From Pseudofrankia saprophytica (GTDB lineage Bacteria; Actinomycetota; Actinomycetes; Frankiales; Frankiaceae), in NCBI RefSeq assembly GCF_000235425.2, contig NZ_KI912266.1:7893130-7957129 (forward strand): a stretch of DNA of 64,000 nt, written 5' to 3'. This document shows, piece by piece, positions 1 to 64,000 of the stretch. The number at the start of each line of letters is the position of its first letter. The first letter of the stretch is position 1. A program made the translations under genes and the position numbers. The notes beneath the pieces were generated by a model. It had not been told where the DNA came from, did not search any database, and saw only the letters and a program-made list of their open reading frames with translations.

Positions 1-14
1 CGCGCGAGTCAGGG

Positions 15-2258
15 TTGTCCGTCACCGTGCTGACCACTGCCGAACAGATCGCGTTGAGCAGCGGTGGCGGCATGTGGACGACCAAGGCGGTCGGGCCGGT
101 GCCATCGCTGTTGCTGGTCGACGGGCCTAACGGACTGCGTGTGTCGACCTCCGAGACGGATGTGCTGGGTGGGCCGACGAGACCCGCGACCTGCTTTCCG
201 CCGGCCGTAGGACTGGCGCAGACCTGGGACACCGACCTGGTCGGCCGAGTCGGACGGGCGCTGGGCCGCGAAGCCCGCGTAGCTGGGGTCGACGTTCTTC
301 TGGGCCCCGGGGTCAACATCAAACGAGATCCGCGAGCTGGCCGTAACTTCGAGTACTACTCCGAAGACCCCCTGCTCACAGGCATGCTGGGCGCGGCGTA
401 TGTGGGCGGCGTGCAGAGCCAGGGTGTGGGCTGCGCCCTGAAGCACTTTGCCGCCTACAACGCGGAGCACGACCGGATGCGTCAGAGTTCGGAGGTCGAT
501 CCGCGGACCCTGCACGAGATCTACCTGCGGGCGTTCGAGCGGATCGTGCGGGCCGCGCACCCGTGGCTGGTCATGTGTTCGTACAACCGCCTCAACGGGA
601 CGCCCGTCGCGCAGCATCACGGACTACTCACCGAAGTCCTGCGTGACCAGTGGGGATTCGACGGCGTGGTGGTGAGTGACTGGGGAGCGGTCACCGACCG
701 GATCGCCTCCCTCGAGGCTGGTCTCGACCTGGCAATGCCCGGCAGTGGCGGCGCTGCGGACGCGCGGGTCTCCACGGCGGTGCGCGAGGGGCGTCTCGCG
801 CCGGCTGTGGTCGCCCGGGCCGCGGGCCGGGTGGCCGAGCTCGCGGGGAAGGCGAAGGCGGCCGGCGCGCGTGGCGACTATGACGAGGTCGTTGACTACG
901 ACGATCATCACCGCCTCGCGAGGGAGGTGGCCGGACGCGGCATCGTCCTTCTGCGCAACGAGGGCGATCTGCTGCCCTTGCCCGGCCACCGGCCGATCGC
1001 GGTGATCGGGCAACTCGCCGTCCGTCCTCGTTTTCAGGGTGGCGGCAGCTCGCACGTCAACCCGACCCGCGTCGACCTTCCGCTCGACGAGCTATGCCGT
1101 CTCACCCGCGCCGACGTCGCCTACAGCCCCGGATACGCCCTCGACGGCGGTGGCGACACGCGCACCCTGCGGGCCGAGGCGGCGGGCCAGGCCGCGAGGT
1201 CCGACACTGCCGTCGTGTTCCTCGGGCTGGGCGTCGAACACGAGGCGGAGGGCGGGGACCGCGGCGACCTCGATCTGCCGATCGACCAGATCGAACTGCT
1301 GCGGGCCGTCAGCGCCGCGCAGCCGCGGACTGTCGTCGTGCTGATGCACGGCGGCCTGGCCCGCCTGGCTCCGGTCGTGGCCTGCGCGCCGGCGGTGCTC
1401 GACGCGGCGTTGACGGGCCAGGCCGCCGGCGGTGCCGTCGCCGACGTGCTGCTGGGACGGGTCAATCCCTCAGGAAGGCTGACCGAGACGGTCCCGGCCC
1501 GGCTGTCGGATGTGCCGGCGTTCCTAAACTTCCCCGGTTCCGATCAGACGGTGCTCTACGGCGAGCGCCACTACGTCGGATACCGGTGGTACGACGCGCG
1601 GGACCTGAGCGTGACGTTTCCCTTCGGCCACGGACTGTCTTACACGACGTTCGACTACAGCGACCTCGTTCTCACCGCCGCCACGGACGGGATCACGGTC
1701 TCGGTCACGGTCACGAACACCGGTGCCAGGGCAGGCCGAGAGGTGCTTCAGGTCTATGCCGGCCCACTGGTCTCGCGCGTGGACCGCGCCCCTCACGAGC
1801 TGGGTGCCTTCGCCTGCGTCGACCTGGACGTTGGGGAGTCCCGCAGGGTCGAGACGCGGGTCGACCGGGCCGACCTTGCCTACTGGGACGTCCGGGTCGA
1901 CCGCTGGGTGGTCGAGTCCGGGGACTATGAGGTCGCCGTCGGCGCGTCGAGCCGTGACCTGAGACTGGCCGGGCGGGTCATGGTCGAGGGCGACTCGGTG
2001 ACGACTGTCCTGACCAGCGAGTCCACCCTGGCCGAGGCACTGGCCCATCCGACGGCCGGCCCGGTGGTGCGCCGTCTGGTCGAGCAGGTGTTCGGCGGCC
2101 ACGGGGCTGACGGGTCTGGCATGGGAGTCGATCTGATGAAGTACATCGCGTCGATACCGATCGGGCGCCTCGCCAGTGCCAGCGGAGACGATGCTCGTGA
2201 CGGGGGCCTGCGTGCGCGGATCCTCGCCGCGATCGGCGCCGACGGGGCGCCCAAGTGA
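15..2258 (+). CDS. Glycoside hydrolase family 3 (beta-glucosidase/xylosidase-like)
   Basis: Predicted retaining exo-glycosidase releasing terminal beta-linked sugars. The N-terminal GH3 barrel covers about residues 25-270. KHFAAYN (about 143-149) is the usual substrate-binding Lys-His motif, and VVSDWG contains the nucleophile Asp at about residue 222. The GH3 C-terminal domain follows (about 300-510) and a fibronectin-III-like domain lies near 555-640. No signal peptide is seen, so it is probably cytoplasmic. The first possible start is TTG at 15, with GTG at 27 as an alternative; the true start could lie just outside the window, although the first residues already match where family members begin. 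The gene ends 73 bases before a convergent TetR gene. Exact substrate cannot be told. Confidence 0.9.
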   Translation: MSVTVLTTAEQIALSSGGGMWTTKAVGPVPSLLLVDGPNGLRVSTSETDVLGGPTRPATCFPPAVGLAQTWDTDLVGRVGRALGREARVAGVDVLLGPGVNIKRDPRAGRNFEYYSEDPLLTGMLGAAYVGGVQSQGVGCALKHFAAYNAEHDRMRQSSEVDPRTLHEIYLRAFERIVRAAHPWLVMCSYNRLNGTPVAQHHGLLTEVLRDQWGFDGVVVSDWGAVTDRIASLEAGLDLAMPGSGGAADARVSTAVREGRLAPAVVARAAGRVAELAGKAKAAGARGDYDEVVDYDDHHRLAREVAGRGIVLLRNEGDLLPLPGHRPIAVIGQLAVRPRFQGGGSSHVNPTRVDLPLDELCRLTRADVAYSPGYALDGGGDTRTLRAEAAGQAARSDTAVVFLGLGVEHEAEGGDRGDLDLPIDQIELLRAVSAAQPRTVVVLMHGGLARLAPVVACAPAVLDAALTGQAAGGAVADVLLGRVNPSGRLTETVPARLSDVPAFLNFPGSDQTVLYGERHYVGYRWYDARDLSVTFPFGHGLSYTTFDYSDLVLTAATDGITVSVTVTNTGARAGREVLQVYAGPLVSRVDRAPHELGAFACVDLDVGESRRVETRVDRADLAYWDVRVDRWVVESGDYEVAVGASSRDLRLAGRVMVEGDSVTTVLTSESTLAEALAHPTAGPVVRRLVEQVFGGHGADGSGMGVDLMKYIASIPIGRLASASGDDARDGGLRARILAAIGADGAPK

Positions 2259-2330
2259 TCAGGGGCCGGGCACCACGGGCGCCGCCGTCCAGCCATGCCG
2301 AGAATCACGGCCGCTGGCGGACCGGATCGG

Positions 2331-2945
2331 TCAGGAGTCGTCCGAGTCCGACCGGCGGATGCCGTGCAGCATCAACGCGACAATCTCGGGCGCCTGCAGC
2401 GGTCGCTGGAAGAAGAGCGGGCTCGATCCAGTCATCGTCAGGACCAGGAACGCCTGACTGGCGACCGCGGGATCCAGGCGCAGATCATCTCTGGACGGTT
2501 CGAACAGCGCCGGCAGTATCTCCCGCGCGATGAAGTCACCCGAATAGCGCTGGGGAAGCCGACCTCGGACCTCCTCAAGCTGCAGTGTGCCCGCGAACTC
2601 CCACAGCGTCGCCATCAGACCGGTGAGGATCGTCGCCGCCTGAGTCAGCCTGTCCTCCAGGGGAAGCGACCGGTCGATCCGCGACAACCGCTCCAGCGCG
2701 GGGGCGGGGTCGAGCGCGGCCCGAAGAGTCGCCAGCAGGATTTCTTCCTTGTTCTTGAAGACGCTGAAGACCGTCCCGTCGGACACACCGGCGGCGGCGA
2801 CGATCTCCTTGGTCGTCAGAGTCCAGCCTCGTTCCCGCAGGAGCGGAATGGTTGTCTTGATGATGGCGGCACGCCGGTCCTCCGGCGTCTTCGGGCTGGC
2901 CCTGCGCCTGCCGGAGGCAGCGGATTCGTATGAGTGCTGACTCAT
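2331..2945 (-). CDS. TetR family transcriptional regulator
   Basis: 204-residue one-component repressor. An N-terminal helix-turn-helix of the TetR type lies at about residues 25-70 (TTKEIVAAAGVSDGTVFSVFKNKEEIL) and is followed by an all-helical ligand-binding region. The gene is divergent from the amidohydrolase/VOC pair. A perfect palindrome overlaps its start codon and a second palindrome made of the same half-site lies in front of the amidohydrolase, so autoregulation and control of the divergent operon is the simplest reading. The ligand is unknown; acyl-CoA or aromatic compounds would fit the neighbours, but that is inference. Confidence 0.88.
   Translation of the reverse strand: MSQHSYESAASGRRRASPKTPEDRRAAIIKTTIPLLRERGWTLTTKEIVAAAGVSDGTVFSVFKNKEEILLATLRAALDPAPALERLSRIDRSLPLEDRLTQAATILTGLMATLWEFAGTLQLEEVRGRLPQRYSGDFIAREILPALFEPSRDDLRLDPAVASQAFLVLTMTGSSPLFFQRPLQAPEIVALMLHGIRRSDSDDS
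2930..2945. promoter_or_regulatory. Candidate TetR operator over the regulator start codon
   Basis: ATGAGTgctgACTCAT is a perfect inverted repeat with 6-base arms and a 4-base spacer. It covers the ATG of the TetR gene. A further half-site (TGAGTG) follows at 2951-2956. Binding here would block the regulator's own translation start region. Confidence 0.5.
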
Positions 2946-3150
2946 TCGCGTGAGTGTACTGCCGCCAACGACCCACGCCGTTCATGATCCCACCCTCGCG
3001 CGCCCCGGTGGGGCGCAGCGCGGACCGCCGCCAGCGCCACGACTGGGGCGGGAGCGCGCCCGACAGGCCGGCGCCGGCACGGCCTGCCTGCCAGGCCGTC
3101 AACGGCCCGGGTCGGCATCGGCTGAGTGGGACGGACAAGGCCTGGTTGAC

Positions 3151-3168
3151 CGAGTGAGTTCTCACTCG
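3151..3168. promoter_or_regulatory. Candidate TetR operator upstream of the amidohydrolase
   Basis: CGAGTGAGTTCTCACTCG has perfect 8-base arms around a 2-base centre. It lies 51 bases before the amidohydrolase start and shares the GAGTG/CACTC half-site with the palindrome at the TetR start. Confidence 0.6.
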
Positions 3169-3219
3169 TAACCTACGGACGACCTTCCCCAATTCACGCC
3201 GAGGTTTGGAGAGACGCCG

Positions 3220-4476
3220 GTGGACGAGTGGATCATCTCGGTGGACGACCATCTGATCGAGCCGCCGAACGTCTGGACGGATCGGCTACCCGCCAGGTAC
3301 CGCGACACCGGCCCCCGGTGGATCAGCGACGAGCACGGGGAGTCGTGGCTGTTCGAGGACACCAGGCGAATCGCCCTGGACGCCATGGGCACCGGTGGGG
3401 CCATCTGGCCGAAGGAAAACCGGCCACCGATGTTCACTCCGCTGTCCTGGAGCGACGTCGCGCCGGCGTGCTACGACCCCAAGGCCCGCGTCGAGGCCAT
3501 GAACACCGACCGCGAGCTGGCGGCGTTGTGCTTCCCCAACATGGCTGGCTTCGCCGGAAGCCTCTTCCAGCGCGCGAAGGACAAGGACCTGGCGTTCCTG
3601 TGCATCCAGGCCTACAACGACTGGTATCTCGACGAGTGGGTGGCCGCCTACCCCGGCCGGTTCATCGGCCTGGGCCTGGTGCCCTTCTGGGACGGCAACC
3701 TCGCCGCGGCCGAGGCGGAGCGGGTCATCGCGAAGGGCGCCAGAGCACTCTCGATCAGCCAGGCACCCGACAAGATCGGCTTCCCGCCGGTCATCGACCC
3801 GCACTGGGATCCCCTCTTCTCGGTGATGAACGACGCGCGCCTGTCGCTGTGCATGCACCTCGGCAGCGGCATGAGCCCGGCCGAGGAAGACTCCAGCGCC
3901 GACTGGACGACGCGCATGCGGGAGGCGATCAAGAACAACGACCTCACCGAGGTCGCCAAGCGCGCCGGCGTCAGCACCGAAGAAATGAACCGGAAGCGAA
4001 AAATGCTCCCAGGCACCAGCACCTCGCTCCTCGGCGCGCGCATGGGCTCGGCGAGCCTGAACGACTGGCTGGAGAGCGACAACTTCGAGCGATACCCGAA
4101 CCTCAAGCTCGTGCTGTCCGAGAACGGCGTCGGCTGGATCCCCTCCGTGCTCTCCCTCGCCGACTGGACAGAGACGCTGAACCGAACGGCCGAGCCCAAG
4201 GAGGGGCCGCTGCCGAGCGACATCTTCCGGCAGCACATCTTCGGCTGCTTCATCCACGAACCGATTACGCCGAAGCTCATCGACGAGATCGGCGCCGACA
4301 ACATCATGGTGGAGACCGACTTCCCCCACACCGCGACCAACTGGCCACACTCCCTCGACCGCGTCCGTGAGTGCATCGCCGGCCTGCCCGCCGACATACA
4401 GCACAAGATCATTCGCGGAAACGCCGAGCGGGTCTTCGACTTCATCCCGTCGGAGCCTCCGGCGCTGCTGGCCTAG
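3220..4476 (+). CDS. Amidohydrolase family 2 metal-dependent hydrolase
   Basis: 418-residue TIM-barrel enzyme of the ACMSD-like amidohydrolase_2 group, whose members hydrolyse or decarboxylate aromatic and related carboxylates. Visible signatures are SVDDHLIEPP at residues 7-16, a metal-site start typical of this family in actinobacteria, and VETDFPH near residue 365, carrying a conserved late metal-binding Asp. The GTG start has a GGAGAG ribosome-binding site about 6 bases upstream. A glyoxalase-fold gene follows after 46 bases, probably in the same transcript. The palindrome at 3151-3168 suggests repression by the divergent TetR protein. The substrate is not evident. Confidence 0.85.
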   Translation: MDEWIISVDDHLIEPPNVWTDRLPARYRDTGPRWISDEHGESWLFEDTRRIALDAMGTGGAIWPKENRPPMFTPLSWSDVAPACYDPKARVEAMNTDRELAALCFPNMAGFAGSLFQRAKDKDLAFLCIQAYNDWYLDEWVAAYPGRFIGLGLVPFWDGNLAAAEAERVIAKGARALSISQAPDKIGFPPVIDPHWDPLFSVMNDARLSLCMHLGSGMSPAEEDSSADWTTRMREAIKNNDLTEVAKRAGVSTEEMNRKRKMLPGTSTSLLGARMGSASLNDWLESDNFERYPNLKLVLSENGVGWIPSVLSLADWTETLNRTAEPKEGPLPSDIFRQHIFGCFIHEPITPKLIDEIGADNIMVETDFPHTATNWPHSLDRVRECIAGLPADIQHKIIRGNAERVFDFIPSEPPALLA

Positions 4477-4522
4477 CGTGAGCCTCGGCCGAGGCCGGGA
4501 TCGAAATGGCGAGGAAAACCCG

Positions 4523-4963
4523 GTGAATCAGACACCCGCCAAGATCGTCTGCTTCTCACACCTGGGGATAACGGTCACGGACATCTCCGCCTCGGTCGAC
4601 TTCTACACCAGGATCCTCGGCCTCGTCCGCCGGTTCACGGACGAGCGGGACGGATGGACCCGCGTCGGGCTAGAGGTAAACGGCACGATGGTCGAGCTGT
4701 TCAGTCCCCACGTCAGCGCGGATCTCTGGCACAGCATTGATCCCTTCTACCCGAAGGATCTCGGCCGGCCCAAGATCGCGCTGACCGTCGCCGACGCCGC
4801 GGCGACCTATCAGAGTCTGATCGAGGCGGGCATCACCCCGCTGTGTCCTGTCACCACCACCCGCGTCTCGGCGTTCTTCTTCATCGCAGACCCAGACGGG
4901 ACTCCCATCCAACTGCAGGAGTTCCTCGACGGTCAGCAGCGCGTGGCCGAACTGTTCGCATAG
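4523..4963 (+). CDS. VOC (glyoxalase/bleomycin resistance/dioxygenase) family protein
   Basis: 146-residue vicinal-oxygen-chelate protein. The sequence shows the paired beta-alpha-beta-beta-beta modules: FSHLGITVTDISASVDFYTRILG at the N-terminus and FFFIADPDGTPIQLQEF near the C-terminus. The conserved His of the first strand and the Glu of LQEF are the usual metal ligands. The GTG at 4523 is preferred because it follows a GAGGAA ribosome-binding site and matches the family N-terminus; upstream in-frame starts would overlap the amidohydrolase. Probably co-transcribed with the amidohydrolase and acting on the same catabolic route. Confidence 0.85.
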   Translation: MNQTPAKIVCFSHLGITVTDISASVDFYTRILGLVRRFTDERDGWTRVGLEVNGTMVELFSPHVSADLWHSIDPFYPKDLGRPKIALTVADAAATYQSLIEAGITPLCPVTTTRVSAFFFIADPDGTPIQLQEFLDGQQRVAELFA

Positions 4964-5141
4964 CTCGACGCCACGCCGCCGAGCACAGATCGACTCCGTC
5001 CTGCCGTCTGAGCCCTGAGCCCAGGCGGCAAAACCTCGAACTAACGCCCAGCGCGGCGGGCCTCGTTCGTCCAGATCTCCGCACAGGCCACGCTCAATGG
5101 CGCCGGACCGATACCTCGCCCCTTGATCAACATTTTGCGGG

Positions 5142-5160
5142 AGCCCCGTCGGGCGGGGCT
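5142..5160. terminator. Hairpin, possible terminator
   Basis: Perfect 7-bp stem AGCCCCG/CGGGGCT around a TCGGG loop, without a clear T tract. It lies 178 bases past the VOC gene and 36 bases beyond the 3' end of the decayed DUF2637 gene, so it may serve both. Confidence 0.35.
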
Positions 5161-5196
5161 TCGGCCAATATCTCACCGAGGGTGGCCCCACCGCCG

Positions 5197-5735
5197 CTAT
5201 GCGGCCGAGGTGAGCGATGCTCGACGCTGTGTCTCGGTCCGGACCTCGGCGACAAGCGCTCGTGCGGTGCGGGCGCTGACCTTGAGCCGCTTGCGCAGGA
5301 CTTCTGCAGAGATGGAGCGGTGGTGCTGTTCCCAGTGCGCGGCGTCCGCTGCGCGGGCAAGGTCCAGCAGTTCCTCGTCCAGGGGCCGAACAGCACGGCT
5401 TCGGGCCGGCACACGAGGCGTGTCTCCCAGCACCCGTGCCGCAGGATGGTCCACGGCGGTCCCTAGGACCGCATCGATTCTGTGGCTGGCGGAATCGACG
5501 CTGTGTCAGTCGCGCGGTCCTCGATAACTTTCATGTCTCGTAGCAGGCTTGGCCCGACCTCTGCCCAGCCGATCAGGAAGAGGGGGCCGACGGCGTCGAA
5601 TACGGCCTTGCCGTAGTTGCCTGGATGAGAGGATCGGCGATGTTCAGGGCGAGGGTGACGACGCCGGCGAAGACCATCAGCCTGTGGGGTGCAACTGGAC
5701 GGTCAGAGGCGCCGATCTGGGCAAATGACGCATCA
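5197..5735 (-). pseudogene. DUF2637-family gene, decayed (AICE remnant)
   Basis: Reading leftward from about 5735, one frame gives a membrane-type stretch (FAGVVTLALNIADPLIQ), then after a one-base shift NYGKAVFDAVGPLFLIGWAEVGP, then an in-frame stop near 5465, then a final helical section (5454-5197) of the kind that ends DUF2637 proteins (SAEVLRKRLKVSARTARALVAEVRTE). DUF2637 proteins are common accessory genes of actinobacterial conjugative elements. The frameshift, the stop and the N-terminus abutting the neighbouring transposase make this a remnant of an older element. Confidence 0.6.
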
Positions 5736-5749
5736 GGGATCATGACGGC

Positions 5750-6804
5750 ATGGTGTCGACGGTCGTGTTCCTGCTGATCCGGAGGCTGCTCGGCGTGGCC
5801 GGTCTCGGGGGCCGTCCTGATGAGAAGGACGTCGAGATCGCCGTCCTTCGCCACCAACTGGTGGTGCTGCGTCGCCACGTCGCCCGGCCGCGGTACGCCC
5901 CGTCCGATCGGATGCTGCTGGCCACCCTGGCTTAGCTCCTGCCCCGTCCGCGCTGGTCGGCGTTCCTCGTCACCCCCGCCACCCTGCTGCGTTGGCACCG
6001 CGAGCTGGTCCGCAGACGGTGGACCCAGCCACAGCAGCATCGCGGTCGCCGGCTTGAGGACGCGACGATGCAGTTGGTCCTCCGCTTGGCCCGGGAGAAC
6101 CCGCGCTGGGGCTACCTGCGCATCGTCGGGAATGCCGCAAGCTGCAGGTCCAGGTATCCGCCGCCTCGGTTCGCGCTCTCCTGCGCCGCCACGGCCTGGG
6201 CCCGGCACCCCGCCGCGGCGCCGGGCCGAGCTGGTCACAGTTCCTGCGCGCCCAGGCCCGTGGCGTGCTGGCCTGCGACTTCCTCACAGTCGACACCGTC
6301 ACACTGGCCCGGCTATACGTGCTGTTCTTCGTCGAGCTCGATCGCCGCCACGTCTGGCTCGCCGGCGTCACCGAACACCCCACCGCCACCTGGGTCACCC
6401 AGCAGGCCAGAAACCTCACCTACCAGCTCGGCGACGGCGGGCCGTACACGTTCCTGATCCGCGACCGGGACACCAAGTTCGTCGCCGGCTTCGACGACGT
6501 CTTCACCGACGAGAGCATCCGGATCCTCAAGACACCCGTCCAGGCACCACGCGCGAACGCCTTCGCCGAACGCTGGGTCCGCACCGTCCGCGCCGAATGC
6601 CTCGATTGGATCCTCATCTGGAACCGGCGCCACGCCGAACACATCCTGTCGATCTATGTCGAGCACTACAACACCGCACGACCCCACCGCGGCCTCGAGC
6701 TCGACATCCCCGATCGGCCAGCCTCAGTCGGCGATCCAAGCGGCTCGATCAGACGCATCGACCGCCTCGATGGCCTCCTCCACGAATACCAACGAGCCGC
6801 CTGA
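5750..6804 (+). pseudogene. Integrase-core transposase, inactivated by a stop and a frameshift
   Basis: DDE (rve-type) insertion-sequence transposase related to the intact copy at 25,514-26,668. The first segment (5750-5935) gives EKDVEIAVLRHQLVVLRRHVARP and ends in a TAG; the same frame continues past it to RLARENPRWGYLRI near 6125. Then a frameshift moves coding to the frame of 6265-6804, which holds ACDFLTVDT and RDRDTKF (the two Asp), then FAERWVRTVRAECLDW (the Glu) and the terminal RPHRGLE/GLLHEYQRAA signature. Dead copy; it has probably destroyed the 5' end of the adjacent DUF2637 gene. Confidence 0.8.
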
Positions 6805-6891
6805 TCAAGCTCCTGGCCAGCGGAACCGCATACTTGCACCCTTCAGGAGACGGGCTTCCAGAGAGGGAGTCATGCGAATCCTGGTTTCGTG

Positions 6892-6949
6892 GAAGGTGTG
6901 ATCTCGGGCGGGTGGCCGAGCGCCCGCTCGGAGCGCGCTCGCCACCTTC
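6892..6949 (-). terminator. Compound hairpin after the hydrolase operon
   Basis: Nested inverted repeats: outer arms GAAGGTG (6892-6898) with CACCTTC (6943-6949), and a perfect inner stem CCGAGCG/CGCTCGG (6916-6931). Lies just past the stop of the alpha/beta hydrolase gene in its direction of transcription. Confidence 0.5.
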
Positions 6950-6980
6950 AAAGAGCAGGGCGGACGCGCTCCGCATCGGG

Positions 6981-7919
6981 TCAGATCGATTTCAGGACTC
7001 GGACCCGGTCGGTGATGGCACGCCGCGCGACGTCGGAGTTGAAGGCGATGGAGTCGAACTCGTGTGGGGCACCGGGGTGCAGGTGGAACTCCACCGGCAC
7101 GCCGGCCCGGCTGAGCTTGGTCGCGTAGGCGGTGTCCTCGTCGCGGAAGACGTCGATCTGGCCGACCTCGATGTAGGCCGGTGGCAGGTCGGTCGCGTCT
7201 TCGATCCGGGCCGGGGCCGCCGTGGCGGGGACGTCCGGCCCGCCGGCCGCGTCGCCGAGCAGCGCGGGCCACGCGGTTGCGCTGTCGTCGTAGGACCACA
7301 GGGCGAAGGGCGCAATGTACGGGTCCGGTGTCCTGGTGCGGTCGTCCAGCATCGGCATGAGCAGGATCTGGCGGGCGATCTTCGGCCCGCCACGCTCGCG
7401 CGTGAGGATTGTCAGCGCCGCCGCCATGCCGCCTCCGGCGCTGTCGCCCATCACGCCGATTCGGTCGGGGTCGACGCCCAGCTCTGCGGCGTGATCGTGC
7501 AGCCAGCGCAGCGCGGCGTAGGCGTCATCGAGTGGTGTCGGGAAGGGGTGCTCCGGCGCGCGGCGGTACTCGACCGACAGCATCGGCACGCCGCTGGCGG
7601 AGACGTATCGGGATACCGGCCCGTCGAACAGGTCGATGTGGCCGAAGATGTAGCCGCCGCCGTGGAAGAACAGCACGGCGGAACCAGGCGTTGCGCCGTC
7701 CTTGACGTACCAGCGCATCTGGATCTGGGCGCCGTCGTCGGCAGTCGCGTAGTGATCGCTCGTCGTGACGTCGGGTGGGAGTGGCTGGGCCGTCCCCGCG
7801 GCGCCGATGATCGGCTCCCAGACGTCGCGACGAGCGGCGATGTCGCCTACTGGCGGCGGGGTGAAACCCGCCATCGGGGCCAGCGCCTCGGCGATCTCGG
7901 GGTCAAAGGTGAGGGACAT
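6981..7919 (-). CDS. Alpha/beta hydrolase, HSL-type esterase/lipase
   Basis: 312-residue hydrolase of the hormone-sensitive-lipase group. HGGGY at residues 86-90 forms the oxyanion hole and GDSAGG holds the nucleophile Ser at about 160; a late Asp-containing segment (VGQIDVFRDED) and GAPHEF supply the acid and His. No signal peptide, so an intracellular carboxylesterase acting on short acyl esters is expected. Start chosen at the ATG preceded by AAAGGACC; longer in-frame extension upstream is Arg/Pro-rich shadow. Second gene of an operon, 44 bases after the quinone-reductase gene. Confidence 0.88.
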   Translation of the reverse strand: MSLTFDPEIAEALAPMAGFTPPPVGDIAARRDVWEPIIGAAGTAQPLPPDVTTSDHYATADDGAQIQMRWYVKDGATPGSAVLFFHGGGYIFGHIDLFDGPVSRYVSASGVPMLSVEYRRAPEHPFPTPLDDAYAALRWLHDHAAELGVDPDRIGVMGDSAGGGMAAALTILTRERGGPKIARQILLMPMLDDRTRTPDPYIAPFALWSYDDSATAWPALLGDAAGGPDVPATAAPARIEDATDLPPAYIEVGQIDVFRDEDTAYATKLSRAGVPVEFHLHPGAPHEFDSIAFNSDVARRAITDRVRVLKSI

Positions 7920-7963
7920 GACAGGTCCTTTTCGAGTGTTGTTGTCGCCCGCGGACGGGTGGG

Positions 7964-8902
7964 TCAGGCAGGAAGGACGATGACCTTGCCCGAAAGGGTC
8001 CCCGCGGCGGCCCGGACGTGGACGGACGCCAGGTCCTTCAGCGGGACGCGCTCGGCGACATCGACGGTCAGTTCGCCGCGGTCCACGCGCGCGACGAGTT
8101 CCGATAGTTGCTTGGCGTCGCTGCGGACGAAGAGGTCGACGGCCCGCACGCCGCGCTCGTCGTCGGCTGGGGCGGGCATCCACACGGTGGTGCTGACCAC
8201 GACGCCGCCGTCGCGGACCAAGGCCGCCAGCGCGCTGAACTCGGCGGGGTCGATCGGGGCGAGGTTGAGCAGGACGTCGACCGGCTCGGTCACCGCGGTG
8301 GTCGCCGCGGTGGTGGTGTGGTCGATGACCTCGTCGGCACCCGCCGCCTGGACGTGCTCGCTGCTGCGGGGGCTTGCGGTGGCGATCACGTAGGCGTCGG
8401 CTGCCTTGGCCAGCTGTACCGCGTAGCCGCCCACGGCGCCGCCCGCGCCACTGATCAGGATCCGCTGCCCGGTCTTCAGCTCGGCGTGGTCGAAGAGTGC
8501 CTGCCAGGCGGTGAGACCGACCAGGGGTAGCGCGGCCGCGTCGGCGAGCGGGATGCTTGTCGGAGCCGGCGCCAGGCTCTCGACGGGCGCGAGGACGTAC
8601 TGCGCCGAGGCGCCGTCATCGACGAACGGTAGAAAGCCGACGACCTGCTCACCGACCTTGAGGCCGCTGACGCCCTCGCCGAGTGCGTCGATCGTTCCCG
8701 CGACGTCCAGGCCGAGGGTATGCGGCAAGGTCAGAGGCATCGGGCCCTGCATGAAACCCGCGCGGATATTGCCATCGACCCCGTTGAACGTCGTCGCGGC
8801 GACGCGTACTCGCACCTGACCCGTGCTCGGCACCGGCCGGTCGACGTCCTCATAGCGCAGGACGTCGGGGGCGCCGTACTCGTGGAATCGAACTGCCTTC
8901 AT
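7964..8902 (-). CDS. Zinc-free MDR oxidoreductase (NADPH:quinone reductase-like)
   Basis: 312-residue medium-chain dehydrogenase/reductase. It starts MKAVRFHEYGAPDVLRYEDV, the usual quinone-oxidoreductase N-terminus, and carries the nucleotide-binding segment ISGAGGAVGGYAVQLAKAA in the Rossmann fold. The structural and catalytic zinc Cys sets of alcohol dehydrogenases are absent. Expected reaction: NADPH-dependent reduction of a quinone or enone. First gene of a two-gene operon with the esterase. Divergent from a MarR-like remnant that begins 46 bases away, suggesting a once-regulated pair whose regulator has been lost. Confidence 0.87.
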   Translation of the reverse strand: MKAVRFHEYGAPDVLRYEDVDRPVPSTGQVRVRVAATTFNGVDGNIRAGFMQGPMPLTLPHTLGLDVAGTIDALGEGVSGLKVGEQVVGFLPFVDDGASAQYVLAPVESLAPAPTSIPLADAAALPLVGLTAWQALFDHAELKTGQRILISGAGGAVGGYAVQLAKAADAYVIATASPRSSEHVQAAGADEVIDHTTTAATTAVTEPVDVLLNLAPIDPAEFSALAALVRDGGVVVSTTVWMPAPADDERGVRAVDLFVRSDAKQLSELVARVDRGELTVDVAERVPLKDLASVHVRAAAGTLSGKVIVLPA

Positions 8903-8947
8903 GGGGAGTGCCTCGCTCTCGATGAAACCTGTGCTTCTCAACTTGAG

Positions 8948-9112
8948 ATGCTGGGCGGGGGGCTGCTGGCCAAGGTGCTGCCCGGTCAGACCGAGGTCCT
9001 GCGTCGCCAGCTCTTTCAGCCGCTGTCGCGCGGGGACACGGAGGCGTTGGCTGACGTGCTGTCGCCGGTGCGCGACCACATGCGTTCGGCGGCGCTTCGC
9101 CGTCGGCGATGA
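8948..9112 (+). pseudogene. MarR-type regulator, C-terminal fragment
   Basis: The 54-residue reading MLGGGLLAKVLPGQ...LRRQLFQPLSRGDTEALADVLSPVRDHM looks like the dimerisation helix at the end of MarR repressors. The DNA-binding winged helix is missing and nothing before 8948 restores it. Divergent to the quinone reductase, the usual place for a MarR regulator of such a gene. Short, so moderate confidence. Confidence 0.45.
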
Positions 9113-9122
9113 CACCCCCGTC

Positions 9123-9647
9123 CTACGTCGCGGGCGGGAGCAGGACCTCCATGCCGTACTCCGGCGCGAGTGCTACGGCTCGCCGCAGTCGCACCTCGCG
9201 TTCGGCGTTGCTGAGCGACGGGGCCGGGGAGGTGCGGGTTGGGACGAGATCACCGAACTCGGCAAAGTACCGTTCCAGGCCCGCTGGCGCGACGGTACAG
9301 AGCAGTCGGGCAGGGACCCGGGCCGCATTGCGGAACGCGTGGGCGGCATTGGCCGGGATGTTGGCTGATTCGCCTGCCTTCAGCCAGATAGGCGGAAGGT
9401 CACGCACGCGTACCTCCACCGAGCCCTCGAGGACTCGGAAGCACTCCTCGAAGTCGTGACGGTGCGGCGGAGGTCCACCGCCCGGCGGGATGAGCATGTC
9501 CAGCATCGCGAAGCGGCCGGCGGTCTGCTCGCCGGAGAACAGCACGGTGTAGGTGTCCCCGACGACGGCCAGGTGCGTCAGCGCGGGGTCCTCGGGCCGC
9601 GCGATCTCCACCTTTCGCACGACGTCATCCTCGGGGGGCGGCGTCAC
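9123..9647 (-). CDS. Cupin-domain protein
   Basis: 174-residue single cupin barrel. PPHRHDFEECFRVLEGSVEVRV in the first half is the metal-binding cupin motif (two His, Glu), and NIPANAAHAFRN supplies the second-motif His. The GTG start follows a weak GAGAGAT site. Function is not predictable beyond a small-molecule binding or oxygenase-like role. Divergent from a TetR gene with a clean palindrome between them, so it is probably the regulator's target. Confidence 0.82.
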   Translation of the reverse strand: MTPPPEDDVVRKVEIARPEDPALTHLAVVGDTYTVLFSGEQTAGRFAMLDMLIPPGGGPPPHRHDFEECFRVLEGSVEVRVRDLPPIWLKAGESANIPANAAHAFRNAARVPARLLCTVAPAGLERYFAEFGDLVPTRTSPAPSLSNAEREVRLRRAVALAPEYGMEVLLPPAT

Positions 9648-9766
9648 GACACATCTCTCATGTCGATCTCGGCGAGCCTCAGCCGGCCCGTCGACGCAGG
9701 CGTCGAACCTCGCGTCTGCGCCAGTTCTGCGATGTCCACCCGGGCCTCTCCTCCCCGTCTTCTGTT

Positions 9767-9784
9767 CCGGACGAAATCGTCCGG
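9767..9784. promoter_or_regulatory. Candidate TetR operator between cupin and TetR genes
   Basis: CCGGACGAAATCGTCCGG: perfect 8-base arms with an AA centre, 61 bases from the TetR start and 120 from the cupin start. Typical size and symmetry for a TetR dimer site in a divergent promoter. Confidence 0.6.
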
Positions 9785-9844
9785 ATAGCGGTAACGCTAC
9801 TTCTGCGACCTGCCACGCCGCAAGCCGCTGCGATGATGTGATCC

Positions 9845-10438
9845 GTGTCGCCCCCCGCCTCCCGCCAGACTCGTAAGGACGCGCTCCGTAACCGCGATCG
9901 GGTCCTCGACGCCGCGACCGAGCTGGTGCGGAGCGACGGGGAGAAGGTGCCGATGGCCAAGATCGCCGAACGTGCGGGCGTCGGGGTCGGGACCCTCTAC
10001 CGCCACTTCGCCACCCGCGAGGAGTTGCTCGGCGCGCTCGTCCACCGCTCGTTCGGCCTTGCCGTCGACAACGCGCGGGCGGCCGCTGCTCACCCGGGCT
10101 CCGCGCTGGACGGCATCCGGCTGTTCTTCCTGGCCACCCTGCGCGATCGCGAGCGCTTCGTCCTGCCCTTGCACGGCGGCCCGCCGGTCTTCACACCTGC
10201 CACCCGCAAGCGACAGGCGGACGTTCGCACCGCACTGCGCGGGCTCCTCGAACGCGGCAAAGCCGCCAGGGAACTGCGCGCAGACCTGACCCCCGAAGAC
10301 CTGATCGTGGCAACCTCGCTGCTGTCCCGACCGCTGCCGGGGACCGGCGACTGGGACGACCTGGCCCGTCGACAGATCGACCTGATGATCAATGGCCTCG
10401 GCCCCGGTCCACCTATGGACAAGGGGCAATCGTCCTGA
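9845..10438 (+). CDS. TetR family transcriptional regulator
   Basis: 197-residue regulator. The helix-turn-helix lies at about residues 35-65 (VPMAKIAERAGVGVGTLYRHFATREELL), followed by a helical effector domain of the common actinobacterial SbtR-like type (LFFLATLRDRERFVLPLHGG). Starts with GTG. It is read divergently from the cupin gene across the 9767-9784 palindrome, its most likely operator, implying autoregulation plus cupin control. The stop lies about 150 bases before the STAND NTPase gene; no functional link to that gene is indicated. Confidence 0.88.
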   Translation: MSPPASRQTRKDALRNRDRVLDAATELVRSDGEKVPMAKIAERAGVGVGTLYRHFATREELLGALVHRSFGLAVDNARAAAAHPGSALDGIRLFFLATLRDRERFVLPLHGGPPVFTPATRKRQADVRTALRGLLERGKAARELRADLTPEDLIVATSLLSRPLPGTGDWDDLARRQIDLMINGLGPGPPMDKGQSS

Positions 10439-10588
10439 CGGTCGCCCGCTTCGGCTCGGGGATCAGCTTGGGCTGATGAGGACGCGGGCGATCGGTCGTC
10501 GCGCAAGTCAATGGCGCCGCCGTTGGTCTGAGCAGCTTTATCGCGGACCGACGCCGAGACTGGTCGCTCAGGGTGCAATGATGCCCAG

Positions 10589-13500
10589 GTGGACAACGGG
10601 GGTCCATCTGATGAGCAGCGCCGCGAGCACCACCAGCCGGCTGGCGACACACTCCTGCCGGATGAACTGGTCGTGCTGCTCGCTCGCCTCTTCCCGGATC
10701 GGGTTGGAGCAGGCCAGCTGCTCGAGCGCGCGGGTGTGACAGTCGAGCTCCATCCATCCTGGCATGTTTCCAGCCCGCTCGAATTCTGGCGCGAGGCCGC
10801 TCGGCTGCTACGAGCCGGGATCGTCCCGAACGGGCCCCGGCGCCTCCTCGAGGCCGCAGTCGCCGAAAGGCCGGAACAACACTTGCTGCGGGACGCGGCG
10901 GAGCAGAGTGGAGCGACTCCGCCGGGCCGCTCGGACTTCGGTCCTGTGTCAGGTGAGGTCGAGCATTTCGAAGCGACTCAGGAACTGTCGCGATCTCTCC
11001 TCGAGGTCCTCCTCGGCCGGCTGAGCACCGTGGACCTGACAAGCCACTGGGTGGTAAGCCTCGAAGACCACTGGTCCGAGAGCCGCTACGTCGAGCTTGC
11101 GGTCAGCTCCGACCGGGACCCAACGTGGGGCGCGGCCACTCTCGACACCGCGCTCGAGCGGCACGACGAGCCGTTGACAGTTCTGGAGGGCGAGGCTGGA
11201 TCCGGCAAGAGCGTGTCCTTGCGCGAAGTCGCCCGACGACGCTATGACGAAGCGCTCCGAAACGCAGCCCTGCCTGCCATCCTCCCGATTTATGTGAACC
11301 TGCGGGAGCTGGCCGCAGGCCAGGCTCTGGTAGATTCCTCGGCCGTCGAGTCCTGCGCTATGGACCAGCTAGCAGCGGGCTGTGAAGGTGACCTGAGGAA
11401 GTTCGCTGAGGCAGAGTTCCGACGCAGATCATCCAGCGGTGGCCTGTTCTTCATCTTCGACTCGTTCGACGAGATCGCAGGATTACTGGACGGAGATCTC
11501 CAGGAAGGTTCCGACAAGTACAGCAGAGCAATACAGATGTTCCTCGCGAAGTATCCACGATGTCGTGCAGTAATTGCGGCGAGAGAAGTCGAGGGGCCAC
11601 ATATTCGCGGCGTCCCGCACCTCTCCATCCTTCCGATGGACGACTCTCGCAGGCGGCTACTAATCCGCCGCTCGGGGCGAGGGGCGGAATTTGTCAGTGC
11701 CCTTCTGAAAGAAGTATCCGCGGCGGACCCACGAATCCGCCGGCTGGCCGGGAATCCGACTTTCCTCGCCCTCTTGTGTCTCCACGCAGAGAGGCACGGA
11801 ACGCTGCCTGCGGGCGCCTACCGAGTAGTTCAGGAGTTTGTGCGCCTGCGCGCACACAAGGAAGCCGCTAAGCTTCAGCGAATATTCGGGACGACGGCTG
11901 ACGAGTTACTCGACGACGCGGCGACACTCGCGTATGTCATGTCGTCCTCACCGGAGGCGGGGTTGAACCCACCGCTGGACGTGCTAGGTCATGAGTACGC
12001 CGCGCTGGGACACGGCACGGCCGCCGATGTCACCGTGATTACTGAAGCGCTGGTACACCTAGGCCTCGCGGTCCTCGCGCCAGACCAGGGAGGGGAACCC
12101 GGGCGCAAGCGGTTCTCATTCCGAGACAGAAGCCTCCAGGGGTATTTCTCCACCGCTTATGTCGAGAAACATGTCGGCTCTGTTGACCCGGGCGTCATGG
12201 TTCGCCGAGCCATCTGGCACGACACCGCAGTCTTCCTCCTTGAATCGGCGTCGGTGGCGGCGCCACGACTGGTCACCGAGATCGGGCTCATCCTGTCCTC
12301 CGCATCGACGTCAACCAGCAAGTCGCAAAGCGTCACGAAAAGGCAGCCAGGTGACGTCGCGGCCGATCACAGTCCAGCCGAACACGGGATCGATCATTCG
12401 CGGCTGGCCGAGGGGCTGCGCGCGATCAAGATACTCGACGAGAGCAGAATCCCCGCGAAGCTGCTACCAGCTGTCCTGGTGCGGGACGCGACGCGGCTAC
12501 TGTGCGCTCTGTGGGCAACAGGAAACCTGCTGGAGCGCAGGCAAGCCCTGCAGGTCGTCGGTGCCTGGTGCCCCACGGACGGCGCCGTCCGCCTGATCGG
12601 TGACGGCCTCCGCAGCGGCAGCGAGGTCCTCCGGGAGATCGCCTTCCAACGCGCCGGGTACCTCCAGCCAGTCCCGCCGGACATTAGAACGGCTATCCGC
12701 CGCTCGGTGACGACTCTCGGTGCCGAAAGACGGCTCCGCGCGGGACTCTCAGAACTCACGCCGCGGCTCCGGCGCCTCGGCGACCCGGCCGACTTCACCG
12801 TGGTCGATAGCTGGGGCCGCGCATTGTCCTGGATTCTGCCCATCGCGCTGCTGGCCGCGGCGGTGCCGTCTCACGACACGCAGCCCACCAGGCTGAGCGT
12901 GCGGCTGCTGGTGACAGCCCTCCTGGTGATACTTCTCCAGGCAATCCGCGGGAGTCCTCCGCTGTCATGGTGGCCAAACCGATCGGTGACGGCGAGGGTC
13001 CTAGCCACAAGATTCGCGTCGAACAGACCGCCAACGGTGACCCTCTGGTCCAGCTACCTTCTGCTCGGCGCCTGCACGACCGGGCTGACTTTCGCTGGCG
13101 CGACCACCCCTGTCTCGGGCGTGATCTCGGCGGCGGCCGTCGGCTATATCGTTGCCCTGACCCCCTGCCTTCTCCTGGTCCTGGCCGCCGACGCCCGCCC
13201 GGCGTGGTACGCGTTCGTCCTGCCCTGGATCGTGCTGGGGCACGCACGGCTGTTCAGGTCGCAGTCGATGGCCTGGATCGGCACAGCGTCAGCCGGCGCC
13301 GCGCTGACTCTTCTGTCGGTCGTCCTTCCGCGGAAATATCTGACACCCGACCACACGGCAATCTCGGCGCTCGCGATCGGCTCCGCTCTCACATACCTGC
13401 TCCTCATTCGCCCGCTGCTACGGTTCGTCGTCGATCAGCAGGATCGCCAGAAGATCAGGCCGGCGAATCTGGCGCCTCTCCGGTCGGCCTCAGACCTTCT

Positions 13501-14005
13501 CGATCTCCTTTCCTGCCTGCACTCCGCCACACACTGCGTCACGGCGCTTTCAACCGTTCGTGAGCGGATGATTCTGCAGCCGGTGGCCGAGAACGTCGCC
13601 GTCGTGGCGGACCTCCTGGATCTGGTGAGGAACGCGCACATCCAGGGCCGTAAAGCGTGGTCGTTCTGGACGACTCGTTCGAAGGATCAGCCAGTCGGCC
13701 GCTCGCCGGCTTCTAGCACCTGGGCCGGATCGCGGCGCGGGCGCCGCTGCCTGCGACGCCTCGGTAAGGACGCCCTCCCAGCCCTTGACGAGCTCGTGCG
13801 GCTTTACGACGAGCTCAGCGCCACGCCGCAGACAGCTAGCCGCGTTCCATGGCTATCCCCCGTAACACCGGGAGACCATCGCCGCCCAAGAAGCTCGGTC
13901 CGGCAACGGCCATTGATGTTTGGAGTTCAAAGAGTTCGTCAGACCTTCGGCGGCTCCCAGCGGGAGACCGACGAACGTCATCACGGGGGGCGTAGTGAAC
14001 GATAG
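10589..14005 (+). CDS. STAND NTPase: effector-associated domain, NACHT ATPase, multi-span membrane region
   Basis: 1138 residues. The N-terminal 85 or so (LLPDELVVLLARLFPDRVGAGQLL and later FWREAARLLRAGIVP) look like a small helical effector-associated domain (EAD) that recruits a partner carrying the same domain. The NACHT ATPase follows: Walker A GEAGSGKS near 200-207, Walker B-like FFIFDSFDE near 285-293, and a NACHT-type winged-helix region to about 560. Residues of about 740-950 contain several hydrophobic spans (ILPIALLAAAVPS, LLVTALLVILLQAI, AAAVGYIVALTPCLLLVLA), so the C-terminus is membrane-embedded. GTG start with a weak site. STAND proteins are oligomerising switches in signalling and anti-phage immunity; the trigger here is unknown. 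The next gene overlaps by 11 bases. Confidence 0.82.
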   Translation: MDNGGPSDEQRREHHQPAGDTLLPDELVVLLARLFPDRVGAGQLLERAGVTVELHPSWHVSSPLEFWREAARLLRAGIVPNGPRRLLEAAVAERPEQHLLRDAAEQSGATPPGRSDFGPVSGEVEHFEATQELSRSLLEVLLGRLSTVDLTSHWVVSLEDHWSESRYVELAVSSDRDPTWGAATLDTALERHDEPLTVLEGEAGSGKSVSLREVARRRYDEALRNAALPAILPIYVNLRELAAGQALVDSSAVESCAMDQLAAGCEGDLRKFAEAEFRRRSSSGGLFFIFDSFDEIAGLLDGDLQEGSDKYSRAIQMFLAKYPRCRAVIAAREVEGPHIRGVPHLSILPMDDSRRRLLIRRSGRGAEFVSALLKEVSAADPRIRRLAGNPTFLALLCLHAERHGTLPAGAYRVVQEFVRLRAHKEAAKLQRIFGTTADELLDDAATLAYVMSSSPEAGLNPPLDVLGHEYAALGHGTAADVTVITEALVHLGLAVLAPDQGGEPGRKRFSFRDRSLQGYFSTAYVEKHVGSVDPGVMVRRAIWHDTAVFLLESASVAAPRLVTEIGLILSSASTSTSKSQSVTKRQPGDVAADHSPAEHGIDHSRLAEGLRAIKILDESRIPAKLLPAVLVRDATRLLCALWATGNLLERRQALQVVGAWCPTDGAVRLIGDGLRSGSEVLREIAFQRAGYLQPVPPDIRTAIRRSVTTLGAERRLRAGLSELTPRLRRLGDPADFTVVDSWGRALSWILPIALLAAAVPSHDTQPTRLSVRLLVTALLVILLQAIRGSPPLSWWPNRSVTARVLATRFASNRPPTVTLWSSYLLLGACTTGLTFAGATTPVSGVISAAAVGYIVALTPCLLLVLAADARPAWYAFVLPWIVLGHARLFRSQSMAWIGTASAGAALTLLSVVLPRKYLTPDHTAISALAIGSALTYLLLIRPLLRFVVDQQDRQKIRPANLAPLRSASDLLDLLSCLHSATHCVTALSTVRERMILQPVAENVAVVADLLDLVRNAHIQGRKAWSFWTTRSKDQPVGRSPASSTWAGSRRGRRCLRRLGKDALPALDELVRLYDELSATPQTASRVPWLSPVTPGDHRRPRSSVRQRPLMFGVQRVRQTFGGSQRETDERHHGGRSER

Positions 14006-14978
14006 CGACGACCAGCAGCCGGGCGCCACAGAGGCGGCCCACCTTCCGGATCCCGACCAGCAGGCTGAATCCAGCGCCGCCGAGCATGGGCGTGACCTCA
14101 CCGCGGGTAGTACCGACGGCGCAGCATCCACCAGCGGCGACCCGGACGAAGCGGAACCGGCTAACGAGGAGCGGCCACCCGACGACGGGGAACCGGCCGC
14201 ACCACCCGAGCCAGGCAGTAGGCCACAGCCACAGCCACAGGCGCGGTCGGGAGACCGCACCGAACCCTCGCCTCCGCCCAGACCGATCAACTCCCGGTCA
14301 CGGCTCCAAGCCGCCCTAGCAGCCGCAGCGATCGTGTTGGTCGCGGTGACCTTCCTGGCGACTCGCGCTGCCTATGTCAACCGCGAGGCGGCGAGCCTCA
14401 GCACGCCGACCGCGGAGACCCTGCCGACCATTCCGCCGCCGCCCGTGCTGGACGGCACCACTACTGATCCTGCCGCCGCCTCGCCAACCGAGACACCGGC
14501 GGATCCCGGAACACCCAGCCCCACCCCGTCGCCAGAGCCATCACTGCCCTACGAGGAAACGGTGACTCTCAAAGTCGATGATCTTCTGAACAGCCAGATC
14601 GATCTCGATGCCAGGCCTCCGGCCCCGGTCTGGACCATACTGTCGTCTCCACGCGGAACCGATCTCTATCTCAGCCTCAACGAGGGTCCGCGCCCGTTTC
14701 TGGCTTCCCGTGCGACCGGCACGGTCATGACCCTGTGGGATGGTCCCAACGAACCAGACCTGCCGGGCTGCTTCCAACAGGCTCTCCAGCACGGCATTCG
14801 GGAGTTCATCGATCCCAAGCCTGGCCAGCGCGTGTGCCTTGTTACCGAATGCCAGACGCTTGGATACCTGGCAGTGGACAACGCCGACCGTGCCCAGGTG
14901 ACTTTCCGTTTCATCGTGCTTGATCGGCGCACCGGCGATTGCGAGGACACCGGCGATGCCGGAATCACGAAGCTGTAG
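13995..14978 (+). CDS. Single-pass membrane protein of unknown function
   Basis: 327 residues, unrecognised. An acidic, Pro/Glu-rich cytoplasmic-type N-terminus (about 115 residues) precedes one transmembrane helix (AALAAAAIVLVAVTFLATRAAYV). A Pro/Thr-rich linker and a C-terminal domain of about 130 residues containing four Cys (around PGCFQ, QRVCLVTECQTL, GDCEDT) follow, presumably extracytoplasmic. GTG at 13995 is chosen because it follows a GGGGG stretch and overlaps the NACHT stop; the longer in-frame extension is low complexity. Translationally coupled to the STAND NTPase, so probably part of the same device. Confidence 0.65.
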   Translation: MNDSDDQQPGATEAAHLPDPDQQAESSAAEHGRDLTAGSTDGAASTSGDPDEAEPANEERPPDDGEPAAPPEPGSRPQPQPQARSGDRTEPSPPPRPINSRSRLQAALAAAAIVLVAVTFLATRAAYVNREAASLSTPTAETLPTIPPPPVLDGTTTDPAAASPTETPADPGTPSPTPSPEPSLPYEETVTLKVDDLLNSQIDLDARPPAPVWTILSSPRGTDLYLSLNEGPRPFLASRATGTVMTLWDGPNEPDLPGCFQQALQHGIREFIDPKPGQRVCLVTECQTLGYLAVDNADRAQVTFRFIVLDRRTGDCEDTGDAGITKL

Positions 14979-14991
14979 CAGAAGTGCTGGC

Positions 14992-15672
14992 GTGGCGGCG
15001 CCCGATGCCATCCCGAACAAGCGAGCCCAGAAGCCCGCGAGGGGGTCGCACGGCCGGTGGCGGCTGGCACTCGCCGCCGGCGGGATCGCGCTCACGATCG
15101 TGGCCTCGCTGCTCACGGCCGCCTGTGACACGGGGAGCCGGGCGGCCGAGCCTGTGGGCGCTGGTACCACGACGCTCGCGCCATCGGTCGAATGCGCTGT
15201 GCCCACACCACCTCTGCCCGATATCAGGGTCGAGTTTGCCCAACACGCGGGCCTGGGCCTCGGCGCCTTCTATTTTTTCATCTTCCGCCCGGTAAGCACG
15301 GGCCACGTGAACAAGCTGACAGTCGCCTTCGCCCCGCCGGCAGCATTCTTTTCCTATTATCATCTTCGCGAGGCCAACCGCCTCGCCCGGATGGACCCGC
15401 GCCTGTGCAGAGTGGTCAGCCAGCTGGTCGAGGTGTTCCGTGCCGTATTCGCGCGCGCTGAAGCCCACGCGCTGGATCCGCCCGACATGGAGAAACTCCA
15501 GGGCTGGTTCGAGGTGCTGAAATCCGCCGCGGTAAACGCCGGTGCAAGTTTTCAGAGACTACCGGTTTCAGCCGAGGACATATGCGCGATACCCGGACTC
15601 CCGGTCCCTTGCAGACCAGCACCCCTAAGCCTCTTCGGAACTGACAGTCCGAACCCGCCCGTCCCCTCTTGA
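14992..15672 (+). CDS. Putative lipoprotein or membrane-anchored exported protein
   Basis: 226 residues, unrecognised. After a basic N-terminus, a hydrophobic segment LALAAGGIALTIVASLLTAAC ends in Cys followed by DTG, compatible with a lipoprotein signal peptide although the lipobox is not perfect. The mature part has an aromatic-rich stretch (AFYFFIFRPVSTGH), a helical middle (LVEVFRAVFARAEAH) and a Pro-rich tail. GTG at 14992 is the preferred start; ATG 14956 is an alternative that would overlap the preceding gene. Third and last gene of the NACHT operon; a strong hairpin follows 15 bases past the stop. Confidence 0.6.
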   Translation: MAAPDAIPNKRAQKPARGSHGRWRLALAAGGIALTIVASLLTAACDTGSRAAEPVGAGTTTLAPSVECAVPTPPLPDIRVEFAQHAGLGLGAFYFFIFRPVSTGHVNKLTVAFAPPAAFFSYYHLREANRLARMDPRLCRVVSQLVEVFRAVFARAEAHALDPPDMEKLQGWFEVLKSAAVNAGASFQRLPVSAEDICAIPGLPVPCRPAPLSLFGTDSPNPPVPS

Positions 15673-15687
15673 CCGTGAGGACCACAT

Positions 15688-15717
15688 CCGCCGCTGAGGA
15701 CTTGTCCTCAGCGGCGG
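15688..15717 (+). terminator. Strong hairpin ending the NACHT operon
   Basis: Perfect 14-bp stem CCGCCGCTGAGGAC/GTCCTCAGCGGCGG around TT, extendable to about 19 pairs with one mismatch (15,682-15,723). It lies 15 bases after the lipoprotein stop, before the IS6-like copy. Confidence 0.7.
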
Positions 15718-15734
15718 GTGTGGATGACATGGTA

Positions 15735-16124
15735 GGGGTCTGTTGCACCGGTCGGGGCCGTGGTGTCCGCGGGGTCCACGGCATGATCGGATGATGGTTC
15801 GCTGCGGTCCTCGTCCGCCGGTCCCGGTCTCGGAGTTCACCGGGTTCCGGTTCCCGCCCGAGGTGATCGTTCTGGCTGTCCGCTGGTACCTGAGGTTCGC
15901 GCTGTCCTATCGGGACATCGAAGAGTTGCTGGCCGAACGAGGCATCGAGGTTGACCACGTGACTGTGTACCGATGGGCGCAGCGGTTCACGCCGTTGCTG
16001 GTCGAGGCGGCCCGGCCGTGCCGGCACCGTCCGGGCAGTAGGTGGTTCGTCGACGAGACGTAATGGGAAGGTCGCGGGTCGCTGGACGTACCTGTATCGT
16101 GCGATCGACCAGTTCGGCCAGGTG
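15735..16124 (+). pseudogene. IS6-like insertion sequence, truncated copy
   Basis: Begins with GGGGTCTGTTGCACCGG, an IS6-type terminus. The transposase reading starts at about 15,791 and runs through FTGFRFPPEVIVLAVRWYLRFALSYRDIEELLAERG to RWFVDET, where a short deletion and stop (16,060-16,063) break it. Homology then continues in another frame to FGQV at 16,124, where the intact sister copy begins. The second Asp and the Glu of the DDE triad are absent. Confidence 0.75.
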
Positions 16125-16941
16125 GGGCTGTTGCACTGGCCGGGTCGTGGCCTCCGCGAGGTGACGGCATGATCGGATGATGGCTCGTCGCCGTCCTCCT
16201 CCGTTGGTCCCGGCCTCGGAGTTCACCGGGTACCGATTCCCGCCCGAGGTGATCGTTCTGGCGGTTCGCTGGTACTTGAGGTTCGCGTTGTCGTACCGGG
16301 ATGTCGAAGAGCTGCTGGCCGAACGCGGCGTTGAGGTTGATCACGTGACCGTGTACAGGTGGGTGCAACGGTTCACCCCACTGCTGGTCGACGCCGCCCG
16401 GCCGCGCCGCCACAGCCCGGGTGACAGGTGGTTCGTCGACGAGACCTACATCAAGATCGCAGGTCGATGGCGGTACCTGTATCGAGCCGTTGACCAGCGC
16501 GGACAGGTCATCGACGTACTCGCCAGCGAACGGCGTGACCAGCTCGCGGCCCGCCGCTTCTTCCGCCAAGCCCTGGCCCACGGCCGCCGGCCGGTCGAGG
16601 TCACCACCGACAAGGCGCCGGTCTATCCGCGGGTCCTTGATGAGCTGCTGCCCGACGCCTGCCACGTCGACGCACGGTGGGAGAACAACCGGATCGAGTC
16701 CGACCACAGCAGACTCAAGGCGCGGCTACGGCCGATGCGCGGGCTGAAACGGCTGCGCTCGGCTCAGACGATCAGCACAGGGCACGCGCTGATCCAGAAC
16801 ATCCGCCGCGGCCACTACGAACTCGCCACCGACGCCGATCCACGGCAGCGGCTATCAGTCGCGTTCACTGAGCTCGCCCACGCCATCTGATCACCAGGCG
16901 CCGTGGCTCCGCTTGTCCCGGCTCCTCGCAACGCAACAGAC
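16125..16941 (+). mobile_element. IS6-like insertion sequence, complete copy
   Basis: Left end GGGCTGTTGCA at 16,125, right end near GCAACGCAACAGAC (about 16,928-16,941), whose complement GTCTGTTGC matches the terminus of the truncated sister copy at 15,735. It contains one intact transposase gene. It abuts the truncated copy, so it inserted into or replaced the 3' part of that copy. No target duplication could be matched, and the right boundary is approximate. Confidence 0.65.
16177..16890 (+). CDS. IS6-family DDE transposase
   Basis: 237 residues. The N-terminal HTH region (SYRDVEELLAERGVEVDHVTVYRWVQRF) precedes the catalytic core: RWFVDETYIK (first Asp), VEVTTDKAPVYP (second Asp) and WENNRIESDHSRLKARLRPMRGL (Glu). 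Length matches IS6/IS26 transposases (about 230-240). Starts at one of two adjacent ATGs. It appears intact and catalyses replicative transposition. Confidence 0.9.
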   Translation: MMARRRPPPLVPASEFTGYRFPPEVIVLAVRWYLRFALSYRDVEELLAERGVEVDHVTVYRWVQRFTPLLVDAARPRRHSPGDRWFVDETYIKIAGRWRYLYRAVDQRGQVIDVLASERRDQLAARRFFRQALAHGRRPVEVTTDKAPVYPRVLDELLPDACHVDARWENNRIESDHSRLKARLRPMRGLKRLRSAQTISTGHALIQNIRRGHYELATDADPRQRLSVAFTELAHAI

Positions 16942-16956
16942 AGTGAGGATGTTGGT

Positions 16957-17041
16957 GAGCCCCGCGCCGGTCGGTCTGACCCGGCAACAGACTGACTGCG
17001 GGTCCTGGACGGGATCTGTCGGCCGTGCCGGCGCGGGGCTC
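16957..17041 (+). ncRNA. Structured region upstream of the IS110 transposase, candidate bridge RNA
   Basis: A perfect 14-bp inverted repeat (GAGCCCCGCGCCGG at 16,957-16,970 with its complement at 17,028-17,041) encloses 57 bases. It sits in the non-coding left end of the IS110 element, the place where IS110-group elements encode their recombination-guiding bridge RNA. Only the structure and position are seen; guide loops have not been demonstrated. Confidence 0.35.
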
Positions 17042-17149
17042 GTGTGCACTCACCGGACGGGCGGGTGACCTTATAGGAGCCTGGCCAGAGGCCCCTTCAC
17101 TGTCTTGTCCGTCGCCCGGCTGGTGCGTGCCGCCCTGTCGGTCGAGGTG

Positions 17150-18244
17150 ATGGCGAAGGGACGGCTGGCGCCCACGATGGCACAGCAGACTGATGAGGTC
17201 ACGGGTGGTGTCGACACCCACAAGGACAGTCACACGGCGGCGGCTCTCGATAGCGCCGGGCGGCTTCTCGGTGTGGAACAGTTCCCCGCGACCGGGGCGG
17301 GTTACGGCCGGCTGCTCGACTGGCTGCGTGGCTTCGGCGCCGTTGGGAAGGTCGGCGTCGAGGGGACCGGGGTATACGGCGCCGGGCTGGCCCGGCATCT
17401 GGCGGCGGCCGGTGTCGCGGTCGTCGAGATCGACCGGCCGGACCGCAAGGCCCGGCGCTGGCAGGGCAAGTCCGACCCGGTCGACGCCGAGGCCGCGGCC
17501 CGCGCGGCGCTGGCGGGCCGGCGGACCGGGAAGCCGAAGGACCGCACCGGCCAGGTCGAGGCACTGCGTGCTCTGCGGGTGGCCCGTCGTGGCGCGGTCG
17601 AGGGCCGCGCTGACGCGCAGCGCCAGATGAAGGCACTGGTCGTGACCGCACCCGAGCAGGTACGTGCCGAACTGTCCGCCCTGACCGCCACGCGCCTTGT
17701 GGAGGTCTGCGCCAGCGCCGACATCGCGGTCGCACACGCCGGCGACCCCGCGGTCGCTGTTCGGCTTGCACTGCGCAGCCTTGCGCGCCGCCATCAGCGG
17801 TTGTCCGTCGAGATCCGCGACCTCGACACAGTCATCAACCGGCTCGTGGTCACGATCAGCCCAAAACTGCTCGAGGTCCAAGGCGTCGGCCCGGACACCG
17901 CCGGCCAGCTGCTCGTCACCATGGGAGCCAACCCCGACCGGATGCGCTCAGAGGCCGCGTTCGCAATGCTCTGCGGCGTCGCCCCGCTACCCGCGTCCTC
18001 AGGCCGGACCCATCGCTACCGACTCAACCGCGGTGGCGACCGCCAGGCGAACGCCGCGCTCTACCGGGTCGTGCTCTCCCGCCTGCGCTGGGACGCGAGA
18101 ACCCGTGCCTACGTCGAGCGCCGCACCAAGGAGGGCAAGAGCAAGAAAGAGATCATCCGCTGCCTCAAGCGCTACGTCGCCCGGGAACTCTACGCGATCC
18201 TCACCACCCTACGAGAACCAAACGATCTTCCAGTGATCACTTGA
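17150..18244 (+). CDS. IS110-family transposase (RuvC-like DEDD recombinase)
   Basis: About 364 residues. The RuvC-like N-terminus shows GGVDTHKDSH (first Asp), VGVEGTGVYGAGL (Glu) and KSDPVDAEAAARAAL (Asp pair). The C-terminal transposase-20 domain has LLEVQGVGPDTAGQLLVTMG and CGVAPLPASSGRTHRYRLNRGGDRQANAAL, which carries the conserved Ser region. ATG 17,150 is chosen; ATG 17,177 (MAQQTDEVTGGVDTHKD) also fits the family start, and TTG 17,105 is possible. TTGACATCCATAGGAGCATC just downstream (18,241 onward) probably marks the right end. Appears intact. Confidence 0.88.
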   Translation: MAKGRLAPTMAQQTDEVTGGVDTHKDSHTAAALDSAGRLLGVEQFPATGAGYGRLLDWLRGFGAVGKVGVEGTGVYGAGLARHLAAAGVAVVEIDRPDRKARRWQGKSDPVDAEAAARAALAGRRTGKPKDRTGQVEALRALRVARRGAVEGRADAQRQMKALVVTAPEQVRAELSALTATRLVEVCASADIAVAHAGDPAVAVRLALRSLARRHQRLSVEIRDLDTVINRLVVTISPKLLEVQGVGPDTAGQLLVTMGANPDRMRSEAAFAMLCGVAPLPASSGRTHRYRLNRGGDRQANAALYRVVLSRLRWDARTRAYVERRTKEGKSKKEIIRCLKRYVARELYAILTTLREPNDLPVIT

Positions 18245-18511
18245 CATCCATAGGAGCATCCCCTCCGAACTAATTTATCGATCTTCGGAGATTCCCGCGG
18301 TAGGAATATGAGCCCGGCGTCGTACTGGGTGTGTGCCAGACCAGAGTCCGATCGCAGCGTTCGGTCCTTCGGGACGGTGGTCGAGGTGGAGGACTTGCCG
18401 CTCATTGCTCGGCTAACGCGAAGCGATGGGATCCCCGTGCGGCACGATGAGGGAATTCCGGGGTGCTGTGGGAGTGATCGTTCGGTGTTCGTTCACCAGG
18501 ACCGGTAGCGA

Positions 18512-18955
18512 TCAGCGGCGGGGGAACCTGGTGACCCAGCGGCGCTGCCAGGGGGTCTCGACCGCTCGGGGATGGTGGTGTTGCCGGGTCCAGGCGGTGG
18601 CGTCGGCGGGGTCCAGTCCGGCCAGGACGGCGAGGCAGGCGATGACAGTGCCGGTGCGGCCGACTCCGCCTCCGCATGCGACCTCGACTGCCGCGCCGGA
18701 CTGTGCCTGTTCGTGGAGCGCCCGGATGTGCCGGACGGCTTGGTCGTGGTCGCGGGGCAGGAGGAAATCGGGCCAGTCGATCCACGTGCGCGGCCAGGGA
18801 AGTGTGGCGTCGTGTCGGTGGCGCAGGCGACGGGATCCCAGATAGAGGCCGAAGTCGGGCGATTCGCCGTCTGGCGCCGGACGGCGCAGGCCGCGGCCGC
18901 GGACCCAGGAGCCGTCGGGGAGTTGGAATGCGCCGACGAGGGGCGGAGTGCTCAC
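18512..18955 (-). CDS. Protein-tyrosine phosphatase-like protein
   Basis: About 147 residues. The phosphatase loop is VACGGGVGRTGT: Cys, five residues, Arg, then Thr, as in Cys-based protein phosphatases. WPDFLLPRDHDQAVRHI upstream resembles the WPD-loop region and the C-terminus holds an Arg/Trp-rich helix. The GTG at 18,955 forms a GTGA overlap with the stop of the CGNR gene, so translation is coupled. Predicted to remove phosphate from Tyr or another small phosphoester; the substrate is unknown. Confidence 0.75.
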   Translation of the reverse strand: MSTPPLVGAFQLPDGSWVRGRGLRRPAPDGESPDFGLYLGSRRLRHRHDATLPWPRTWIDWPDFLLPRDHDQAVRHIRALHEQAQSGAAVEVACGGGVGRTGTVIACLAVLAGLDPADATAWTRQHHHPRAVETPWQRRWVTRFPRR

Positions 18956-19545
18956 CGCGCCATGCCCGTGATCTGTCGGCGGGCGCGGTGGTTTGCCACG
19001 TTGAGGCGGTTGCCGCACCGGTCGGGCATGCAGTAGCGGCGCTGTCCAGCTCGGCTGATGTCGACGAACACTCCCCGGCAGTCCGGGGCCTGGCAGGCGC
19101 GGAATCGTTCGTGTCCGAGCGTCCGGATGACTCCAAGGAGACCAGCACCCACGAGTGCGGCCAGCTCGTCAACGAGCGACGCGCCTGCCACGGTGGGGAT
19201 GTGCCACTGCCAGCGGTTGGCGGCGTCGCGCTGCAACGTCGGGGCGAGACCGGCCCGCCTGAGTAGCACGGTCGCGCCAGCGACCGCGTGATCCTCGGTC
19301 GCGGTCTCCAGGACGCCACGCACCTCGCGGCGCAGAAAATGCACCCGACGGACCTCGTCGGCCGTGGGCGGGAAGCTGTCCGCCCCGGCGGCGCCCCGGT
19401 GGAGACCGTGCTCGGCCAGGAAGGCCGCGAGGGCGTCCGGGTCCGGAAGGGCCTCGCCCTCGATAGTCCGCACTGTGGGCGAGGTGTTGACCAGGTCCGT
19501 TGCGACCGTCGCCCCCACCGTGTAGTCGACCAGGGGCAGCCGCAT
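18952..19545 (-). CDS. CGNR zinc-finger protein
   Basis: 197 residues. The N-terminal ABATE-type region starts MRLPLVDYTVGATVATDLVNT. The C-terminal zinc finger has CQAPDCRGVFVDIS followed by RRYCMPDRCGNRLNVANHRAR, including the defining CGNR. These proteins are regarded as transcription regulators. ATG 19,545 is chosen for its GGAGGG site 6 bases upstream; ATG 19,563 is a second option. The gene overlaps the downstream tyrosine-phosphatase gene by four bases, making a regulator and phosphatase pair. Confidence 0.85.
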   Translation of the reverse strand: MRLPLVDYTVGATVATDLVNTSPTVRTIEGEALPDPDALAAFLAEHGLHRGAAGADSFPPTADEVRRVHFLRREVRGVLETATEDHAVAGATVLLRRAGLAPTLQRDAANRWQWHIPTVAGASLVDELAALVGAGLLGVIRTLGHERFRACQAPDCRGVFVDISRAGQRRYCMPDRCGNRLNVANHRARRQITGMAR

Positions 19546-19675
19546 CGCCGACCCTCCGATCATGGTAACTGGCATAAGGCGACTATACCACTTACGCGCC
19601 TGGGATGGAGGAGGGATCCGTCGGTGCGGTCCGCTTGATCGCCCGGTCGACTCGAGGCAGGACGAGAGCGGGTGG

Positions 19676-20060
19676 ATGATGGTCGCGGCGGACCAGTTGA
19701 CCGCCGCGGCGGCCCAGTAGGTCGACCGGGTGATCGAAGCGGTGCCGAGCCGGGTCTCCGTGGTCATGGCCCAGTCCATGGGCGTCACCGCGGTGCTGCG
19801 GTGGCTCGTGGCCGACGTGAACCGGGACGTCGACGCGATTGTTCTCGTCTCCCGTGCTACCGGGCGGACTCCATGGGGTCCGGACTTTCGGTACTGGAGC
19901 GGCTGAGCCTGGACATCCAGCACGCCTCACGCGCGGTGGTGCGAAGCATGTACGGGGAGCGGGTCAAGAACGTCGATCCGGAGATCCTCGACCATATCGC
20001 CGGGAAGTTCTACGACCGTGCGGGCCCTCAGGCGATGATGGCCGTGCCACGGCGCGGGCG
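19676..20060 (+). other. Possible decayed coding region, unrecognised
   Basis: One frame reads MMVAADQLTAAAAQ, a TAG, then VDRVIEAVPSRVSVVMAQSMGVTAVLRW and DAIVLVSRATGRTPWG to a stop near 19,906. A second frame continues LERLSLDIQHASRAVVRSMYGERVKNVDPEILDHIAGKFYDRAG. The composition looks protein-like but broken, and no family is recognised. It fills the space between the CGNR gene and the SWIM gene. Confidence 0.25.
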
Positions 20061-20168
20061 GAGCGGGCGAGCGGGGCCGTCACGGCCGGAGGATGCGAGG
20101 GCTCGGAGGGTGGTGAGGGCGCATGCCCGCCGAGCGGGCACGCACCGCTCCTCCTTGGGCCGGCCGGG

Positions 20169-20729
20169 TCACTCGGCCACCGTGAAGTAGGCGGCAGGAT
20201 CAAGGGAGTTGAGTGCGATCCAGCGCTGCGCCGTCGCCTCGGCGGGCGCCTGGCCGCCGCCCGCCGAAGTGCGGAAGAAGCCCTGCACGTCGAGAGCGAT
20301 GCGGGGATCGCCGTCGATGCGCCGCGCCATGTCGTAGTAGACGGCCAGCTCATGGACGCACCGCGGAGTGGCGGCCGGGCAGGAGCAGTCGACGCTGTCG
20401 AGGACCGGTGCGGGCGGATGGCCCGCGTCGGCGATCGCGCGGTACAGATCGTCAGTGAGCAGGGGCTGGATGCTGCTCAGCTGTCGGGAGATCTCGGCCG
20501 TCGCCCCCGTGGACATCGGCGCGACCTCGATCGTGACCACCGAGGTGCCGCGGCCGCGGTGCACGACGGCGCGCACGGTCCGGCCGTCGAACGTGATCTG
20601 CACCTTCCCGTCGCGCGCCATGCGCCGCGCGCTCGGCAGTTGGGGATAGAGACGGGTCTGGCGCAACGACTCGGCGAACCGGACCCAGTCCATGCCCCAC
20701 TTCGTGTAACCGTAGTCGTGGTCGGCCAT
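20169..20729 (-). CDS. SWIM zinc-finger protein
   Basis: 186 residues. The SWIM motif CSCPAATPRCVH (CxC...CxH) lies at about residue 115-126 and is preceded by a beta-rich region (FDGRTVRAVVHRGRGTSVVTIEV). SWIM proteins commonly sit beside SNF2-type helicases, as here: the start lies 2 bases past the stop of the helicase frame. They are thought to give DNA- or protein-binding specificity to the helicase. ATG 20,729 is the natural start; longer reading would overlap the helicase. Confidence 0.85.
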   Translation of the reverse strand: MADHDYGYTKWGMDWVRFAESLRQTRLYPQLPSARRMARDGKVQITFDGRTVRAVVHRGRGTSVVTIEVAPMSTGATAEISRQLSSIQPLLTDDLYRAIADAGHPPAPVLDSVDCSCPAATPRCVHELAVYYDMARRIDGDPRIALDVQGFFRTSAGGGQAPAEATAQRWIALNSLDPAAYFTVAE

Positions 20730-20731
20730 CG

Positions 20732-22530
20732 TCAGTTGACTCGCTTCCGGCGCAGGACCTCGATGAGACGGTCGTCGTCCAGGCGGGTCAGCTCGGCGAC
20801 GCTGGACATGTCGGCGATGTCCGACAGCGCGGACTTGTGGTTGTGCATGGCCGCGATGTGCTCCTCGACGGTGGTCCCGGTGGTCAGGGTGGTGACGGTG
20901 ACCGTGCGGGTCTGACCGATCCGGTGGACCCGGTCGGACGCCTGGGCCTCCACGGCCGGGTTCCACCACCGGTCGAAGTGGATGACGTCGGCCGCGCGCG
21001 TGAGCGTGAGCCCGGTGCCCCCGGCCTTCAGGCTGAGGACGAGCACCTTCGGACCGTCGTCGGACTGGAACCGGCGGACGATGTCGGCCCGTTGCTCCTG
21101 GTTCAGGCCGCCGTGGAAGAACGGCGTACTGACCCCGAACTGTTCGGCGAAGTGCCGGACCAGCAGCTCACCGGTCTGCCGGTACTGGGTGAAGACGAGG
21201 GTCGGAGAGTCGTTCTCCAGGTTGTTGGCCACGATGTCGGTGCACAGGTCGAGCTTGCCCGACCTGCCCGACAGCTCCCCGAAGTCGTCCGTGATCAGGC
21301 CCGGATGGTTGCAGACCTGCTTGAGCGAGGTCAGGACCGCAAGCACCTTGGTCTGCCGCTGGGTGCCACCGCCGAAGCCGTCGTCGATGACCTGCTCCAG
21401 CAGCCGGTCGTACAGCCGCTCCTGCTCCTCGGTGAGGTCGCAGATGAGATCCGCGTGGATCTTGGGCGGGAGCGACCTCGCGACCTGGGACTTCTTCCGC
21501 ATCAGCACGACCGGCTCGATGGCCCCGCGCAGCCGGGCGGAAGCGGCCAGGGAGCCGTCCGAGATCGGCCGCACGAAGCGACGGCGGAACTGCGTCCGGT
21601 TCCCGAACAGGTACGGTGCGACCAGATTGAGCAGGGCCCACAGCTCGTCGAGGTGATTCTCGACGGGCGTCCCGGTCAGGGCGATCCGCGCGTCGGCCGC
21701 GATGGTGCGCGCGGCCTTCGACACCTGCGTACGGGGGTTCTTCAGGCTCTGCGCCTCGTCGAAGACCACGGTGCTCCACTGGATCCCCGCCAGGGCCGGG
21801 CTGTGCGTGCGCAGCGTGGGGTAGCCGGTGAGCACCACCGTGCCGTTGTCCACCTCGGGTAGCGGCCCGCCGCGCCAGATCGTAGCCCGCAGGCCAGGTG
21901 CGAACCGCGCGATCTCGTGTGCCCAGTTCCCCACCAACGACGTGGGACAGACCACCAGTTGCGGCCCCTCTCGGCCCGTCCGGCGACACAGCCGATGGTC
22001 TGTAGGGTCTTGCCGAGTCCCATCTCGTCGGCCAGCACCGCGCCGCCGTGCGTCTCGATGGTCTCGCGCAGCCAGCTCACCCCGCGCACCTGATACGGGC
22101 GCAGCTTGGCGGTGAGCGCCGCGCGCATCTCGGCCTCCACCGAGGTGGTGCGGCGGAAGACGCCGCCCGCGTGTTCCGCCGTCGTGACGGCGACACCCGT
22201 GGCGTCGGGGACCGCGTGCGCGGCGATCGGCAGAGCCGACTCGCTGCCCGCGATCCACGACCGCCAGACGTCCACCGACCGGCCGGGCGAGTCGAGGGGC
22301 ACGGCCACGAGCCGGTCCGGCTCGATCAGCACGCAATCGACGTCGGACACCTTGAGCCTGCCGAGGTCCGGCGTCGGCACAACCAGGGGAGCGGTCTCGA
22401 CGTCACCGACCGCCGGGGCCGCCCCCACGGTGCCGTCGGACCAGGTCCACAGGGCGAACATGTGCCGGTCGGGCAGGTATGTGGCCTGACTGTCCGACCG
22501 CGCCTCGGGGGGTTTCTGCCTGGTTCCCAT
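20732..22530 (-). pseudogene. SNF2-family DEAD/DEAH helicase, one frameshift
   Basis: Two overlapping frames together make one SNF2 ATPase of about 600 residues. The 5' frame (22,530 to about 21,985) has the N-terminal region, LRPYQVRGVSWLRE and Walker A GGAVLADEMGLGKTLQTIG. The 3' frame (about 21,965 to 20,732) continues LVVCPTSLVGNWAHEIARFAPG, the DEAQ box VVFDEAQSLKN, LTGTPVENHL, LVFTQYRQTGELL, LVLSLKAGGTGLTLT and DRVHRIGQ. All ATPase motifs are present but the reading frame shifts near 21,965-21,990 in a run of C and G. This is a real inactivating indel or a base-calling error. Followed by the SWIM gene, its usual partner. Confidence 0.85.
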
Positions 22531-22534
22531 GGCG

Positions 22535-22792
22535 TCAGCGGGTGCCCACGTCGGCGCCCTCGCGGGCGGTCAGGTCCTCGGCCCCAGCCCGGGGGGCCGT
22601 CTCGTCCGCGGTCGGGCCGCCGTCCCGCGCGGGCTCCGGCGCGCCCCCGGCAGTCAGCCCACGGACCGGGTCCGCGAGGGTCTCCAGGGTGGTGCTCAGG
22701 ACAGTGTTGTCCAGCCAGATCAGCAGTGAACACACCATGAGAACGGCAAGAATCAACTGCTGCCTGGACTTCGGCAACGTGGATGTAGTCAT
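22535..22792 (-). pseudogene. MFS transporter, N-terminal fragment
   Basis: From ATG 22,792 the reading MTTSTLPKSRQQLILAVLMVCSLLIWLDNTVLSTTLETLADP is the first helix and following loop of a DHA2 drug:proton antiporter. Homology stops after about 45 residues and the frame ends at 22,535, just before the SNF2 start. The other 13 helices are absent. Confidence 0.6.
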
Positions 22793-22827
22793 GAAGACCT
22801 TCGGACGCGGTCTGGAAAAGCTGACGA

Positions 22828-23003
22828 GCGGACCGTAGACAACCATCGGGCGTGTGTCAATTCCCGGGCGGCCGGTAACGGTCGGCGATTTTCCGGCGCC
22901 CCCGAGGGCATGCCGCCAAGTGCTCTGTCAATTCTTGAAGATGTGAGCGGACCGACGGTTTAGTGCGCCCCGTGGGCATGGCGCCAAGCGCCGTGTCAAT
23001 TTC
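22828..23003. repeat. Short irregular direct repeats
   Basis: TGTCAATT occurs at 22,855, 22,926 and 22,994 (spacing 71 and 68), the last two preceded by a similar GGGCATG.CGCCAAG block. GAGCGGACCG occurs at about 22,828 and 22,947. No coding is seen here; the meaning is unknown. Confidence 0.35.
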
Positions 23004-23133
23004 TGATCCTGTTTTTTGACTTCGCGCGAATTCCGTGCCCTCACCTTGTGTTCTGCCTCTGCTCTGCGCCCTGTCCCGCCCCGTGTCCCGCGTCGTGCGC
23101 GGCACCGGGAGCAGGAGGGGATGGGCGCCAGCG

Positions 23134-23500
23134 CCTGTGCGGGCCGCTGGCAGATCGAGGAGGACAATGAGATCAACAAACGGCTCGTCGGCCTCGACTC
23201 CTACCAGATGCGCAAGTGGACTCCGTGGCACCGGCACGTCACCGCCTGCATGCTCGCCACCGCGTTCCTCGCCGTCCAACGCGCCGCCTTCCCCGACCCC
23301 GACCAGGACCCCGAGCCGGAACAGCTCGCCACCTGGGAAAAGACCAGAGGACCAGCGAGAGCGGGGCCACTGGCTGATCCCCGGACCACCGCTGCGGCCC
23401 ACGGCCCACTCCATCCGCCACTGCCTGGCCGCCGTCCATCTCAACCCGCGCCACACCGCCGAGACGATCAGCTCCTGCGAACTGTGGCGACGCTGGGTGA
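23134..23500 (+). pseudogene. DDE transposase remnant (IS701-like C-terminus)
   Basis: GRWQIEEDNEINKRLVGLDSYQMRKWTPWHRHVTACMLATAFLAV is the conserved C-terminal Glu region of IS701-type transposases. A frameshift near 23,345 follows, after which LIPGPPLRPTAHSIRHCLAAV continues the family's C-terminus. The catalytic Asp residues are missing. The 3' end is cut by the group II intron inserted in the opposite orientation. Confidence 0.6.
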
Positions 23501-23535
23501 GTCGCCGAGGGGAGTCTCACCCCTCGGCGCTCGTA

Positions 23536-23569
23536 GATCCGGACGTGAGACTCTCGCCTCATCCGGCTC
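23536..23569 (-). ncRNA. Group II intron domain V
   Basis: Minus-strand hairpin of 34 bases with a GAGCCGGATGAGGCGAGAG 5' half, a GAGA-type loop and a complementary TCTCACGTCCGGATC 3' half. This is the catalytic-core size and layout. It begins 4 bases after the maturase stop and is followed by the domain VI stem. Confidence 0.8.
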
Positions 23570-23572
23570 CCG

Positions 23573-24838
23573 TCATCCAGCCTTCGGCCGCAGTCCGAGC
23601 TGCCAGTGGGCGAACAGCCCTGGGTCGCGTCGTGCGACCTGTCCCAGGAGTCTGCGTGCCCGTCGCCAGCTGCGGTGCAGCCGTTTGTACTTCCGCATGG
23701 CCCACCGGGCAAGGTGGTCGTTGAGGTAGGAGAAGACCCGGACCAGCTCGGACCTACGGAAGCGTCCGTAATAGTTGATCCAGCCCTGGATAACAGCGTT
23801 GACCGTCTGTGCCAGGTCGAGGAGAGTCTGCCCGGAACGAAGATGTAACCGCCAGCGGCGCATCTCCTGCCGCATCCGTTTGGCGGCATAATCTGAGACC
23901 GCGGGCGAGAAGGCGACGAAACCCATACCCCGACTGTTAACTGCCAGCCGTGGCCGGAACGTGTACCCGAGGAAATCGAACCGCTCATGCTCGTAAGAAC
24001 CTGAACGGTACGTGCTCTTGCAGTACACGATACGGGTCTTGGTCTCGTTGAGTTCCAAGCCCACATCCGCCAGCCGAGCCGCGATCGCGTCCCGAACGTA
24101 TTGCGCCTGCCGGCCGGTCCGGCAGTGCACGATAACATCGTCACTGTAACGCTCGAAGGGCACACTCGGATGCTCCCGGGTCATCCAGGCGTCGAACGCA
24201 TAGTGCAGAAAAATGTTCGCGAGCAACGGTGAGATCGCAGAGCCCTGAGGACTTCCGCGATCGCGTTCGACCAGCGTTCCGTCCGGCTGCCGCAACGGGG
24301 CAACCAGCCACCGCCGCACATACAGCAGGATCCAGCGCTGGTCGGTGTGGCGTTCCACCGCACGAAGCAGCAGATCGTGGTCGATGCTGTCGAAGAACGA
24401 CCGGATGTCGAGATCAATGACCCAGTCACTGCGCCAGCAGCGTTCACGGCACACCCCGACAGCATCGAGCGCCGACCGGTTCGGCCGGTACCCGTACGAG
24501 TCCTGATGGAAGATTGGTTCCACCGCTGGCTCCAGGTACATCACCGCCACGGTCTGCGCCACCCGGTCCGTCACCGTGGGCACGCCGAGAACCCTGACCC
24601 CATCACCACCCCGTTTGGGGATCTCCACAGCGCGTACCGGCGACGGGAAATAACATCCCGACGACATCCGGTTCCACAGCCGATACAGGTTCCCTTTCAG
24701 GTCCTGCTCGAACTGGGCAATCGACTGTTCGTCGACGCCCGCCGCCCCCTTGTTCGCCTTGACTCTCTTCCACGCCTCCCACACCGCATGCTTGGAAATA
24801 GCAAATGGCTTCGACCCGCGAGGTGCATCAACTACCAC
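23573..24838 (-). CDS. ltrA: Group II intron reverse transcriptase/maturase
   Basis: 421 residues. Reverse transcriptase blocks are in order: VPTVTDRVAQTVAVMYLEP, FHQDSYGYRPNRSALDAV, VIDLDIRSFFDSIDHDLLLRAV, RGSPQGSAISPLLANIFLHYAFD, then the active site FERYSDDVIVHC (YSDD instead of the commoner YADD), then FDFLGYTFRPR. The maturase (GIIM) domain follows at about 300-390 (WINYYGRFRRSELVRVFSYLNDHLARWAMRKYKRL). No C-terminal HNH endonuclease is seen, so the protein is of the endonuclease-lacking type. It assists splicing and reverse-transcribes the intron into new sites. Confidence 0.92.
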   Translation of the reverse strand: MVVDAPRGSKPFAISKHAVWEAWKRVKANKGAAGVDEQSIAQFEQDLKGNLYRLWNRMSSGCYFPSPVRAVEIPKRGGDGVRVLGVPTVTDRVAQTVAVMYLEPAVEPIFHQDSYGYRPNRSALDAVGVCRERCWRSDWVIDLDIRSFFDSIDHDLLLRAVERHTDQRWILLYVRRWLVAPLRQPDGTLVERDRGSPQGSAISPLLANIFLHYAFDAWMTREHPSVPFERYSDDVIVHCRTGRQAQYVRDAIAARLADVGLELNETKTRIVYCKSTYRSGSYEHERFDFLGYTFRPRLAVNSRGMGFVAFSPAVSDYAAKRMRQEMRRWRLHLRSGQTLLDLAQTVNAVIQGWINYYGRFRRSELVRVFSYLNDHLARWAMRKYKRLHRSWRRARRLLGQVARRDPGLFAHWQLGLRPKAG

Positions 24839-25513
24839 CGGCTCCTCCCACCATCAGACCATGACGGTTGACCGGCCCGCGGGCCTGGACAACCCGCCCC
24901 CTTCGCTCCCCCCGCATTACCAGGGTTCACCACTACTACGAGGCGGTCCGCCCCCGTTCTCCAACGACTCGGTACTCTCCCCTCGCGGCATCCACCGCTT
25001 GAAGTTCTCCCTCCCACGACCTCGACCAGAGGCCGCAGCGCTGGAGCGACAGGTTCACACGTTCCGCACGAGAGCCCAGACCAGGCTCGCGCCGCCTCCA
25101 TGCCGGGCACCATCCGGGCAGCACGCAGGCAGCCCCCGAACTCATCCCAGAGCACAAGCACGACCCTGGTTTCGATGCCATCATATTTCTTTCGACACGT
25201 CATCAGCGGTTCGCTTTCGCTCGCCTTCCTGGCCCACACCTGACGCACTCACCGGCACGCCTTTTCCGCAGCGCTCAGCACCCCGGCCCTTAACCGACGC
25301 ACCCTGCGGTGGTTTGCGGCCAGCCCCTGCATGGCCGACCACGGAGGATCCACCTCCATCTCCCGCACAGCACCGCTCCAGAACGGTCTCCGTCTACATC
25401 GGAGCCCTCCTTCGTGTTCGTGTCGCACTGCTTGCCGAAAAGTACATTCGGGCTGATCGGGACGGTCGCGGCCGATCCTGGGCCCTCCCGGTGCCTGGTG
25501 CCCGTCGGGGGCG

Positions 25514-26668
25514 GTGACTGCGGGAGGATCCCGCTTCGTGGTGCTTCGACTGACCTACCTCGGTGTCACGAACGTGTTCGCGCTGCTGCGCCTGCTGCCT
25601 CGCAGTGATCGTGACAAGGATGTCGAAATCCTCACATTGCGGCACCAGATCGCCGTGCTGCAGCGCCAGCTCGACGGCCAGCGGATCCGGTTCCAGCCCA
25701 CCGACCGTGCGCTGCTGGCGGCACTCCTGCACGCGTTGCCCCGGCCAACGCTGCGCGGCCTGCACCTGCTGGCGCGTCCGGAGACCGTCCTTCGCTGGCA
25801 TCGCAACCTGATCGCCCGCCACCACGCCGCCATCTCCCGCCCCCAGCGGCGCGGACGGCCTCGCACCGTGCGCTCGATCCGCGCCCTGGTGCTGCGCCTG
25901 GCCCGCGAGAACACCGGCTGGGGCTATCGGCGGATACACGGCGAGCTGGTCGTCCTCGGCGTCACAATCGCCCCGTCGACGGTCTGGGAGATCCTGCACC
26001 AGGCAGGCATCGACCCCGCACCCGCGCGGACCGCCACCACGTGGGCCGACTTCCTGCGCTCCCAGGCCAACGCGATCCTCGCCGTCGACTTCCTCGAGAC
26101 GCAGACACTCACCGGCACGCGTCTGTACATCCTCGCGGTGATCGAACACGCCACCCGGCGCATCCGGATCCAGGGCGCCACCGCGCACCCCACCGCCGCC
26201 TGGGTAACCCAAGCAGCCCGTAACCTCGCGATGGACCTCCACGATGCCGGGTCGACCGCGTGGTACCTCATCCGCGACCGCGACGGCAAATACCCCGCTC
26301 TGTTCGACGCGATCCTCGCCGACGCAGGGATCACGGTCGTACTCAGTGGTGTCCGAGCCCCTCGGATGAACACGATCATGGAACGATGGGTCCGGACCTG
26401 CCGCCGAGAACTCCTCGACCGAACCCTGATCTACAACCAGCGCCACCTCCTACACGCCCTCCGCGCATACGAGGCTTTTTACAACACGCACAGGCCCCAT
26501 CAGGGCATCGCTTACAACACGCACAGGCCCCATCAGGGCATCGCGAACGCCAGACCCCTGAACCCGCTGCCCGAACCGATCACCGACCCCGACCGGCTCA
26601 CCCACCTCGACATCCGCCGGCGCGATCGCCTGGCCGGCATCCTGCACGAGTACGAACATGCCGCCTGA
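25514..26668 (+). CDS. Integrase-core DDE transposase with an internal 33-bp duplication
   Basis: 384 residues. The N-terminus has a helical HTH region (DKDVEILTLRHQIAVLQRQLDGQ and RENTGWGYRRIHGELVVLG). The catalytic core follows: ILAVDFLETQT (Asp), YLIRDRDGKYP (Asp) and NTIMERWVRTCRRELLDR (Glu), then the terminal HRPHQGI signature. That signature is doubled because 33 bases are tandemly repeated (26,480-26,544), giving YNTHRPHQGIA twice; the frame stays open. GTG 25,514 is listed; GTG 25,538 has a better-spaced GGAGG site. A degenerate relative lies at 5750-6804. Confidence 0.85.
   Translation: MTAGGSRFVVLRLTYLGVTNVFALLRLLPRSDRDKDVEILTLRHQIAVLQRQLDGQRIRFQPTDRALLAALLHALPRPTLRGLHLLARPETVLRWHRNLIARHHAAISRPQRRGRPRTVRSIRALVLRLARENTGWGYRRIHGELVVLGVTIAPSTVWEILHQAGIDPAPARTATTWADFLRSQANAILAVDFLETQTLTGTRLYILAVIEHATRRIRIQGATAHPTAAWVTQAARNLAMDLHDAGSTAWYLIRDRDGKYPALFDAILADAGITVVLSGVRAPRMNTIMERWVRTCRRELLDRTLIYNQRHLLHALRAYEAFYNTHRPHQGIAYNTHRPHQGIANARPLNPLPEPITDPDRLTHLDIRRRDRLAGILHEYEHAA
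26480..26544 (+). repeat. 33-bp tandem duplication inside the transposase gene
   Basis: 32 identical bases at 26,480-26,511 and 26,513-26,544 (period 33), each encoding YNTHRPHQGIA. The only difference is the base closing each unit (T or G). Confidence 0.95.
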
Positions 26669-26973
26669 CCAGCCCGGACGCGTTTATCGGCAGGTACAAC
26701 GTCAGCAACCACATGCAGATCATCGCCCGCAACGTCGGCCTGTGCGCCACCCTGTCCACGGACGCACCGGCGGGGTCCCTGACGGTCGACGTCGGGCGCC
26801 GCCACACGGCCCCCGAGCGGACGTGGACGGTCTACCGCGACCGCGAACCGATCGGCCAGGTCACCGTGACCCGATGCGCCCGCCGCCGCGGCTCGGGCGC
26901 GACGCTCACCTTGTCCACCAGGCTCGGCCTCGACCTACGCAAGGGCGACGAACTCGGCGAGGACCTCCTGTCC

Positions 26974-27222
26974 CGACGCCGGCTGCACGACCTGCGGCAC
27001 TCCTCCGCGTCCATCCAGCTCGACCAGGGCATCGACATCACCCTGGTCTCCAAACGGCTCGGCCACTCGTCCACGACGATCACCGGCACCCTGTATGCCC
27101 ACCTGCTGCGATCCACTGGCCAACGGGCCGCCGAAACGGTGGCGAACGCGATCCCACGCCACGCGCAAGATCACGCCCACATCGCGCCCACAACGATCAC
27201 CAACGAAAAAGACCGGCTCTAG
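26974..27222 (+). pseudogene. int: Tyrosine integrase, C-terminal fragment of an older AICE
   Basis: RRRLHDLRHSSASIQLDQGIDITLVSKRLGHSSTTITGTLYAHLL is the C-terminal catalytic half of a tyrosine recombinase: box II HDLRH, the later His in RLGHSS and the nucleophile Tyr in LYAHL. The N-terminal domains and box I Arg are absent. The preceding 290 bases are open in the same frame but unrecognised. The stop is 33 bases from a partial tRNA-Lys, the normal int-att spacing, so this marks the right end of an earlier element in the same tRNA site. Confidence 0.75.
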
Positions 27223-27255
27223 GCCGGTCAGTTCCTGCAGGTCACGGGCCTGCAA

Positions 27256-27302
27256 ACGGGTGCGCCGCCAGGGACTTGAACCCCGAACCCGCGGATTAAG
27301 AG
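27256..27302. repeat. attL: att site (left), partial tRNA-Lys
   Basis: 47 bases identical to 55,980-56,026. They cover the 3' part of tRNA-Lys(CTT) from the anticodon loop to the 3' end plus 5 flanking bases. Sequence diverges on both sides. This is the left boundary of the AICE. Confidence 0.9.
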
Positions 27303-27465
27303 AAGAGGGCGGGTCGTCCGCCGACGTCCGCAGCGGTCCGTGCGCGCTGCCCGTCCAACTGATCGATACCGTCGGCGTCCGCCACCGTCCAGCCCTCCTT
27401 GTCAGTCTCGGGTGAGACACCTGCTGGGTGCGGGTTGGCTACGGGGGGCGTGATCGGAGATCCTT

Positions 27466-27853
27466 GTGTTCGTGGAGTCAGAGTCGGCGGAGCGTCCGAG
27501 CGGGTCCTCGCCGCGGCGTGATCCGGCGCCGCGTCCGTCGCGGCGGGTGTTCAGCGCGGCGTACAAGTTGCGGATCATCGCCGAGTACGAGAACGCCCCG
27601 CACGGAGAGAAAGGCGCGATCCTGCGCCGGGAGGGTTTGTTCTCCTCGCATGTGGTGGAGTGGACCCGGGCCCGTGACGCGGGTGCCCTGGGAGGAACAA
27701 ACACCGCGGCTCGCGGTCCGGAGAAGAAGCCCGGAAAATCGGCGGAGCAGATCGAGTTGGAGAAACTGCGCAGGGAGAACGAGCGGTTGAAATCCCGGCT
27801 CGCGACGACCGAGACCGCGCTGGATATCATGGGAAAAGCACACGCGCTCTTGG
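27466..27853 (+). pseudogene. IS3 orfA, interrupted near its 3' end
   Basis: 130-residue HTH and leucine-zipper protein: RRVFSAAYKLRIIAEYENAPHGEKGAILRREGLFSSHVVEW is the HTH_tnp_1 domain and EQIELEKLRRENERLKSRLATTETALDIMGKAHALL the coiled coil. After LL the insertion breaks it; the remaining codons (EQISESADTERP, stop) resume at 29,428-29,466, so excision would restore the gene exactly. Normally OrfA joins OrfB by programmed frameshifting to make the transposase. Confidence 0.8.
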
Positions 27854-29422
27854 CTTGAGATTTAACCATCTCATGATCGAGTTCGGGTTGGGTTGGCGAT
27901 CTACTGGACAGCTGGCACCCTTCACGTGATCGTGTCTCTTTACTGAGACCAATCCGAGTCGCGTGAAGGTCGTAGAGGTGAGTTTGCTGCGCGAGAACGC
28001 CAATGTTGAATTGTTTTTCGCATTGACCCGTTTCCGTGATGGGTTCTACGACTGCCTGGACGCTCGGGCCGACACGCTCTTCGAGCTGACGGACGCGGTG
28101 ATCTGCACTGAAGCTCCGGTGACCTCCCTGGTCGAGTTGTCACTTGCTTCGGTATTCCGCCGCGGCCACGGAGCCCTGTATGACGCGTTGGCGCAAGGCG
28201 CCATCGACGAGGAACGGCTGCGGGATCTGCTGGCCGACCAGCTCCCACCCGACAGCCCACCGATCTTCGGTGTGGACGTGACGACCTTCCCCAGGCCGAA
28301 CGCCGAGTGCTCACCCGACCGGGGCCTGCACTACGCGCCGTGCCGCTGCGACGGCGACCGCAAGGTCGTACCGGGCTGGGAGTTCCAGTGGGTGACCGCC
28401 CTGGAATGGGGCCGCTCCTCGTGGACGCTGCCGGTCGACGCCCGCCGCCTGCCGCAGGGAGCCTGCCCGGTGACCGCCACCGCCGAGCAGATCCGCGACC
28501 TCACCCGACGGCTGGGCACCCAGCCCCCGACACCACAGCCCGCACCGATGTTCGTGCTGGACCAGGGATACGCAGCCGCCGCACTGACCCACGCCCTGGG
28601 AGACCTTCCGGTCCAGACCCTCGTAAGGATCGCCGGCGACCGTGTCTTCTACGACGGTCGGCCCGGCCCCCGCAAACCCGGCCCCGGCCGCAACGGCATC
28701 CACGGCCAGCGGTTCGCCCTCGCCGCGCCGATGAACCTGCGCCGCCCCGACCAGATGCTGATCGTGCCCGACACGACCAACTACGGCCGGGTCGAGGTCC
28801 GGGCCTGGCAGCGCATGCACCAGAGGGTGGCACGCTCGGGCTACTTCGCCCGCCTGGGAGACGAGCTGTTCACCCGGCTACCCATCATCGAGGGCACCGT
28901 CCTGGAAGTGCGGGTGGAACGTCTGCCCGACGGCCGCAGCCCGCACCGCACCATGTGGCTGTGGCACTCCGGCCCCCATGCACCCGACCTGGACGTGTGC
29001 TGGCGGGCCTACCTGCGCCGCTTCGACATGGAACACACCTTCAAGATGATGAAGTCCCAGCTCGGATGGACCGCGGCACGGCTACGCCATCCTGAGCAGG
29101 CCGTCCGCTGGACCTGGCTGCTCATCGCCGCCTACACCCAACTCCGCCTCGCCCGTGACCTGGCCAACGACCTGCGTCGCCCCTGGGAACGACGGCCCCG
29201 CCCAGGCAAGCCGCTCACCCCCTACCGGGTCCGCCGCGCATTTCGACATCTGCGCGACCGGCTGGGCACCCCGACGCGTCTACCGAAAACCAGCCACCCC
29301 GGCCCAGGACGTCCACCCGGAGGCAGAAACACCCCAGCCCGACGCCACCGTCTCGGCTCAGAAATGCGCAAAACAGACATACCCGCGAAGCCGGGAGGCA
29401 AGAAGAAAGGTTAAATCTCAAG
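27854..29422 (+). mobile_element. 1569-bp insertion sequence with perfect 14-bp ends and 5-bp target duplication
   Basis: Ends CTTGAGATTTAACC and GGTTAAATCTCAAG are exact inverted repeats. CTTGG flanks both sides (27,849-27,853 and 29,423-29,427) as a target-site duplication. One transposase gene fills the element. A recent, complete insertion into IS3 orfA. Confidence 0.92.
27963..29414 (+). CDS. Transposase (DDE superfamily, IS4/IS701-like)
   Basis: 483 residues. Plausible DDE positions are IFGVDVTTFPRP (Asp), APMFVLDQGYAAAALTHAL (Asp) and RRFDMEHTFKMMKSQLGWTAARLRHPEQAVRWTWLLIAAYTQLRLAR (Glu), the last block being typical of IS4-superfamily transposases. The C-terminal 60 residues are basic and Pro-rich. 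GTG 27,963 is listed; GTG 27,978 (VSLLRENANVELF) is an alternative. The gene runs nearly the full length of the element. Family assignment beyond the superfamily is uncertain. Confidence 0.8.
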   Translation: MKVVEVSLLRENANVELFFALTRFRDGFYDCLDARADTLFELTDAVICTEAPVTSLVELSLASVFRRGHGALYDALAQGAIDEERLRDLLADQLPPDSPPIFGVDVTTFPRPNAECSPDRGLHYAPCRCDGDRKVVPGWEFQWVTALEWGRSSWTLPVDARRLPQGACPVTATAEQIRDLTRRLGTQPPTPQPAPMFVLDQGYAAAALTHALGDLPVQTLVRIAGDRVFYDGRPGPRKPGPGRNGIHGQRFALAAPMNLRRPDQMLIVPDTTNYGRVEVRAWQRMHQRVARSGYFARLGDELFTRLPIIEGTVLEVRVERLPDGRSPHRTMWLWHSGPHAPDLDVCWRAYLRRFDMEHTFKMMKSQLGWTAARLRHPEQAVRWTWLLIAAYTQLRLARDLANDLRRPWERRPRPGKPLTPYRVRRAFRHLRDRLGTPTRLPKTSHPGPGRPPGGRNTPARRHRLGSEMRKTDIPAKPGGKKKG

Positions 29423-29473
29423 CTTGGAACAGATCTCCGAGAGCGCGGACACCGAACGGCCGTAGACCAGGTT

Positions 29474-30496
29474 TTGACCGGTGCTTTCGACCAGCTGCGC
29501 GCCGCGGGGGTGCCGGTGAACCGGGCCTGCGTCTACACGGGCCGGTCGAGAGCGACGCACTACCGTCAAGCCGCGCCGGGCGGACGGCGCCATGGGCCGT
29601 GGCTGGCGCGGACTCCGTCGCCGGGGACGTTGACCGACGTCGAACGCGCCCAGGTGCTGGCGGTCCTGGCGAGCCCGGCCTACCAGGACCTGGCGATCCC
29701 GCAGGTCTGGGCGCGGGAACTCGACGCTGGCCGGTACTGGTGCTCGCTGTCGACGATGTACCGCATCGCGCGTGCGGCCGGGCAGACCCGGGAACGTCGC
29801 GCGCTGGCGACCCACCCGCCGCGGGTCCGCCCCGAGCTGACCGCGACCGGCCCCGACCAGGTCTGGTCGTGGGACATCACCGCGTTGAAAGGACCCGAGA
29901 AAGGAGTCTGGTACAGGCTCTACGTCGTGCTCGACATCTACTCCCGGTACGTTACCGGCTGGCTGGTGGCCGCCGGCGAGGATGCCGTGGTCGCGAAGGA
30001 CTTCCTCGCCGCCGCCATTGCCCGGAACGGAGCCCCGCCCCGGGCGATCCATGCGGACCGCGGTGGGGTGATGGTTTCGAAGCCGGTATCCGAACTCCTT
30101 GTCAACCTTCATGTCCACCGGTCTCATTCCCGGCCACGGACCTCGAACGACAACCCCTATTCCGAAGCGCAGTTCAAGACTCTCAAGTACAGCTACGACT
30201 TCCCCGACCGGTTCGGGTCGCTCGCCGACGCACGGACCTTCTGCGAGGGGTTCTTCACCGCCTACAACCACGACCACCGCCACTCCGGGATCGGGTTCCA
30301 CACCCCGGCCTCGGTCCACTTCGGCACCGCCGACCAGGTCCAGACCCACCGCCAGGCCACCCTCGACCGCGCCCACGCAGCGCACCCCGAGCGGTTCGCC
30401 CGCCGGCCACGGCCACCCCGGCTACCCGAGACCGTGTGGATCAACCAGCCAGTTCCCAGCCAACCGAGCAACGACCAACTGTCTCATTTGACTTGA
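29474..30496 (+). CDS. IS3-family orfB transposase
   Basis: 340 residues. An N-terminal HTH_21-like region precedes the rve catalytic core: QVWSWDITALKGPEKGVWYRLYVVLDIYSRYVTGW (first Asp), AIHADRGGVMVSKPV (second Asp), SNDNPYSEAQFKTLKYSYDFP (Glu). The C-terminal tail YNHDHRHSGIGFHTPASVHFG is the usual IS3 ending. Starts at TTG just after the orfA remainder, consistent with frameshift expression. The stop lies a few bases past the probable right inverted repeat. Confidence 0.88.
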   Translation: MTGAFDQLRAAGVPVNRACVYTGRSRATHYRQAAPGGRRHGPWLARTPSPGTLTDVERAQVLAVLASPAYQDLAIPQVWARELDAGRYWCSLSTMYRIARAAGQTRERRALATHPPRVRPELTATGPDQVWSWDITALKGPEKGVWYRLYVVLDIYSRYVTGWLVAAGEDAVVAKDFLAAAIARNGAPPRAIHADRGGVMVSKPVSELLVNLHVHRSHSRPRTSNDNPYSEAQFKTLKYSYDFPDRFGSLADARTFCEGFFTAYNHDHRHSGIGFHTPASVHFGTADQVQTHRQATLDRAHAAHPERFARRPRPPRLPETVWINQPVPSQPSNDQLSHLT

Positions 30497-31459
30497 CATC
30501 TACCGCAGGGCCGTCCACTGGCTCGGGTACACGCTTGGGTGTAGTACCCATGTGGCTGCCTCCGTGCAGTCCGGAGTGGAGTCCACCCGACACACCCGAG
30601 ATCAGCGTGACACCCGAAGCCCTCGCCGCATAACCTGCACCCAGGATCGCGGGATGTCACCCTCCGTACACCACGCCGCTGGACGTGACCCAGTCCGGAT
30701 CGGCTTCCCGACAGCTATCCCAATGCCTGATCACTCGCCCACATCGACTCCGGCGCCGCCCCCGCTACCTGCTCCCCGACCGTATCCATGACAACGTGAA
30801 GCATCGCGACAAGCTCGCGGCTGGGAACATCATCTCGATCATCGCTCGCCGCGGTTGGCACATGGTTCCGGCCTGGGAAAGCACCGCTGGCCGGTGGAGC
30901 GGACGCTCGGCCGTGGGAACGTGGAGGCGACATCCACAAGGCCTTCCTCAGCCTGGCCTGCTCGATCATCTGCCTGTGAAACTCTACCGGACCTTCTGGA
31001 AACGAGGTCTGAGCGGCGAGCGCGCCCCGTCCACGCGTCTGTGGCGGTCCGCGATGTACTCCCACCCAGTTGATCGCTACCGATGGTGTCCACCAACGTC
31101 CGACGCCGTCCCCCGGCTCCGTTACGCACAGGGAGTCGTGGCGCTCGCCCGCAGTGAACAGCCGACCGATGTCCCTGTGGCTATGCCGTCCCTGCCTGCT
31201 CGTGCGGGCGAGGCGAAGGCGTCACGGTCCCAAACCCTCACGTAACGGCTGCTTCCGACCTTGTCTCCGCTCCTCACGGCGATGGCAGCCATGTCCTCGG
31301 CTGGGCCCGAGGCACCCTCTCGAAAGCTGCGCGGACAAGTCGGCCAGAGAAGCCTTTCTTCAAGCAACTGGTGTCAGATGCCGAACAGCACCGACGCGGG
31401 TGCATGAGAGGTTGATGAGCGCTTCGTAGGTGGTACGCTACGCGCACGTGCTGGCGATC
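30497..31459. other. No recognisable gene
   Basis: 963 bases between the IS3 element and an IS630-like fragment. Open stretches exist on both strands but none shows a family motif, a credible start or protein-like composition. Probably eroded sequence behind the insertion sequences. Confidence 0.5.
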
Positions 31460-31700
31460 TCACCGGAGCGGGGGCCATGCGATCGAAGCCGAACACCTCT
31501 TGGCGACCGTCGGCGACGACACCCCGACCGCCGCCGTGACCTGCCCGTTCGTCCTCCCACCTAGGACGCACGCCAGCACGGTCCGCGTCCGCGTCGCCGA
31601 CGCCTGCGACGTCTTTGGCCGACGCACGCCGCTCCTCAGCGGACAGCACGGTCGGCACGGCGGCAGACCTAGGCACGCTCCCATTTCACGATCCACGAAA
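31460..31700 (-). pseudogene. IS630-like transposase, N-terminal fragment
   Basis: Minus-strand reading VLSAEERRASAK in one frame, then TRTRTVLACVLGGRTNGQVTAAVGVSSPTVAKR in the next frame, is the N-terminal helix-turn-helix of IS630 transposases, joined by a frameshift. The catalytic domain is missing. Confidence 0.55.
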
Positions 31701-31877
31701 GAACTGACGACTCAGGACACTAGCCAGTAGCACCGAGGAGCCTTACCGCCATGATCTCCCGGGGCCATCTTCCAGGGCTGGTGAGGACCGAAGTGCCTGT
31801 TAGCTCGGCGACATGGGCGCAAGCGAGCTCAACGCCCGTCACATGGACCGCCATGGAGCATCGGGGCGCTTAAGGAG

Positions 31878-32552
31878 ATGGCGACCACGAAGCTCAACCG
31901 GAAGCACCTAATCATTACGGCCCTCGTCACAATCGGTTTGATCTCCATCGTCATCCGAGCCGTGCGCGAAGCGGATTACAGCTTGGTTGACGCCGCTTAC
32001 GGGCTTGCCTATGAGGCCCTCCCGACCGCCCTGTTTTACGTTCTCACCGACAGTCTCATCGGACGCTTCGAGACTCGCCAGCAACGGCGTCTCGATGCGC
32101 TTCGCCGACTGCGCGGCGCCCCATCCGACTCCAATGCCGCCCTACTGGACGACATCGCTGTGGGTAACGAACTGCGACTCGCGGATATGATAGGCGCGCA
32201 GCTTGAAGGCATTGAAATTAGAGGGAAGCGCATTCCCGAGGGCCGGATTGATGGCGCCAACGCCGACCGATGCCACATCATCGACTGTCGGGTGGCAAAC
32301 CTATCGGCTAGGGGCGCTTCCCTCCGCCTGGCGGTCTTCGATCAATCTAGCTTCACAGCGTCCTCATTCCACGAGGCAGATCTTAGCGGCGCACTCTTTG
32401 CCAGCTGCAATCTCCAGGGACGAGACTACTTCCGCGGCGCATCGATGGCCGATGTCCGGTTCGTTGACTGCTCGTTCGGTCCGGGAGTTCTCGAGCATGT
32501 CCCGACAGTAGGGCCCAAGTTCATCAGGTGCACTGGTGCGGCCAGTGGCTAG
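31878..32552 (+). CDS. Two-helix membrane protein with pentapeptide-like repeats
   Basis: 224 residues. Hydrophobic segments at about 11-28 (LIITALVTIGLISIVIRAV) and 40-60 (AYEALPTALFYVLTDSLIG) precede a charged helix. Degenerate pentapeptide repeats follow (about 95-215: LRLADMIGAQLEGIEI, GANADRCHIIDCRVANLSARGASLRLAVFDQSSF, ADLSGALFASCNLQG). Likely an inner-membrane protein with a cytosolic right-handed beta-helix. AAGGAG lies almost against the ATG, an unusually tight site. First gene of the cargo operon; the kinase start lies inside its last 17 bases. Base composition is less GC-rich than the AICE backbone. Confidence 0.7.
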   Translation: MATTKLNRKHLIITALVTIGLISIVIRAVREADYSLVDAAYGLAYEALPTALFYVLTDSLIGRFETRQQRRLDALRRLRGAPSDSNAALLDDIAVGNELRLADMIGAQLEGIEIRGKRIPEGRIDGANADRCHIIDCRVANLSARGASLRLAVFDQSSFTASSFHEADLSGALFASCNLQGRDYFRGASMADVRFVDCSFGPGVLEHVPTVGPKFIRCTGAASG

Positions 32553-33666
32553 AAGAGCAGGAATACTTTGCCTCGGAGCGCTCAACGAAGATGAGGTCCA
32601 TGTCGGTACGGTTCCACGAATCCTAATCGAATTGCTTGCAGACAGCGGAGTTAAATACGCGCCCTACGGGGAGATCGTGCTTCCCGATGAGCTCGCCGAA
32701 CGAGTTCGATCGCACCTAACAAGTCCTGCGCACTCGCATCTCGGCGGTGCTGCTTTCAATGTCGCCCGCATCCTAGCCTCGCTGATTCCTGAGGTCAGAA
32801 TCGGCTTCGCAGGAGTCGCAGGGAGGACGCGTGGCGGTGGGCATCCACACGCAGCCTGCCTGGAGCACCTGGGTGTTGATACCGAGTTCTTGCGGCTCAG
32901 CGAGCATGAGCCGGCACGATCGATTGGTTTCACCGCTGACGGCGACCGAACACTCCTCACATCGGTCGGAACCAGCAGCGAGGTCTCCGAGTACCTAGTG
33001 AGCCGCGAGAGTGACCTTCCACCCTACATTTCCTCCTTCGAGTTCATCCATATCTCGTCCATCTTGGACCCCGAGGTTCCCGAGCTTGTCGCAACCGCTA
33101 TTGAGCGCGCCATCTCGTTATCCGACCAGTTGGTCGTATCGCTTGACCCCGGGCACTACTGGGCTGTCGACCTTGCTCCAGCCGCCGAGCGCCTGATCGG
33201 CTGCGCAAACGTGCTCCATCTCAATGCACGGCAGTTGTCTGCGCTAGGAGGACAACTACGCGTCGAAGATGAGCCGGTCGTCGCGGATCGGATCCTCCGA
33301 CTGATGCGGACCGGCGTTCGGTACCTAGTGGTCCGGCGGCACGACTCCGCTTCCATCTTCTTCCAGGATCACAGCGGCGACACTTACGTAAGTACCGTGC
33401 CCTCTGATACGGTACCCGCCGCCGATATAATGGATGCTTCTGGTGCCGGCGCTACGTTTACAGCCGGATTCCTTGCCTTCCTCGCTTCTCCGCTCCTTCG
33501 CGCAATCGCAGGCGCCCGCCTTGGATCTGCACTTGCCGGAGCGAAAGTCCGCCAACTAGGCCCGCTTGACGGCGCATCTCTGGTCGAAGCGGCAGAACAA
33601 GTTGCGGGTAGGGTGGGCAAAGTCTTGAACCAGAACAGGTCGCCCAAGCAGGAGGTGTCAGGCTGA
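32536..33666 (+). CDS. PfkB/ribokinase-fold protein lacking the canonical catalytic Asp
   Basis: 376 residues. PfkB-fold features are ILCLGALNEDEVHVG at the N-terminus, SHLGGAAFNVARILASL (the GG substrate motif), and DASGAGATFTAGFLAFLAS near 300-318, corresponding to the second PfkB signature DTxGAGD. In that signature the catalytic base Asp is Ala (about residue 306), so phosphotransfer may be lost or altered and the protein may act as a nucleotide or sugar binder. GTG 32,536 overlaps the previous gene; GTG 32,545 is possible. Its stop overlaps the radical SAM start (TGATG). Substrate unknown. Confidence 0.8.
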   Translation: MRPVARRAGILCLGALNEDEVHVGTVPRILIELLADSGVKYAPYGEIVLPDELAERVRSHLTSPAHSHLGGAAFNVARILASLIPEVRIGFAGVAGRTRGGGHPHAACLEHLGVDTEFLRLSEHEPARSIGFTADGDRTLLTSVGTSSEVSEYLVSRESDLPPYISSFEFIHISSILDPEVPELVATAIERAISLSDQLVVSLDPGHYWAVDLAPAAERLIGCANVLHLNARQLSALGGQLRVEDEPVVADRILRLMRTGVRYLVVRRHDSASIFFQDHSGDTYVSTVPSDTVPAADIMDASGAGATFTAGFLAFLASPLLRAIAGARLGSALAGAKVRQLGPLDGASLVEAAEQVAGRVGKVLNQNRSPKQEVSG

Positions 33667-34514
33667 TGGCCGACGCGTCCAGGGTCAGACCATTCGAGAT
33701 TTTCGAGCAGAGAATCATGCTCTCGCTGGGACCGCTCCACGCTAACCGGTACTGCACGTACAACTGTCCGTTCTGCTACGTCCATGTTGACTACGATTCA
33801 TATTGGTCGATGACGCCCCAGCAGATTTCCGCCTGGGTATCAAGGCAAGATCCGCGAGAGTTCGACATAATCTACATCTCCGGCGATACCGACTCCTTTG
33901 CCCCGCCGCGTGAAGCAGAGGCCGTGCGCCTCGTCGAGTTGTTGTCTCAGTTCAACGTCGACCTCCTCTTTACCACACGTGCAATCCTAAGCGATGATGC
34001 ACTTTCAAGACTCGTAGCGATCAGTTCGGTGCTTAACCAGTCAGGAAAGTCGCTGTTTGGCTGCTGCAGCGTCGCCCAGTACACGCTCCCGTCACTCGAA
34101 CCAAGACCAATTGCGCCACCCAGCGCACGGATCGCGCAACTGCGGCAATTTCGGGAGAGCGGAATTGTATCGGTCTTGGCCATGCGTCCGTTTCTTCCAA
34201 ATGTTCCTCTTTCCGACTATAGGACGATTCTCGATGAGGCCGACGGCGTCGTCGATGTAGTGCTGGGCGAGCATTGGTACGCAGACAGTCGGGGGGAACT
34301 CGAAGCTCGTGTGGTGGCCGCCGCGGGCCCTTTCACGCGTGACGATACACAGACGTCGTCGGGCGGAATGCCGTTCGACAGCAACGAACATGTCTGGCGA
34401 ATCTACGAAATGCCCAGGTCGGAACGATTCGTGGCCGAGGAATGTTCACGCAGGGGGATCCCATTCTTTATGCGGAGCCGCCCCGCAATTGAGTGGTGGA
34501 GAGGGAGGCGATAA
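33666..34514 (+). CDS. Radical SAM protein
   Basis: 282 residues. The iron-sulphur motif CTYNCPFC gives Cys at about residues 30, 34 and 37 (CX3CX2C). After it come strands of a partial TIM barrel (FDIIYISGDTDSF, VDLLFTTRAIL, GIVSVLAMRPFLP). No SPASM or B12 domain is present, so only the core cluster is expected. It would generate a 5'-deoxyadenosyl radical for an unknown modification. Coupled to the kinase-like gene by a one-base overlap and 3 bases from the next gene, so it is made with the STAND protein. It could modify a nucleotide, sugar or peptide of the system. Confidence 0.85.
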   Translation: MADASRVRPFEIFEQRIMLSLGPLHANRYCTYNCPFCYVHVDYDSYWSMTPQQISAWVSRQDPREFDIIYISGDTDSFAPPREAEAVRLVELLSQFNVDLLFTTRAILSDDALSRLVAISSVLNQSGKSLFGCCSVAQYTLPSLEPRPIAPPSARIAQLRQFRESGIVSVLAMRPFLPNVPLSDYRTILDEADGVVDVVLGEHWYADSRGELEARVVAAAGPFTRDDTQTSSGGMPFDSNEHVWRIYEMPRSERFVAEECSRRGIPFFMRSRPAIEWWRGRR

Positions 34515-34517
34515 GCC

Positions 34518-37238
34518 TTGGTGGGATCCTTGCCGAGGCCCAAGCGGGTGCGACTCCTCTGCGCACCAGAAGACCGGCCGTGGACCAGCAGATTGGCGAC
34601 CCTCATCGAGGCTCTGCCGGAACCCGTCATGGTGGAAATCGCGGCCGCCGGCGAGCATGCGTCCTCAGGCACGACATGCGTCATTCTGATATGGAGCCAT
34701 GTCACGGAGCGCAATGCCGCTGTGTTCCGCGAGATCAACGACTGGGATCGGAACGGTACGCCAATTCACATTCTTCGCGCGGAGGGTGTGCCAGTTTTGG
34801 CTTTCCTCAATGATCTCGCATCTACGGTGTCAGTGTACACGGACGAGGCAGAGCTATCGCGCTGGATTCGGGTTGAGGTTCTAGACCTCGGACCAGACGA
34901 GGGCGATGGGCCGCGGACTGAAGTGGTCGTTCGTTTCCAAGACGCCGCTGACCGTTACCGTCAAGCGCTCTCAGATCGTTTGTCATTAGCCACGGTGGTC
35001 GGTCGGCGTGACAAGGAACGACTCGATTCCTTGTACCTTCAGCTGTACATAGCAGATGCCGATCTGTCGTACCCGTCGACTGATCGAAGCCTAGTGGAGG
35101 TCCTGACGGAGACGCACGGCGGCCGGCTTTTCGTGGTCGGACCGGCCGGCGCAGGAAAGTCGACGATGCTCGACTACGCCGCATTGCGTCTTGCGAAGGA
35201 CGACCTCGGAGCCGCCCGGCTGCCCCTGCTCCTCAGAGCGGCGGACCTCGTCAGTTCTGCGTACTCATCCGTGACCGATTACATTCAGCTCGTGATCAAG
35301 GGCGTGGTCCCGCGTTATGGAAAGCAGGCCAGCTATGTCATTTCAAACTCAGAGGACTTCGGCGGTCAGGGTACGGTCCTCCTCGTCGATGGTGTGGACG
35401 AACTCCGCCGTGAGCATCGGCCGCGACTGCGCCAGTTGCTCCGGCAATTCGAAATACAGTTTCCGGACGCGACTATCGTGCTCGCAGCCCGGCCGAGCGG
35501 CTACGATCGCTCGCTTTGGTTTGACTACAACATCTACGAACTGCGACCGCTGTCGGACGAGCAGGTGTCTGACTATGTCCGGCGGTTCGCTACTGCTGCG
35601 GCCCGCGACCAGTTGCTGTCGCTCCTGGCCAACTCCGAGAGAATCAGAGAGCTGGCTAGAACCCCATTCATGCTGGCGTTGATTACGTCATTCGAGGGTG
35701 ACGCCGGAGCCCTGCCGATCCGGCGAGCTTTGCTAATCCGCGCGTGTGTCAACTCGTTGCTGTCCAGGCGACCATTGAGCGACACCGCTGGCCTATCGAA
35801 CAGCGACCTTGCGTCGTGCCTGCGGAGCCTCGGCATGCGGCTGTTCAAACTTTCGTCGGCTGGCGGACACAGGGAGGTCGAGGTTCTGTTCGCCCTGGAA
35901 CAGTATCTGGGCGAGCGTCCCCAGTCGGCCACTCGGTCGGGCCGCGCCTCGCTGAGGGATCGCGCAGTCCTCATTCTCGATGAGGTCATTGATCGTACTG
36001 GGTTGCTTCAGCGTGACGGCGACATCATTGACTTCGTCCACCGTTCGATATGGGAGTACTTCGTAGCGCTGGCGCTCGTCGATGAATCCTTGGAAGCCTT
36101 GGCCGGCGTCGCCGCGATCCCGGCCTATGAAGAGCCAATCCGTTTGATGGTTGGCCTGCTCGACCACGATGGGGCTGTCACTCGGCTAAGAGCGGTTTGG
36201 CGCGTCAACCGCGGCCTCGCCCTCCGTAGTGCAGGAGAGTCGCCATACGACCTTGACGAGGTCGTCGGGCAGCTAATTCGAGATCTTCAGGACGGAGACG
36301 CTGCGGAACTCGTGCGTAGCCTGAAGGTTAGTCTCGCGGACCGCACTACGTTGGATGCGGGTGAGAGAACGATCACCGATACCCTCGGGGTCCTACTTCC
36401 GCACACACGGTCGTGCGAGACGCTCTGGGAGGGGCTGACAGCGCTCGTCGCGATCAGGCGGCGGCGGCCCGAGGCAGGCGCGCTTCTGGAACAAATCTTC
36501 GATACCAACGGTAGCGGGCAACGTCGGGAGCAACTGCTGAACGCCACTGGGATTGAGTTCGTGGCCGTACCAGGTGGTTCGTTCACGATGGGTTCCGATG
36601 CGCCAGGGCGGTCCGTCGACGAGCGGCCCAGCCACGGTGTCGAGGTTTCCTCGTTCAATATTACGACGATCACGACGCCGAATGCCGCTCGTGCGCTGTT
36701 TCCGTTCAACATCGGTCTGGTGGATGACCCCCGGTCGCCAACGACTCAGCACCCAATCGTGGGTGTCACGTGGTATGAGGCATCGATATTCGCCATGTGG
36801 TTTGGCGGCAGGCTTCCCACGGAGGCAGAGTGGGAATACGCCTGTCGCGCAGGCGGTCACGATGATGCGGTGCTGTCGGCCGAGAACTCGATCCCCTCGT
36901 ATGCTTGGTTTGCCGGCAACGCTGGGAACACCACGCACGTGCCCGGTCAATTGCTCTCCAACTCGCTTGGCCTTTTCGATGTGCTAGGAAACGTGAGGGA
37001 GTGGTGCTCAGACTGGTTCGGCCCTGGGTACTATCAGGAGTGCGCCGAGGTGGGGATCGTGAAAGATCCGGAAGGACCTGCTGACGGCATTCAGAAGGTT
37101 CTGCGTGGAGGTTGTTTCGATTGGAACACGGCTAACCTCGTTCCAACCTACAGAAATTCCAACTTGCCTAACAACCGCGGCTTTCAGAATGGTTTCCGAC
37201 TAGTTTGGGGCCTTCCGATCTGGCTTGTAGAGCACTAG
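34518..37238 (+). CDS. NACHT STAND ATPase with C-terminal FGE-sulfatase-like domain
   Basis: 906 residues in three parts. Residues 10-110 form a Rossmann-like, possibly TIR-like, domain (VRLLCAPEDRPWTSRLATLIEAL, TCVILIWSHVTERN, GVPVLAFLND). The NACHT module has Walker A VVGPAGAGKST near 206-216, Walker B GTVLLVDGVDELRR near 285-298, sensor VLAARPSGYD, LARTPFMLALITSF and FVHRSIWEYFVALAL. The last 230 residues form a formylglycine-generating-enzyme-like fold: FVAVPGGSFTMGSDAPGRS, GVTWYEASIFAMWFGGRLPTEAEWEYACRAGG, FDVLGNVREWCSDW, VLRGGCFDWN, NGFRLVW. In STAND proteins this C-type-lectin-like fold is usually a recognition domain. TTG 34,518 or GTG 34,521 after GGAGG. Probable sensor and switch of the cargo operon. 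Confidence 0.85.
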   Translation: MVGSLPRPKRVRLLCAPEDRPWTSRLATLIEALPEPVMVEIAAAGEHASSGTTCVILIWSHVTERNAAVFREINDWDRNGTPIHILRAEGVPVLAFLNDLASTVSVYTDEAELSRWIRVEVLDLGPDEGDGPRTEVVVRFQDAADRYRQALSDRLSLATVVGRRDKERLDSLYLQLYIADADLSYPSTDRSLVEVLTETHGGRLFVVGPAGAGKSTMLDYAALRLAKDDLGAARLPLLLRAADLVSSAYSSVTDYIQLVIKGVVPRYGKQASYVISNSEDFGGQGTVLLVDGVDELRREHRPRLRQLLRQFEIQFPDATIVLAARPSGYDRSLWFDYNIYELRPLSDEQVSDYVRRFATAAARDQLLSLLANSERIRELARTPFMLALITSFEGDAGALPIRRALLIRACVNSLLSRRPLSDTAGLSNSDLASCLRSLGMRLFKLSSAGGHREVEVLFALEQYLGERPQSATRSGRASLRDRAVLILDEVIDRTGLLQRDGDIIDFVHRSIWEYFVALALVDESLEALAGVAAIPAYEEPIRLMVGLLDHDGAVTRLRAVWRVNRGLALRSAGESPYDLDEVVGQLIRDLQDGDAAELVRSLKVSLADRTTLDAGERTITDTLGVLLPHTRSCETLWEGLTALVAIRRRRPEAGALLEQIFDTNGSGQRREQLLNATGIEFVAVPGGSFTMGSDAPGRSVDERPSHGVEVSSFNITTITTPNAARALFPFNIGLVDDPRSPTTQHPIVGVTWYEASIFAMWFGGRLPTEAEWEYACRAGGHDDAVLSAENSIPSYAWFAGNAGNTTHVPGQLLSNSLGLFDVLGNVREWCSDWFGPGYYQECAEVGIVKDPEGPADGIQKVLRGGCFDWNTANLVPTYRNSNLPNNRGFQNGFRLVWGLPIWLVEH

Positions 37239-37257
37239 GCGAAGTCCCGAGAAAGGA

Positions 37258-38352
37258 ATGCAAGAAATAATGTCAGAGTCACCATTCAAGGTCGGTATCG
37301 TTGGGACGGGAGTCGGTATTCGTACCCACTTCCCAGGTTTCGCTGCCGTGCCTGGTGTCGAAATTGTCGGTGTCGTCGGTTCCAACCCGCAACGGGCTGC
37401 GGAGTTGCTCTCGAATGCGGGCTTGCCGAGTCAACTCGCGTGTTCCCTCGACGAGCTCATCGCCTCGGGCCCAGACCTGGTTGCGGTCACCACGCCGCCG
37501 GCCGAACGAGGAACGTTGGTGGGCGCGCTCAGCCGCAGTTCGTGTGCATTGCTCGTCGAGAAACCCGTCGCTCGGGACGCGGACGAGGCGTCGAGGATCT
37601 ACCAGAGTATTCTGGGGAGCAGCCGACCCGTGTTCCACGGTGTCCAGCTTCGGGGTCTCCCTGCCTTTCAGTATGTGCGGGGGATTGTCCAGGATGGGTT
37701 GATCGGAAGGGCTTTCTCGGTGCGACTGCGGGAGCGGACATCTGCGTTCCGAGCAGATAGCGTTGCGGACTGGGTAGGAGCACGGTCTAAGGGAGGTGGA
37801 GAGCGACTCGCTATGGGACCGCACTTGCTTGACCTCGGCGTGTTTGTGTCCGGCCACAAGTTTGACGACGTGCCCCGCCCATTTGGATCAGGGCCACACT
37901 TCGGAACTGCCGTAACGCCGCGTGGCACATGGATTTCAGCGCTTGCCGACCGCAAGGATGCCGCGGACGAAGCGTTCGGGTGCGGACTCTTCGTCGGCGG
38001 CTGCTGGTCTGAACTCTTCTGCACAGGGGCCGGTGCAGGTCCGCGCCTCCTGGAGTTCGATATCGAGGGCACGGAAGGTTTGATCCAGTTCTCCTTCGTC
38101 GACGGTCGTGGACGGCTGGACGTCTTCACCGACGCTGAGGAGTGGCATTACCACCTTTCTGAGGGCGGAAATCTCGTTCAGGCGAGCGGCTCCGAACCAC
38201 CGAAACTGAATCCTTCGCTGTTCAGAGTCGCTTTCCCGTCATACGCTAATGAGATCGTCGCCACACTGCGCGGCGTTTCTGTAGGCCCCAATTTGGCGAC
38301 GCTGCGTGACGGCATCGACACGCTGGCAATTCTTGACGCGCTCGGGAGGTAG
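37258..38352 (+). CDS. Gfo/Idh/MocA family NAD(P)-dependent oxidoreductase
   Basis: 364 residues. The Rossmann start is FKVGIVGTGVGIRTHFPGFAAVPGVEIVGVVGSNPQ, followed by PDLVAVTTPPAERG and LLVEKPVARDADEA, the family EKP motif with the catalytic-region Lys. The C-terminal alpha/beta domain has GGGERLAMGPHLLDLGV, the usual metal-free substrate-binding section with His. Expected reaction: oxidation or reduction of a sugar or cyclitol-type substrate. ATG 37,258 sits right on AAAGGA, so ATG 37,270 (MSESPFKVG) is the more likely start. 19 bases after the STAND gene and 5 before the flavoprotein gene. Substrate unknown. Confidence 0.85.
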   Translation: MQEIMSESPFKVGIVGTGVGIRTHFPGFAAVPGVEIVGVVGSNPQRAAELLSNAGLPSQLACSLDELIASGPDLVAVTTPPAERGTLVGALSRSSCALLVEKPVARDADEASRIYQSILGSSRPVFHGVQLRGLPAFQYVRGIVQDGLIGRAFSVRLRERTSAFRADSVADWVGARSKGGGERLAMGPHLLDLGVFVSGHKFDDVPRPFGSGPHFGTAVTPRGTWISALADRKDAADEAFGCGLFVGGCWSELFCTGAGAGPRLLEFDIEGTEGLIQFSFVDGRGRLDVFTDAEEWHYHLSEGGNLVQASGSEPPKLNPSLFRVAFPSYANEIVATLRGVSVGPNLATLRDGIDTLAILDALGR

Positions 38353-38357
38353 CAATC

Positions 38358-38864
38358 ATGGGATTGTTTGGGAAAGATCGAACACTCAGCCCTGAGCTGA
38401 GTTTGCGCGTATCCACGATTGTTCGTTCGGCGTCTATTGCGTCGCTAGCGACGGTGGGCGGGGAGGGCCCGTCAATCTGCGCGGTGTTCTATGTATACCT
38501 AGGCGACGGCAGGTTCGGATTCAAGAGCCGGCGAGCGAGTGAACACATGAGGAACGTGGCCCGCAGCCCGAGCGCCTCGCTCCTCGTCGTCAGCCCGGAG
38601 AGTACGTACGCGGCCAAGTTTGGTATCCAGATTCGGGGCCAGGTCCGGGCATGCGCCGACGTCGAAGAGATGGCTCAGGTGATCACGCTTTATAGCAGTG
38701 CATTTGAAGGCGCCGGCAAGAAGCTCTCTGACCCGGAGACAATGCTCTTGACCTCGACTGAAAGCACGTTCTTTGTCTTCCAGGCTGAGAGGGTGAAGCT
38801 CATAGACGAAAGCCCTAGTGCCAACCGCACAACAACCGAGTACGCCAGTTTCCCCGTCGGATGA
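38358..38864 (+). CDS. Pyridoxamine 5'-phosphate oxidase-like flavoprotein
   Basis: 168 residues, split-barrel FMN-binding fold: IASLATVGGEGPSICAVFYVYLGDGRFGFKSRRASEHMRNVARSPSASLLVV is the standard first half of PNPOx-like proteins, and GIQIRGQVRACADVEEMAQVITLYSSAF the second. Members bind FMN, F420 or haem and reduce or oxidise small molecules. Begins 5 bases after the oxidoreductase gene with GGGAGG as ribosome-binding site. Probably acts on the same metabolite as the neighbouring oxidoreductase, which is inference. Confidence 0.82.
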   Translation: MGLFGKDRTLSPELSLRVSTIVRSASIASLATVGGEGPSICAVFYVYLGDGRFGFKSRRASEHMRNVARSPSASLLVVSPESTYAAKFGIQIRGQVRACADVEEMAQVITLYSSAFEGAGKKLSDPETMLLTSTESTFFVFQAERVKLIDESPSANRTTTEYASFPVG

Positions 38865-38915
38865 AGTCTTCCGAGTCGGCGTCGCATTTCGAAACGGAAG
38901 AATGGGCAGCTGGAA

Positions 38916-39491
38916 TTGGCCGACCCCTCGGAGTTAGAATTTCTCAGACGGCTGAACGCGGACGTCTTCGAGTGGTACAAACTCGCCGACTCGAAGGCGC
39001 AATTCTTGTTGGCGCTGGACGGCGTGTTCATCACGGTCCTGGGATCGGTATTGTTGGGCGCAAACGCGGGCACGGCTGGTGGGATAAATCTGACGTCGTC
39101 TGATATTGTCTTCGCATCTGTCGTTGCTATTGGCGTGATCTCGTCAATAGGCTGCGCTCTGGCATGCCTCTTCTCTCGAATGCGAAATGCGAGAATTGGG
39201 AGCCTCTTGCGGGGATTTGGTGTTGATGTCGCCGACATCAGTACCTACTCGCCTCGCGTGGCATGGTGGTTTGGAATGATCGCGGTACTTGAGCCGACTC
39301 TCGCTGTGGAATATCTGCGTCGAGCGGACGGACCTTTCGAATCCGAGGCGTTGGCGCAACAGATCGTAATCTTGTCGAAGAACGTTTTACATAAGCACCG
39401 ATGGGTGAATAGAGGTTGGGTGGCGACTGGTGTTGGGCTCGTCGCCCTACTTTGCGCATTTGCCAGTCATTTTGTGACATCGCTTAGGTAA
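38916..39491 (+). CDS. Membrane protein resembling Pycsar TM effectors (DUF5706-like)
   Basis: 191 residues. FEWYKLADSKAQFLLALDGVFITVLGSVLLG is a membrane helix introduced by the ADxKA motif typical of PycTM effectors. A second span is IVFASVVAIGVISSIGCALACLFSRM, then a soluble part, then EALAQQIVILSKNVLHKHRWVNRGWVATGVGLVALLCAFASHFV, a final helix with the usual QI..LS....KHRW introduction. In Pycsar such proteins damage the membrane after sensing a cyclic nucleotide. No cyclase is found nearby. TTG start, 52 bases after the flavoprotein. The likely effector of the operon; family assignment by motif only. Confidence 0.65.
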   Translation: MADPSELEFLRRLNADVFEWYKLADSKAQFLLALDGVFITVLGSVLLGANAGTAGGINLTSSDIVFASVVAIGVISSIGCALACLFSRMRNARIGSLLRGFGVDVADISTYSPRVAWWFGMIAVLEPTLAVEYLRRADGPFESEALAQQIVILSKNVLHKHRWVNRGWVATGVGLVALLCAFASHFVTSLR

Positions 39492-39539
39492 TGTGCCTAT
39501 GTTCTTTTGTTGGTAAATGGAGGTATGCCTGCGCCGGCC

Positions 39540-40095
39540 GTCCTGCGGAGTGTGCTGTCCGGCTCGGAGCGGAGGTGTCGGAGGCCTGGGCGCGTCCGCC
39601 CAGCCGAAGTAGTCGTCGCGGATCAGGTAGTCGGTGAACCCGTCGCGCAAACCCAGGTCCTTGATCGCCTTCGACGAGCGCGACTGGACCGGGGTGTACC
39701 AGGCCCGGGGTCCGTACGGTGACCACGTGCGGGCGGCCCGCCAGTGGTTCCCCGTCACGTCGGTATCCTTGTGCGACAGGTTGACCGGTGTCTCGTGTCT
39801 CGTCCGCGCATAGCACCGGCTCGGCGCCAGCGCCGCTTTCATCGCCGCGTCGAACCCGGCGGCGGCCAACTGTTCGGCGAGCTGGGCGTTCGCGCGGGCG
39901 ACGAACCCGGACGACACTGCCTCCCGCAGCAGCCCGTCGGCCAGCCCCGCGGCCCGCTCGACGGGCACGTTGCCCCCCGAGGCCGGCAGCACCGCCACGC
40001 CGTTCAGGTTCGGCCCATAGGCACACGACCTGGCCGGGCGAACGGCGCTTCGGTGGTGGTTACCTTCCCGCAGCAGCAGCAGCACCGCCGCGGCA
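39540..40095 (-). pseudogene. IS66-family transposase remnant
   Basis: Minus-strand frames give CCGKVTTTEAPF, SCAYGPNLNGVAVLPASGGNVPVERAAGLADGLL, then ETPVNLSHKDTDVTGNHW and SRSSKAIKDLGLRDGFTDYLIRDDYFGW, the order seen in IS66 TnpC (zinc motif, helical part, DDE core). Frameshifts and a missing C-terminus make it non-functional. A short CAG run lies near 40,072-40,086. Confidence 0.65.
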
Positions 40096-40691
40096 GCACT
40101 TGGTGCACCTTCTCCAGCAGCGCCGGCAGCACGTCCCACACCTGCGCCCAGCCCTCGCCCAGCGGCCAACCCCGATCAAGCAACGGCCCCGGCGTGTCAC
40201 CTCAACATCCGCCCAACTCAGCAGCCCCGCCAGCCCAACCCGTGAGTGGACACTCTATTCGGCGCTGATGATGAACCGGATTGGCAGGGGCATGGACGCC
40301 TGGATACGTCCGCGACCGTTCACGACGGTACGCTTTGGCTTCACCGTAGTTCCGATTTGATGCGGACCGGTCGACGCGCCGGCGAGCACGGCGCGCCAGC
40401 GCCGCGCGCAGCCGCCGCGCGGCGCCACCGGCAATCTACGCTTGATCCTAAATCGGACGATTCGGCAGTTGGCGCGCTGCTGCGCGGACTCGCGTGCCGA
40501 CAGGCCACCGGAGTCGGGCCGTCGGGTCTACTCGGACACGACCACACACGGTCCGTTGTCGGGCGGAGGGCTGGCGAACGACCCCATCGATCGGCGCGGG
40601 AATGGGTCCCAGAGCGCGTTTGTCGAGCGCGTCGCCGTCATCCTGGTGCCATGTATTCCCGTGGCTGGTGGCGGTGACGTACAACGTCGTC

Positions 40692-41858
40692 ATGGTGCGG
40701 GGAGTTGTGAGACGGGCTGGCCGCCGAGTATGCCGCTGGCGAGTGGGCTACGCGCTCGTCCTACTCTTGGCCGCCGGGGGGCTGGTCACCCTGTGGATCA
40801 TCGCTCCTGTTCTTTATTTGCACACCGGCGGCGCCAAGGCTGACGCCCGTACCGCCGCCGCGGCGACTACCCGGCTGGGGATCATGACTCTCGCTGCTGG
40901 ACTGATCGCTTTTGCCGGGGTGACACTTAACCTCCGCGAGACCCGCCAAGCCAACGAACTCACCCGGAAACGGGACCGGGACACCCATCTGCGGGAGCTG
41001 GACGAACAACGCACCAGCCGCTACACCCAGGCGATCACCCAGCTCGGCTCGGTCACCCTGGACATCCGCCTCGGCGGCATCTACGCCCTCGCACGCCTCG
41101 CCAAGGACTCCCCTGACGACCAGCCCACGGTCGTCGAGGTGCTCTCCGCGTTCGTGCGCACCCGCAGCACCGATCCAGGCCTGCGCCCACTCCCGCCCGC
41201 CGACGGGCAGGACCCGCCGCCGCGGCCGGCGCCGGACATCCGTACCGCCGTCCAGATCCTCGCCCGCCTCCCCGGGCTCGATGACGTCCCCCGCGCCGAC
41301 CTGGATGGCGCCGACCTCGCCGGTCCCGCCAGCCTCGCCCGCCTCGTCCTCACGAACGCCGATCTTCGCAACGTCGTGCTAAGCGGGGCGGACCTCACCG
41401 GTGCCAGGCTGGATGGGGCGAACCTCACCGGCGCCACGCTGGGTGCGAACCTCGCCTACGCCCGGCTGGAAGGCGCGAACCTCACCGGCGCCTCGCTATA
41501 TGGGGCGAACCTCACCGGCGCCAGGCTGGATGGGGCGAACCTCACCGGCGCCTCGCTATATGGGGCGAACCTCACCGGTGCCAGGCTGGATGGGGCGAAC
41601 CTCACCGGCGCCGATCTGAACCGGGCGAGCCTCAGGGTTGCCAAGCTGCACGGCGCAAACCTCACCGACGCCGAGTTGGGACGGACGAACCTCACCGACA
41701 CCGAGTTGCACGGCGCGGACCTCAGCGGCGTCCGCCGACTGATGCAGGGGCAGGTGGACGTGGCACTCGGGGACGAGCGGACGCGACTGCCAGAGGAGCC
41801 GGACAAGATCGTGCGGCCGGCGGGGTGGCCGCCGCCGGCCCCGGAGGAAGAGGTCTGA
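40692..41858 (+). CDS. Pentapeptide-repeat membrane protein
   Basis: 388 residues. Two N-terminal membrane helices (YALVLLLAAGGLVTLWIIAPVLYL and TRLGIMTLAAGLIAFAGVTLNL) precede a charged helix (RETRQANELTRKRDRDTHLRELDEQR). A region typical of such proteins follows (ITQLGSVTLDIRLGGIYALARLAKDS), then about 30 uninterrupted pentapeptide repeats of A(N/D)LxG type (about 205-350), predicted to form a right-handed quadrilateral beta-helix. The DNA of the repeats contains a 60-bp unit present twice with one difference. ATG 40,692 chosen; GTG 40,674 possible. Function of this class is mostly unknown. Confidence 0.8.
   Translation: MVRGVVRRAGRRVCRWRVGYALVLLLAAGGLVTLWIIAPVLYLHTGGAKADARTAAAATTRLGIMTLAAGLIAFAGVTLNLRETRQANELTRKRDRDTHLRELDEQRTSRYTQAITQLGSVTLDIRLGGIYALARLAKDSPDDQPTVVEVLSAFVRTRSTDPGLRPLPPADGQDPPPRPAPDIRTAVQILARLPGLDDVPRADLDGADLAGPASLARLVLTNADLRNVVLSGADLTGARLDGANLTGATLGANLAYARLEGANLTGASLYGANLTGARLDGANLTGASLYGANLTGARLDGANLTGADLNRASLRVAKLHGANLTDAELGRTNLTDTELHGADLSGVRRLMQGQVDVALGDERTRLPEEPDKIVRPAGWPPPAPEEEV
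41394..41600 (+). repeat. 60-bp tandem repeat coding for pentapeptides
   Basis: 41,481-41,540 and 41,541-41,600 are identical except for one base. A further 30-bp half-unit matches at 41,394-41,423. Two copies this similar indicate recent expansion by slippage or unequal crossing-over. Confidence 0.9.
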
Positions 41859-42039
41859 CGGGCGGGCGGGACCCCCTGGGTGTTCGGATGTTCGACCAGC
41901 CGGCGAACCTTCCTTTGGACCACCAGGTAGCCGGTCCGGAGCATGAAGGCCCGCCGTTCCACATCAGATCGACCGTCGGCCATGACCTGGGACGAAAACA
42001 TCAAACATCAGGCGGAGCTGGACAGCCAGGGCTGTTGCG

Positions 42040-42732
42040 CTACCGCGACGGATGCCGCCCGGTGAACGCGACCTCGTGGCGGCTGGTCCACCGGTAGGTG
42101 TGGCCCTCGCGGCGGAGTTCGAGCAGATGTACGCCGGTGACTGGGACCTCGACCAGTGGGACCTCGCGTCGGAGCGTGGCCAACCTTCGAACGACCTCGG
42201 CGGCCGGTGGAGTGGCGTTGCAGTAGGTGACGCTGATGTGGGGCTTGAAGCGGGCTGGCTCGGCGGGGACCTGGTCGGCGCCGAGCTCGGCGGCGATGGA
42301 CTCGCGGAGACGATCGCGGACCTCGGCGACCGGACGCCAGGGGGCAGCCCGGAGGAACGTGCCGCCGGGATAGGCGGCGATCGGGCCAACGGTCAGCGTG
42401 AACGGCTCGATGTCCGCCGTGCGGGCGGTGGCCTGCTCGCCGATGCGGGCGGCGGTGCTGGGGTCGACCTCGTCGGGGAAACCGACGCCTTGGACGGTCA
42501 TGTGGATGCCGTCCGCGGGGACCGGGTCGAGGTAGTCCAGATCGGCCAATGCCTTCTGATGCGCGGCGACGTGGTCGCGGAGGGCCTGGTCGTCGAAGAC
42601 GACGTACCACGTCAGGTAGTTGCGGCCGGGGCGGTGACCCGGACGCCAGTACCAGTGGTCGGCCATCCGTTCCGTGTGTTGGAAGGCTTCCCAGTCCTCG
42701 GCGTCGACTTGGTCCTCGTGAGGGTGCGGCAC
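42040..42732 (-). CDS. 2H phosphoesterase (2'-5' RNA ligase-like)
   Basis: About 230 residues with both catalytic HxTx motifs of the 2H superfamily: GIHMTVQGVG in the first half and FKPHISVTYCN in the second. Such enzymes open 2',3'-cyclic phosphates or cleave 2'-5' and cyclic-nucleotide bonds. GTG 42,732 is the longest start but has no spaced ribosome-binding site; ATG 42,666 (MADHWYWRPGHRPG) fits the family N-terminus better. On the minus strand, 26 bases downstream of the XRE/TPR regulator gene and probably co-transcribed with it. Confidence 0.82.
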   Translation of the reverse strand: MPHPHEDQVDAEDWEAFQHTERMADHWYWRPGHRPGRNYLTWYVVFDDQALRDHVAAHQKALADLDYLDPVPADGIHMTVQGVGFPDEVDPSTAARIGEQATARTADIEPFTLTVGPIAAYPGGTFLRAAPWRPVAEVRDRLRESIAAELGADQVPAEPARFKPHISVTYCNATPPAAEVVRRLATLRREVPLVEVPVTGVHLLELRREGHTYRWTSRHEVAFTGRHPSR

Positions 42733-42757
42733 TCCGTCAGGCTATGGCCGGCGTGAG

Positions 42758-44098
42758 TCAGGCGTTGGGGGCACGCCATGCGGCAACAGAGTCGGCGACC
42801 TCGGCGATTTCGGGGACGCTCGACCAGGGGGCGGCGCTGGTGACCAAGTCCTGGGCGCGGCGGGCCACGATCTGCGAATTGAGGTTGGCGCCGACGGTCA
42901 GGGCCTCGGAGACCAGGGCTCCGGCGCGGTCGGGCTCGGCAGTGCGGCCGACGAGGTAGGTCATGCTGGCGTCCACCAGCGTCAGGGCGTGGCTGGCGGC
43001 GGAGTTCGACCGGGCGAAGATGGGAATGGCCTGGTCGGTGAACTCACGGACGCGGTCGACGGCGCCCAACGCGAGATAGGCGCTGGCGGCGTTGCCGGCC
43101 AGACGCGCGGCGCCGAACGGCTCGAACGACAGGAAGTAGCCGACCGGGTCGACGTCGTCGGCCTGGGCGTGGGCGGTAAGCGCGCGGCTTACGGCGTCGT
43201 CCACGCCGCGACGGTCACCCAGCTTCCCGAGAGTGCGCGCTTCGCCGCTGATCGCAAGGCGGATGGACGCGGGACCGCCCGCGGCGTAGCGCTGCCCGTC
43301 ACGGGCGTAGTCCAGGGCCTGCTTGTACCGGCCCGCGTAGTAGGCGACGAAGCTTTGGGTCCCGCGCACCCACGCGGCGAGGTCGCGATGGCCGGCGGCC
43401 TGGGCCAGGCTCATGGCCTCGTTGCAGTAGGCGCGGGCGAGCAACTCGTTGCCGAGGTCGAACGCGAGGTAGCCGAGCAGGCCGGACAGCTTGCCGGCCA
43501 CGACGTACAGCTCGCCGCGGTAGCGCGGGTGCTGGTGGCCGTTCATCAGCTCGGCGACGTAACGGCGCTGGCGCAGCGCGGTCGGGTAGACGGAGCTGGC
43601 GTCGGATGCCTCGTAGCGGCGGCCGATCAGGTCCACGCTCATGTCCAGCTGCTCGACCGCGGCATCGTCGACGTTCGACGCGGCGAACAGCTGCATGCGG
43701 TGGGTGACCTCGTCCAGCTCGTCATCGGCGGCCAGGACCACGCTGGCGGCGGTCGCGGCGAGAACCGTCCGCCGGTCCGGGCCGGTGCGCTCGGCTACTG
43801 GCGGTTCGCTGGTCGTTGCCGGCTCGGCGAGTCCGAGCAGGGCGCGGGGAATGTCGAGGCCACGCGCGAACCGCTCGTACATATCCAGGCTGGTGACCTG
43901 GCGCTTTCCCCGCAGGATGTGCGAGATGTGCGACTGCGGGACTTCGCAGGCGGTGGCGATCTGTGTTTGGGTCGCGCCGGTCCACCGCTGGTAGATCCTC
44001 AGGACAGCGCCGATATCCCTGCTGGCCAGGGCTTGTGTGACGTCGGGGCGCTGCCAGAATCCGGGCGGGGTGACGGGGCGGGGGCTGCGTGGGGTCAT
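42758..44098 (-). CDS. XRE-family regulator with TPR-like C-terminal region
   Basis: 446 residues. The HTH lies at about 40-85 (ATQTQIATACEVPQSHISHILRGKRQVTSLDMYERFARGLDIP), followed by a linker (RRTVLAATAASVVLA) and a long helical tetratricopeptide-type region (about 150-420). This is the architecture of actinobacterial regulators that respond to peptides or conjugation signals. ATG 44,098 is chosen for its GGAAGG site; upstream reading is low complexity. Read away from the conjugation genes, with the 2H phosphoesterase gene behind it. Probable regulator of AICE genes. Confidence 0.85.
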   Translation of the reverse strand: MTPRSPRPVTPPGFWQRPDVTQALASRDIGAVLRIYQRWTGATQTQIATACEVPQSHISHILRGKRQVTSLDMYERFARGLDIPRALLGLAEPATTSEPPVAERTGPDRRTVLAATAASVVLAADDELDEVTHRMQLFAASNVDDAAVEQLDMSVDLIGRRYEASDASSVYPTALRQRRYVAELMNGHQHPRYRGELYVVAGKLSGLLGYLAFDLGNELLARAYCNEAMSLAQAAGHRDLAAWVRGTQSFVAYYAGRYKQALDYARDGQRYAAGGPASIRLAISGEARTLGKLGDRRGVDDAVSRALTAHAQADDVDPVGYFLSFEPFGAARLAGNAASAYLALGAVDRVREFTDQAIPIFARSNSAASHALTLVDASMTYLVGRTAEPDRAGALVSEALTVGANLNSQIVARRAQDLVTSAAPWSSVPEIAEVADSVAAWRAPNA

Positions 44099-44302
44099 GT
44101 GCGCGGGCCTTCCGTGCGGGCGGCGGTTCCCTACCGTGTCGGTGGCGGCACTATGCGGAAGTGTAGCCACGGTTCGTATACGTCCGTAGCTCTTTCCGAT
44201 GCGCACTGATCGCGGAAAGGCTCCGGCCAACCCCGCCGCGCGGTCAACGGCGCCCGATGCGGCGGGGTGACCTGGGCCGGTGAGCGGATCGGAGAGCGAC
44301 AG

Positions 44303-44803
44303 ATGGTGCAGGACCTGGCGGACGACGCGGAGCAGGGTGGCGGGCTCGATGTGGCGACAGACGGCGGGGATGTGTCCCCATGGAAGAGTGCTTCGCCGGG
44401 GGTGGTGGCCACGCCATGGGCAGGGGACGACTGGGCGCTCGTGGTCGGGACGGGCTCGGATCTGGCGGAGCTGTGCGCCCAGATCGCGAAGCTTCCGGCA
44501 GGCCTGGAGTTCGTCGAGGCGTTCGGCGACGTCGACCTGGTCCTCGTGTACCGGCCGGCCCAGCAGGCGCCAACCCGGCGGGAGCTACTCGGCGCGCTCG
44601 TGGACCAGGTGGTCGAGCACGGCGGGATGCTCGTCGGGCCGGTCGGTCCGGGTGGGCTGTCGGCGGGCGAGCGGTTCATGACCTCGGCGGAACGGGTCGC
44701 GTTCGCGGCCGGGCAGGCCGACGCGCTCGGCGCGATGCGCCGCGCGCTGACCGGGATGGGGAAACCACGAACCGACGCGCACGGCATACCGGCGGTGTCG
44801 TAG
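44303..44803 (+). CDS. Unrecognised AICE protein, paralogue of 50,093-50,395
   Basis: 166 residues. The centre contains LPAGLEFVEAFGDVDLVLVYRP, matching LPPGVIFLEHFGDVDAVLVFRQ of the smaller protein near int, so the two are paralogues. A C-terminal helical segment is RFMTSAERVAFAAGQADALGAMRRAL. No known fold is recognised and no membrane segment or signal is present. ATG 44,303 follows GGAGAG at good spacing. Divergent from the XRE/TPR regulator gene. Confidence 0.65.
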   Translation: MVQDLADDAEQGGGLDVATDGGDVSPWKSASPGVVATPWAGDDWALVVGTGSDLAELCAQIAKLPAGLEFVEAFGDVDLVLVYRPAQQAPTRRELLGALVDQVVEHGGMLVGPVGPGGLSAGERFMTSAERVAFAAGQADALGAMRRALTGMGKPRTDAHGIPAVS

Positions 44804-44898
44804 GCGACCGACTCCAGACGGCTGGTGGGCTGGACCTGGCGGGCTGACGTCCGCGGGTCCGGCCCTCGTCATTTCCCGGGCCGTGGGCTCGCCGGTGC

Positions 44899-45288
44899 CT
44901 ACGCCGGGGCGAGGTGGCGCGCGATCTGCTCGACGTGACGCTCGATGCGCAGCACGGCGGCGAGGATCTGCGCGGCAGTCTCCGCGGACGTGGGGTCGTC
45001 GGCGGGTGGCTCGGCGAGCAGGACACGCAACAAGCGGTCGTCGGGCCAGCCGAGGGCGCGGCAGATGGCGGTCAGGGTGGCGTTCTGGACGCGGCGGCCG
45101 GTCGCGCCGCGTTGGAGCGCGCGCACGGTCGAGACAGAGACACCGGCGGCGTTGGCAAGCTCCTGCTGACCGATCCGGCGGGCGGCCATGCGCCGGTTGA
45201 GCGCGTCGGCGACTGCCGCCCAGTCCTCGCCGTCGACCGGTCCGCGGGCGGTGTGCGGCCTGGCCGATAGGTTGTCCGTCGTCCCCAT
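44899..45288 (-). CDS. XRE-family helix-turn-helix regulator
   Basis: 129 residues. A central Cro/CI-type HTH (GQQELANAAGVSVSTVRALQRGA) is followed by TLTAICRALGWPDDRLLRVLLAE, then a helical C-terminus (AAQILAAVLRIERHVEQIARHL). Divergent from the pra-like operon across a 180-base gap, the position of the KorSA-type repressor in pSAM2-like elements. It is therefore a likely repressor of pra and the transfer/replication operon; that role is inferred from position. Starts with ATG. Confidence 0.8.
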   Translation of the reverse strand: MGTTDNLSARPHTARGPVDGEDWAAVADALNRRMAARRIGQQELANAAGVSVSTVRALQRGATGRRVQNATLTAICRALGWPDDRLLRVLLAEPPADDPTSAETAAQILAAVLRIERHVEQIARHLAPA

Positions 45289-45470
45289 GGATCAAGCAAA
45301 CTCGCCCTTTGGCTCGAAAGCAAACAGCGCCTGGCGGGTGATCGTGGTTTATACCCTGGCGTCATACACAGGCGCATAGCAGGTTGGCGAGCGGTTCATG
45401 GCGCGCGCATCGTTAACGCACCCCCAAAGTGTCCGGATGGTCCGGATGCGCGGGTAGGAGGTGTGGCGCG

Positions 45471-45884
45471 GTGGCGATTCCTCGTCGGATTCCGGTGGCG
45501 TTCGGAGACGTGTTCCCGAACGGTGCCTACGTGCTGGGTGTGGAGCCCTCGAACGACTTCGAAAAGGTCCAGGCGGGTGCGCACGACACGCAGGAGCGTG
45601 ACCCGCACTCGGGTCTGCTCGTGTGGGCGGTGCGGGTCCTGGATGCGGACCCGGCGGCGCGGACGGCGGAACTGAAGGTGAAGATCGCGGCCGAGGTCGC
45701 GCCGGTGCCGCCGGACCCCGTTCCGGGGACGCCGTTTCGGCCGGTGGAGCTGGTCGGGGTGCAGGTCATCCCGTGGCTGGACCTGAACGGCCAGCGGCCG
45801 AAGCTGATGTTCGCGCTGCGGGCGTCTGGCATGCGGCCGGCGTCGCCGCTGCCGGCCCGTCAGAACCCGGGAGCGGCGGCGTGA
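45471..45884 (+). CDS. pra: Pra-like activator of replication, integration and excision
   Basis: 137 residues. The sequence VAIPRRIPVAFGDVFPNGAYVLGVEPSNDFEK, GLLVWAVRVLDADPAARTAELKVKIAAEV and PGTPFRPVELVGVQVIPWLD follows the pattern of actinobacterial plasmid replication, integration and excision activators. In pSAM2, Pra turns on the rep-xis-int genes. GTG 45,471 has GGAGG 9 bases upstream. Its stop overlaps the next gene (GTGA). Divergent from an XRE repressor gene, consistent with a repressor/activator switch. Confidence 0.8.
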   Translation: MAIPRRIPVAFGDVFPNGAYVLGVEPSNDFEKVQAGAHDTQERDPHSGLLVWAVRVLDADPAARTAELKVKIAAEVAPVPPDPVPGTPFRPVELVGVQVIPWLDLNGQRPKLMFALRASGMRPASPLPARQNPGAAA

Positions 45885-46201
45885 GCGGCGACCGCGTGTC
45901 CTCGATGACACGGCTGTCGGCGGATCTCACCGTCGGCGGCGGCGCGGTCATCGACCTGCACACCTACCCGCACCGATCTCCAATCCTGTCCCTGCATATG
46001 GGCGCGGTGTCAGTCACGATCGCCTTCCCGACCGGCGACCTCGGCGAGGCGCCGATGCGGTTCGTGCGCGAGTTCGCGGACGCTGCCGCGCGGTTCACCG
46101 AGGACTGCGAACGCTTCGCCACGACTAAGCGCAACACGCCGGGCGGCTCGGCGCCCGGTCCGGTCTCGGCGGAGATTCCGCCGGCCTCACGCGCGGTCTG
46201 A
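45881..46201 (+). CDS. Small AICE protein of unknown function
   Basis: 106 residues, unrecognised. Beta-rich middle (LTVGGGAVIDLHTYPHRSPILSLHMGAVSVTIAFPTG) and one helix (PMRFVREFADAAARFTEDCERFA). GTG 45,881 gives a four-base overlap with pra; ATG 45,905 is the alternative. Position between pra and the transfer ATPase suggests a regulator or accessory of the rep/tra operon. Confidence 0.6.
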   Translation: MSGDRVSSMTRLSADLTVGGGAVIDLHTYPHRSPILSLHMGAVSVTIAFPTGDLGEAPMRFVREFADAAARFTEDCERFATTKRNTPGGSAPGPVSAEIPPASRAV

Positions 46202-46221
46202 GCGCGCTTTCTCGCGGGCTT

Positions 46222-46260
46222 CCCGGGGCGCCGGGCCGATAGCCGTCCGGCGCTCCGGGG
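46222..46260 (+). repeat. GC-rich inverted repeat upstream of traSA
   Basis: CCCGGGGCGCCGG (46,222-46,234) pairs imperfectly with CCGGCGCTCCGGGG (46,247-46,260) over a 12-base loop, in the 130-base gap between the small gene and traSA. It could be an attenuator. Confidence 0.4.
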
Positions 46261-46330
46261 CCTGCCCGCCTTTCTCTTTCGTGTTTCTGCCCCTGGCTTT
46301 GCCGTGCCGTGAAACGGGTGGTGCTTTGTC

Positions 46331-47971
46331 ATGCCGAGAATCAACGGGGATCGTCCGGTCCCGTCGCTGCCGGCGCGGCACGACAAAATCCGGGTCCCGC
46401 TATGGGTGCTGCTCGTAGGCCTGGCGGCCCGGCTCGTGGGCCGGCTGGTCCTCCTGCTGATGCGGCACCCGATCGCGGTTGCCGTGTTGGTCGTGCTGAC
46501 CGCGTTCTACCGGGCAACGGGTCTGCTCGGCCTCGGCACGTTGGCCGCCGCGGTCGTGCTCGTGTCCATGGCCTGGCGGCTGGCCCATCGGTCGTCGTTC
46601 AACCAGGCGGCCTGGTGGGCCTGGGGCCGGCTGCGGCTCGTGTTCGTCTACCGGCGGCGGTGGCGGGCGGCGACGGTGCATTGCGGCCTGGCGATCCGGA
46701 TCCCTGCGTCGAACGCGGAGCGGGTGACCTTCGACGAGTACTTCCCGCGCATCCGAGCGTTCCGCACCTCTCGCCCCGTCGAGTCCCTGCGGGTGGAACT
46801 GCTTCCCGGCCAGACCCCGCAGACCTGGGCAGAGCAGGCGGAGGCGCTGCGCCACGTCTACCGGACGCGGGCGTGCCGGGTCCGTGCGGAGCGGGTCGGT
46901 TTCGTCTGGGTCGACTTCTACCGCCGCGATTCGCTCGGTCGCACTGTGGCGCCGTACCCGGTCGACGGTCCGGACGCGCCGGGCGCCGGGCTCGAGAACC
47001 TGGTCGTTGGCCGGCGGGAGGACGGCCGGCCGTGGCTGCTGCAGCTGCGCGGCTCGCACGTCCTGGTGGCCGGCGCCACCGGGTCGGGCAAGGGCTCGGT
47101 GCTGTGGTCGCTGATCCGCGCACTTGGCCCGGCGGTGCGGGACGGCCTCGTCGAGCTGTGGGTGTGTGATCCCAAGGGCGGGATGGAGATGGCGGCCGGC
47201 GCACCGCTGTTCGCCCGGTTCGCCTACGACCTGCCCTCCATCGCGGACCTGCTCGACGACGCGGTGACGCGGATGCAGGCGCGGGCTGACGTGCTGCGCG
47301 GGGTGACTCGGCTGCACGAGCCGACCCGGGATGAGCCGCTGATCGTCGTGGTCGTCGACGAGATCGCCGCGCTGACCGCGTATGTCACCGACCGGGACTT
47401 GAAACGGCGGCTGTCGGCCTCCCTGCCGCTCCTGCTGTCGCAGGGCCGCGCGCCTGGCGTCGTCGTGGTCGCGGCCGTCCAAGATCCGCGCAAGGAGACG
47501 TTGCCGTTCCGGGACCTGTTCCCGGTCCGGGTCGCGCTGCGGCTGGTCGAGGCCGATCAGGTCGACCTTGTCCTCGGCGACGGCGCGCACGACAAGGGCG
47601 CGCGCTGCGAGGACATCGGCACCGATCAGCAGGGCACGGGCTATGTCGCCGAGGACGGCGGTGCCGAACCGGTCCGCGTCCGCGCCTCGTTCCCGGATGA
47701 CGCGGAGATCCGCCGCACCGTCGACCGCTACCGGCTGCCCGCCGCGGGGCCGGTTCTTGCGCTGCCCGCGCCGTCGACAGCGCCGGACCTCGTCGATCTC
47801 CTGCGGCTGCGCGGCGCCCGGGCCGTTGACGATCTCAGCCCGCCGGTTCGGCCTCGGCGGCGGACGTGGCCGTGGCGCAGGGCGGCCGGCGCGCGACCCG
47901 GCCCGCATCCCGAAACGGGCGGCTGGGTGCCTGACCTCGCCGAGTACGGCAACCCCTGGGGCGACCAGTGA
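46331..47971 (+). CDS. traSA: FtsK/SpoIIIE-type conjugative DNA translocase (TraSA/TraB-like)
   Basis: 546 residues. Two or three N-terminal membrane helices (VPLWVLLVGLAARLVGRLVLLLM; AVAVLVVLTAFY; LGTLAAAVVLVSMAW) precede the motor domain with Walker A GATGSGKGSVLW near 249-260 and Walker B LIVVVVDEIAAL near 338-349, then LLSQGRAPGVVVVAAVQDPRKETLP. This is the single protein that moves double-stranded DNA between mycelia in AICE transfer. ATG start. The stop overlaps the rep start (GTGA), so both are made together. Confidence 0.9.
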   Translation: MPRINGDRPVPSLPARHDKIRVPLWVLLVGLAARLVGRLVLLLMRHPIAVAVLVVLTAFYRATGLLGLGTLAAAVVLVSMAWRLAHRSSFNQAAWWAWGRLRLVFVYRRRWRAATVHCGLAIRIPASNAERVTFDEYFPRIRAFRTSRPVESLRVELLPGQTPQTWAEQAEALRHVYRTRACRVRAERVGFVWVDFYRRDSLGRTVAPYPVDGPDAPGAGLENLVVGRREDGRPWLLQLRGSHVLVAGATGSGKGSVLWSLIRALGPAVRDGLVELWVCDPKGGMEMAAGAPLFARFAYDLPSIADLLDDAVTRMQARADVLRGVTRLHEPTRDEPLIVVVVDEIAALTAYVTDRDLKRRLSASLPLLLSQGRAPGVVVVAAVQDPRKETLPFRDLFPVRVALRLVEADQVDLVLGDGAHDKGARCEDIGTDQQGTGYVAEDGGAEPVRVRASFPDDAEIRRTVDRYRLPAAGPVLALPAPSTAPDLVDLLRLRGARAVDDLSPPVRPRRRTWPWRRAAGARPGPHPETGGWVPDLAEYGNPWGDQ

Positions 47972-49671
47972 CCACCCCCGGCCCGGACGGCGCGACGCCC
48001 GGCGAGCAGGAACCGCGGCCCGGTTCCCGGCTCGCCCGGCTACGGATGCCGCTCGCGCGCCATGTCGTCGAGGCGGTCGCGGTCGAGGAAGGCGTGTGCG
48101 TGCGGCCGATCGCGCTGCGCCGGGTCGACCTCGACACCGGCGAGACGACGATCATCCCCGCACCCTGCGGCGCCACCCTCGCCAGCAAATGCCCGCCCTG
48201 CGCCGAGCGGGCGCGGCGACTACGGATGGCGCAGTGCAAGACCGGCTGGCACCTCGACGACGAACCCCTCCCGCCACCAGACCCGCCCGACGACGACGCC
48301 AAACAACTCGCCCGGCTGCGCGCGGACCTCGAAGCGATCCGGGCCGAGGCGGAGCAGGCAGGCGACCTGGCCGGCGTCGCCGATGCCGACCAGGTGATCG
48401 GTCACGTCGACGAAGCCCTCGCCGACCTCGGCGTCCGCGGCAAGGCCGCACCGGACGATCGGACGCGGCCGCGGCGGAGCAGGTCGACGAAACGGCGTCA
48501 GGACGTCGCCGACCTGCCTCGGCTCCCGGTCGACAAGCGCACTGTCGGGCGGACGTATGTGGCGGCGGATGGCACGGCCTGGCGGCCGTCGATGTTCCTC
48601 ACGCTCACCTGCGACACCTATGGCAAGGTCCTCGGCGACGGAACCCCGGTAGACCCGGACGGCTACGACTACCGGCGGGCGGCCCGCGACGCGATCCACT
48701 TCCCGAAACTCGTCGATCGGTTCTGGCAGAACCTGCGCCGCGCGGTCGGCTGGGACGTCCAGTACTTCGCCGTCCTGGAGCCACAGCGGCGGCTCGCGCC
48801 GCACCTGCACGCCGCGTTCCGCGGAACGGTTCCCCGGGTCGTGCTGCGTCAGGTCGCGGCGGCGACCTATCACCAGGTGTGGTGGCCGCCCACCGACGCG
48901 CCGGTCTACGCGCCCGATGGCCCAGGGCTGCCGGTGTGGGACGAGCAGGCGGCCGGCTACGTCGACCCGGCGACCAAGGCAGCGTTGACGTCGTGGGATG
49001 AGGCGCTCGACGCCATCGGCCCGGACGATCAACCCGCGCACGTCGTCAGGTTCGGACCACAGATCCAGGCCGACGGCGTCACGTCGAACAGCGCCACGGC
49101 CGGACGGCTGATCGGCTACCTGACCAAGTACCTCACCAAGTCGCTGGACGCCTGCCACGCCGTCGACACCGACCGGCAGCGCGCGCACGTCGACCGGCTC
49201 GCCGCGGCGCTGCGCTACGAACCGTGCTCGCCCACCTGCGCCAACTGGCTCCTACACGGCATCGCGCCACGCAACGCCCGGCCCGGCCTCGTCCCCGGCC
49301 GATGCAAGGGCAAGGCACACCGGCGCGAAACGCTCGGCTTCGGCGGCCGCCGCGTCCTGGTCTCCCGCAAATGGTCCGGCAAGACGCTGTCCGACCACAA
49401 AGCCGACCGGGTCGACTTCGTCCGGGCTCAGCTCGAAGCCCTCGGCCACCGACCCGACGCAGGCAGTCCAGCCGAGCAGACGACCGGCGACCCGGCCGGC
49501 GCGCCGCGCGTCTCCTGGGAACTGATCCGGCCCGGCGACCCGAACGCGCCACGACGCGAACACCTGATCATCCACGCGATCGCCAACCGGCAACGCTGGC
49601 ACGCCCAGCTGGCGAACCCCACGACGACCGGGCCACCCGCCGGCGGCAGCGCGCTGCCAGACGTGGCCTGA
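47968..49671 (+). CDS. repSA: Replication initiator, HUH-type (RepSA-like)
   Basis: 567 residues. An N-terminal zinc-like motif is CGATLASKCPPCAERARRLRMAQC. The catalytic region contains RPSMFLTLTCDTYGKV (motif I), LAPHLHAAFRGT (the HxH metal site, motif II) and AGRLIGYLTKYLTKSLDACH (motif III with the Tyr residues). A later Cys set (CSPTCANWLL) and LGFGGRRVLVSRKWSGKTL match actinobacterial RepSA proteins. It nicks its own origin to start rolling-circle replication of the excised element. GTG start overlapping traSA by 4 bases. Confidence 0.9.
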   Translation: MTTPGPDGATPGEQEPRPGSRLARLRMPLARHVVEAVAVEEGVCVRPIALRRVDLDTGETTIIPAPCGATLASKCPPCAERARRLRMAQCKTGWHLDDEPLPPPDPPDDDAKQLARLRADLEAIRAEAEQAGDLAGVADADQVIGHVDEALADLGVRGKAAPDDRTRPRRSRSTKRRQDVADLPRLPVDKRTVGRTYVAADGTAWRPSMFLTLTCDTYGKVLGDGTPVDPDGYDYRRAARDAIHFPKLVDRFWQNLRRAVGWDVQYFAVLEPQRRLAPHLHAAFRGTVPRVVLRQVAAATYHQVWWPPTDAPVYAPDGPGLPVWDEQAAGYVDPATKAALTSWDEALDAIGPDDQPAHVVRFGPQIQADGVTSNSATAGRLIGYLTKYLTKSLDACHAVDTDRQRAHVDRLAAALRYEPCSPTCANWLLHGIAPRNARPGLVPGRCKGKAHRRETLGFGGRRVLVSRKWSGKTLSDHKADRVDFVRAQLEALGHRPDAGSPAEQTTGDPAGAPRVSWELIRPGDPNAPRREHLIIHAIANRQRWHAQLANPTTTGPPAGGSALPDVA

Positions 49672-49708
49672 CCTGGCCTCCCTCGACTCCCGCGACAGGA
49701 GGAACGAC

Positions 49709-49900
49709 GTGACCAAGCTCCTGCTCACCCCCGTCGAGGCGGCCGAACTGCTCGGCCTCGGACGCTCGACCGTCTATGAACTCCTCACCGCCGGCAACCT
49801 CGAATCGGTCCAGATTGGGCGGGCTCGCCGCATCCCACACGCCGCGCTGCTCGCCTACATCGACCGACTCCGCGACGAGCAGAACGGCGCCGCGGCATGA
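49709..49900 (+). CDS. xis: Excisionase (MerR-like HTH)
   Basis: 63 residues, almost entirely a winged-helix excisionase domain: LLTPVEAAELLGLGRSTVYELLTAGNLESVQIGRARRIPHAALLAYIDRL. GTG start behind AGGAGG. It directs the integrase toward excision. Lies between rep and int as in pSAM2-like elements. Confidence 0.92.
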   Translation: MTKLLLTPVEAAELLGLGRSTVYELLTAGNLESVQIGRARRIPHAALLAYIDRLRDEQNGAAA

Positions 49901-50092
49901 AACCGGCAGCGTGCAAGCAGGCGCGCGGACCACCTCGGCGACCTGGCGGACGGCGCCGGAGTTCGTCCCGCTCTCGGCAACTCCCGCGTCCGGCAACACG
50001 GAACACGGATCGAAAGGCGGCCCCGGTAGGTGCGGCAACACCCACCGGGACCTGAGGCGCACCCCTTGAACACCGCAAGGAGCAACACCCTG

Positions 50093-50395
50093 ATGGACAT
50101 CTTTCCGTTTGACGACGCCACGCCGTGGCGCACCCCCGAAACCGGCCCGGCCCTCGTCTACGTCCGCGCCACGCCCGACGGCGACCGGGAGCTGACGATC
50201 CGGCCCGGCGCCGACGCCATCGACCTCGTGGCCGCGCTCGCGACGCTCCCGCCTGGCGTGATCTTCCTGGAGCACTTCGGCGACGTCGACGCGGTCCTCG
50301 TCTTCCGGCAGAACCCCGCCGGACCGCCGGAGCTGGACGGCATCCCACTCTTCCCGCCATCCCCGCTGGTCCCGGCCGGCGCGGCGCGCGGCTGA
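50093..50395 (+). CDS. Unrecognised small AICE protein, paralogue of 44,303-44,803
   Basis: 100 residues. Core ATLPPGVIFLEHFGDVDAVLVFRQNP matches the FGDVDxVLV core of the larger protein near the XRE regulators. Acidic N-terminus and Pro-rich tail; no known family. ATG with AAGGAG 10 bases upstream. Inserted between xis and int. Confidence 0.65.
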   Translation: MDIFPFDDATPWRTPETGPALVYVRATPDGDRELTIRPGADAIDLVAALATLPPGVIFLEHFGDVDAVLVFRQNPAGPPELDGIPLFPPSPLVPAGAARG

Positions 50396-50428
50396 GCCAC
50401 CGGGGTACCTCCCGCTCCCCACTTCTTT

Positions 50429-50566
50429 CCCGGTTCTCTGCTGGCGCTTCACACCGTCGGGGGGCCGGACGGGTCCAGGGTCGGCCGAAGGCCGATCGCG
50501 CAGCGACGCGCAGCGCCCTGGATGCGGCCGGACCCCCGACGGACCCTCCCCGCGCCAGAGAACCGA
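50429..50566 (+). repeat. Long imperfect inverted repeat before int
   Basis: 50,429-50,480 pairs with about 50,515-50,566: CGGTTCTCTG with its complement CAGAGAACCG, and CCGTCGGGGG...CCGG with CCGG.CCCCCGACGG. Inside is a perfect hairpin TCGGCCGAAGGCCGA (50,481-50,495). A fold of this length could be an attenuator, a single-strand origin or a transfer site. Confidence 0.7.
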
Positions 50567-50632
50567 ACGCCACCGGAACCGGAAGACCGCATTCCTTGCC
50601 CTCGTCCCTCTCATAGAAGGAGCACAACCCAG

Positions 50633-51757
50633 ATGGCGCGTTCGATCTCTCCGCAACCGTCGGACGAAGGTTCCGGCAGCTCCCGACCCGCGGGCGACCC
50701 GGTCGACGGCACGCCGTCCGGCGAGGCCAAGCCCGCGCGGAAGAAGGGGGCCAGCGACAAGAAGAAGTCCCGGCGGGCGCACGGCGACGGCGGCCTGTTC
50801 CAGCGGTCCAGCGATGGCCTGTGGGTCGGCCGCGTCGACCTCGGTTGGAAGGACGGCAAGCGCGTCCGCAAGACCGTCTATGCCAAGACGCAGGCTGAGT
50901 GCCGCACGAAGCTGGAGAAGCTGAAGCGGGCCGCCGAACTCGGCGTCAACGTCACGGCGGAGCGGCGCACGGTTGAGAAGTGGCTCGCCGAGTGGCTGAC
51001 CATCAAGGCGGCCGACGGCACCCGGCCGTCGACTTTGCGCTCGTACCGCTGGCTGATCGCGTCGCACATCGTCCCGGCGATCGGCCGTATCCAGCTGGAC
51101 AAGCTCACCCCGCTCGACGTGCGCCGGCTCGTCGCGGCGGCGAAGGCGGCCGGGCTCGCCCCGACGAGCGTCCGCCATGTTCACGGGCTGATCCGCAACG
51201 CGCTGTCGGAAGCGGAACGGCTGGACCTGGTGCCGCGCAACGTCGCCAAGGCGGTCAGGGCGCCGTCCGCGCCGCACGCGCAGGTTCGAGCGCTGCGCCC
51301 CGAGGAAGCGCGCCGGCTTGTCGAGGTGCTGCGCAGCGATCGGCTCGAAGCTGTCTTCGCGTGCGGGCTCATGCTCGGCCTGCGGCGCGCGGAGATCCTC
51401 GGCCTGCGCTGGGACGACGTCGACCTCGACGGCGCTGTGCTGCACGTCCGGCACGGCCTCCAGCGGGTCGACGGCAAGCTCGCCTTCGTCCCGACGAAGA
51501 CCGAACGGTCGCGGCGCCGGCTGCCCATCCCGCCGCGGCTCGTCGAGATCCTGCGCCGTCACCGTGCGGCACAGCGAGCCGAACGAACCGGCCGCGGCGA
51601 TGCCTGGAAGGAAACCGGCCTCGTTTTCACGACGACTATCGGCACGGCGCTGGAGCCGAGAAACGTCAACCGCCATTTCGACCGGATCCGCAAGGAAGCG
51701 GGCCTTCCGTGGCTGCGGCTGCATGACCTCCGCCACGCATTCGCGACCATGCTTTAA
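50633..51757 (+). pseudogene. int: AICE tyrosine integrase, 5' part (split)
   Basis: 374 residues up to HDLRHAFATML, then an immediate stop created by an insertion. Present are the arm-type N-terminal domain (GLFQRSSDGLWVGRVDLGWKDGKRVRKTVYAKTQAE), the core-binding SAM-like domain (RRTVEKWLAEWLTIKAAD) and box I LMLGLRRAEILGLRWDDVDL with its Arg, plus HDLRH of box II. The last His and the nucleophile Tyr lie 3.9 kb away at 55,627-55,843. ATG 50,633 follows GAAGGAG. Without rejoining, the protein cannot recombine att sites. Confidence 0.88.
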
Positions 51758-51763
51758 CTAGGC

Positions 51764-51786
51764 AATGTTGCATCTGATGCAACATT
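51764..51786. repeat. Perfect palindrome at the left end of the inserted element
   Basis: AATGTTGCAT, CTG, ATGCAACATT: 10-base arms around three bases. Followed by two direct copies of AGTTTCTGTG (51,791 and 51,817), which bracket a CCCGCGAGCGGG palindrome. Likely recombinase binding sites. Confidence 0.75.
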
Positions 51787-51987
51787 CGGCAGTTTCTGTG
51801 ATCGCCCGCGAGCGGGAGTTTCTGTGCCAGTGGGGTTTCTTCGCGCGGGCTGACGACATGGGCGACATGCCGTCTGACCTGCTGTGATCACTCCTTCGAT
51901 GCATTCGATGACAGATTGCGGCGTCTGGTGACGTTGCGTTCGGTGCCGCGATGTGGCGGCTGGCGCAACGCGTAGGGAGACGCTGAT

Positions 51988-53085
51988 ATGCGGTCGAGGA
52001 CCGCGGGCACGGCGGCGCTGGCGCTCGTGGACGGCGCGACGCCGCTGCGGGCGGAGCCGGTGCTGTTCGACGAGATGCTGGCAGGTTTCCGCCGCCAGCA
52101 GGTCAGCCGCCGGCTGAGCTCGTCGCTGATCGACGGCCGGGAACGGGTGGTGCGCCGTTTCCAGGCGGCCAGCGGCAGCTGGCCGTGGACGTGGACGCCG
52201 GCGCAGCTGGAGGGCTGGGTCGCCGCCGGTGGCTGGGCGCACTCGACGGTGCGCAACTACCAGGGCGCGGTCGGAATGTTCTGTGACTACGCGTGCGACC
52301 CGCGGTATGGCTGGGTCGCCGAGTGCGAGCAGCGGGTCGGCCTGGCGCCGAGCCGGATCTGCCACGACGAGAACATGGCGACGCACGTCGCCGACCACGA
52401 GGGCCGCCCGGAGCGGCGGCCGCTGACGCGCGCCGAGCTGCAGGCGTTCTTCGACGCGGCCGACGACTGGGTCGAGCAGTTGGCGGGCAGCCGGCGCAAG
52501 GGCTGGCTGCAGGCGTTCCGCGACGCGGCGATGTTCAAGGTGATCTACGGCTGGGGGCTGCGCCGGGCGGAGGCGGTCCATCTTGACCTCGCCGACTTCT
52601 CGACGAACCCGGCCGCGCGGCAGCTGGGCTCGCTGGGTGTCTGCCATGTCCGGTTCGGCAAGGCGATGCGGGGCGGTCCGCCGCGGCGCCGCGCGGTCGC
52701 GACGGTGTTCCCGTGGGCGGCCGGGGTGCTCGAGGAGTACCTGACGGTGGTCCGCCCCCAGTTCCCGGGGTCGGCCGGCCCAGCGGTCTGGCTGACCGAG
52801 CGCGGGAACCGGATCTCGACCCGGTCGGTGGACGACCGGTTCGCCCGGTGGCGGGCCGCGGCGGGGCTTCCCGCCGATCTGTCCGTGCACTGTCTGAGGC
52901 ATTCGTACGTTTCGCACCTGATCGAGGATGGGGTCGATCCGTTGTTCGTCCAGCAGCAGGTCGGCCATTCGTGGGCCTCGACGACCGCGACCTACACCAC
53001 CGTCGGTGCGGACGCGAAGAACCGGATGCTTACCGCGGCGCTCGCGGCGGTCCTGCACGCCGTGGCCGGGACGGAGGACCGGTGA
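51988..53085 (+). CDS. Tyrosine recombinase (element gene 1)
   Basis: 365 residues. The N-terminal SAM-like domain (LIDGRERVVRRFQAASGSWPWTW) precedes a catalytic domain with all expected residues: box I YGWGLRRAEAVHLDLAD (Arg), box II HCLRHSYVSHLIEDG (His, Arg), VGHSWASTTATYTTVG (His and the nucleophile Tyr). Similar in length to TnpA of Tn554. Presumably catalyses movement of the 3.9-kb element. Its stop overlaps the next gene (GTGA). Confidence 0.88.
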   Translation: MRSRTAGTAALALVDGATPLRAEPVLFDEMLAGFRRQQVSRRLSSSLIDGRERVVRRFQAASGSWPWTWTPAQLEGWVAAGGWAHSTVRNYQGAVGMFCDYACDPRYGWVAECEQRVGLAPSRICHDENMATHVADHEGRPERRPLTRAELQAFFDAADDWVEQLAGSRRKGWLQAFRDAAMFKVIYGWGLRRAEAVHLDLADFSTNPAARQLGSLGVCHVRFGKAMRGGPPRRRAVATVFPWAAGVLEEYLTVVRPQFPGSAGPAVWLTERGNRISTRSVDDRFARWRAAAGLPADLSVHCLRHSYVSHLIEDGVDPLFVQQQVGHSWASTTATYTTVGADAKNRMLTAALAAVLHAVAGTEDR

Positions 53086-53492
53086 GCGCGCAGGTCGGCT
53101 ACTACTGGCATCTGCGGAAGCTGATGGCCGAGCGTGGGCTGTTCGCGACGACGGCGCTGGTCCCGCTGCTCGCCGAGCGGGGTGTCCGGCTTTCGCGCGA
53201 GCAGGTCTACCGGCTGGTGACCGGCGTCCCGGAGCGGCTGTCGCTGGTGACGCTCGCCGCGCTCTGCGACATCCTCGGCTGCGCGCCCACAGACCTCGTC
53301 GAGCCCTACCGGGGCCGGCCCCGGCGCGCCGCCGACCCCGGTGCGTCCGCGGCACTGGCGGACACGGCACCGTCGGACACGACGGCACCGGCCACGACGG
53401 CGCCGCGGGCGGTGTCCTCGCCGGTCGTGATGCCGTTGCGGCCCCGGCGCGCCGAGATCACCGCCGTCCCCGGCCCGGGGACCGGGTCATGA
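53082..53492 (+). CDS. Small HTH protein (element gene 2)
   Basis: 136 residues. The N-terminal 70 form an XRE-like helix-turn-helix (YYWHLRKLMAERGLFATTALVPLLAERGVRLSREQVYRLVTG and LVTLAALCDILGCAPTDLVEPY), followed by an Ala/Thr/Pro-rich tail. Coupled to both neighbours (GTGA before, ATGA after). May regulate the element or act as a recombination accessory like TnpC of Tn554, though not homologous by eye. Confidence 0.8.
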   Translation: MSAQVGYYWHLRKLMAERGLFATTALVPLLAERGVRLSREQVYRLVTGVPERLSLVTLAALCDILGCAPTDLVEPYRGRPRRAADPGASAALADTAPSDTTAPATTAPRAVSSPVVMPLRPRRAEITAVPGPGTGS

Positions 53493-55567
53493 CCGGCCCC
53501 TGGGCGTCTCGGCTCGAGAAGGTGGCGGCCCGCCGGGTGGCGGTGACCGCGGCGGTGGCGGCCGCCGACCCGGCCCTACCGGCCGACGTGATCGCCGCGG
53601 CGGTGGGCGCGGTCAGCGGCGCGAGCCTGCGGCACCTGGCCGACGCGCTGGCCACGGACCCGGCCGCGCTGAGCGTCGGCGCGCCACCGGCGGTCGGACG
53701 GCTCGTCGAGACGCTGATCGCGGTCGGTGGCGCGCTGCCGGTGCCGACATGCGCGCGCTGCGGCGCGACCGGCCGTCCGCTGACCCGCCAGGGCGACGGG
53801 CAGGGGCTGTGCTCGCGCTGCCACAACCGGGCCCGGGCAACCGCCTGCGTGCGCTGCGGGATCGTCAAACCGGTAGCCGGCCGCGACCCGCAGGGCCAGC
53901 CGGTCTGCGCGCGCTGCGCGGACCGGGTCCAACGCCGCTGCGGTGTGTGCGGCACGGTGCGCCGGATCGCGCGGCGCGCGCACGACGGCCAGCCCGACAT
54001 CTGCGTGAACTGCTTCACGCTCCCGGAGGCGGTCTGCTCGGTCTGCGGGCGGCGGCGGCCCTGCGCGTTCGCCAGCAGCGACGCCCCGCTCTGTCAGAGG
54101 TGCACGCCACGGCGCGCGCTGCCGTGCGCCCGCTGCGGCGCCACCCGGCCACCGGCCGTCCGCTGGCCCGAGGGGCCGGTCTGCGACCCGTGCTACACGG
54201 CGGCGCTGCGCCACCGCGGCACCTGCGCGTCCTGCGGCCAGACCCGCCGCCTCGTCCATCCCCCCGGCGTCGACGCCACGACCTGCGCCGACTGCACCGG
54301 TCTGCCGGTCACCCACCGCTGCGTCGACTGCGGCCTCGAGGACAAGCTCTTCGACGCCGGCCGCTGCGCGACCTGCTCCCTGCGACGCCGCACGACCGTG
54401 CTGCTCGCCGCCGACGACGGGCAGGTCCCGGCCCACCTCGCCGCCGTGGCCGAGGCGATCTGCGCGACCCCGAACCCCTACACCGCGTTGAACTGGCTGC
54501 GCACCGGCGCGGCCAGCGCGCTGCTCGCCGACCTGGCCGCCGGCCGGCTGCCAACCAGCCACGAGGCGCTCGACGCCCATCCCCGCCGCGGCGCAGCCGA
54601 CTACCTGCGCACCCTGCTGGTCGCCCACCAGCTACTCCCGGCACGCGACGAGGCACTCGCCCGCGCCGAACAGCGCCTGGCCCGCCGGCTCGCAGACGTC
54701 GAACCACCCGAACACCGACGTGTCGCAACCGCCTACGCCACCTGGCGGGTCCTGCGCCGCCTGCGCCGCCGCGCGGAACACTCCCGCGGCCCCCGGACGG
54801 TGACCGCCCGCGCCACGCAACTCGTCCACGTCACGATCGCGTTCCTCGCCTGGCTGCACGACCACGGCACCACCCTGGCCGAGCTCGACCAGCACACCGT
54901 CGACCTCTGGCTGACCAGCGGCGCCCCGTCCGCCCACGACGTCGGCGACTTCCTCGCCTGGACCGCCGGGCGCGGCCACACCCGAGCGCTGACGGTCCCC
55001 GCCCGCCCCCGACCAACCGGCCCGGCCACCAGCGAGGACGAGCGGACCGCGCTGCTCGCCCGGCTCCTGCACGACGACACCGTCGAACTGACCGACCGAG
55101 TCGCCGGTGCACTGCTGCTCCTCTACGGCCAACAACTCTCCCGCATCGCCGCGCTCACGACCAGCCAGGTCCACCAGTCGGGCGACACCGTGCACCTGCA
55201 GATCGGCACCGAACGCATCCACCTGCCCAAGCCGCTCGCCAGCCTGGTCCCGCGGCTACGCGACGAAGGCCGTCCCCACGTCGGCGTCGGCTCACCCGCC
55301 ACGACCGGCTGGCTGTTCCCAGGCCTGCTCCCCGGACAACCGATCACCCCCGCCCGGCTCGGGGAGCGTCTGCGCAAGCTCGGGGTCTCCGCGGTCGCCG
55401 GTCGCCGCGCCGCGATAACCCAGCTCGCCGCCGAACTCCCCACCGCCGTCCTGGCCGACATGCTCTCGATGCACCCGACCACCGCCGCCCGCTGGACCGC
55501 TCAGGCTGGGGGCACCTGGCACCACTACGCCGCTGAACTCGTCCGTGACCGTGACTACCAGCCCTGA
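53489..55567 (+). CDS. Zinc-knuckle recombinase-like protein (element gene 3)
   Basis: 692 residues. From about 85 to 300 there are many Cys pairs (CARCGATGRPLT, CSRCHNRARATACVRCG, CGVCGTVRR, CVNCF, CSVCGRRRPC, CARCGATRPP, CASCGQTRRL, CADCTG, CVDCGLEDK), probably a string of zinc ribbons. The C-terminal 260 residues resemble a tyrosine recombinase: a core-binding region (TIAFLAWLHDHGTTLAELDQHTVDLWL) and a catalytic-type fold (LLLLYGQQLSRIAALTTSQV). The usual HxxR box and Tyr are not obvious (AGRRAAITQLAAELPTAVLADMLSMHPTTAARWT), so catalysis may be degenerate. Likely a DNA-binding partner of gene 1. Confidence 0.75.
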   Translation: MTGPWASRLEKVAARRVAVTAAVAAADPALPADVIAAAVGAVSGASLRHLADALATDPAALSVGAPPAVGRLVETLIAVGGALPVPTCARCGATGRPLTRQGDGQGLCSRCHNRARATACVRCGIVKPVAGRDPQGQPVCARCADRVQRRCGVCGTVRRIARRAHDGQPDICVNCFTLPEAVCSVCGRRRPCAFASSDAPLCQRCTPRRALPCARCGATRPPAVRWPEGPVCDPCYTAALRHRGTCASCGQTRRLVHPPGVDATTCADCTGLPVTHRCVDCGLEDKLFDAGRCATCSLRRRTTVLLAADDGQVPAHLAAVAEAICATPNPYTALNWLRTGAASALLADLAAGRLPTSHEALDAHPRRGAADYLRTLLVAHQLLPARDEALARAEQRLARRLADVEPPEHRRVATAYATWRVLRRLRRRAEHSRGPRTVTARATQLVHVTIAFLAWLHDHGTTLAELDQHTVDLWLTSGAPSAHDVGDFLAWTAGRGHTRALTVPARPRPTGPATSEDERTALLARLLHDDTVELTDRVAGALLLLYGQQLSRIAALTTSQVHQSGDTVHLQIGTERIHLPKPLASLVPRLRDEGRPHVGVGSPATTGWLFPGLLPGQPITPARLGERLRKLGVSAVAGRRAAITQLAAELPTAVLADMLSMHPTTAARWTAQAGGTWHHYAAELVRDRDYQP

Positions 55568-55626
55568 CGAATAGCTACCAGTCGATCTTCTCCCATGGCG
55601 CTACTCAACACCCCTGGAACATTGCT

Positions 55627-55843
55627 GCCTACCGGTTTCACCGAAGGCGTCCCGGCCCGCACCGTGATGGAGCTGCTCGGCCACTCGACGATCCAGCTCA
55701 CCATGAACACCTACACCCACGTCATGCCCGAGACCCAGCGGGACGCGGTCGCCAAGCTTGACCGGTGGTTCGACGGCCACCAGGACCAGGGCGACGAGCA
55801 CGACCAAGACGACACGGATCAGACCGACGACGAGACGGCGTGA
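55627..55843 (+). pseudogene. int: AICE tyrosine integrase, 3' part (split)
   Basis: Continues the integrase broken at 51,757: GVPARTVMELLGHSTIQLTMNTYTHVMPETQRDAVAKLDRWFDG carries the late His (GHS) and the nucleophile Tyr (TYTHV), followed by an acidic tail. A short open frame could begin at ATG 55,595 but would lack all other catalytic residues. It lies 137 bases from the att/tRNA, the normal position for an AICE int 3' end. Confidence 0.85.
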
Positions 55844-55979
55844 CCAACCTCGCGCACGACCACGGCGCCCTGGGCCACCTCGCCCGGGGCGTCGTTCGTC
55901 TCCCGGAACCCCTGGGGTACAGACTTGGGTACAGAACGCAAAAACAGGCGGTGACTTTGCGTCATACCGCCTGCTTGCT

Positions 55980-56026
55980 ACGGGTGCGCCGCCAGGGACT
56001 TGAACCCCGAACCCGCGGATTAAGAG
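55980..56026. repeat. attR: att site (right), inside tRNA-Lys
   Basis: 47 bases identical to 27,256-27,302. They run from 5 bases outside the tRNA 3' end through the anticodon loop. Here the tRNA gene is complete. Confidence 0.92.
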
Positions 56027-56057
56027 TCCGCTGCTCTGCCAATTGAGCTAGCGGCGC
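55985..56057 (-). tRNA. tRNA-Lys (CTT)
   Basis: 73 bases on the minus strand. Acceptor stem GCGCCGC pairs with GCGGCGC plus discriminator A. The D-loop has AGCTCAATTGGCAGAGC, the anticodon loop CTCTTAA gives anticodon CTT, and the T-arm has GGTTCAAGTCC. CCA is not encoded. It serves as the integration target of the AICE, which recreates its 3' half. Confidence 0.95.
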
Positions 56058-56286
56058 ATGTTCCTCGGTCTTGCTTCTTGGTGCGATGTTGCCGTCAGGC
56101 ACGTTTCCGTGTCGACGTGGACGACTGTACCAGCTCCCGGGGCGGGTGGGTGGGCCGGGACACCCGTCCCCTGCGCCAGTCCCGCCTCCTCGCGGCAGCG
56201 CCCACGCTCGATCAGGACGACTGGCGTGGTGGCGTCCAGCGTGGCGGCGGCAGGACGCAGGAGCGATCGAGGCGGACAGCCGAGGC

Positions 56287-56329
56287 GTCAGCATATATTG
56301 ACGGCCTCTTCCCGTCAGCATATGTTGAC
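56287..56329. promoter_or_regulatory. Two tandem 16-bp palindromic operators
   Basis: GTCAGCATATATTGAC (56,287-56,302) and GTCAGCATATGTTGAC (56,314-56,329), one base different, 27 bases apart. The second ends 4 bases before the HTH gene start, leaving no room for a normal ribosome-binding site outside it; the AT-rich core stands out in this GC-rich region. Confidence 0.7.
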
Positions 56330-56332
56330 GAC

Positions 56333-56596
56333 ATGTCGATCGTCGATCCGGGCACCGAGCTCGACGCCGGTCTCGGTGATGCCACGAAGACGGCCGATCC
56401 CGATCTGGGGCTGCGGGCCGTGGCCCGGCTGCGCCGGCTCGTGGAGCAGTTGGAGGCCGAGCAGGTCGCCGCGGCCCGGCGGGCGGGCTGGTCCTGGCGG
56501 GAGATCGCTACCCGGCTCGGCGTCACGAAACAGACCGTGCACCGCAAGTACCACCGGGCTGTCGAGACCTCCGTCGAGACCGCTGGAGACCTCTGA
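56333..56596 (+). CDS. Small helix-turn-helix protein
   Basis: 87 residues. After an acidic N-terminus, LRAVARLRRLVEQLEAEQVAAARRAGWSWREIATRLGVTKQTVHRKYHRAV is a coiled helix plus a clear sigma-region-4/MerR-like HTH. ATG 56,333 is chosen. It lies directly behind two tandem palindromes, which suggests autoregulation, and 32 bases before a Clp N-domain gene, a common partnership in actinobacteria. Function is otherwise unknown. Confidence 0.8.
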   Translation: MSIVDPGTELDAGLGDATKTADPDLGLRAVARLRRLVEQLEAEQVAAARRAGWSWREIATRLGVTKQTVHRKYHRAVETSVETAGDL

Positions 56597-56628
56597 CGAG
56601 GGCCGCTGACGAGAGCTGAGGAGGGCGC

Positions 56629-57360
56629 ATGTTCGACGGTGACCACCCGGATCTGGGTCGATCGGTAGGCCGGGCACAGGCACTGGCCCGCGGCCTTGGG
56701 CATGATCGCGTCGGAAGCGAACACCTCCTGGTGGCGCTCGCGACGGGCGACGGCCGCGACAGCGACGGCAGTCACGGCACCGTCGCGGCAGCACTGGGCA
56801 GGCATGGAGCGACGGCGGCCGCGGTATGGGAGGCACTCCTCGCGGCCGCACCCGGTGGTGCCGGAATGGCCGCCGACCGAGACACCCTGGCTGTTCTCGG
56901 CGTGGACGTCGACCGGCTTCTTCGTTTCGCCGGCGCGCGGTCGCTGGATCGACCACCCCGGCGCGAACCGCTGCTCCCCCTGGGAGCCGCCGCGGCGAGG
57001 CGGCGATGCGCCCAGCTGAGTCCACCGCTGGGCCTGGACGCACAGGCGGCCTATGAGGCGTCGCTTCGCCTGGCGCTTGCCCGCCGTGAACGCGCGCACC
57101 GACCCGAGCACCTTGCCCTCGCGCTCGGCGTCCTCGACCCGGGCGTCGCCTGGGTGCTCGACCGCGCGGGCGTGGACAGGCACGCCCTTGTCACCGATCT
57201 GGCGGCCAGCTTCCCGCCGCCGCGCCGCAACCCGGTGCTGCGCTCGGAACGCCGGCTCGGGCGCCAATCTCGCTGCCGTGACCTCATCCGGAGATATGAG
57301 CGCACCACGGGACGCACCGCCACGGCCGGCGACGCCCTCGCCGTGCTCGTCGCTGGCTAA
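56629..57360 (+). CDS. Clp N-terminal domain protein
   Basis: 243 residues with two Clp-repeat pairs: RSVGRAQALARGLGHDRVGSEHLLVAL near the N-terminus and AAYEASLRLALARRERAHRPEHLALALGVLDPG in the second half. It lacks the AAA ATPase modules of ClpA/ClpC, so it resembles ClpS/ClpC-N adaptor-type proteins that bind substrates or antibacterial peptides. Probably co-transcribed with the HTH gene. ATG start with GGAGGGC upstream. Confidence 0.8.
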   Translation: MFDGDHPDLGRSVGRAQALARGLGHDRVGSEHLLVALATGDGRDSDGSHGTVAAALGRHGATAAAVWEALLAAAPGGAGMAADRDTLAVLGVDVDRLLRFAGARSLDRPPRREPLLPLGAAAARRRCAQLSPPLGLDAQAAYEASLRLALARRERAHRPEHLALALGVLDPGVAWVLDRAGVDRHALVTDLAASFPPPRRNPVLRSERRLGRQSRCRDLIRRYERTTGRTATAGDALAVLVAG

Positions 57361-57481
57361 CCGTCGCCACGGAACGGCGGTTCACGCGCGGCGGACGTGG
57401 CCTCGGCGTGTACCCGCGGAGAATGGTGGGGCATGACCGACGACCGCGCGGAACCCGAGCGCGAGGAACCCAGGGAGGACG

Positions 57482-58894
57482 ATGAGCCGGCACCGCTTCC
57501 TTGACCACCCCGGGCCGATCCCGTTGGCGCACCGGGGCGGGGCTGGGCCGTGGCCGGAGAACTCCTGGCCGGCGTTCGAGAACGCCGTAGCGCTCGGGTA
57601 CCGCTACCTGGAGACCGACGTCCGGGTGACCCGCGACGGGACGGCCATGGTCCTGCACGACTCGACCCTGGAGCGGGTGGCGGCCCGGCCGGGCCGGCTC
57701 GCCGACCTGCCCTGGGCCGAGGCCAGCCGGATCCGCCTGCGCCGTCCACCCGCTCCCGCTACCTCCGAGATGCCGTCCTCGTCGCCATCGGCGGCCAGCC
57801 AAGCCGTGTCCCATTCCCCTTTCGGTCCTCCCTCCGACGGCTCGGCGGTGGACAGCCCTCACGCCGGCGACCCGCCTGGCGACCCGGTTGGCAACCCAAC
57901 TGGCAATCCAGGCGCCGCTGTCATCGGTGGCGCCGAGGCCCGTTCCGGGAGCAGCTGGGCAGGCTCGGATGAAGACGAAGGGGAGCCGATCCCGCGGCTG
58001 GACGAACTCCTGGACCGTTGGCCAGACATCCGGCTGAACCTGGACGTCAAGGAGCCGGCCGCGCTCGAGCCGACGCTCGCGGCGCTGCGTCGGGCGAATG
58101 CGCTGGACCGGGTCTGTGTCACCTCGTTCGACGACGCGGTCGCCCGCGAGGCGCGCCGGCTGGCCGGGCCGGGGTTGTGCGTCGGGGCGGGGATGTCCGC
58201 GATCGCCATGGCCCGCCTGTGCAGCGTGCTCCCCCCATGGCTGAGCGCCGCCAGAAGAGGCTGGCGGCGACCCGCAGGCGGCGGCCTTCACCTGAACGGC
58301 GACCGTGACCGCGACGGCCACGGCAGCGACCACAACCACAGCCACGGCCACGGTGGCCACGACGGTGGCCATGGTCACGGCCGTGGCGTGGGCCGGGCCG
58401 GATCTCGGGCGAACGGCGTGCTGGACGCCGGGGCAGGCCACGGCACCCCGCCCGGTGATGTGGGCGCGGGTGACCGCACCTGGGCCGCCGCTGGTCACCG
58501 TGGCGACGGCTCAGGCGGCCCCGGGTCAGGGGGTTCCGGGTCAAGGGGTTCCGCGTCGAACGGCTACAGGGTGAACGGCTACAGGGCGGACGGCGACGCG
58601 ACCTCGATACCGGCGCAGGCCTCCGGGGCGGCGAACGGACAGCCGCGGCGACCTCGCGGTCTGATCGGGCGCGACGTCGTGCAGGTGCCGGTGGCGTTCC
58701 GGGCGCTCCCGGTGTGCGACGCGCGGTTCGTGCGTTACATGAACACGCTCGGTCTGCCGGTCCACGTCTGGACGGTCAACGACGAGGCGACGATGTCGAT
58801 GCTGCTCGAGCTCGGCGTCGACGGCATCATCACCGACCGCCCGGAGCTGCTGCGCGACGTTCTGCGCCGCCACAACCTGTGGTCGGCCGCCTGA
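57482..58894 (+). CDS. Glycerophosphodiester phosphodiesterase with large low-complexity inserts
   Basis: 470 residues against about 250-300 for the family. Catalytic features are PLAHRGGAGPWPENSWPAFENA (His, Arg, Glu), YRYLETDVRVTRDGTAMVLHDSTLERV (Glu, Asp, His), RLNLDVKEP (Asp, Lys, Glu) and VHVWTVNDEATMSMLLELGVDGIITDRPELL. Two insertions interrupt the barrel: a Ser/Pro-rich one at about 92-160 and a Gly/His/Asp-rich one at about 258-395 (HNHSHGHGGHDGGHGHG). It hydrolyses glycerophosphodiesters to glycerol-3-phosphate and an alcohol. ATG at 57,482 behind AGGGAGG. Confidence 0.87.
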   Translation: MSRHRFLDHPGPIPLAHRGGAGPWPENSWPAFENAVALGYRYLETDVRVTRDGTAMVLHDSTLERVAARPGRLADLPWAEASRIRLRRPPAPATSEMPSSSPSAASQAVSHSPFGPPSDGSAVDSPHAGDPPGDPVGNPTGNPGAAVIGGAEARSGSSWAGSDEDEGEPIPRLDELLDRWPDIRLNLDVKEPAALEPTLAALRRANALDRVCVTSFDDAVAREARRLAGPGLCVGAGMSAIAMARLCSVLPPWLSAARRGWRRPAGGGLHLNGDRDRDGHGSDHNHSHGHGGHDGGHGHGRGVGRAGSRANGVLDAGAGHGTPPGDVGAGDRTWAAAGHRGDGSGGPGSGGSGSRGSASNGYRVNGYRADGDATSIPAQASGAANGQPRRPRGLIGRDVVQVPVAFRALPVCDARFVRYMNTLGLPVHVWTVNDEATMSMLLELGVDGIITDRPELLRDVLRRHNLWSAA

Positions 58895-59094
58895 CCTGAC
58901 ATCGCGCTGCCAGACCCGCCGACGCCGGCGCACGCCGGGGCAGGCCGGGGCAGGCCGGGGCGCTCGTTCACCGGGCGGCGGCGGCATTCGCCAGCAGGAC
59001 CGCCGTCACCAGTACCGCTGCCAGCAGAACCGCCGTCAGCCCAGCCAGCACCGTCAGCCCAGCCGGGACGTCGTCAGTCAGCCCGACCATCGCG
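58895..59094. other. Gap with short tandem repeats
   Basis: Between convergent genes. GGGGCAGGCC is repeated two and a half times near 58,937-58,962. No gene is supported. Confidence 0.5.
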
Positions 59095-60279
59095 TCAGCC
59101 AGCCGGGCCGCCGTCAGCATCGCCGGCGCTGTCACCATCGCCACCGCCGTGGCCGTGGCCGTGGCCGCCATCGTCGTTCCGCTCGGTGGCGAGGGAGGCC
59201 GCGATGCCGTCGAAGAGCCAGGTCAGGCCGTCGGCGAAACGACGGTCGGCGGCGGCGGTCTCGGCCTCGTGGGCGTGGATCACCGAATCGATCCCGAAGG
59301 CGGCGATGTGCGGGTACTCGCCCGTCTCGACCAGCCGGCGTAGATAGCCCTCGGCCGCCCGGAGCCACGAGACGGGCTGGACGCCACCGCCGGCCGTCCT
59401 CGCGCCGCCGGCCGTCCTCGCGTCGTCAGCCGCGCCGCCGGCGGCGTTGTCGGCCGCCTCGTCGGCTTGGAACTTCCGCAGGCCAGCCAGTTCGCGGACG
59501 ACCTGGCCGATCGTGTACGTATCCACGGCGACCAGGATTGCGATCTTCTGATCCCGGTCGACGTCCAGCCCGGAGAGGGCGGCGAGCGACTGATCGAAAT
59601 GACGCAGCGCGTTCGGGCCGATCACGGCGTGCCTGTGGACCACCGACAGCATCCACGGATGGCGGCGCGCCGCGGCGCGGGTGTGATGAGCAATCATGCG
59701 CATCGCCTCCCGCCAGTCCGCCGGCAGTTCACCGGGAACCACCACCGCCGCGGCCGCCTCGTTGACCATCAGGTCGATCAGGTCCTGTTTGCGGGAGAAA
59801 TGCGAGTACAGGCTCATAGGCCGAGCCCGAAGCGCTCCGGCCACCCGTCGGATGGAGACCGCGTCGATGCCCTCGGCGTCCGCGATCGCCATCGCGGCGG
59901 CGACGATCGCCTCCCTCGTCAGCGCGGACGAGCGTTCGGCGCGCCGAGGGCGCAGCCACAGCGCCTCCAACGCCTCGGGATCGTCACCGGGCGCCAGGTC
60001 CGAACGGTCCGATCCCGGCGGAACCCCCGGCCCACCGGGATAGGCGGGAGTATCCGGGGTCGCCGGCCCGCGGCGGGGACGGCCTGGCCAGCTCAACAGG
60101 CCGAAGGCATCTCCCGCGCCCGCGTGTCGCCCTTCCACCGCGCCCGCGGCCCCGGCGGCACCAGGCTGACCGGCGGGCGTGACGTGCCCAGGCTCGTCGC
60201 CCGAGGCCGGGTCACCGAACGGGGCCGGCCCGGCGGCGGCGACCTTCGGCGCGCGGGGCGTGTCCGCGTGGCCTCGCAT
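59095..60279 (-). CDS. TetR family regulator with long N-terminal extension
   Basis: About 394 residues. A disordered Pro/Gly/Asp-rich N-terminus (about 110 residues) precedes the HTH (LTREAIVAAAMAIADAEGIDAVSIRRVAGALRARPMSLYSHFSRKQDLIDLMV). A TetR C-terminal domain of the kind found in tetracycline-type repressors follows, then a Gly/His tail (GGHGHGHGGGDGDS). ATG 60,279 (MRGHADTPRAP) is preferred; a start at 60,336 is possible. Divergent from an MFS exporter with two tandem palindromes between them, so it probably represses the exporter and itself. Confidence 0.85.
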   Translation of the reverse strand: MRGHADTPRAPKVAAAGPAPFGDPASGDEPGHVTPAGQPGAAGAAGAVEGRHAGAGDAFGLLSWPGRPRRGPATPDTPAYPGGPGVPPGSDRSDLAPGDDPEALEALWLRPRRAERSSALTREAIVAAAMAIADAEGIDAVSIRRVAGALRARPMSLYSHFSRKQDLIDLMVNEAAAAVVVPGELPADWREAMRMIAHHTRAAARRHPWMLSVVHRHAVIGPNALRHFDQSLAALSGLDVDRDQKIAILVAVDTYTIGQVVRELAGLRKFQADEAADNAAGGAADDARTAGGARTAGGGVQPVSWLRAAEGYLRRLVETGEYPHIAAFGIDSVIHAHEAETAAADRRFADGLTWLFDGIAASLATERNDDGGHGHGHGGGDGDSAGDADGGPAG

Positions 60280-60422
60280 CGCCCCAGGATACGGAGCTGA
60301 TTGAACCGTGTCCGGACTCTGAGATCTCCTGGCCACACGCGGGAGCGGCGGCGCAAGGATGTAGCGCAGGGATATGGCGCAGGCGTATGCGGAGCGGCGG
60401 AGAACCCGCCGGCTCCACGACT

Positions 60423-60456
60423 CGATACGCCGTATCGGAGGCGATACGCTGTATCG
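60423..60456. promoter_or_regulatory. Two tandem TetR operators
   Basis: CGATACGCCGTATCG (60,423-60,437) and CGATACGCTGTATCG (60,442-60,456): each has 6-base arms and a 3-base centre, 19 bases apart, in the TetR/MFS divergent promoter. Confidence 0.75.
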
Positions 60457-60544
60457 GCCGGCCGTGGGTGGTCATCCCCGAGGCCGGCCGACAACACCTA
60501 CCTCGCGCCACGACCGGGCACCCACCACTCCTACGGAGAGGCCG

Positions 60545-62350
60545 ATGAGCTCGTCATCCCCCGCGGCACCTCGAAGCTCCCGGATCGCCGATCCGGAAGG
60601 AACCTCGGCCACATCCGCGCCGGTCGGCTCCGGAGCTGGAGCTGGAGCTGGCGTCGGCGCGAAGAGCGACAAGCTCGACCCGGCGCTGGTCCGGCTCGCC
60701 CTCGTCATCCTGGTCGGCGTCGTCGCCGTGCAACTGGACGCGACGATCACCTCGGTCGCGATCCAGACCCTCGGCAAAGAGTTCGACGTAGGCGTCTCGA
60801 CGATCCAGTGGGTCTCCACCGGCTACCTGCTGGCGCTGGCGATGGTGATCCCGCTGACCGGCTGGTCGGTCGAGCGGTTCGGCGGCAAGCGGATGTGGAT
60901 CATGTCGCTGGGCATGTTCCTGGCCGGCTCGGCGCTGTGCGGCGTCGCCTGGTCGGCGAGCAGCCTGATCGGTTTCCGGGTGCTGCAGGGCCTGGGCGGC
61001 GGTCTGCTGCTGCCGCTGATGCAGACGATCCTGGCGCAGGCGGCCGGCCCCGCTCAGCTGCCGAAGGTGATGGCGGCGGTCTCCATCCCGGCGGTCGTGA
61101 CTCCGGTACTCGGCCCGGTACTCGGCGGCCTGATCGTCGACAACATCAGCTGGCGCTGGATCTTCTTCATCAACATCCCGGTCTGCCTGATCGCGATCTT
61201 CCTTGCGCAGCGTGTTCGGCCTGCCGACACCCGGGCCGGCGAACGCCATCCGCTCGACCTCGTGGGTCTGGCGCTGCTCTCCCCCGGCCTGGCCGTCGCC
61301 GTCTACGGCTTCTCGGAGGCTGGCAGCAAGGGCAACTTCGCCAACGCGCACGTGCTGGTCCCGATGCTGATCGGCCTGGCGCTGCTCGCCGCCTTCGCCG
61401 TGCACGCGCTGCGCACCAAGGTCGAGCCGATCATCGACCTGCGGCTGCTACGCAACCCGGCGTTCCTCGGCTCGACCACCCTGATGTTCCTGTTCGGCAT
61501 GTCGCTGTTCGGCGCCATGTTCCTGACGCCCCTCTTCGAGCAGATCGCCCGCGGTCGGGACGCGACCGGCGCCGGGCTGCTGCTCGCGCCGCAGGGCCTC
61601 GGCCTGGGAATCGGGATGATCGCGGTCGCCCCGCGGGCGAACAGGATCTCCCCGCGGGTGATGGTGATCTCCGGTCTCGCGCTGACCGTGCTCGGCTCGG
61701 TCGCCTATACCCAGGCCGGCCGCGGCCCGAGCGAGTGGCTGCTCGGGTTCTCACTCGCTATCCGGGGTGTCGGCATGGCCGTGACGATGATCCCGGTGAT
61801 GACCGCGACCTACCACGGGCTGCGTCACGACCAGATCCCCCGGGCGACCACGGCGTCACGGATCCTGCAGCAGATCGGCGGCTCGATCGGGACCGCGGTG
61901 CTGGCCGTCGTCCTCGCTACCCAGATCCGCGGGCACGCGGGTCCCGGCGCCTCGATCGCGGTGGCGGGCGGCTCGGGGGACGGGCCGATCCCCAGCTGGG
62001 TCGGCGACGCGTTCGGGACGACGTTCTGGCTGCCGGTGATCTTCATGGTGGTCTCGGTGCCGGCGGCCTTCCTGCTGCCCAGGCGCCTCGCCGGCTCCGA
62101 GGCCGCCGCGACCGGGCCCTCGGCGACGACCGGGCCCTCGGCGACGACCGAGGCCGCCGGCGTCGGCGCGGCCGTGTCCGTGTCCGTGTCCACGGATGGC
62201 GTCGAGATCGTGACCGCCGCTCCCAGCGTGGCGGCGGGCACGCCGGAGGTCGTCGCGATCGAGGAGAACGCGAACGGGCAGGAGCCGTTGTCGTCGCCGG
62301 TCCCACGATCGGCCAACGATCAGGCCCAGGGCGCCGCGGTGTTCGACTAG
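60545..62350 (+). CDS. MFS multidrug exporter, DHA2 (EmrB/QacA) family
   Basis: 601 residues with 14 predicted membrane helices. Motifs: LDATITSVAIQTLGKEF in helix 1, TGWSVERFGGKRMWIMSLGMFLAGS (motif A), RVLQGLGGGLLLPLMQTIL, PVLGPVLGGLIVDNISWRWIFFINIPV (motif C and helix 5-6 signature). The Thr/Val/Ala-rich C-terminal tail is cytosolic. Proton-driven export of toxic compounds is expected. ATG 60,545 follows GGAGAGG. Divergent from its probable repressor. A 16-base direct repeat (about 62,336-62,367) duplicates the stop region. Confidence 0.9.
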   Translation: MSSSSPAAPRSSRIADPEGTSATSAPVGSGAGAGAGVGAKSDKLDPALVRLALVILVGVVAVQLDATITSVAIQTLGKEFDVGVSTIQWVSTGYLLALAMVIPLTGWSVERFGGKRMWIMSLGMFLAGSALCGVAWSASSLIGFRVLQGLGGGLLLPLMQTILAQAAGPAQLPKVMAAVSIPAVVTPVLGPVLGGLIVDNISWRWIFFINIPVCLIAIFLAQRVRPADTRAGERHPLDLVGLALLSPGLAVAVYGFSEAGSKGNFANAHVLVPMLIGLALLAAFAVHALRTKVEPIIDLRLLRNPAFLGSTTLMFLFGMSLFGAMFLTPLFEQIARGRDATGAGLLLAPQGLGLGIGMIAVAPRANRISPRVMVISGLALTVLGSVAYTQAGRGPSEWLLGFSLAIRGVGMAVTMIPVMTATYHGLRHDQIPRATTASRILQQIGGSIGTAVLAVVLATQIRGHAGPGASIAVAGGSGDGPIPSWVGDAFGTTFWLPVIFMVVSVPAAFLLPRRLAGSEAAATGPSATTGPSATTEAAGVGAAVSVSVSTDGVEIVTAAPSVAAGTPEVVAIEENANGQEPLSSPVPRSANDQAQGAAVFD

Positions 62351-62392
62351 CGCGGTGTTCGACTAGCGCGGTGGTTGCTCGCGAGGCGGCCC

Positions 62393-62436
62393 GGCGCGGG
62401 GACGAGGGTCTTCCTGGAAGCCCTCATCCCCGCGCC
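62393..62436. terminator. Bidirectional terminator-like hairpin
   Basis: GGCGCGGGGACGAGGG pairs with CCCTCATCCCCGCGCC (one mismatch) around a small inner hairpin CTTCCTGGAAG. Lies between the convergent MFS and SDR genes, 7 bases from the SDR stop. Confidence 0.75.
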
Positions 62437-62442
62437 CTGCCG

Positions 62443-63207
62443 TCAGCGCGGGGCCATCCGGATGGCGCCGTCGAGACGGATGACCTCGCCGTTGAGCATC
62501 GGGTTGGCGACGATGTGCTCGACCAGGGCGGCGTACTCGTCCGGGTCGCCGAGCCGGCTGGGGTGCGGGGTCTGCTTGCCGAGGGAGTCCTGCGCCTCCT
62601 GCGGCAGGCTCGCGAGCAGCGGCGTCGCGAACAGGCCGGGCGCGATCGTGACGACGCGGATCAGCTTGTCGGCGAGGTCGCGGGCGATCGGCAGCGTCAT
62701 GCCGACGATGCCGCCCTTGGAGGCGGAGTAGGCCGCCTGACCGATCTGTCCGTCGAACGCGGCGACCGACGCCGTGTTGACGATGACGCCCCGCTCGCCA
62801 CCGGGCAGCGGCTCGGTCCGCGCGATCCGCTCCGCGCCGAGGCGGAGCACGTTGAACGTGCCGATCAGGTTGACGCCGACGACCTTGGCGAACAGGTCCA
62901 GCGAGTGGACGCCCGCCCGGCCAAGGACCCGGGCCGGCGGGCCGATCCCCGCGCAGCTCACCACCACGCGCAGCGCCCCCAGCTCCTCGGCCACGTCGAG
63001 GGCCGCGGCGACCGCGCCCTCGTCGGTGACGTCGGCCGCGGCGAACCGGGCCCGCTCGCCTAGCTCCGCGGCGGCCCGCTCACCGGCGCTGGTCGGCAGG
63101 TCGAGCAGCACCACGCTCGCCCCGGCCTTGGTCAGCCGCGTCGCCGTCGCGAGCCCAAGGCCCGAGGCACCGCCGGTGACGACGGCTACCGCACCCGCTA
63201 TCTCCAC
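62443..63207 (-). CDS. SDR dehydrogenase (3-hydroxyacyl-CoA dehydrogenase type II-like)
   Basis: 254 residues. [23 protein letters not shown] is the NAD-binding Rossmann start, VVSCAGIG the NNAG-like motif. Catalytic Ser is in [11 protein letters not shown] and Tyr-Lys in [10 protein letters not shown]. The C-terminus ([34 protein letters not shown]) is that of the HSD17B10 type. Likely oxidises 3-hydroxyacyl-CoA or a similar alcohol with NAD. GTG 63,207 with AGGAC upstream is the start. Follows the CoA-transferase gene on the same strand, suggesting fatty-acid or steroid catabolism. Confidence 0.88.
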
Positions 63208-63256
63208 GTGTCCTGCCCCTCCACGTCCGCGTTCTCCCGATGGGTCGACGCACGCT

Positions 63257-63300
63257 TGTGTCGACACACGTTCGCGTCCATCCTAATGAGCATTCACTCA
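63257..63300 (-). promoter_or_regulatory. Palindromes in the SDR/CoA-transferase gap
   Basis: TGTGTCGACACA (63,257-63,268) is a perfect 12-base palindrome, and TGAGcattcaCTCA (63,287-63,300) a second, smaller inverted repeat. Both are upstream of the SDR start; possible operator sites. Confidence 0.35.
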
Positions 63301-63313
63301 CAAATGCGTCGGC

Positions 63314-64000
63314 TCACGCCTGCGCCGGCGCGTCGGTCTCGGCCCCGGCCCCGGCCCCGGCCCCCGCGCCAGCAGCATCATCAGCACCAGCACCAGACGC
63401 GGGCTTCTCGCCAAGCCAGTCGGCCAGGACCTCGTCGGTGTCGGCGCCCTTGAGGCGCGGCGGCGTCGGGGTACCGGGGATGGTGCGCGAGAACCGCGGC
63501 GCCGGGGCCGGCTGCTCGACGCCGTCCACCGTGACCAGCGTGCCGCGGGCGGCCAGGTGCGGATGGGATCCCGCCTCAGCCCAGGTCAGCACCGGGGTGA
63601 CGCAGGCATCGGTGCCGTCGAAGACAGCCGCCCACTCGTCTCGGGTCTTCGACAGGAAGGTCCCCGTGAACCGGGCGCGCAGCTCCGGCCAGCCCGCACG
63701 GTCGTTCTGGCCGGGCAGGCCGGCGTCGGCGAGCCCGAGGCCGGCAAGCAGGGCGGCGTAGAACTGCGGCTCGATCGCGCCCACCGCGACGTACCGGCCG
63801 TCCGCGCAGACGTACGTGTCGTAGTACGGCGCTCCGCCGTCGAGGACGTTGACCCCGCGCACGTCGGACCAGAACCCGCTGCCACGCCAGGCCCACATCA
63901 TCTGGGCCAGCACGCTCGCGCCGTCGACCATCGCCGAGTCCACCACCTGGCCGGCGCCGGACCGCTCCCGCTCCCAGAGCGCGGCGAGGATGCCGGTGAG
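63314..64000 (-). CDS. Family III CoA-transferase / alpha-methylacyl-CoA racemase (partial)
   Basis: C-terminal 228 residues of a CaiB/BaiF protein; the 5' end lies beyond the window. Visible: [78 protein letters not shown] and [26 protein letters not shown], all hallmark regions of racemase-type family III enzymes. The Ala/Gly-rich tail is low complexity. Likely epimerises 2-methylacyl-CoA or transfers CoA in branched-chain lipid or steroid breakdown. The SDR gene follows 106 bases on. Confidence 0.9.

Follow-up and report, generated by a model that had tools for sequence, protein, structure and literature searches.

A small tyrosine-recombination transposon that appears to use the active-site codons of tyrosine-recombinase genes as its attachment site

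The integrase gene of an AICE in the window (the whole stretch of 64,000 nucleotides analysed here) is split by a three-gene insert. This is very probably a small site-specific transposon that moves by tyrosine recombination and has as its attachment site the DNA encoding the H-x-L-R-H-x-x-A/T motif of tyrosine-recombinase genes. Judged from its junction sequences, this lineage appears to attach at the part of the recombinase family's DNA that is most strongly conserved.

The host element is a genuine AICE, with an integrase gene beside a tRNA attachment site, RepSA, an FtsK-type Tra and direct att repeats. Its features, in window coordinates, are:

27256-56026, AICE of 28.8 kb with RepSA, FtsK-type Tra, 47-bp att repeats and tRNA-Lys
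27256..27302, + strand, attL, a perfect 47-bp copy of the 3' part of tRNA-Lys
46331..47971, + strand, FtsK/SpoIIIE-type transfer ATPase (Pfam FtsK_SpoIIIE, 8.8e-9)
47968..49671, + strand, replication initiator RepSA (Pfam RepSA, 5e-104)
50522..51755, + strand, N-terminal part of the integrase (Pfam Phage_integrase, 7.7e-14, ending at profile position 140 of 172)
55638..55843, + strand, C-terminal part of the integrase, TEGVPARTVMELLGHS...TYTHVMPETQ
55980..56026, + strand, attR, inside tRNA-Lys(CTT) at 55982-56058

The AICE also encodes two DDE-type transposases close to attL (27963-30496) and, at 40494-41858, a protein with pentapeptide repeats.

The open reading frame of the N-terminal half of the integrase (50522-51757, 411 aa) meets a stop codon directly after HDLRHAFATML, the integrase part of it ending 34 nt past the start of the codon for the catalytic His; the frame is picked up again at about 55637, 3.9 kb beyond, as (F)TEGVPARTVMELLGHSTIQLTMNTYTHVMPETQ. 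The cut thus falls where a preliminary description of this DNA had placed it, after HDLRHAFATML and between the catalytic boxes, and it removes box III and the catalytic Tyr from the N-terminal part. Homologous AICE integrases with 78-80% identity, from at least five related genomes, have no insert and so represent the empty site; across the insertion point they read HDLRHAFASMLF(S/A)EGVPARTVMELLGH. The position of the three genes, taken by itself, would be consistent with their being native to the AICE and with an integrase that is naturally split, but the uninterrupted homologues, together with the occurrence of the same cassette in unrelated genes, leave this explanation with practically no probability. 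The homologous AICEs do not carry the three genes as a constant feature, and the earlier proposal that a mobile element had interrupted the integrase is sustained both by these homologues and by copies of the element elsewhere.

The ends of the element were set by comparison with a second copy in the same genome, which has different flanking genes, and with the uninterrupted integrase homologues. The inserted features are:

51756..55637, + strand, whole element, 3882 bp (3.88 kb), ends good to about 3 bp, AACTAGGCAATGTT ... AACATTGCTGCCTACCGGTT
51759..51769, + strand, left terminal inverted repeat TAGGCA-ATGTT, matching the right end in inverted orientation
51764..51786, left-end palindrome AATGTTGCAT-CTG-ATGCAACATT, perfect, with 10-bp arms
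51988..53085, + strand, gene 1, tyrosine recombinase of 365 aa (Pfam Phage_integrase, 7e-20; XerC/XerD matches)
53082..53492, + strand, gene 2, small HTH (Cro/C1-type) protein of 136 aa (Pfam HTH_26, 3.8e-14)
53489..55567, + strand, gene 3, 692 aa, with an array of Zn-ribbon CxxC pairs and a C-terminal tyrosine-recombinase fold
55618..55637, - strand, right end AACATTGC-TGCCTA-CCGGTT, imperfectly repeating the left end in inverted orientation

The preliminary description had recognised a discrete insert, which stands, and had given its span as 51755-55627, which is corrected here to 51756-55637; the end bases are placed only to within about 3, since the right junction of some relatives (L043, L044 and L065) is 3 nt shorter than that of the window copy, the second copy and L091. 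No target duplication was found at the junctions by comparison with the second copy and the empty sites. The flanking motifs reported earlier were located (GCAATGTT at 51762-51769 and AACATTGC at 55618-55625), as was the 10-base-arm palindrome, and the right end is identical in the second copy and nearly identical in a relic described below. The core of the palindrome, GTTGCATC, is kept in L043, L044, L045, L064 and L138, and takes the form ATTGCATC in L090 and L091; from its sequence, the palindrome is a probable binding site for the recombinase or the HTH protein.

All three frames of the element are open, and the open reading frame coordinates agree with the earlier account of genes joined by overlaps, GTGA between genes 1 and 2 and ATGA between genes 2 and 3. 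The same account had called them a recombinase trio, a label that has to be given up: only gene 1 is a clear tyrosine recombinase, with its catalytic residues intact (HCLRHSY...GHS...Y), gene 2 encodes the HTH_26 protein, and gene 3 has a recombinase fold with degraded catalytic residues. Gene 3 matches the XerD profile with an E-value of 0.003; its AlphaFold model (pLDDT 83) retrieves XerA, Tn1549 Int and lambda Int in Foldseek at E-values of about 1e-5, and alignment places Trp at the tyrosine position and shows a decayed HxxR box. As modelled, its C-terminal region is a tyrosine-recombinase fold that is catalytically degraded. Scans of a defence-system library with all three proteins, and of a phage-family library with the products of genes 2 and 3, gave no match, and a search of viral contigs and phage records returned distant recombinases only.

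The second copy of the element (C2) lies on the opposite strand, 5.9 Mb from the window copy. It is interrupted by a 100-N assembly gap, and the two segments on either side of the gap match the window copy at 100% identity (857 bp) and 98.7% identity (307 bp). C2 sits in a different recombinase gene but at the same codon (...LHQLRHTHATEL / NAGVPVETIRKRLGHADI..., the slash marking the junction), and this host gene is frameshifted upstream of the insertion. The identical right junction in the two copies is compatible with a shared donor, a reading that it fits without proving. At a further locus in the genome (L012, G000:C1:5678377-5678420 region) the right end of the element is fused to the C-terminus of a decayed AICE integrase, with no left part of the element and no tRNA nearby; this is the relic of a third insertion.

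Junctions were then read in relatives with at least about 60% gene-1 identity and in copies found by their left end, of which 11 were readable and one (L066) was not. Eight of the 11 readable insertions are in tyrosine-recombinase genes (the window copy, C2, L043, L044, L045, L065, L090 and L091), and each splits its host gene between the HxxR box and the LGH/Tyr box. In all eight the left junction lies 22 nt past the start of the His codon in the invariant Arg-His pair (CGN-CAC), with CAC at -22, and the element has the same orientation; wherever the catalytic His codon of HxxRH is readable, the junction is 34 nt past its first base. The host genes match Pfam Phage_integrase with E-values of 2e-14 (C2), 6e-7 (L043), 5e-13 (L044), 1.5e-5 (L090) and 6e-10 (L091); in L045 and L065, where the fragment is short, the match is weak (0.02-0.04). 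From the junction onward, a pair of copies in genome G130 are 92% alike; the sequences ahead of it are unrelated. As the 9.98-Mb host genome has only 18 matches to Phage_integrase, the probability of repeated insertion into recombinase genes by chance is negligible, and chance is excluded because unrelated recombinase genes have other copies at the same codon. The search for further copies of the cassette, proposed earlier as a way of defining ends and target, therefore showed a target that is systematic rather than accidental.

The three remaining readable insertions (L064, L046 and L138) are not in recombinase genes, and this proportion is what might be expected of a low-specificity transposon that had entered an integrase by chance, the pattern then reflecting the small number of cases and the fact that dispensable genes tolerate insertions. 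Such an explanation is very unlikely given the identical motif nucleotide and single orientation in all eight recombinase insertions, the fixed targets found in sister clades as well, and the exceptions themselves, which keep CAC or CAT at -22. In L064 (JAUPKM010000646) the target is a 31-bp tandem repeat in which CTGCGGCACACC occurs, with the offset of -22 unchanged, which suggests recognition of a DNA motif rather than of a gene; L046, a copy with a frameshift, lies downstream of a P450 gene, and L138 consists of a left end only.

For the site-specific transposon proposed here, strand exchange at the ends would be carried out by gene 1, with the product of gene 3 acting as a non-catalytic partner subunit that helps to recognise the target or the ends, and the HTH protein of gene 2 binding the palindrome at the left end in an accessory or regulatory role. 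Movement would probably be by copy-out via a circular copy, a mode favoured by the presence of near-identical copies in a single genome; SEs and Tn554, as analogues, suggest that the element may move in this way (PMC10214605). It can fairly be inferred that the AICE, having lost its integrase, would be trapped and immobile unless a recombinase acts in trans; full trapping is made less certain by the excision observed in a Frankia AICE whose int was truncated (PMC3218068).

The preliminary description had further supposed that the AICE is released if the element excises. In its strongest form this would be a regulated switch comparable to prophages in comK or sigK, with precise excision under some condition restoring the integrase and freeing the AICE. 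The insertion is clean, the empty site can be rebuilt exactly or nearly so and all three element genes are open, as a switch would have them; but the element's nearest mechanistic analogues, the SEs, form circles and regenerate no empty site (PMC10214605), near-identical copies share a genome, decay has begun in the C2 host gene and in the L043 element, and the targets are unrelated recombinases with no conserved host partner. A switch is accordingly improbable, and release of the AICE on excision is doubtful because SEs copy out without an empty site and the two near-identical copies suggest copying.

By layout, the transposon belongs beside the Tn554, SE, GInt and RIT transposons. It resembles the Tn554 family (Staphylococcus/Enterococcus; TnpA, TnpB and TnpC; target att554 in radC) in being site-specific, in using tyrosine recombination, in lacking a target duplication, in having imperfect terminal inverted repeats and in combining one ordinary and one long recombinase-fold protein with a small third protein. 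Unlike Tn554, it has its small HTH gene in the middle, a recombinase gene as target, no cargo, and a long protein that is rich in Zn ribbons and degraded in its catalytic residues; the likeness drawn here is one of layout, and no Tn554-named model was matched in an NCBIfam scan of the three proteins. A Tn554-related class from Actinobacteria, with a short and a long recombinase and often a third gene, is similar in these respects and was reported with no target described (Van Houdt et al., 2012; PMC3414803). Two records of that class, pRHL3 and pREL1, yielded no gene-3 homologue in a search run without a positive control, and for gene 1 gave only weak, generic recombinase matches.

SEs and GInts, the likely model for copy-out movement, share with the element an operon of recombinase and small-protein genes at one end, specificity for a target gene and imperfect terminal repeats (inverted in SEs). 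They differ in being cargo-bearing islands with other targets and four core genes (intA-tfp-intB-srap or ginABCD), and SEs are from Gammaproteobacteria; the element has three genes and not the four-gene operon with a second catalytic recombinase, and was not assigned to them. RIT (recombinase in trio) elements, like it, consist of just a three-gene cassette and terminal inverted repeats; assignment to them was rejected since RITs have three catalytically complete recombinases, whereas here gene 2 is HTH_26 and gene 3 is degraded. The gamma-mobile-trio was likewise rejected, with GmtY scoring 25.1 bits against an NCBIfam cut-off of 340 and GmtZ 12.1 against 600.

Known targets of site-specific transposons include safe genes such as radC. 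The res-site hunter transposons Tn402/Tn5053 do aim at the recombination systems of other mobile elements, by DDE transposition into res sites; here, by contrast, tyrosine recombination would be directed into a recombinase gene's own coding motif. No description of a transposon targeting recombinase or integrase genes was found in the literature searched, mostly papers available without subscription, and this target specificity appears undescribed. Since its relatives land repeatedly at one and the same spot, the element looks specialised in disabling other mobile elements. Recombinase active-site codons as a landing site would give entry to almost any integrative element while disabling its mobility gene, and the transposon would in this way act as a natural brake on horizontal transfer. 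It would also show clearly how the invariant catalytic residues of a protein family can set the choice of target.

In a tree of gene-1 proteins the recombinase-targeting members, together with L064 and L066, form one clade with support of 100/100, and this clade is rare (11 readable sites). Its sister clades have fixed targets of their own, namely Tn3 transposase, HATPase, NlpC/P60 and peptidase genes and CRISPR arrays; the HATPase, NlpC/P60 and peptidase targets were named by reading of the sequence rather than by profile search. L047 (G043:C133) lies within a Tn3-family transposase gene (GRGVTYLNF/SDQFAGFHAIVVPGTLRDSL), the joined flanks of which match Pfam DDE_Tnp_Tn3 at 1.2e-14. Two identical 3.7-kb sister elements in one genome (L049 and L050, G002) occupy the 3' ends of two different HATPase (RsbW-like) genes, and a partial third copy (L059) is also present; L048 and L051 are at NlpC/P60 genes, and L092, L094, L099 and L100 occupy the 3' end of peptidase-like genes, where (D)HxDHI/LH is conserved. 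We give about even credence to the broader proposal that an actinobacterial transposon family has diversified by re-aiming at the best-conserved coding sequence of other genes, one lineage having adopted the catalytic motif of tyrosine recombinases and thereby become a hyperparasite that permanently immobilises integrative elements while its sisters aim at Tn3 transposase genes or CRISPR arrays. The related clades, whose fixed targets differ, form a ready-made series in which to study changes of specificity in such transposons.

Two of the sister elements, L056 (G004:C77, about 3.2-6.05 kb of the locus) and L095 (G023:C318, about 2.85-5.75 kb), are 82% identical and are each located within or next to a CRISPR array, the repeats of the two arrays being different. 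The element sequence that they share begins about 25-35 nt past the repeat end, and in L095 the CRISPR repeats resume on the far side, beyond a Clp-N-like gene; these are possible CRISPR-array-targeting transposons. The element family as a whole is common on actinobacterial plasmids.
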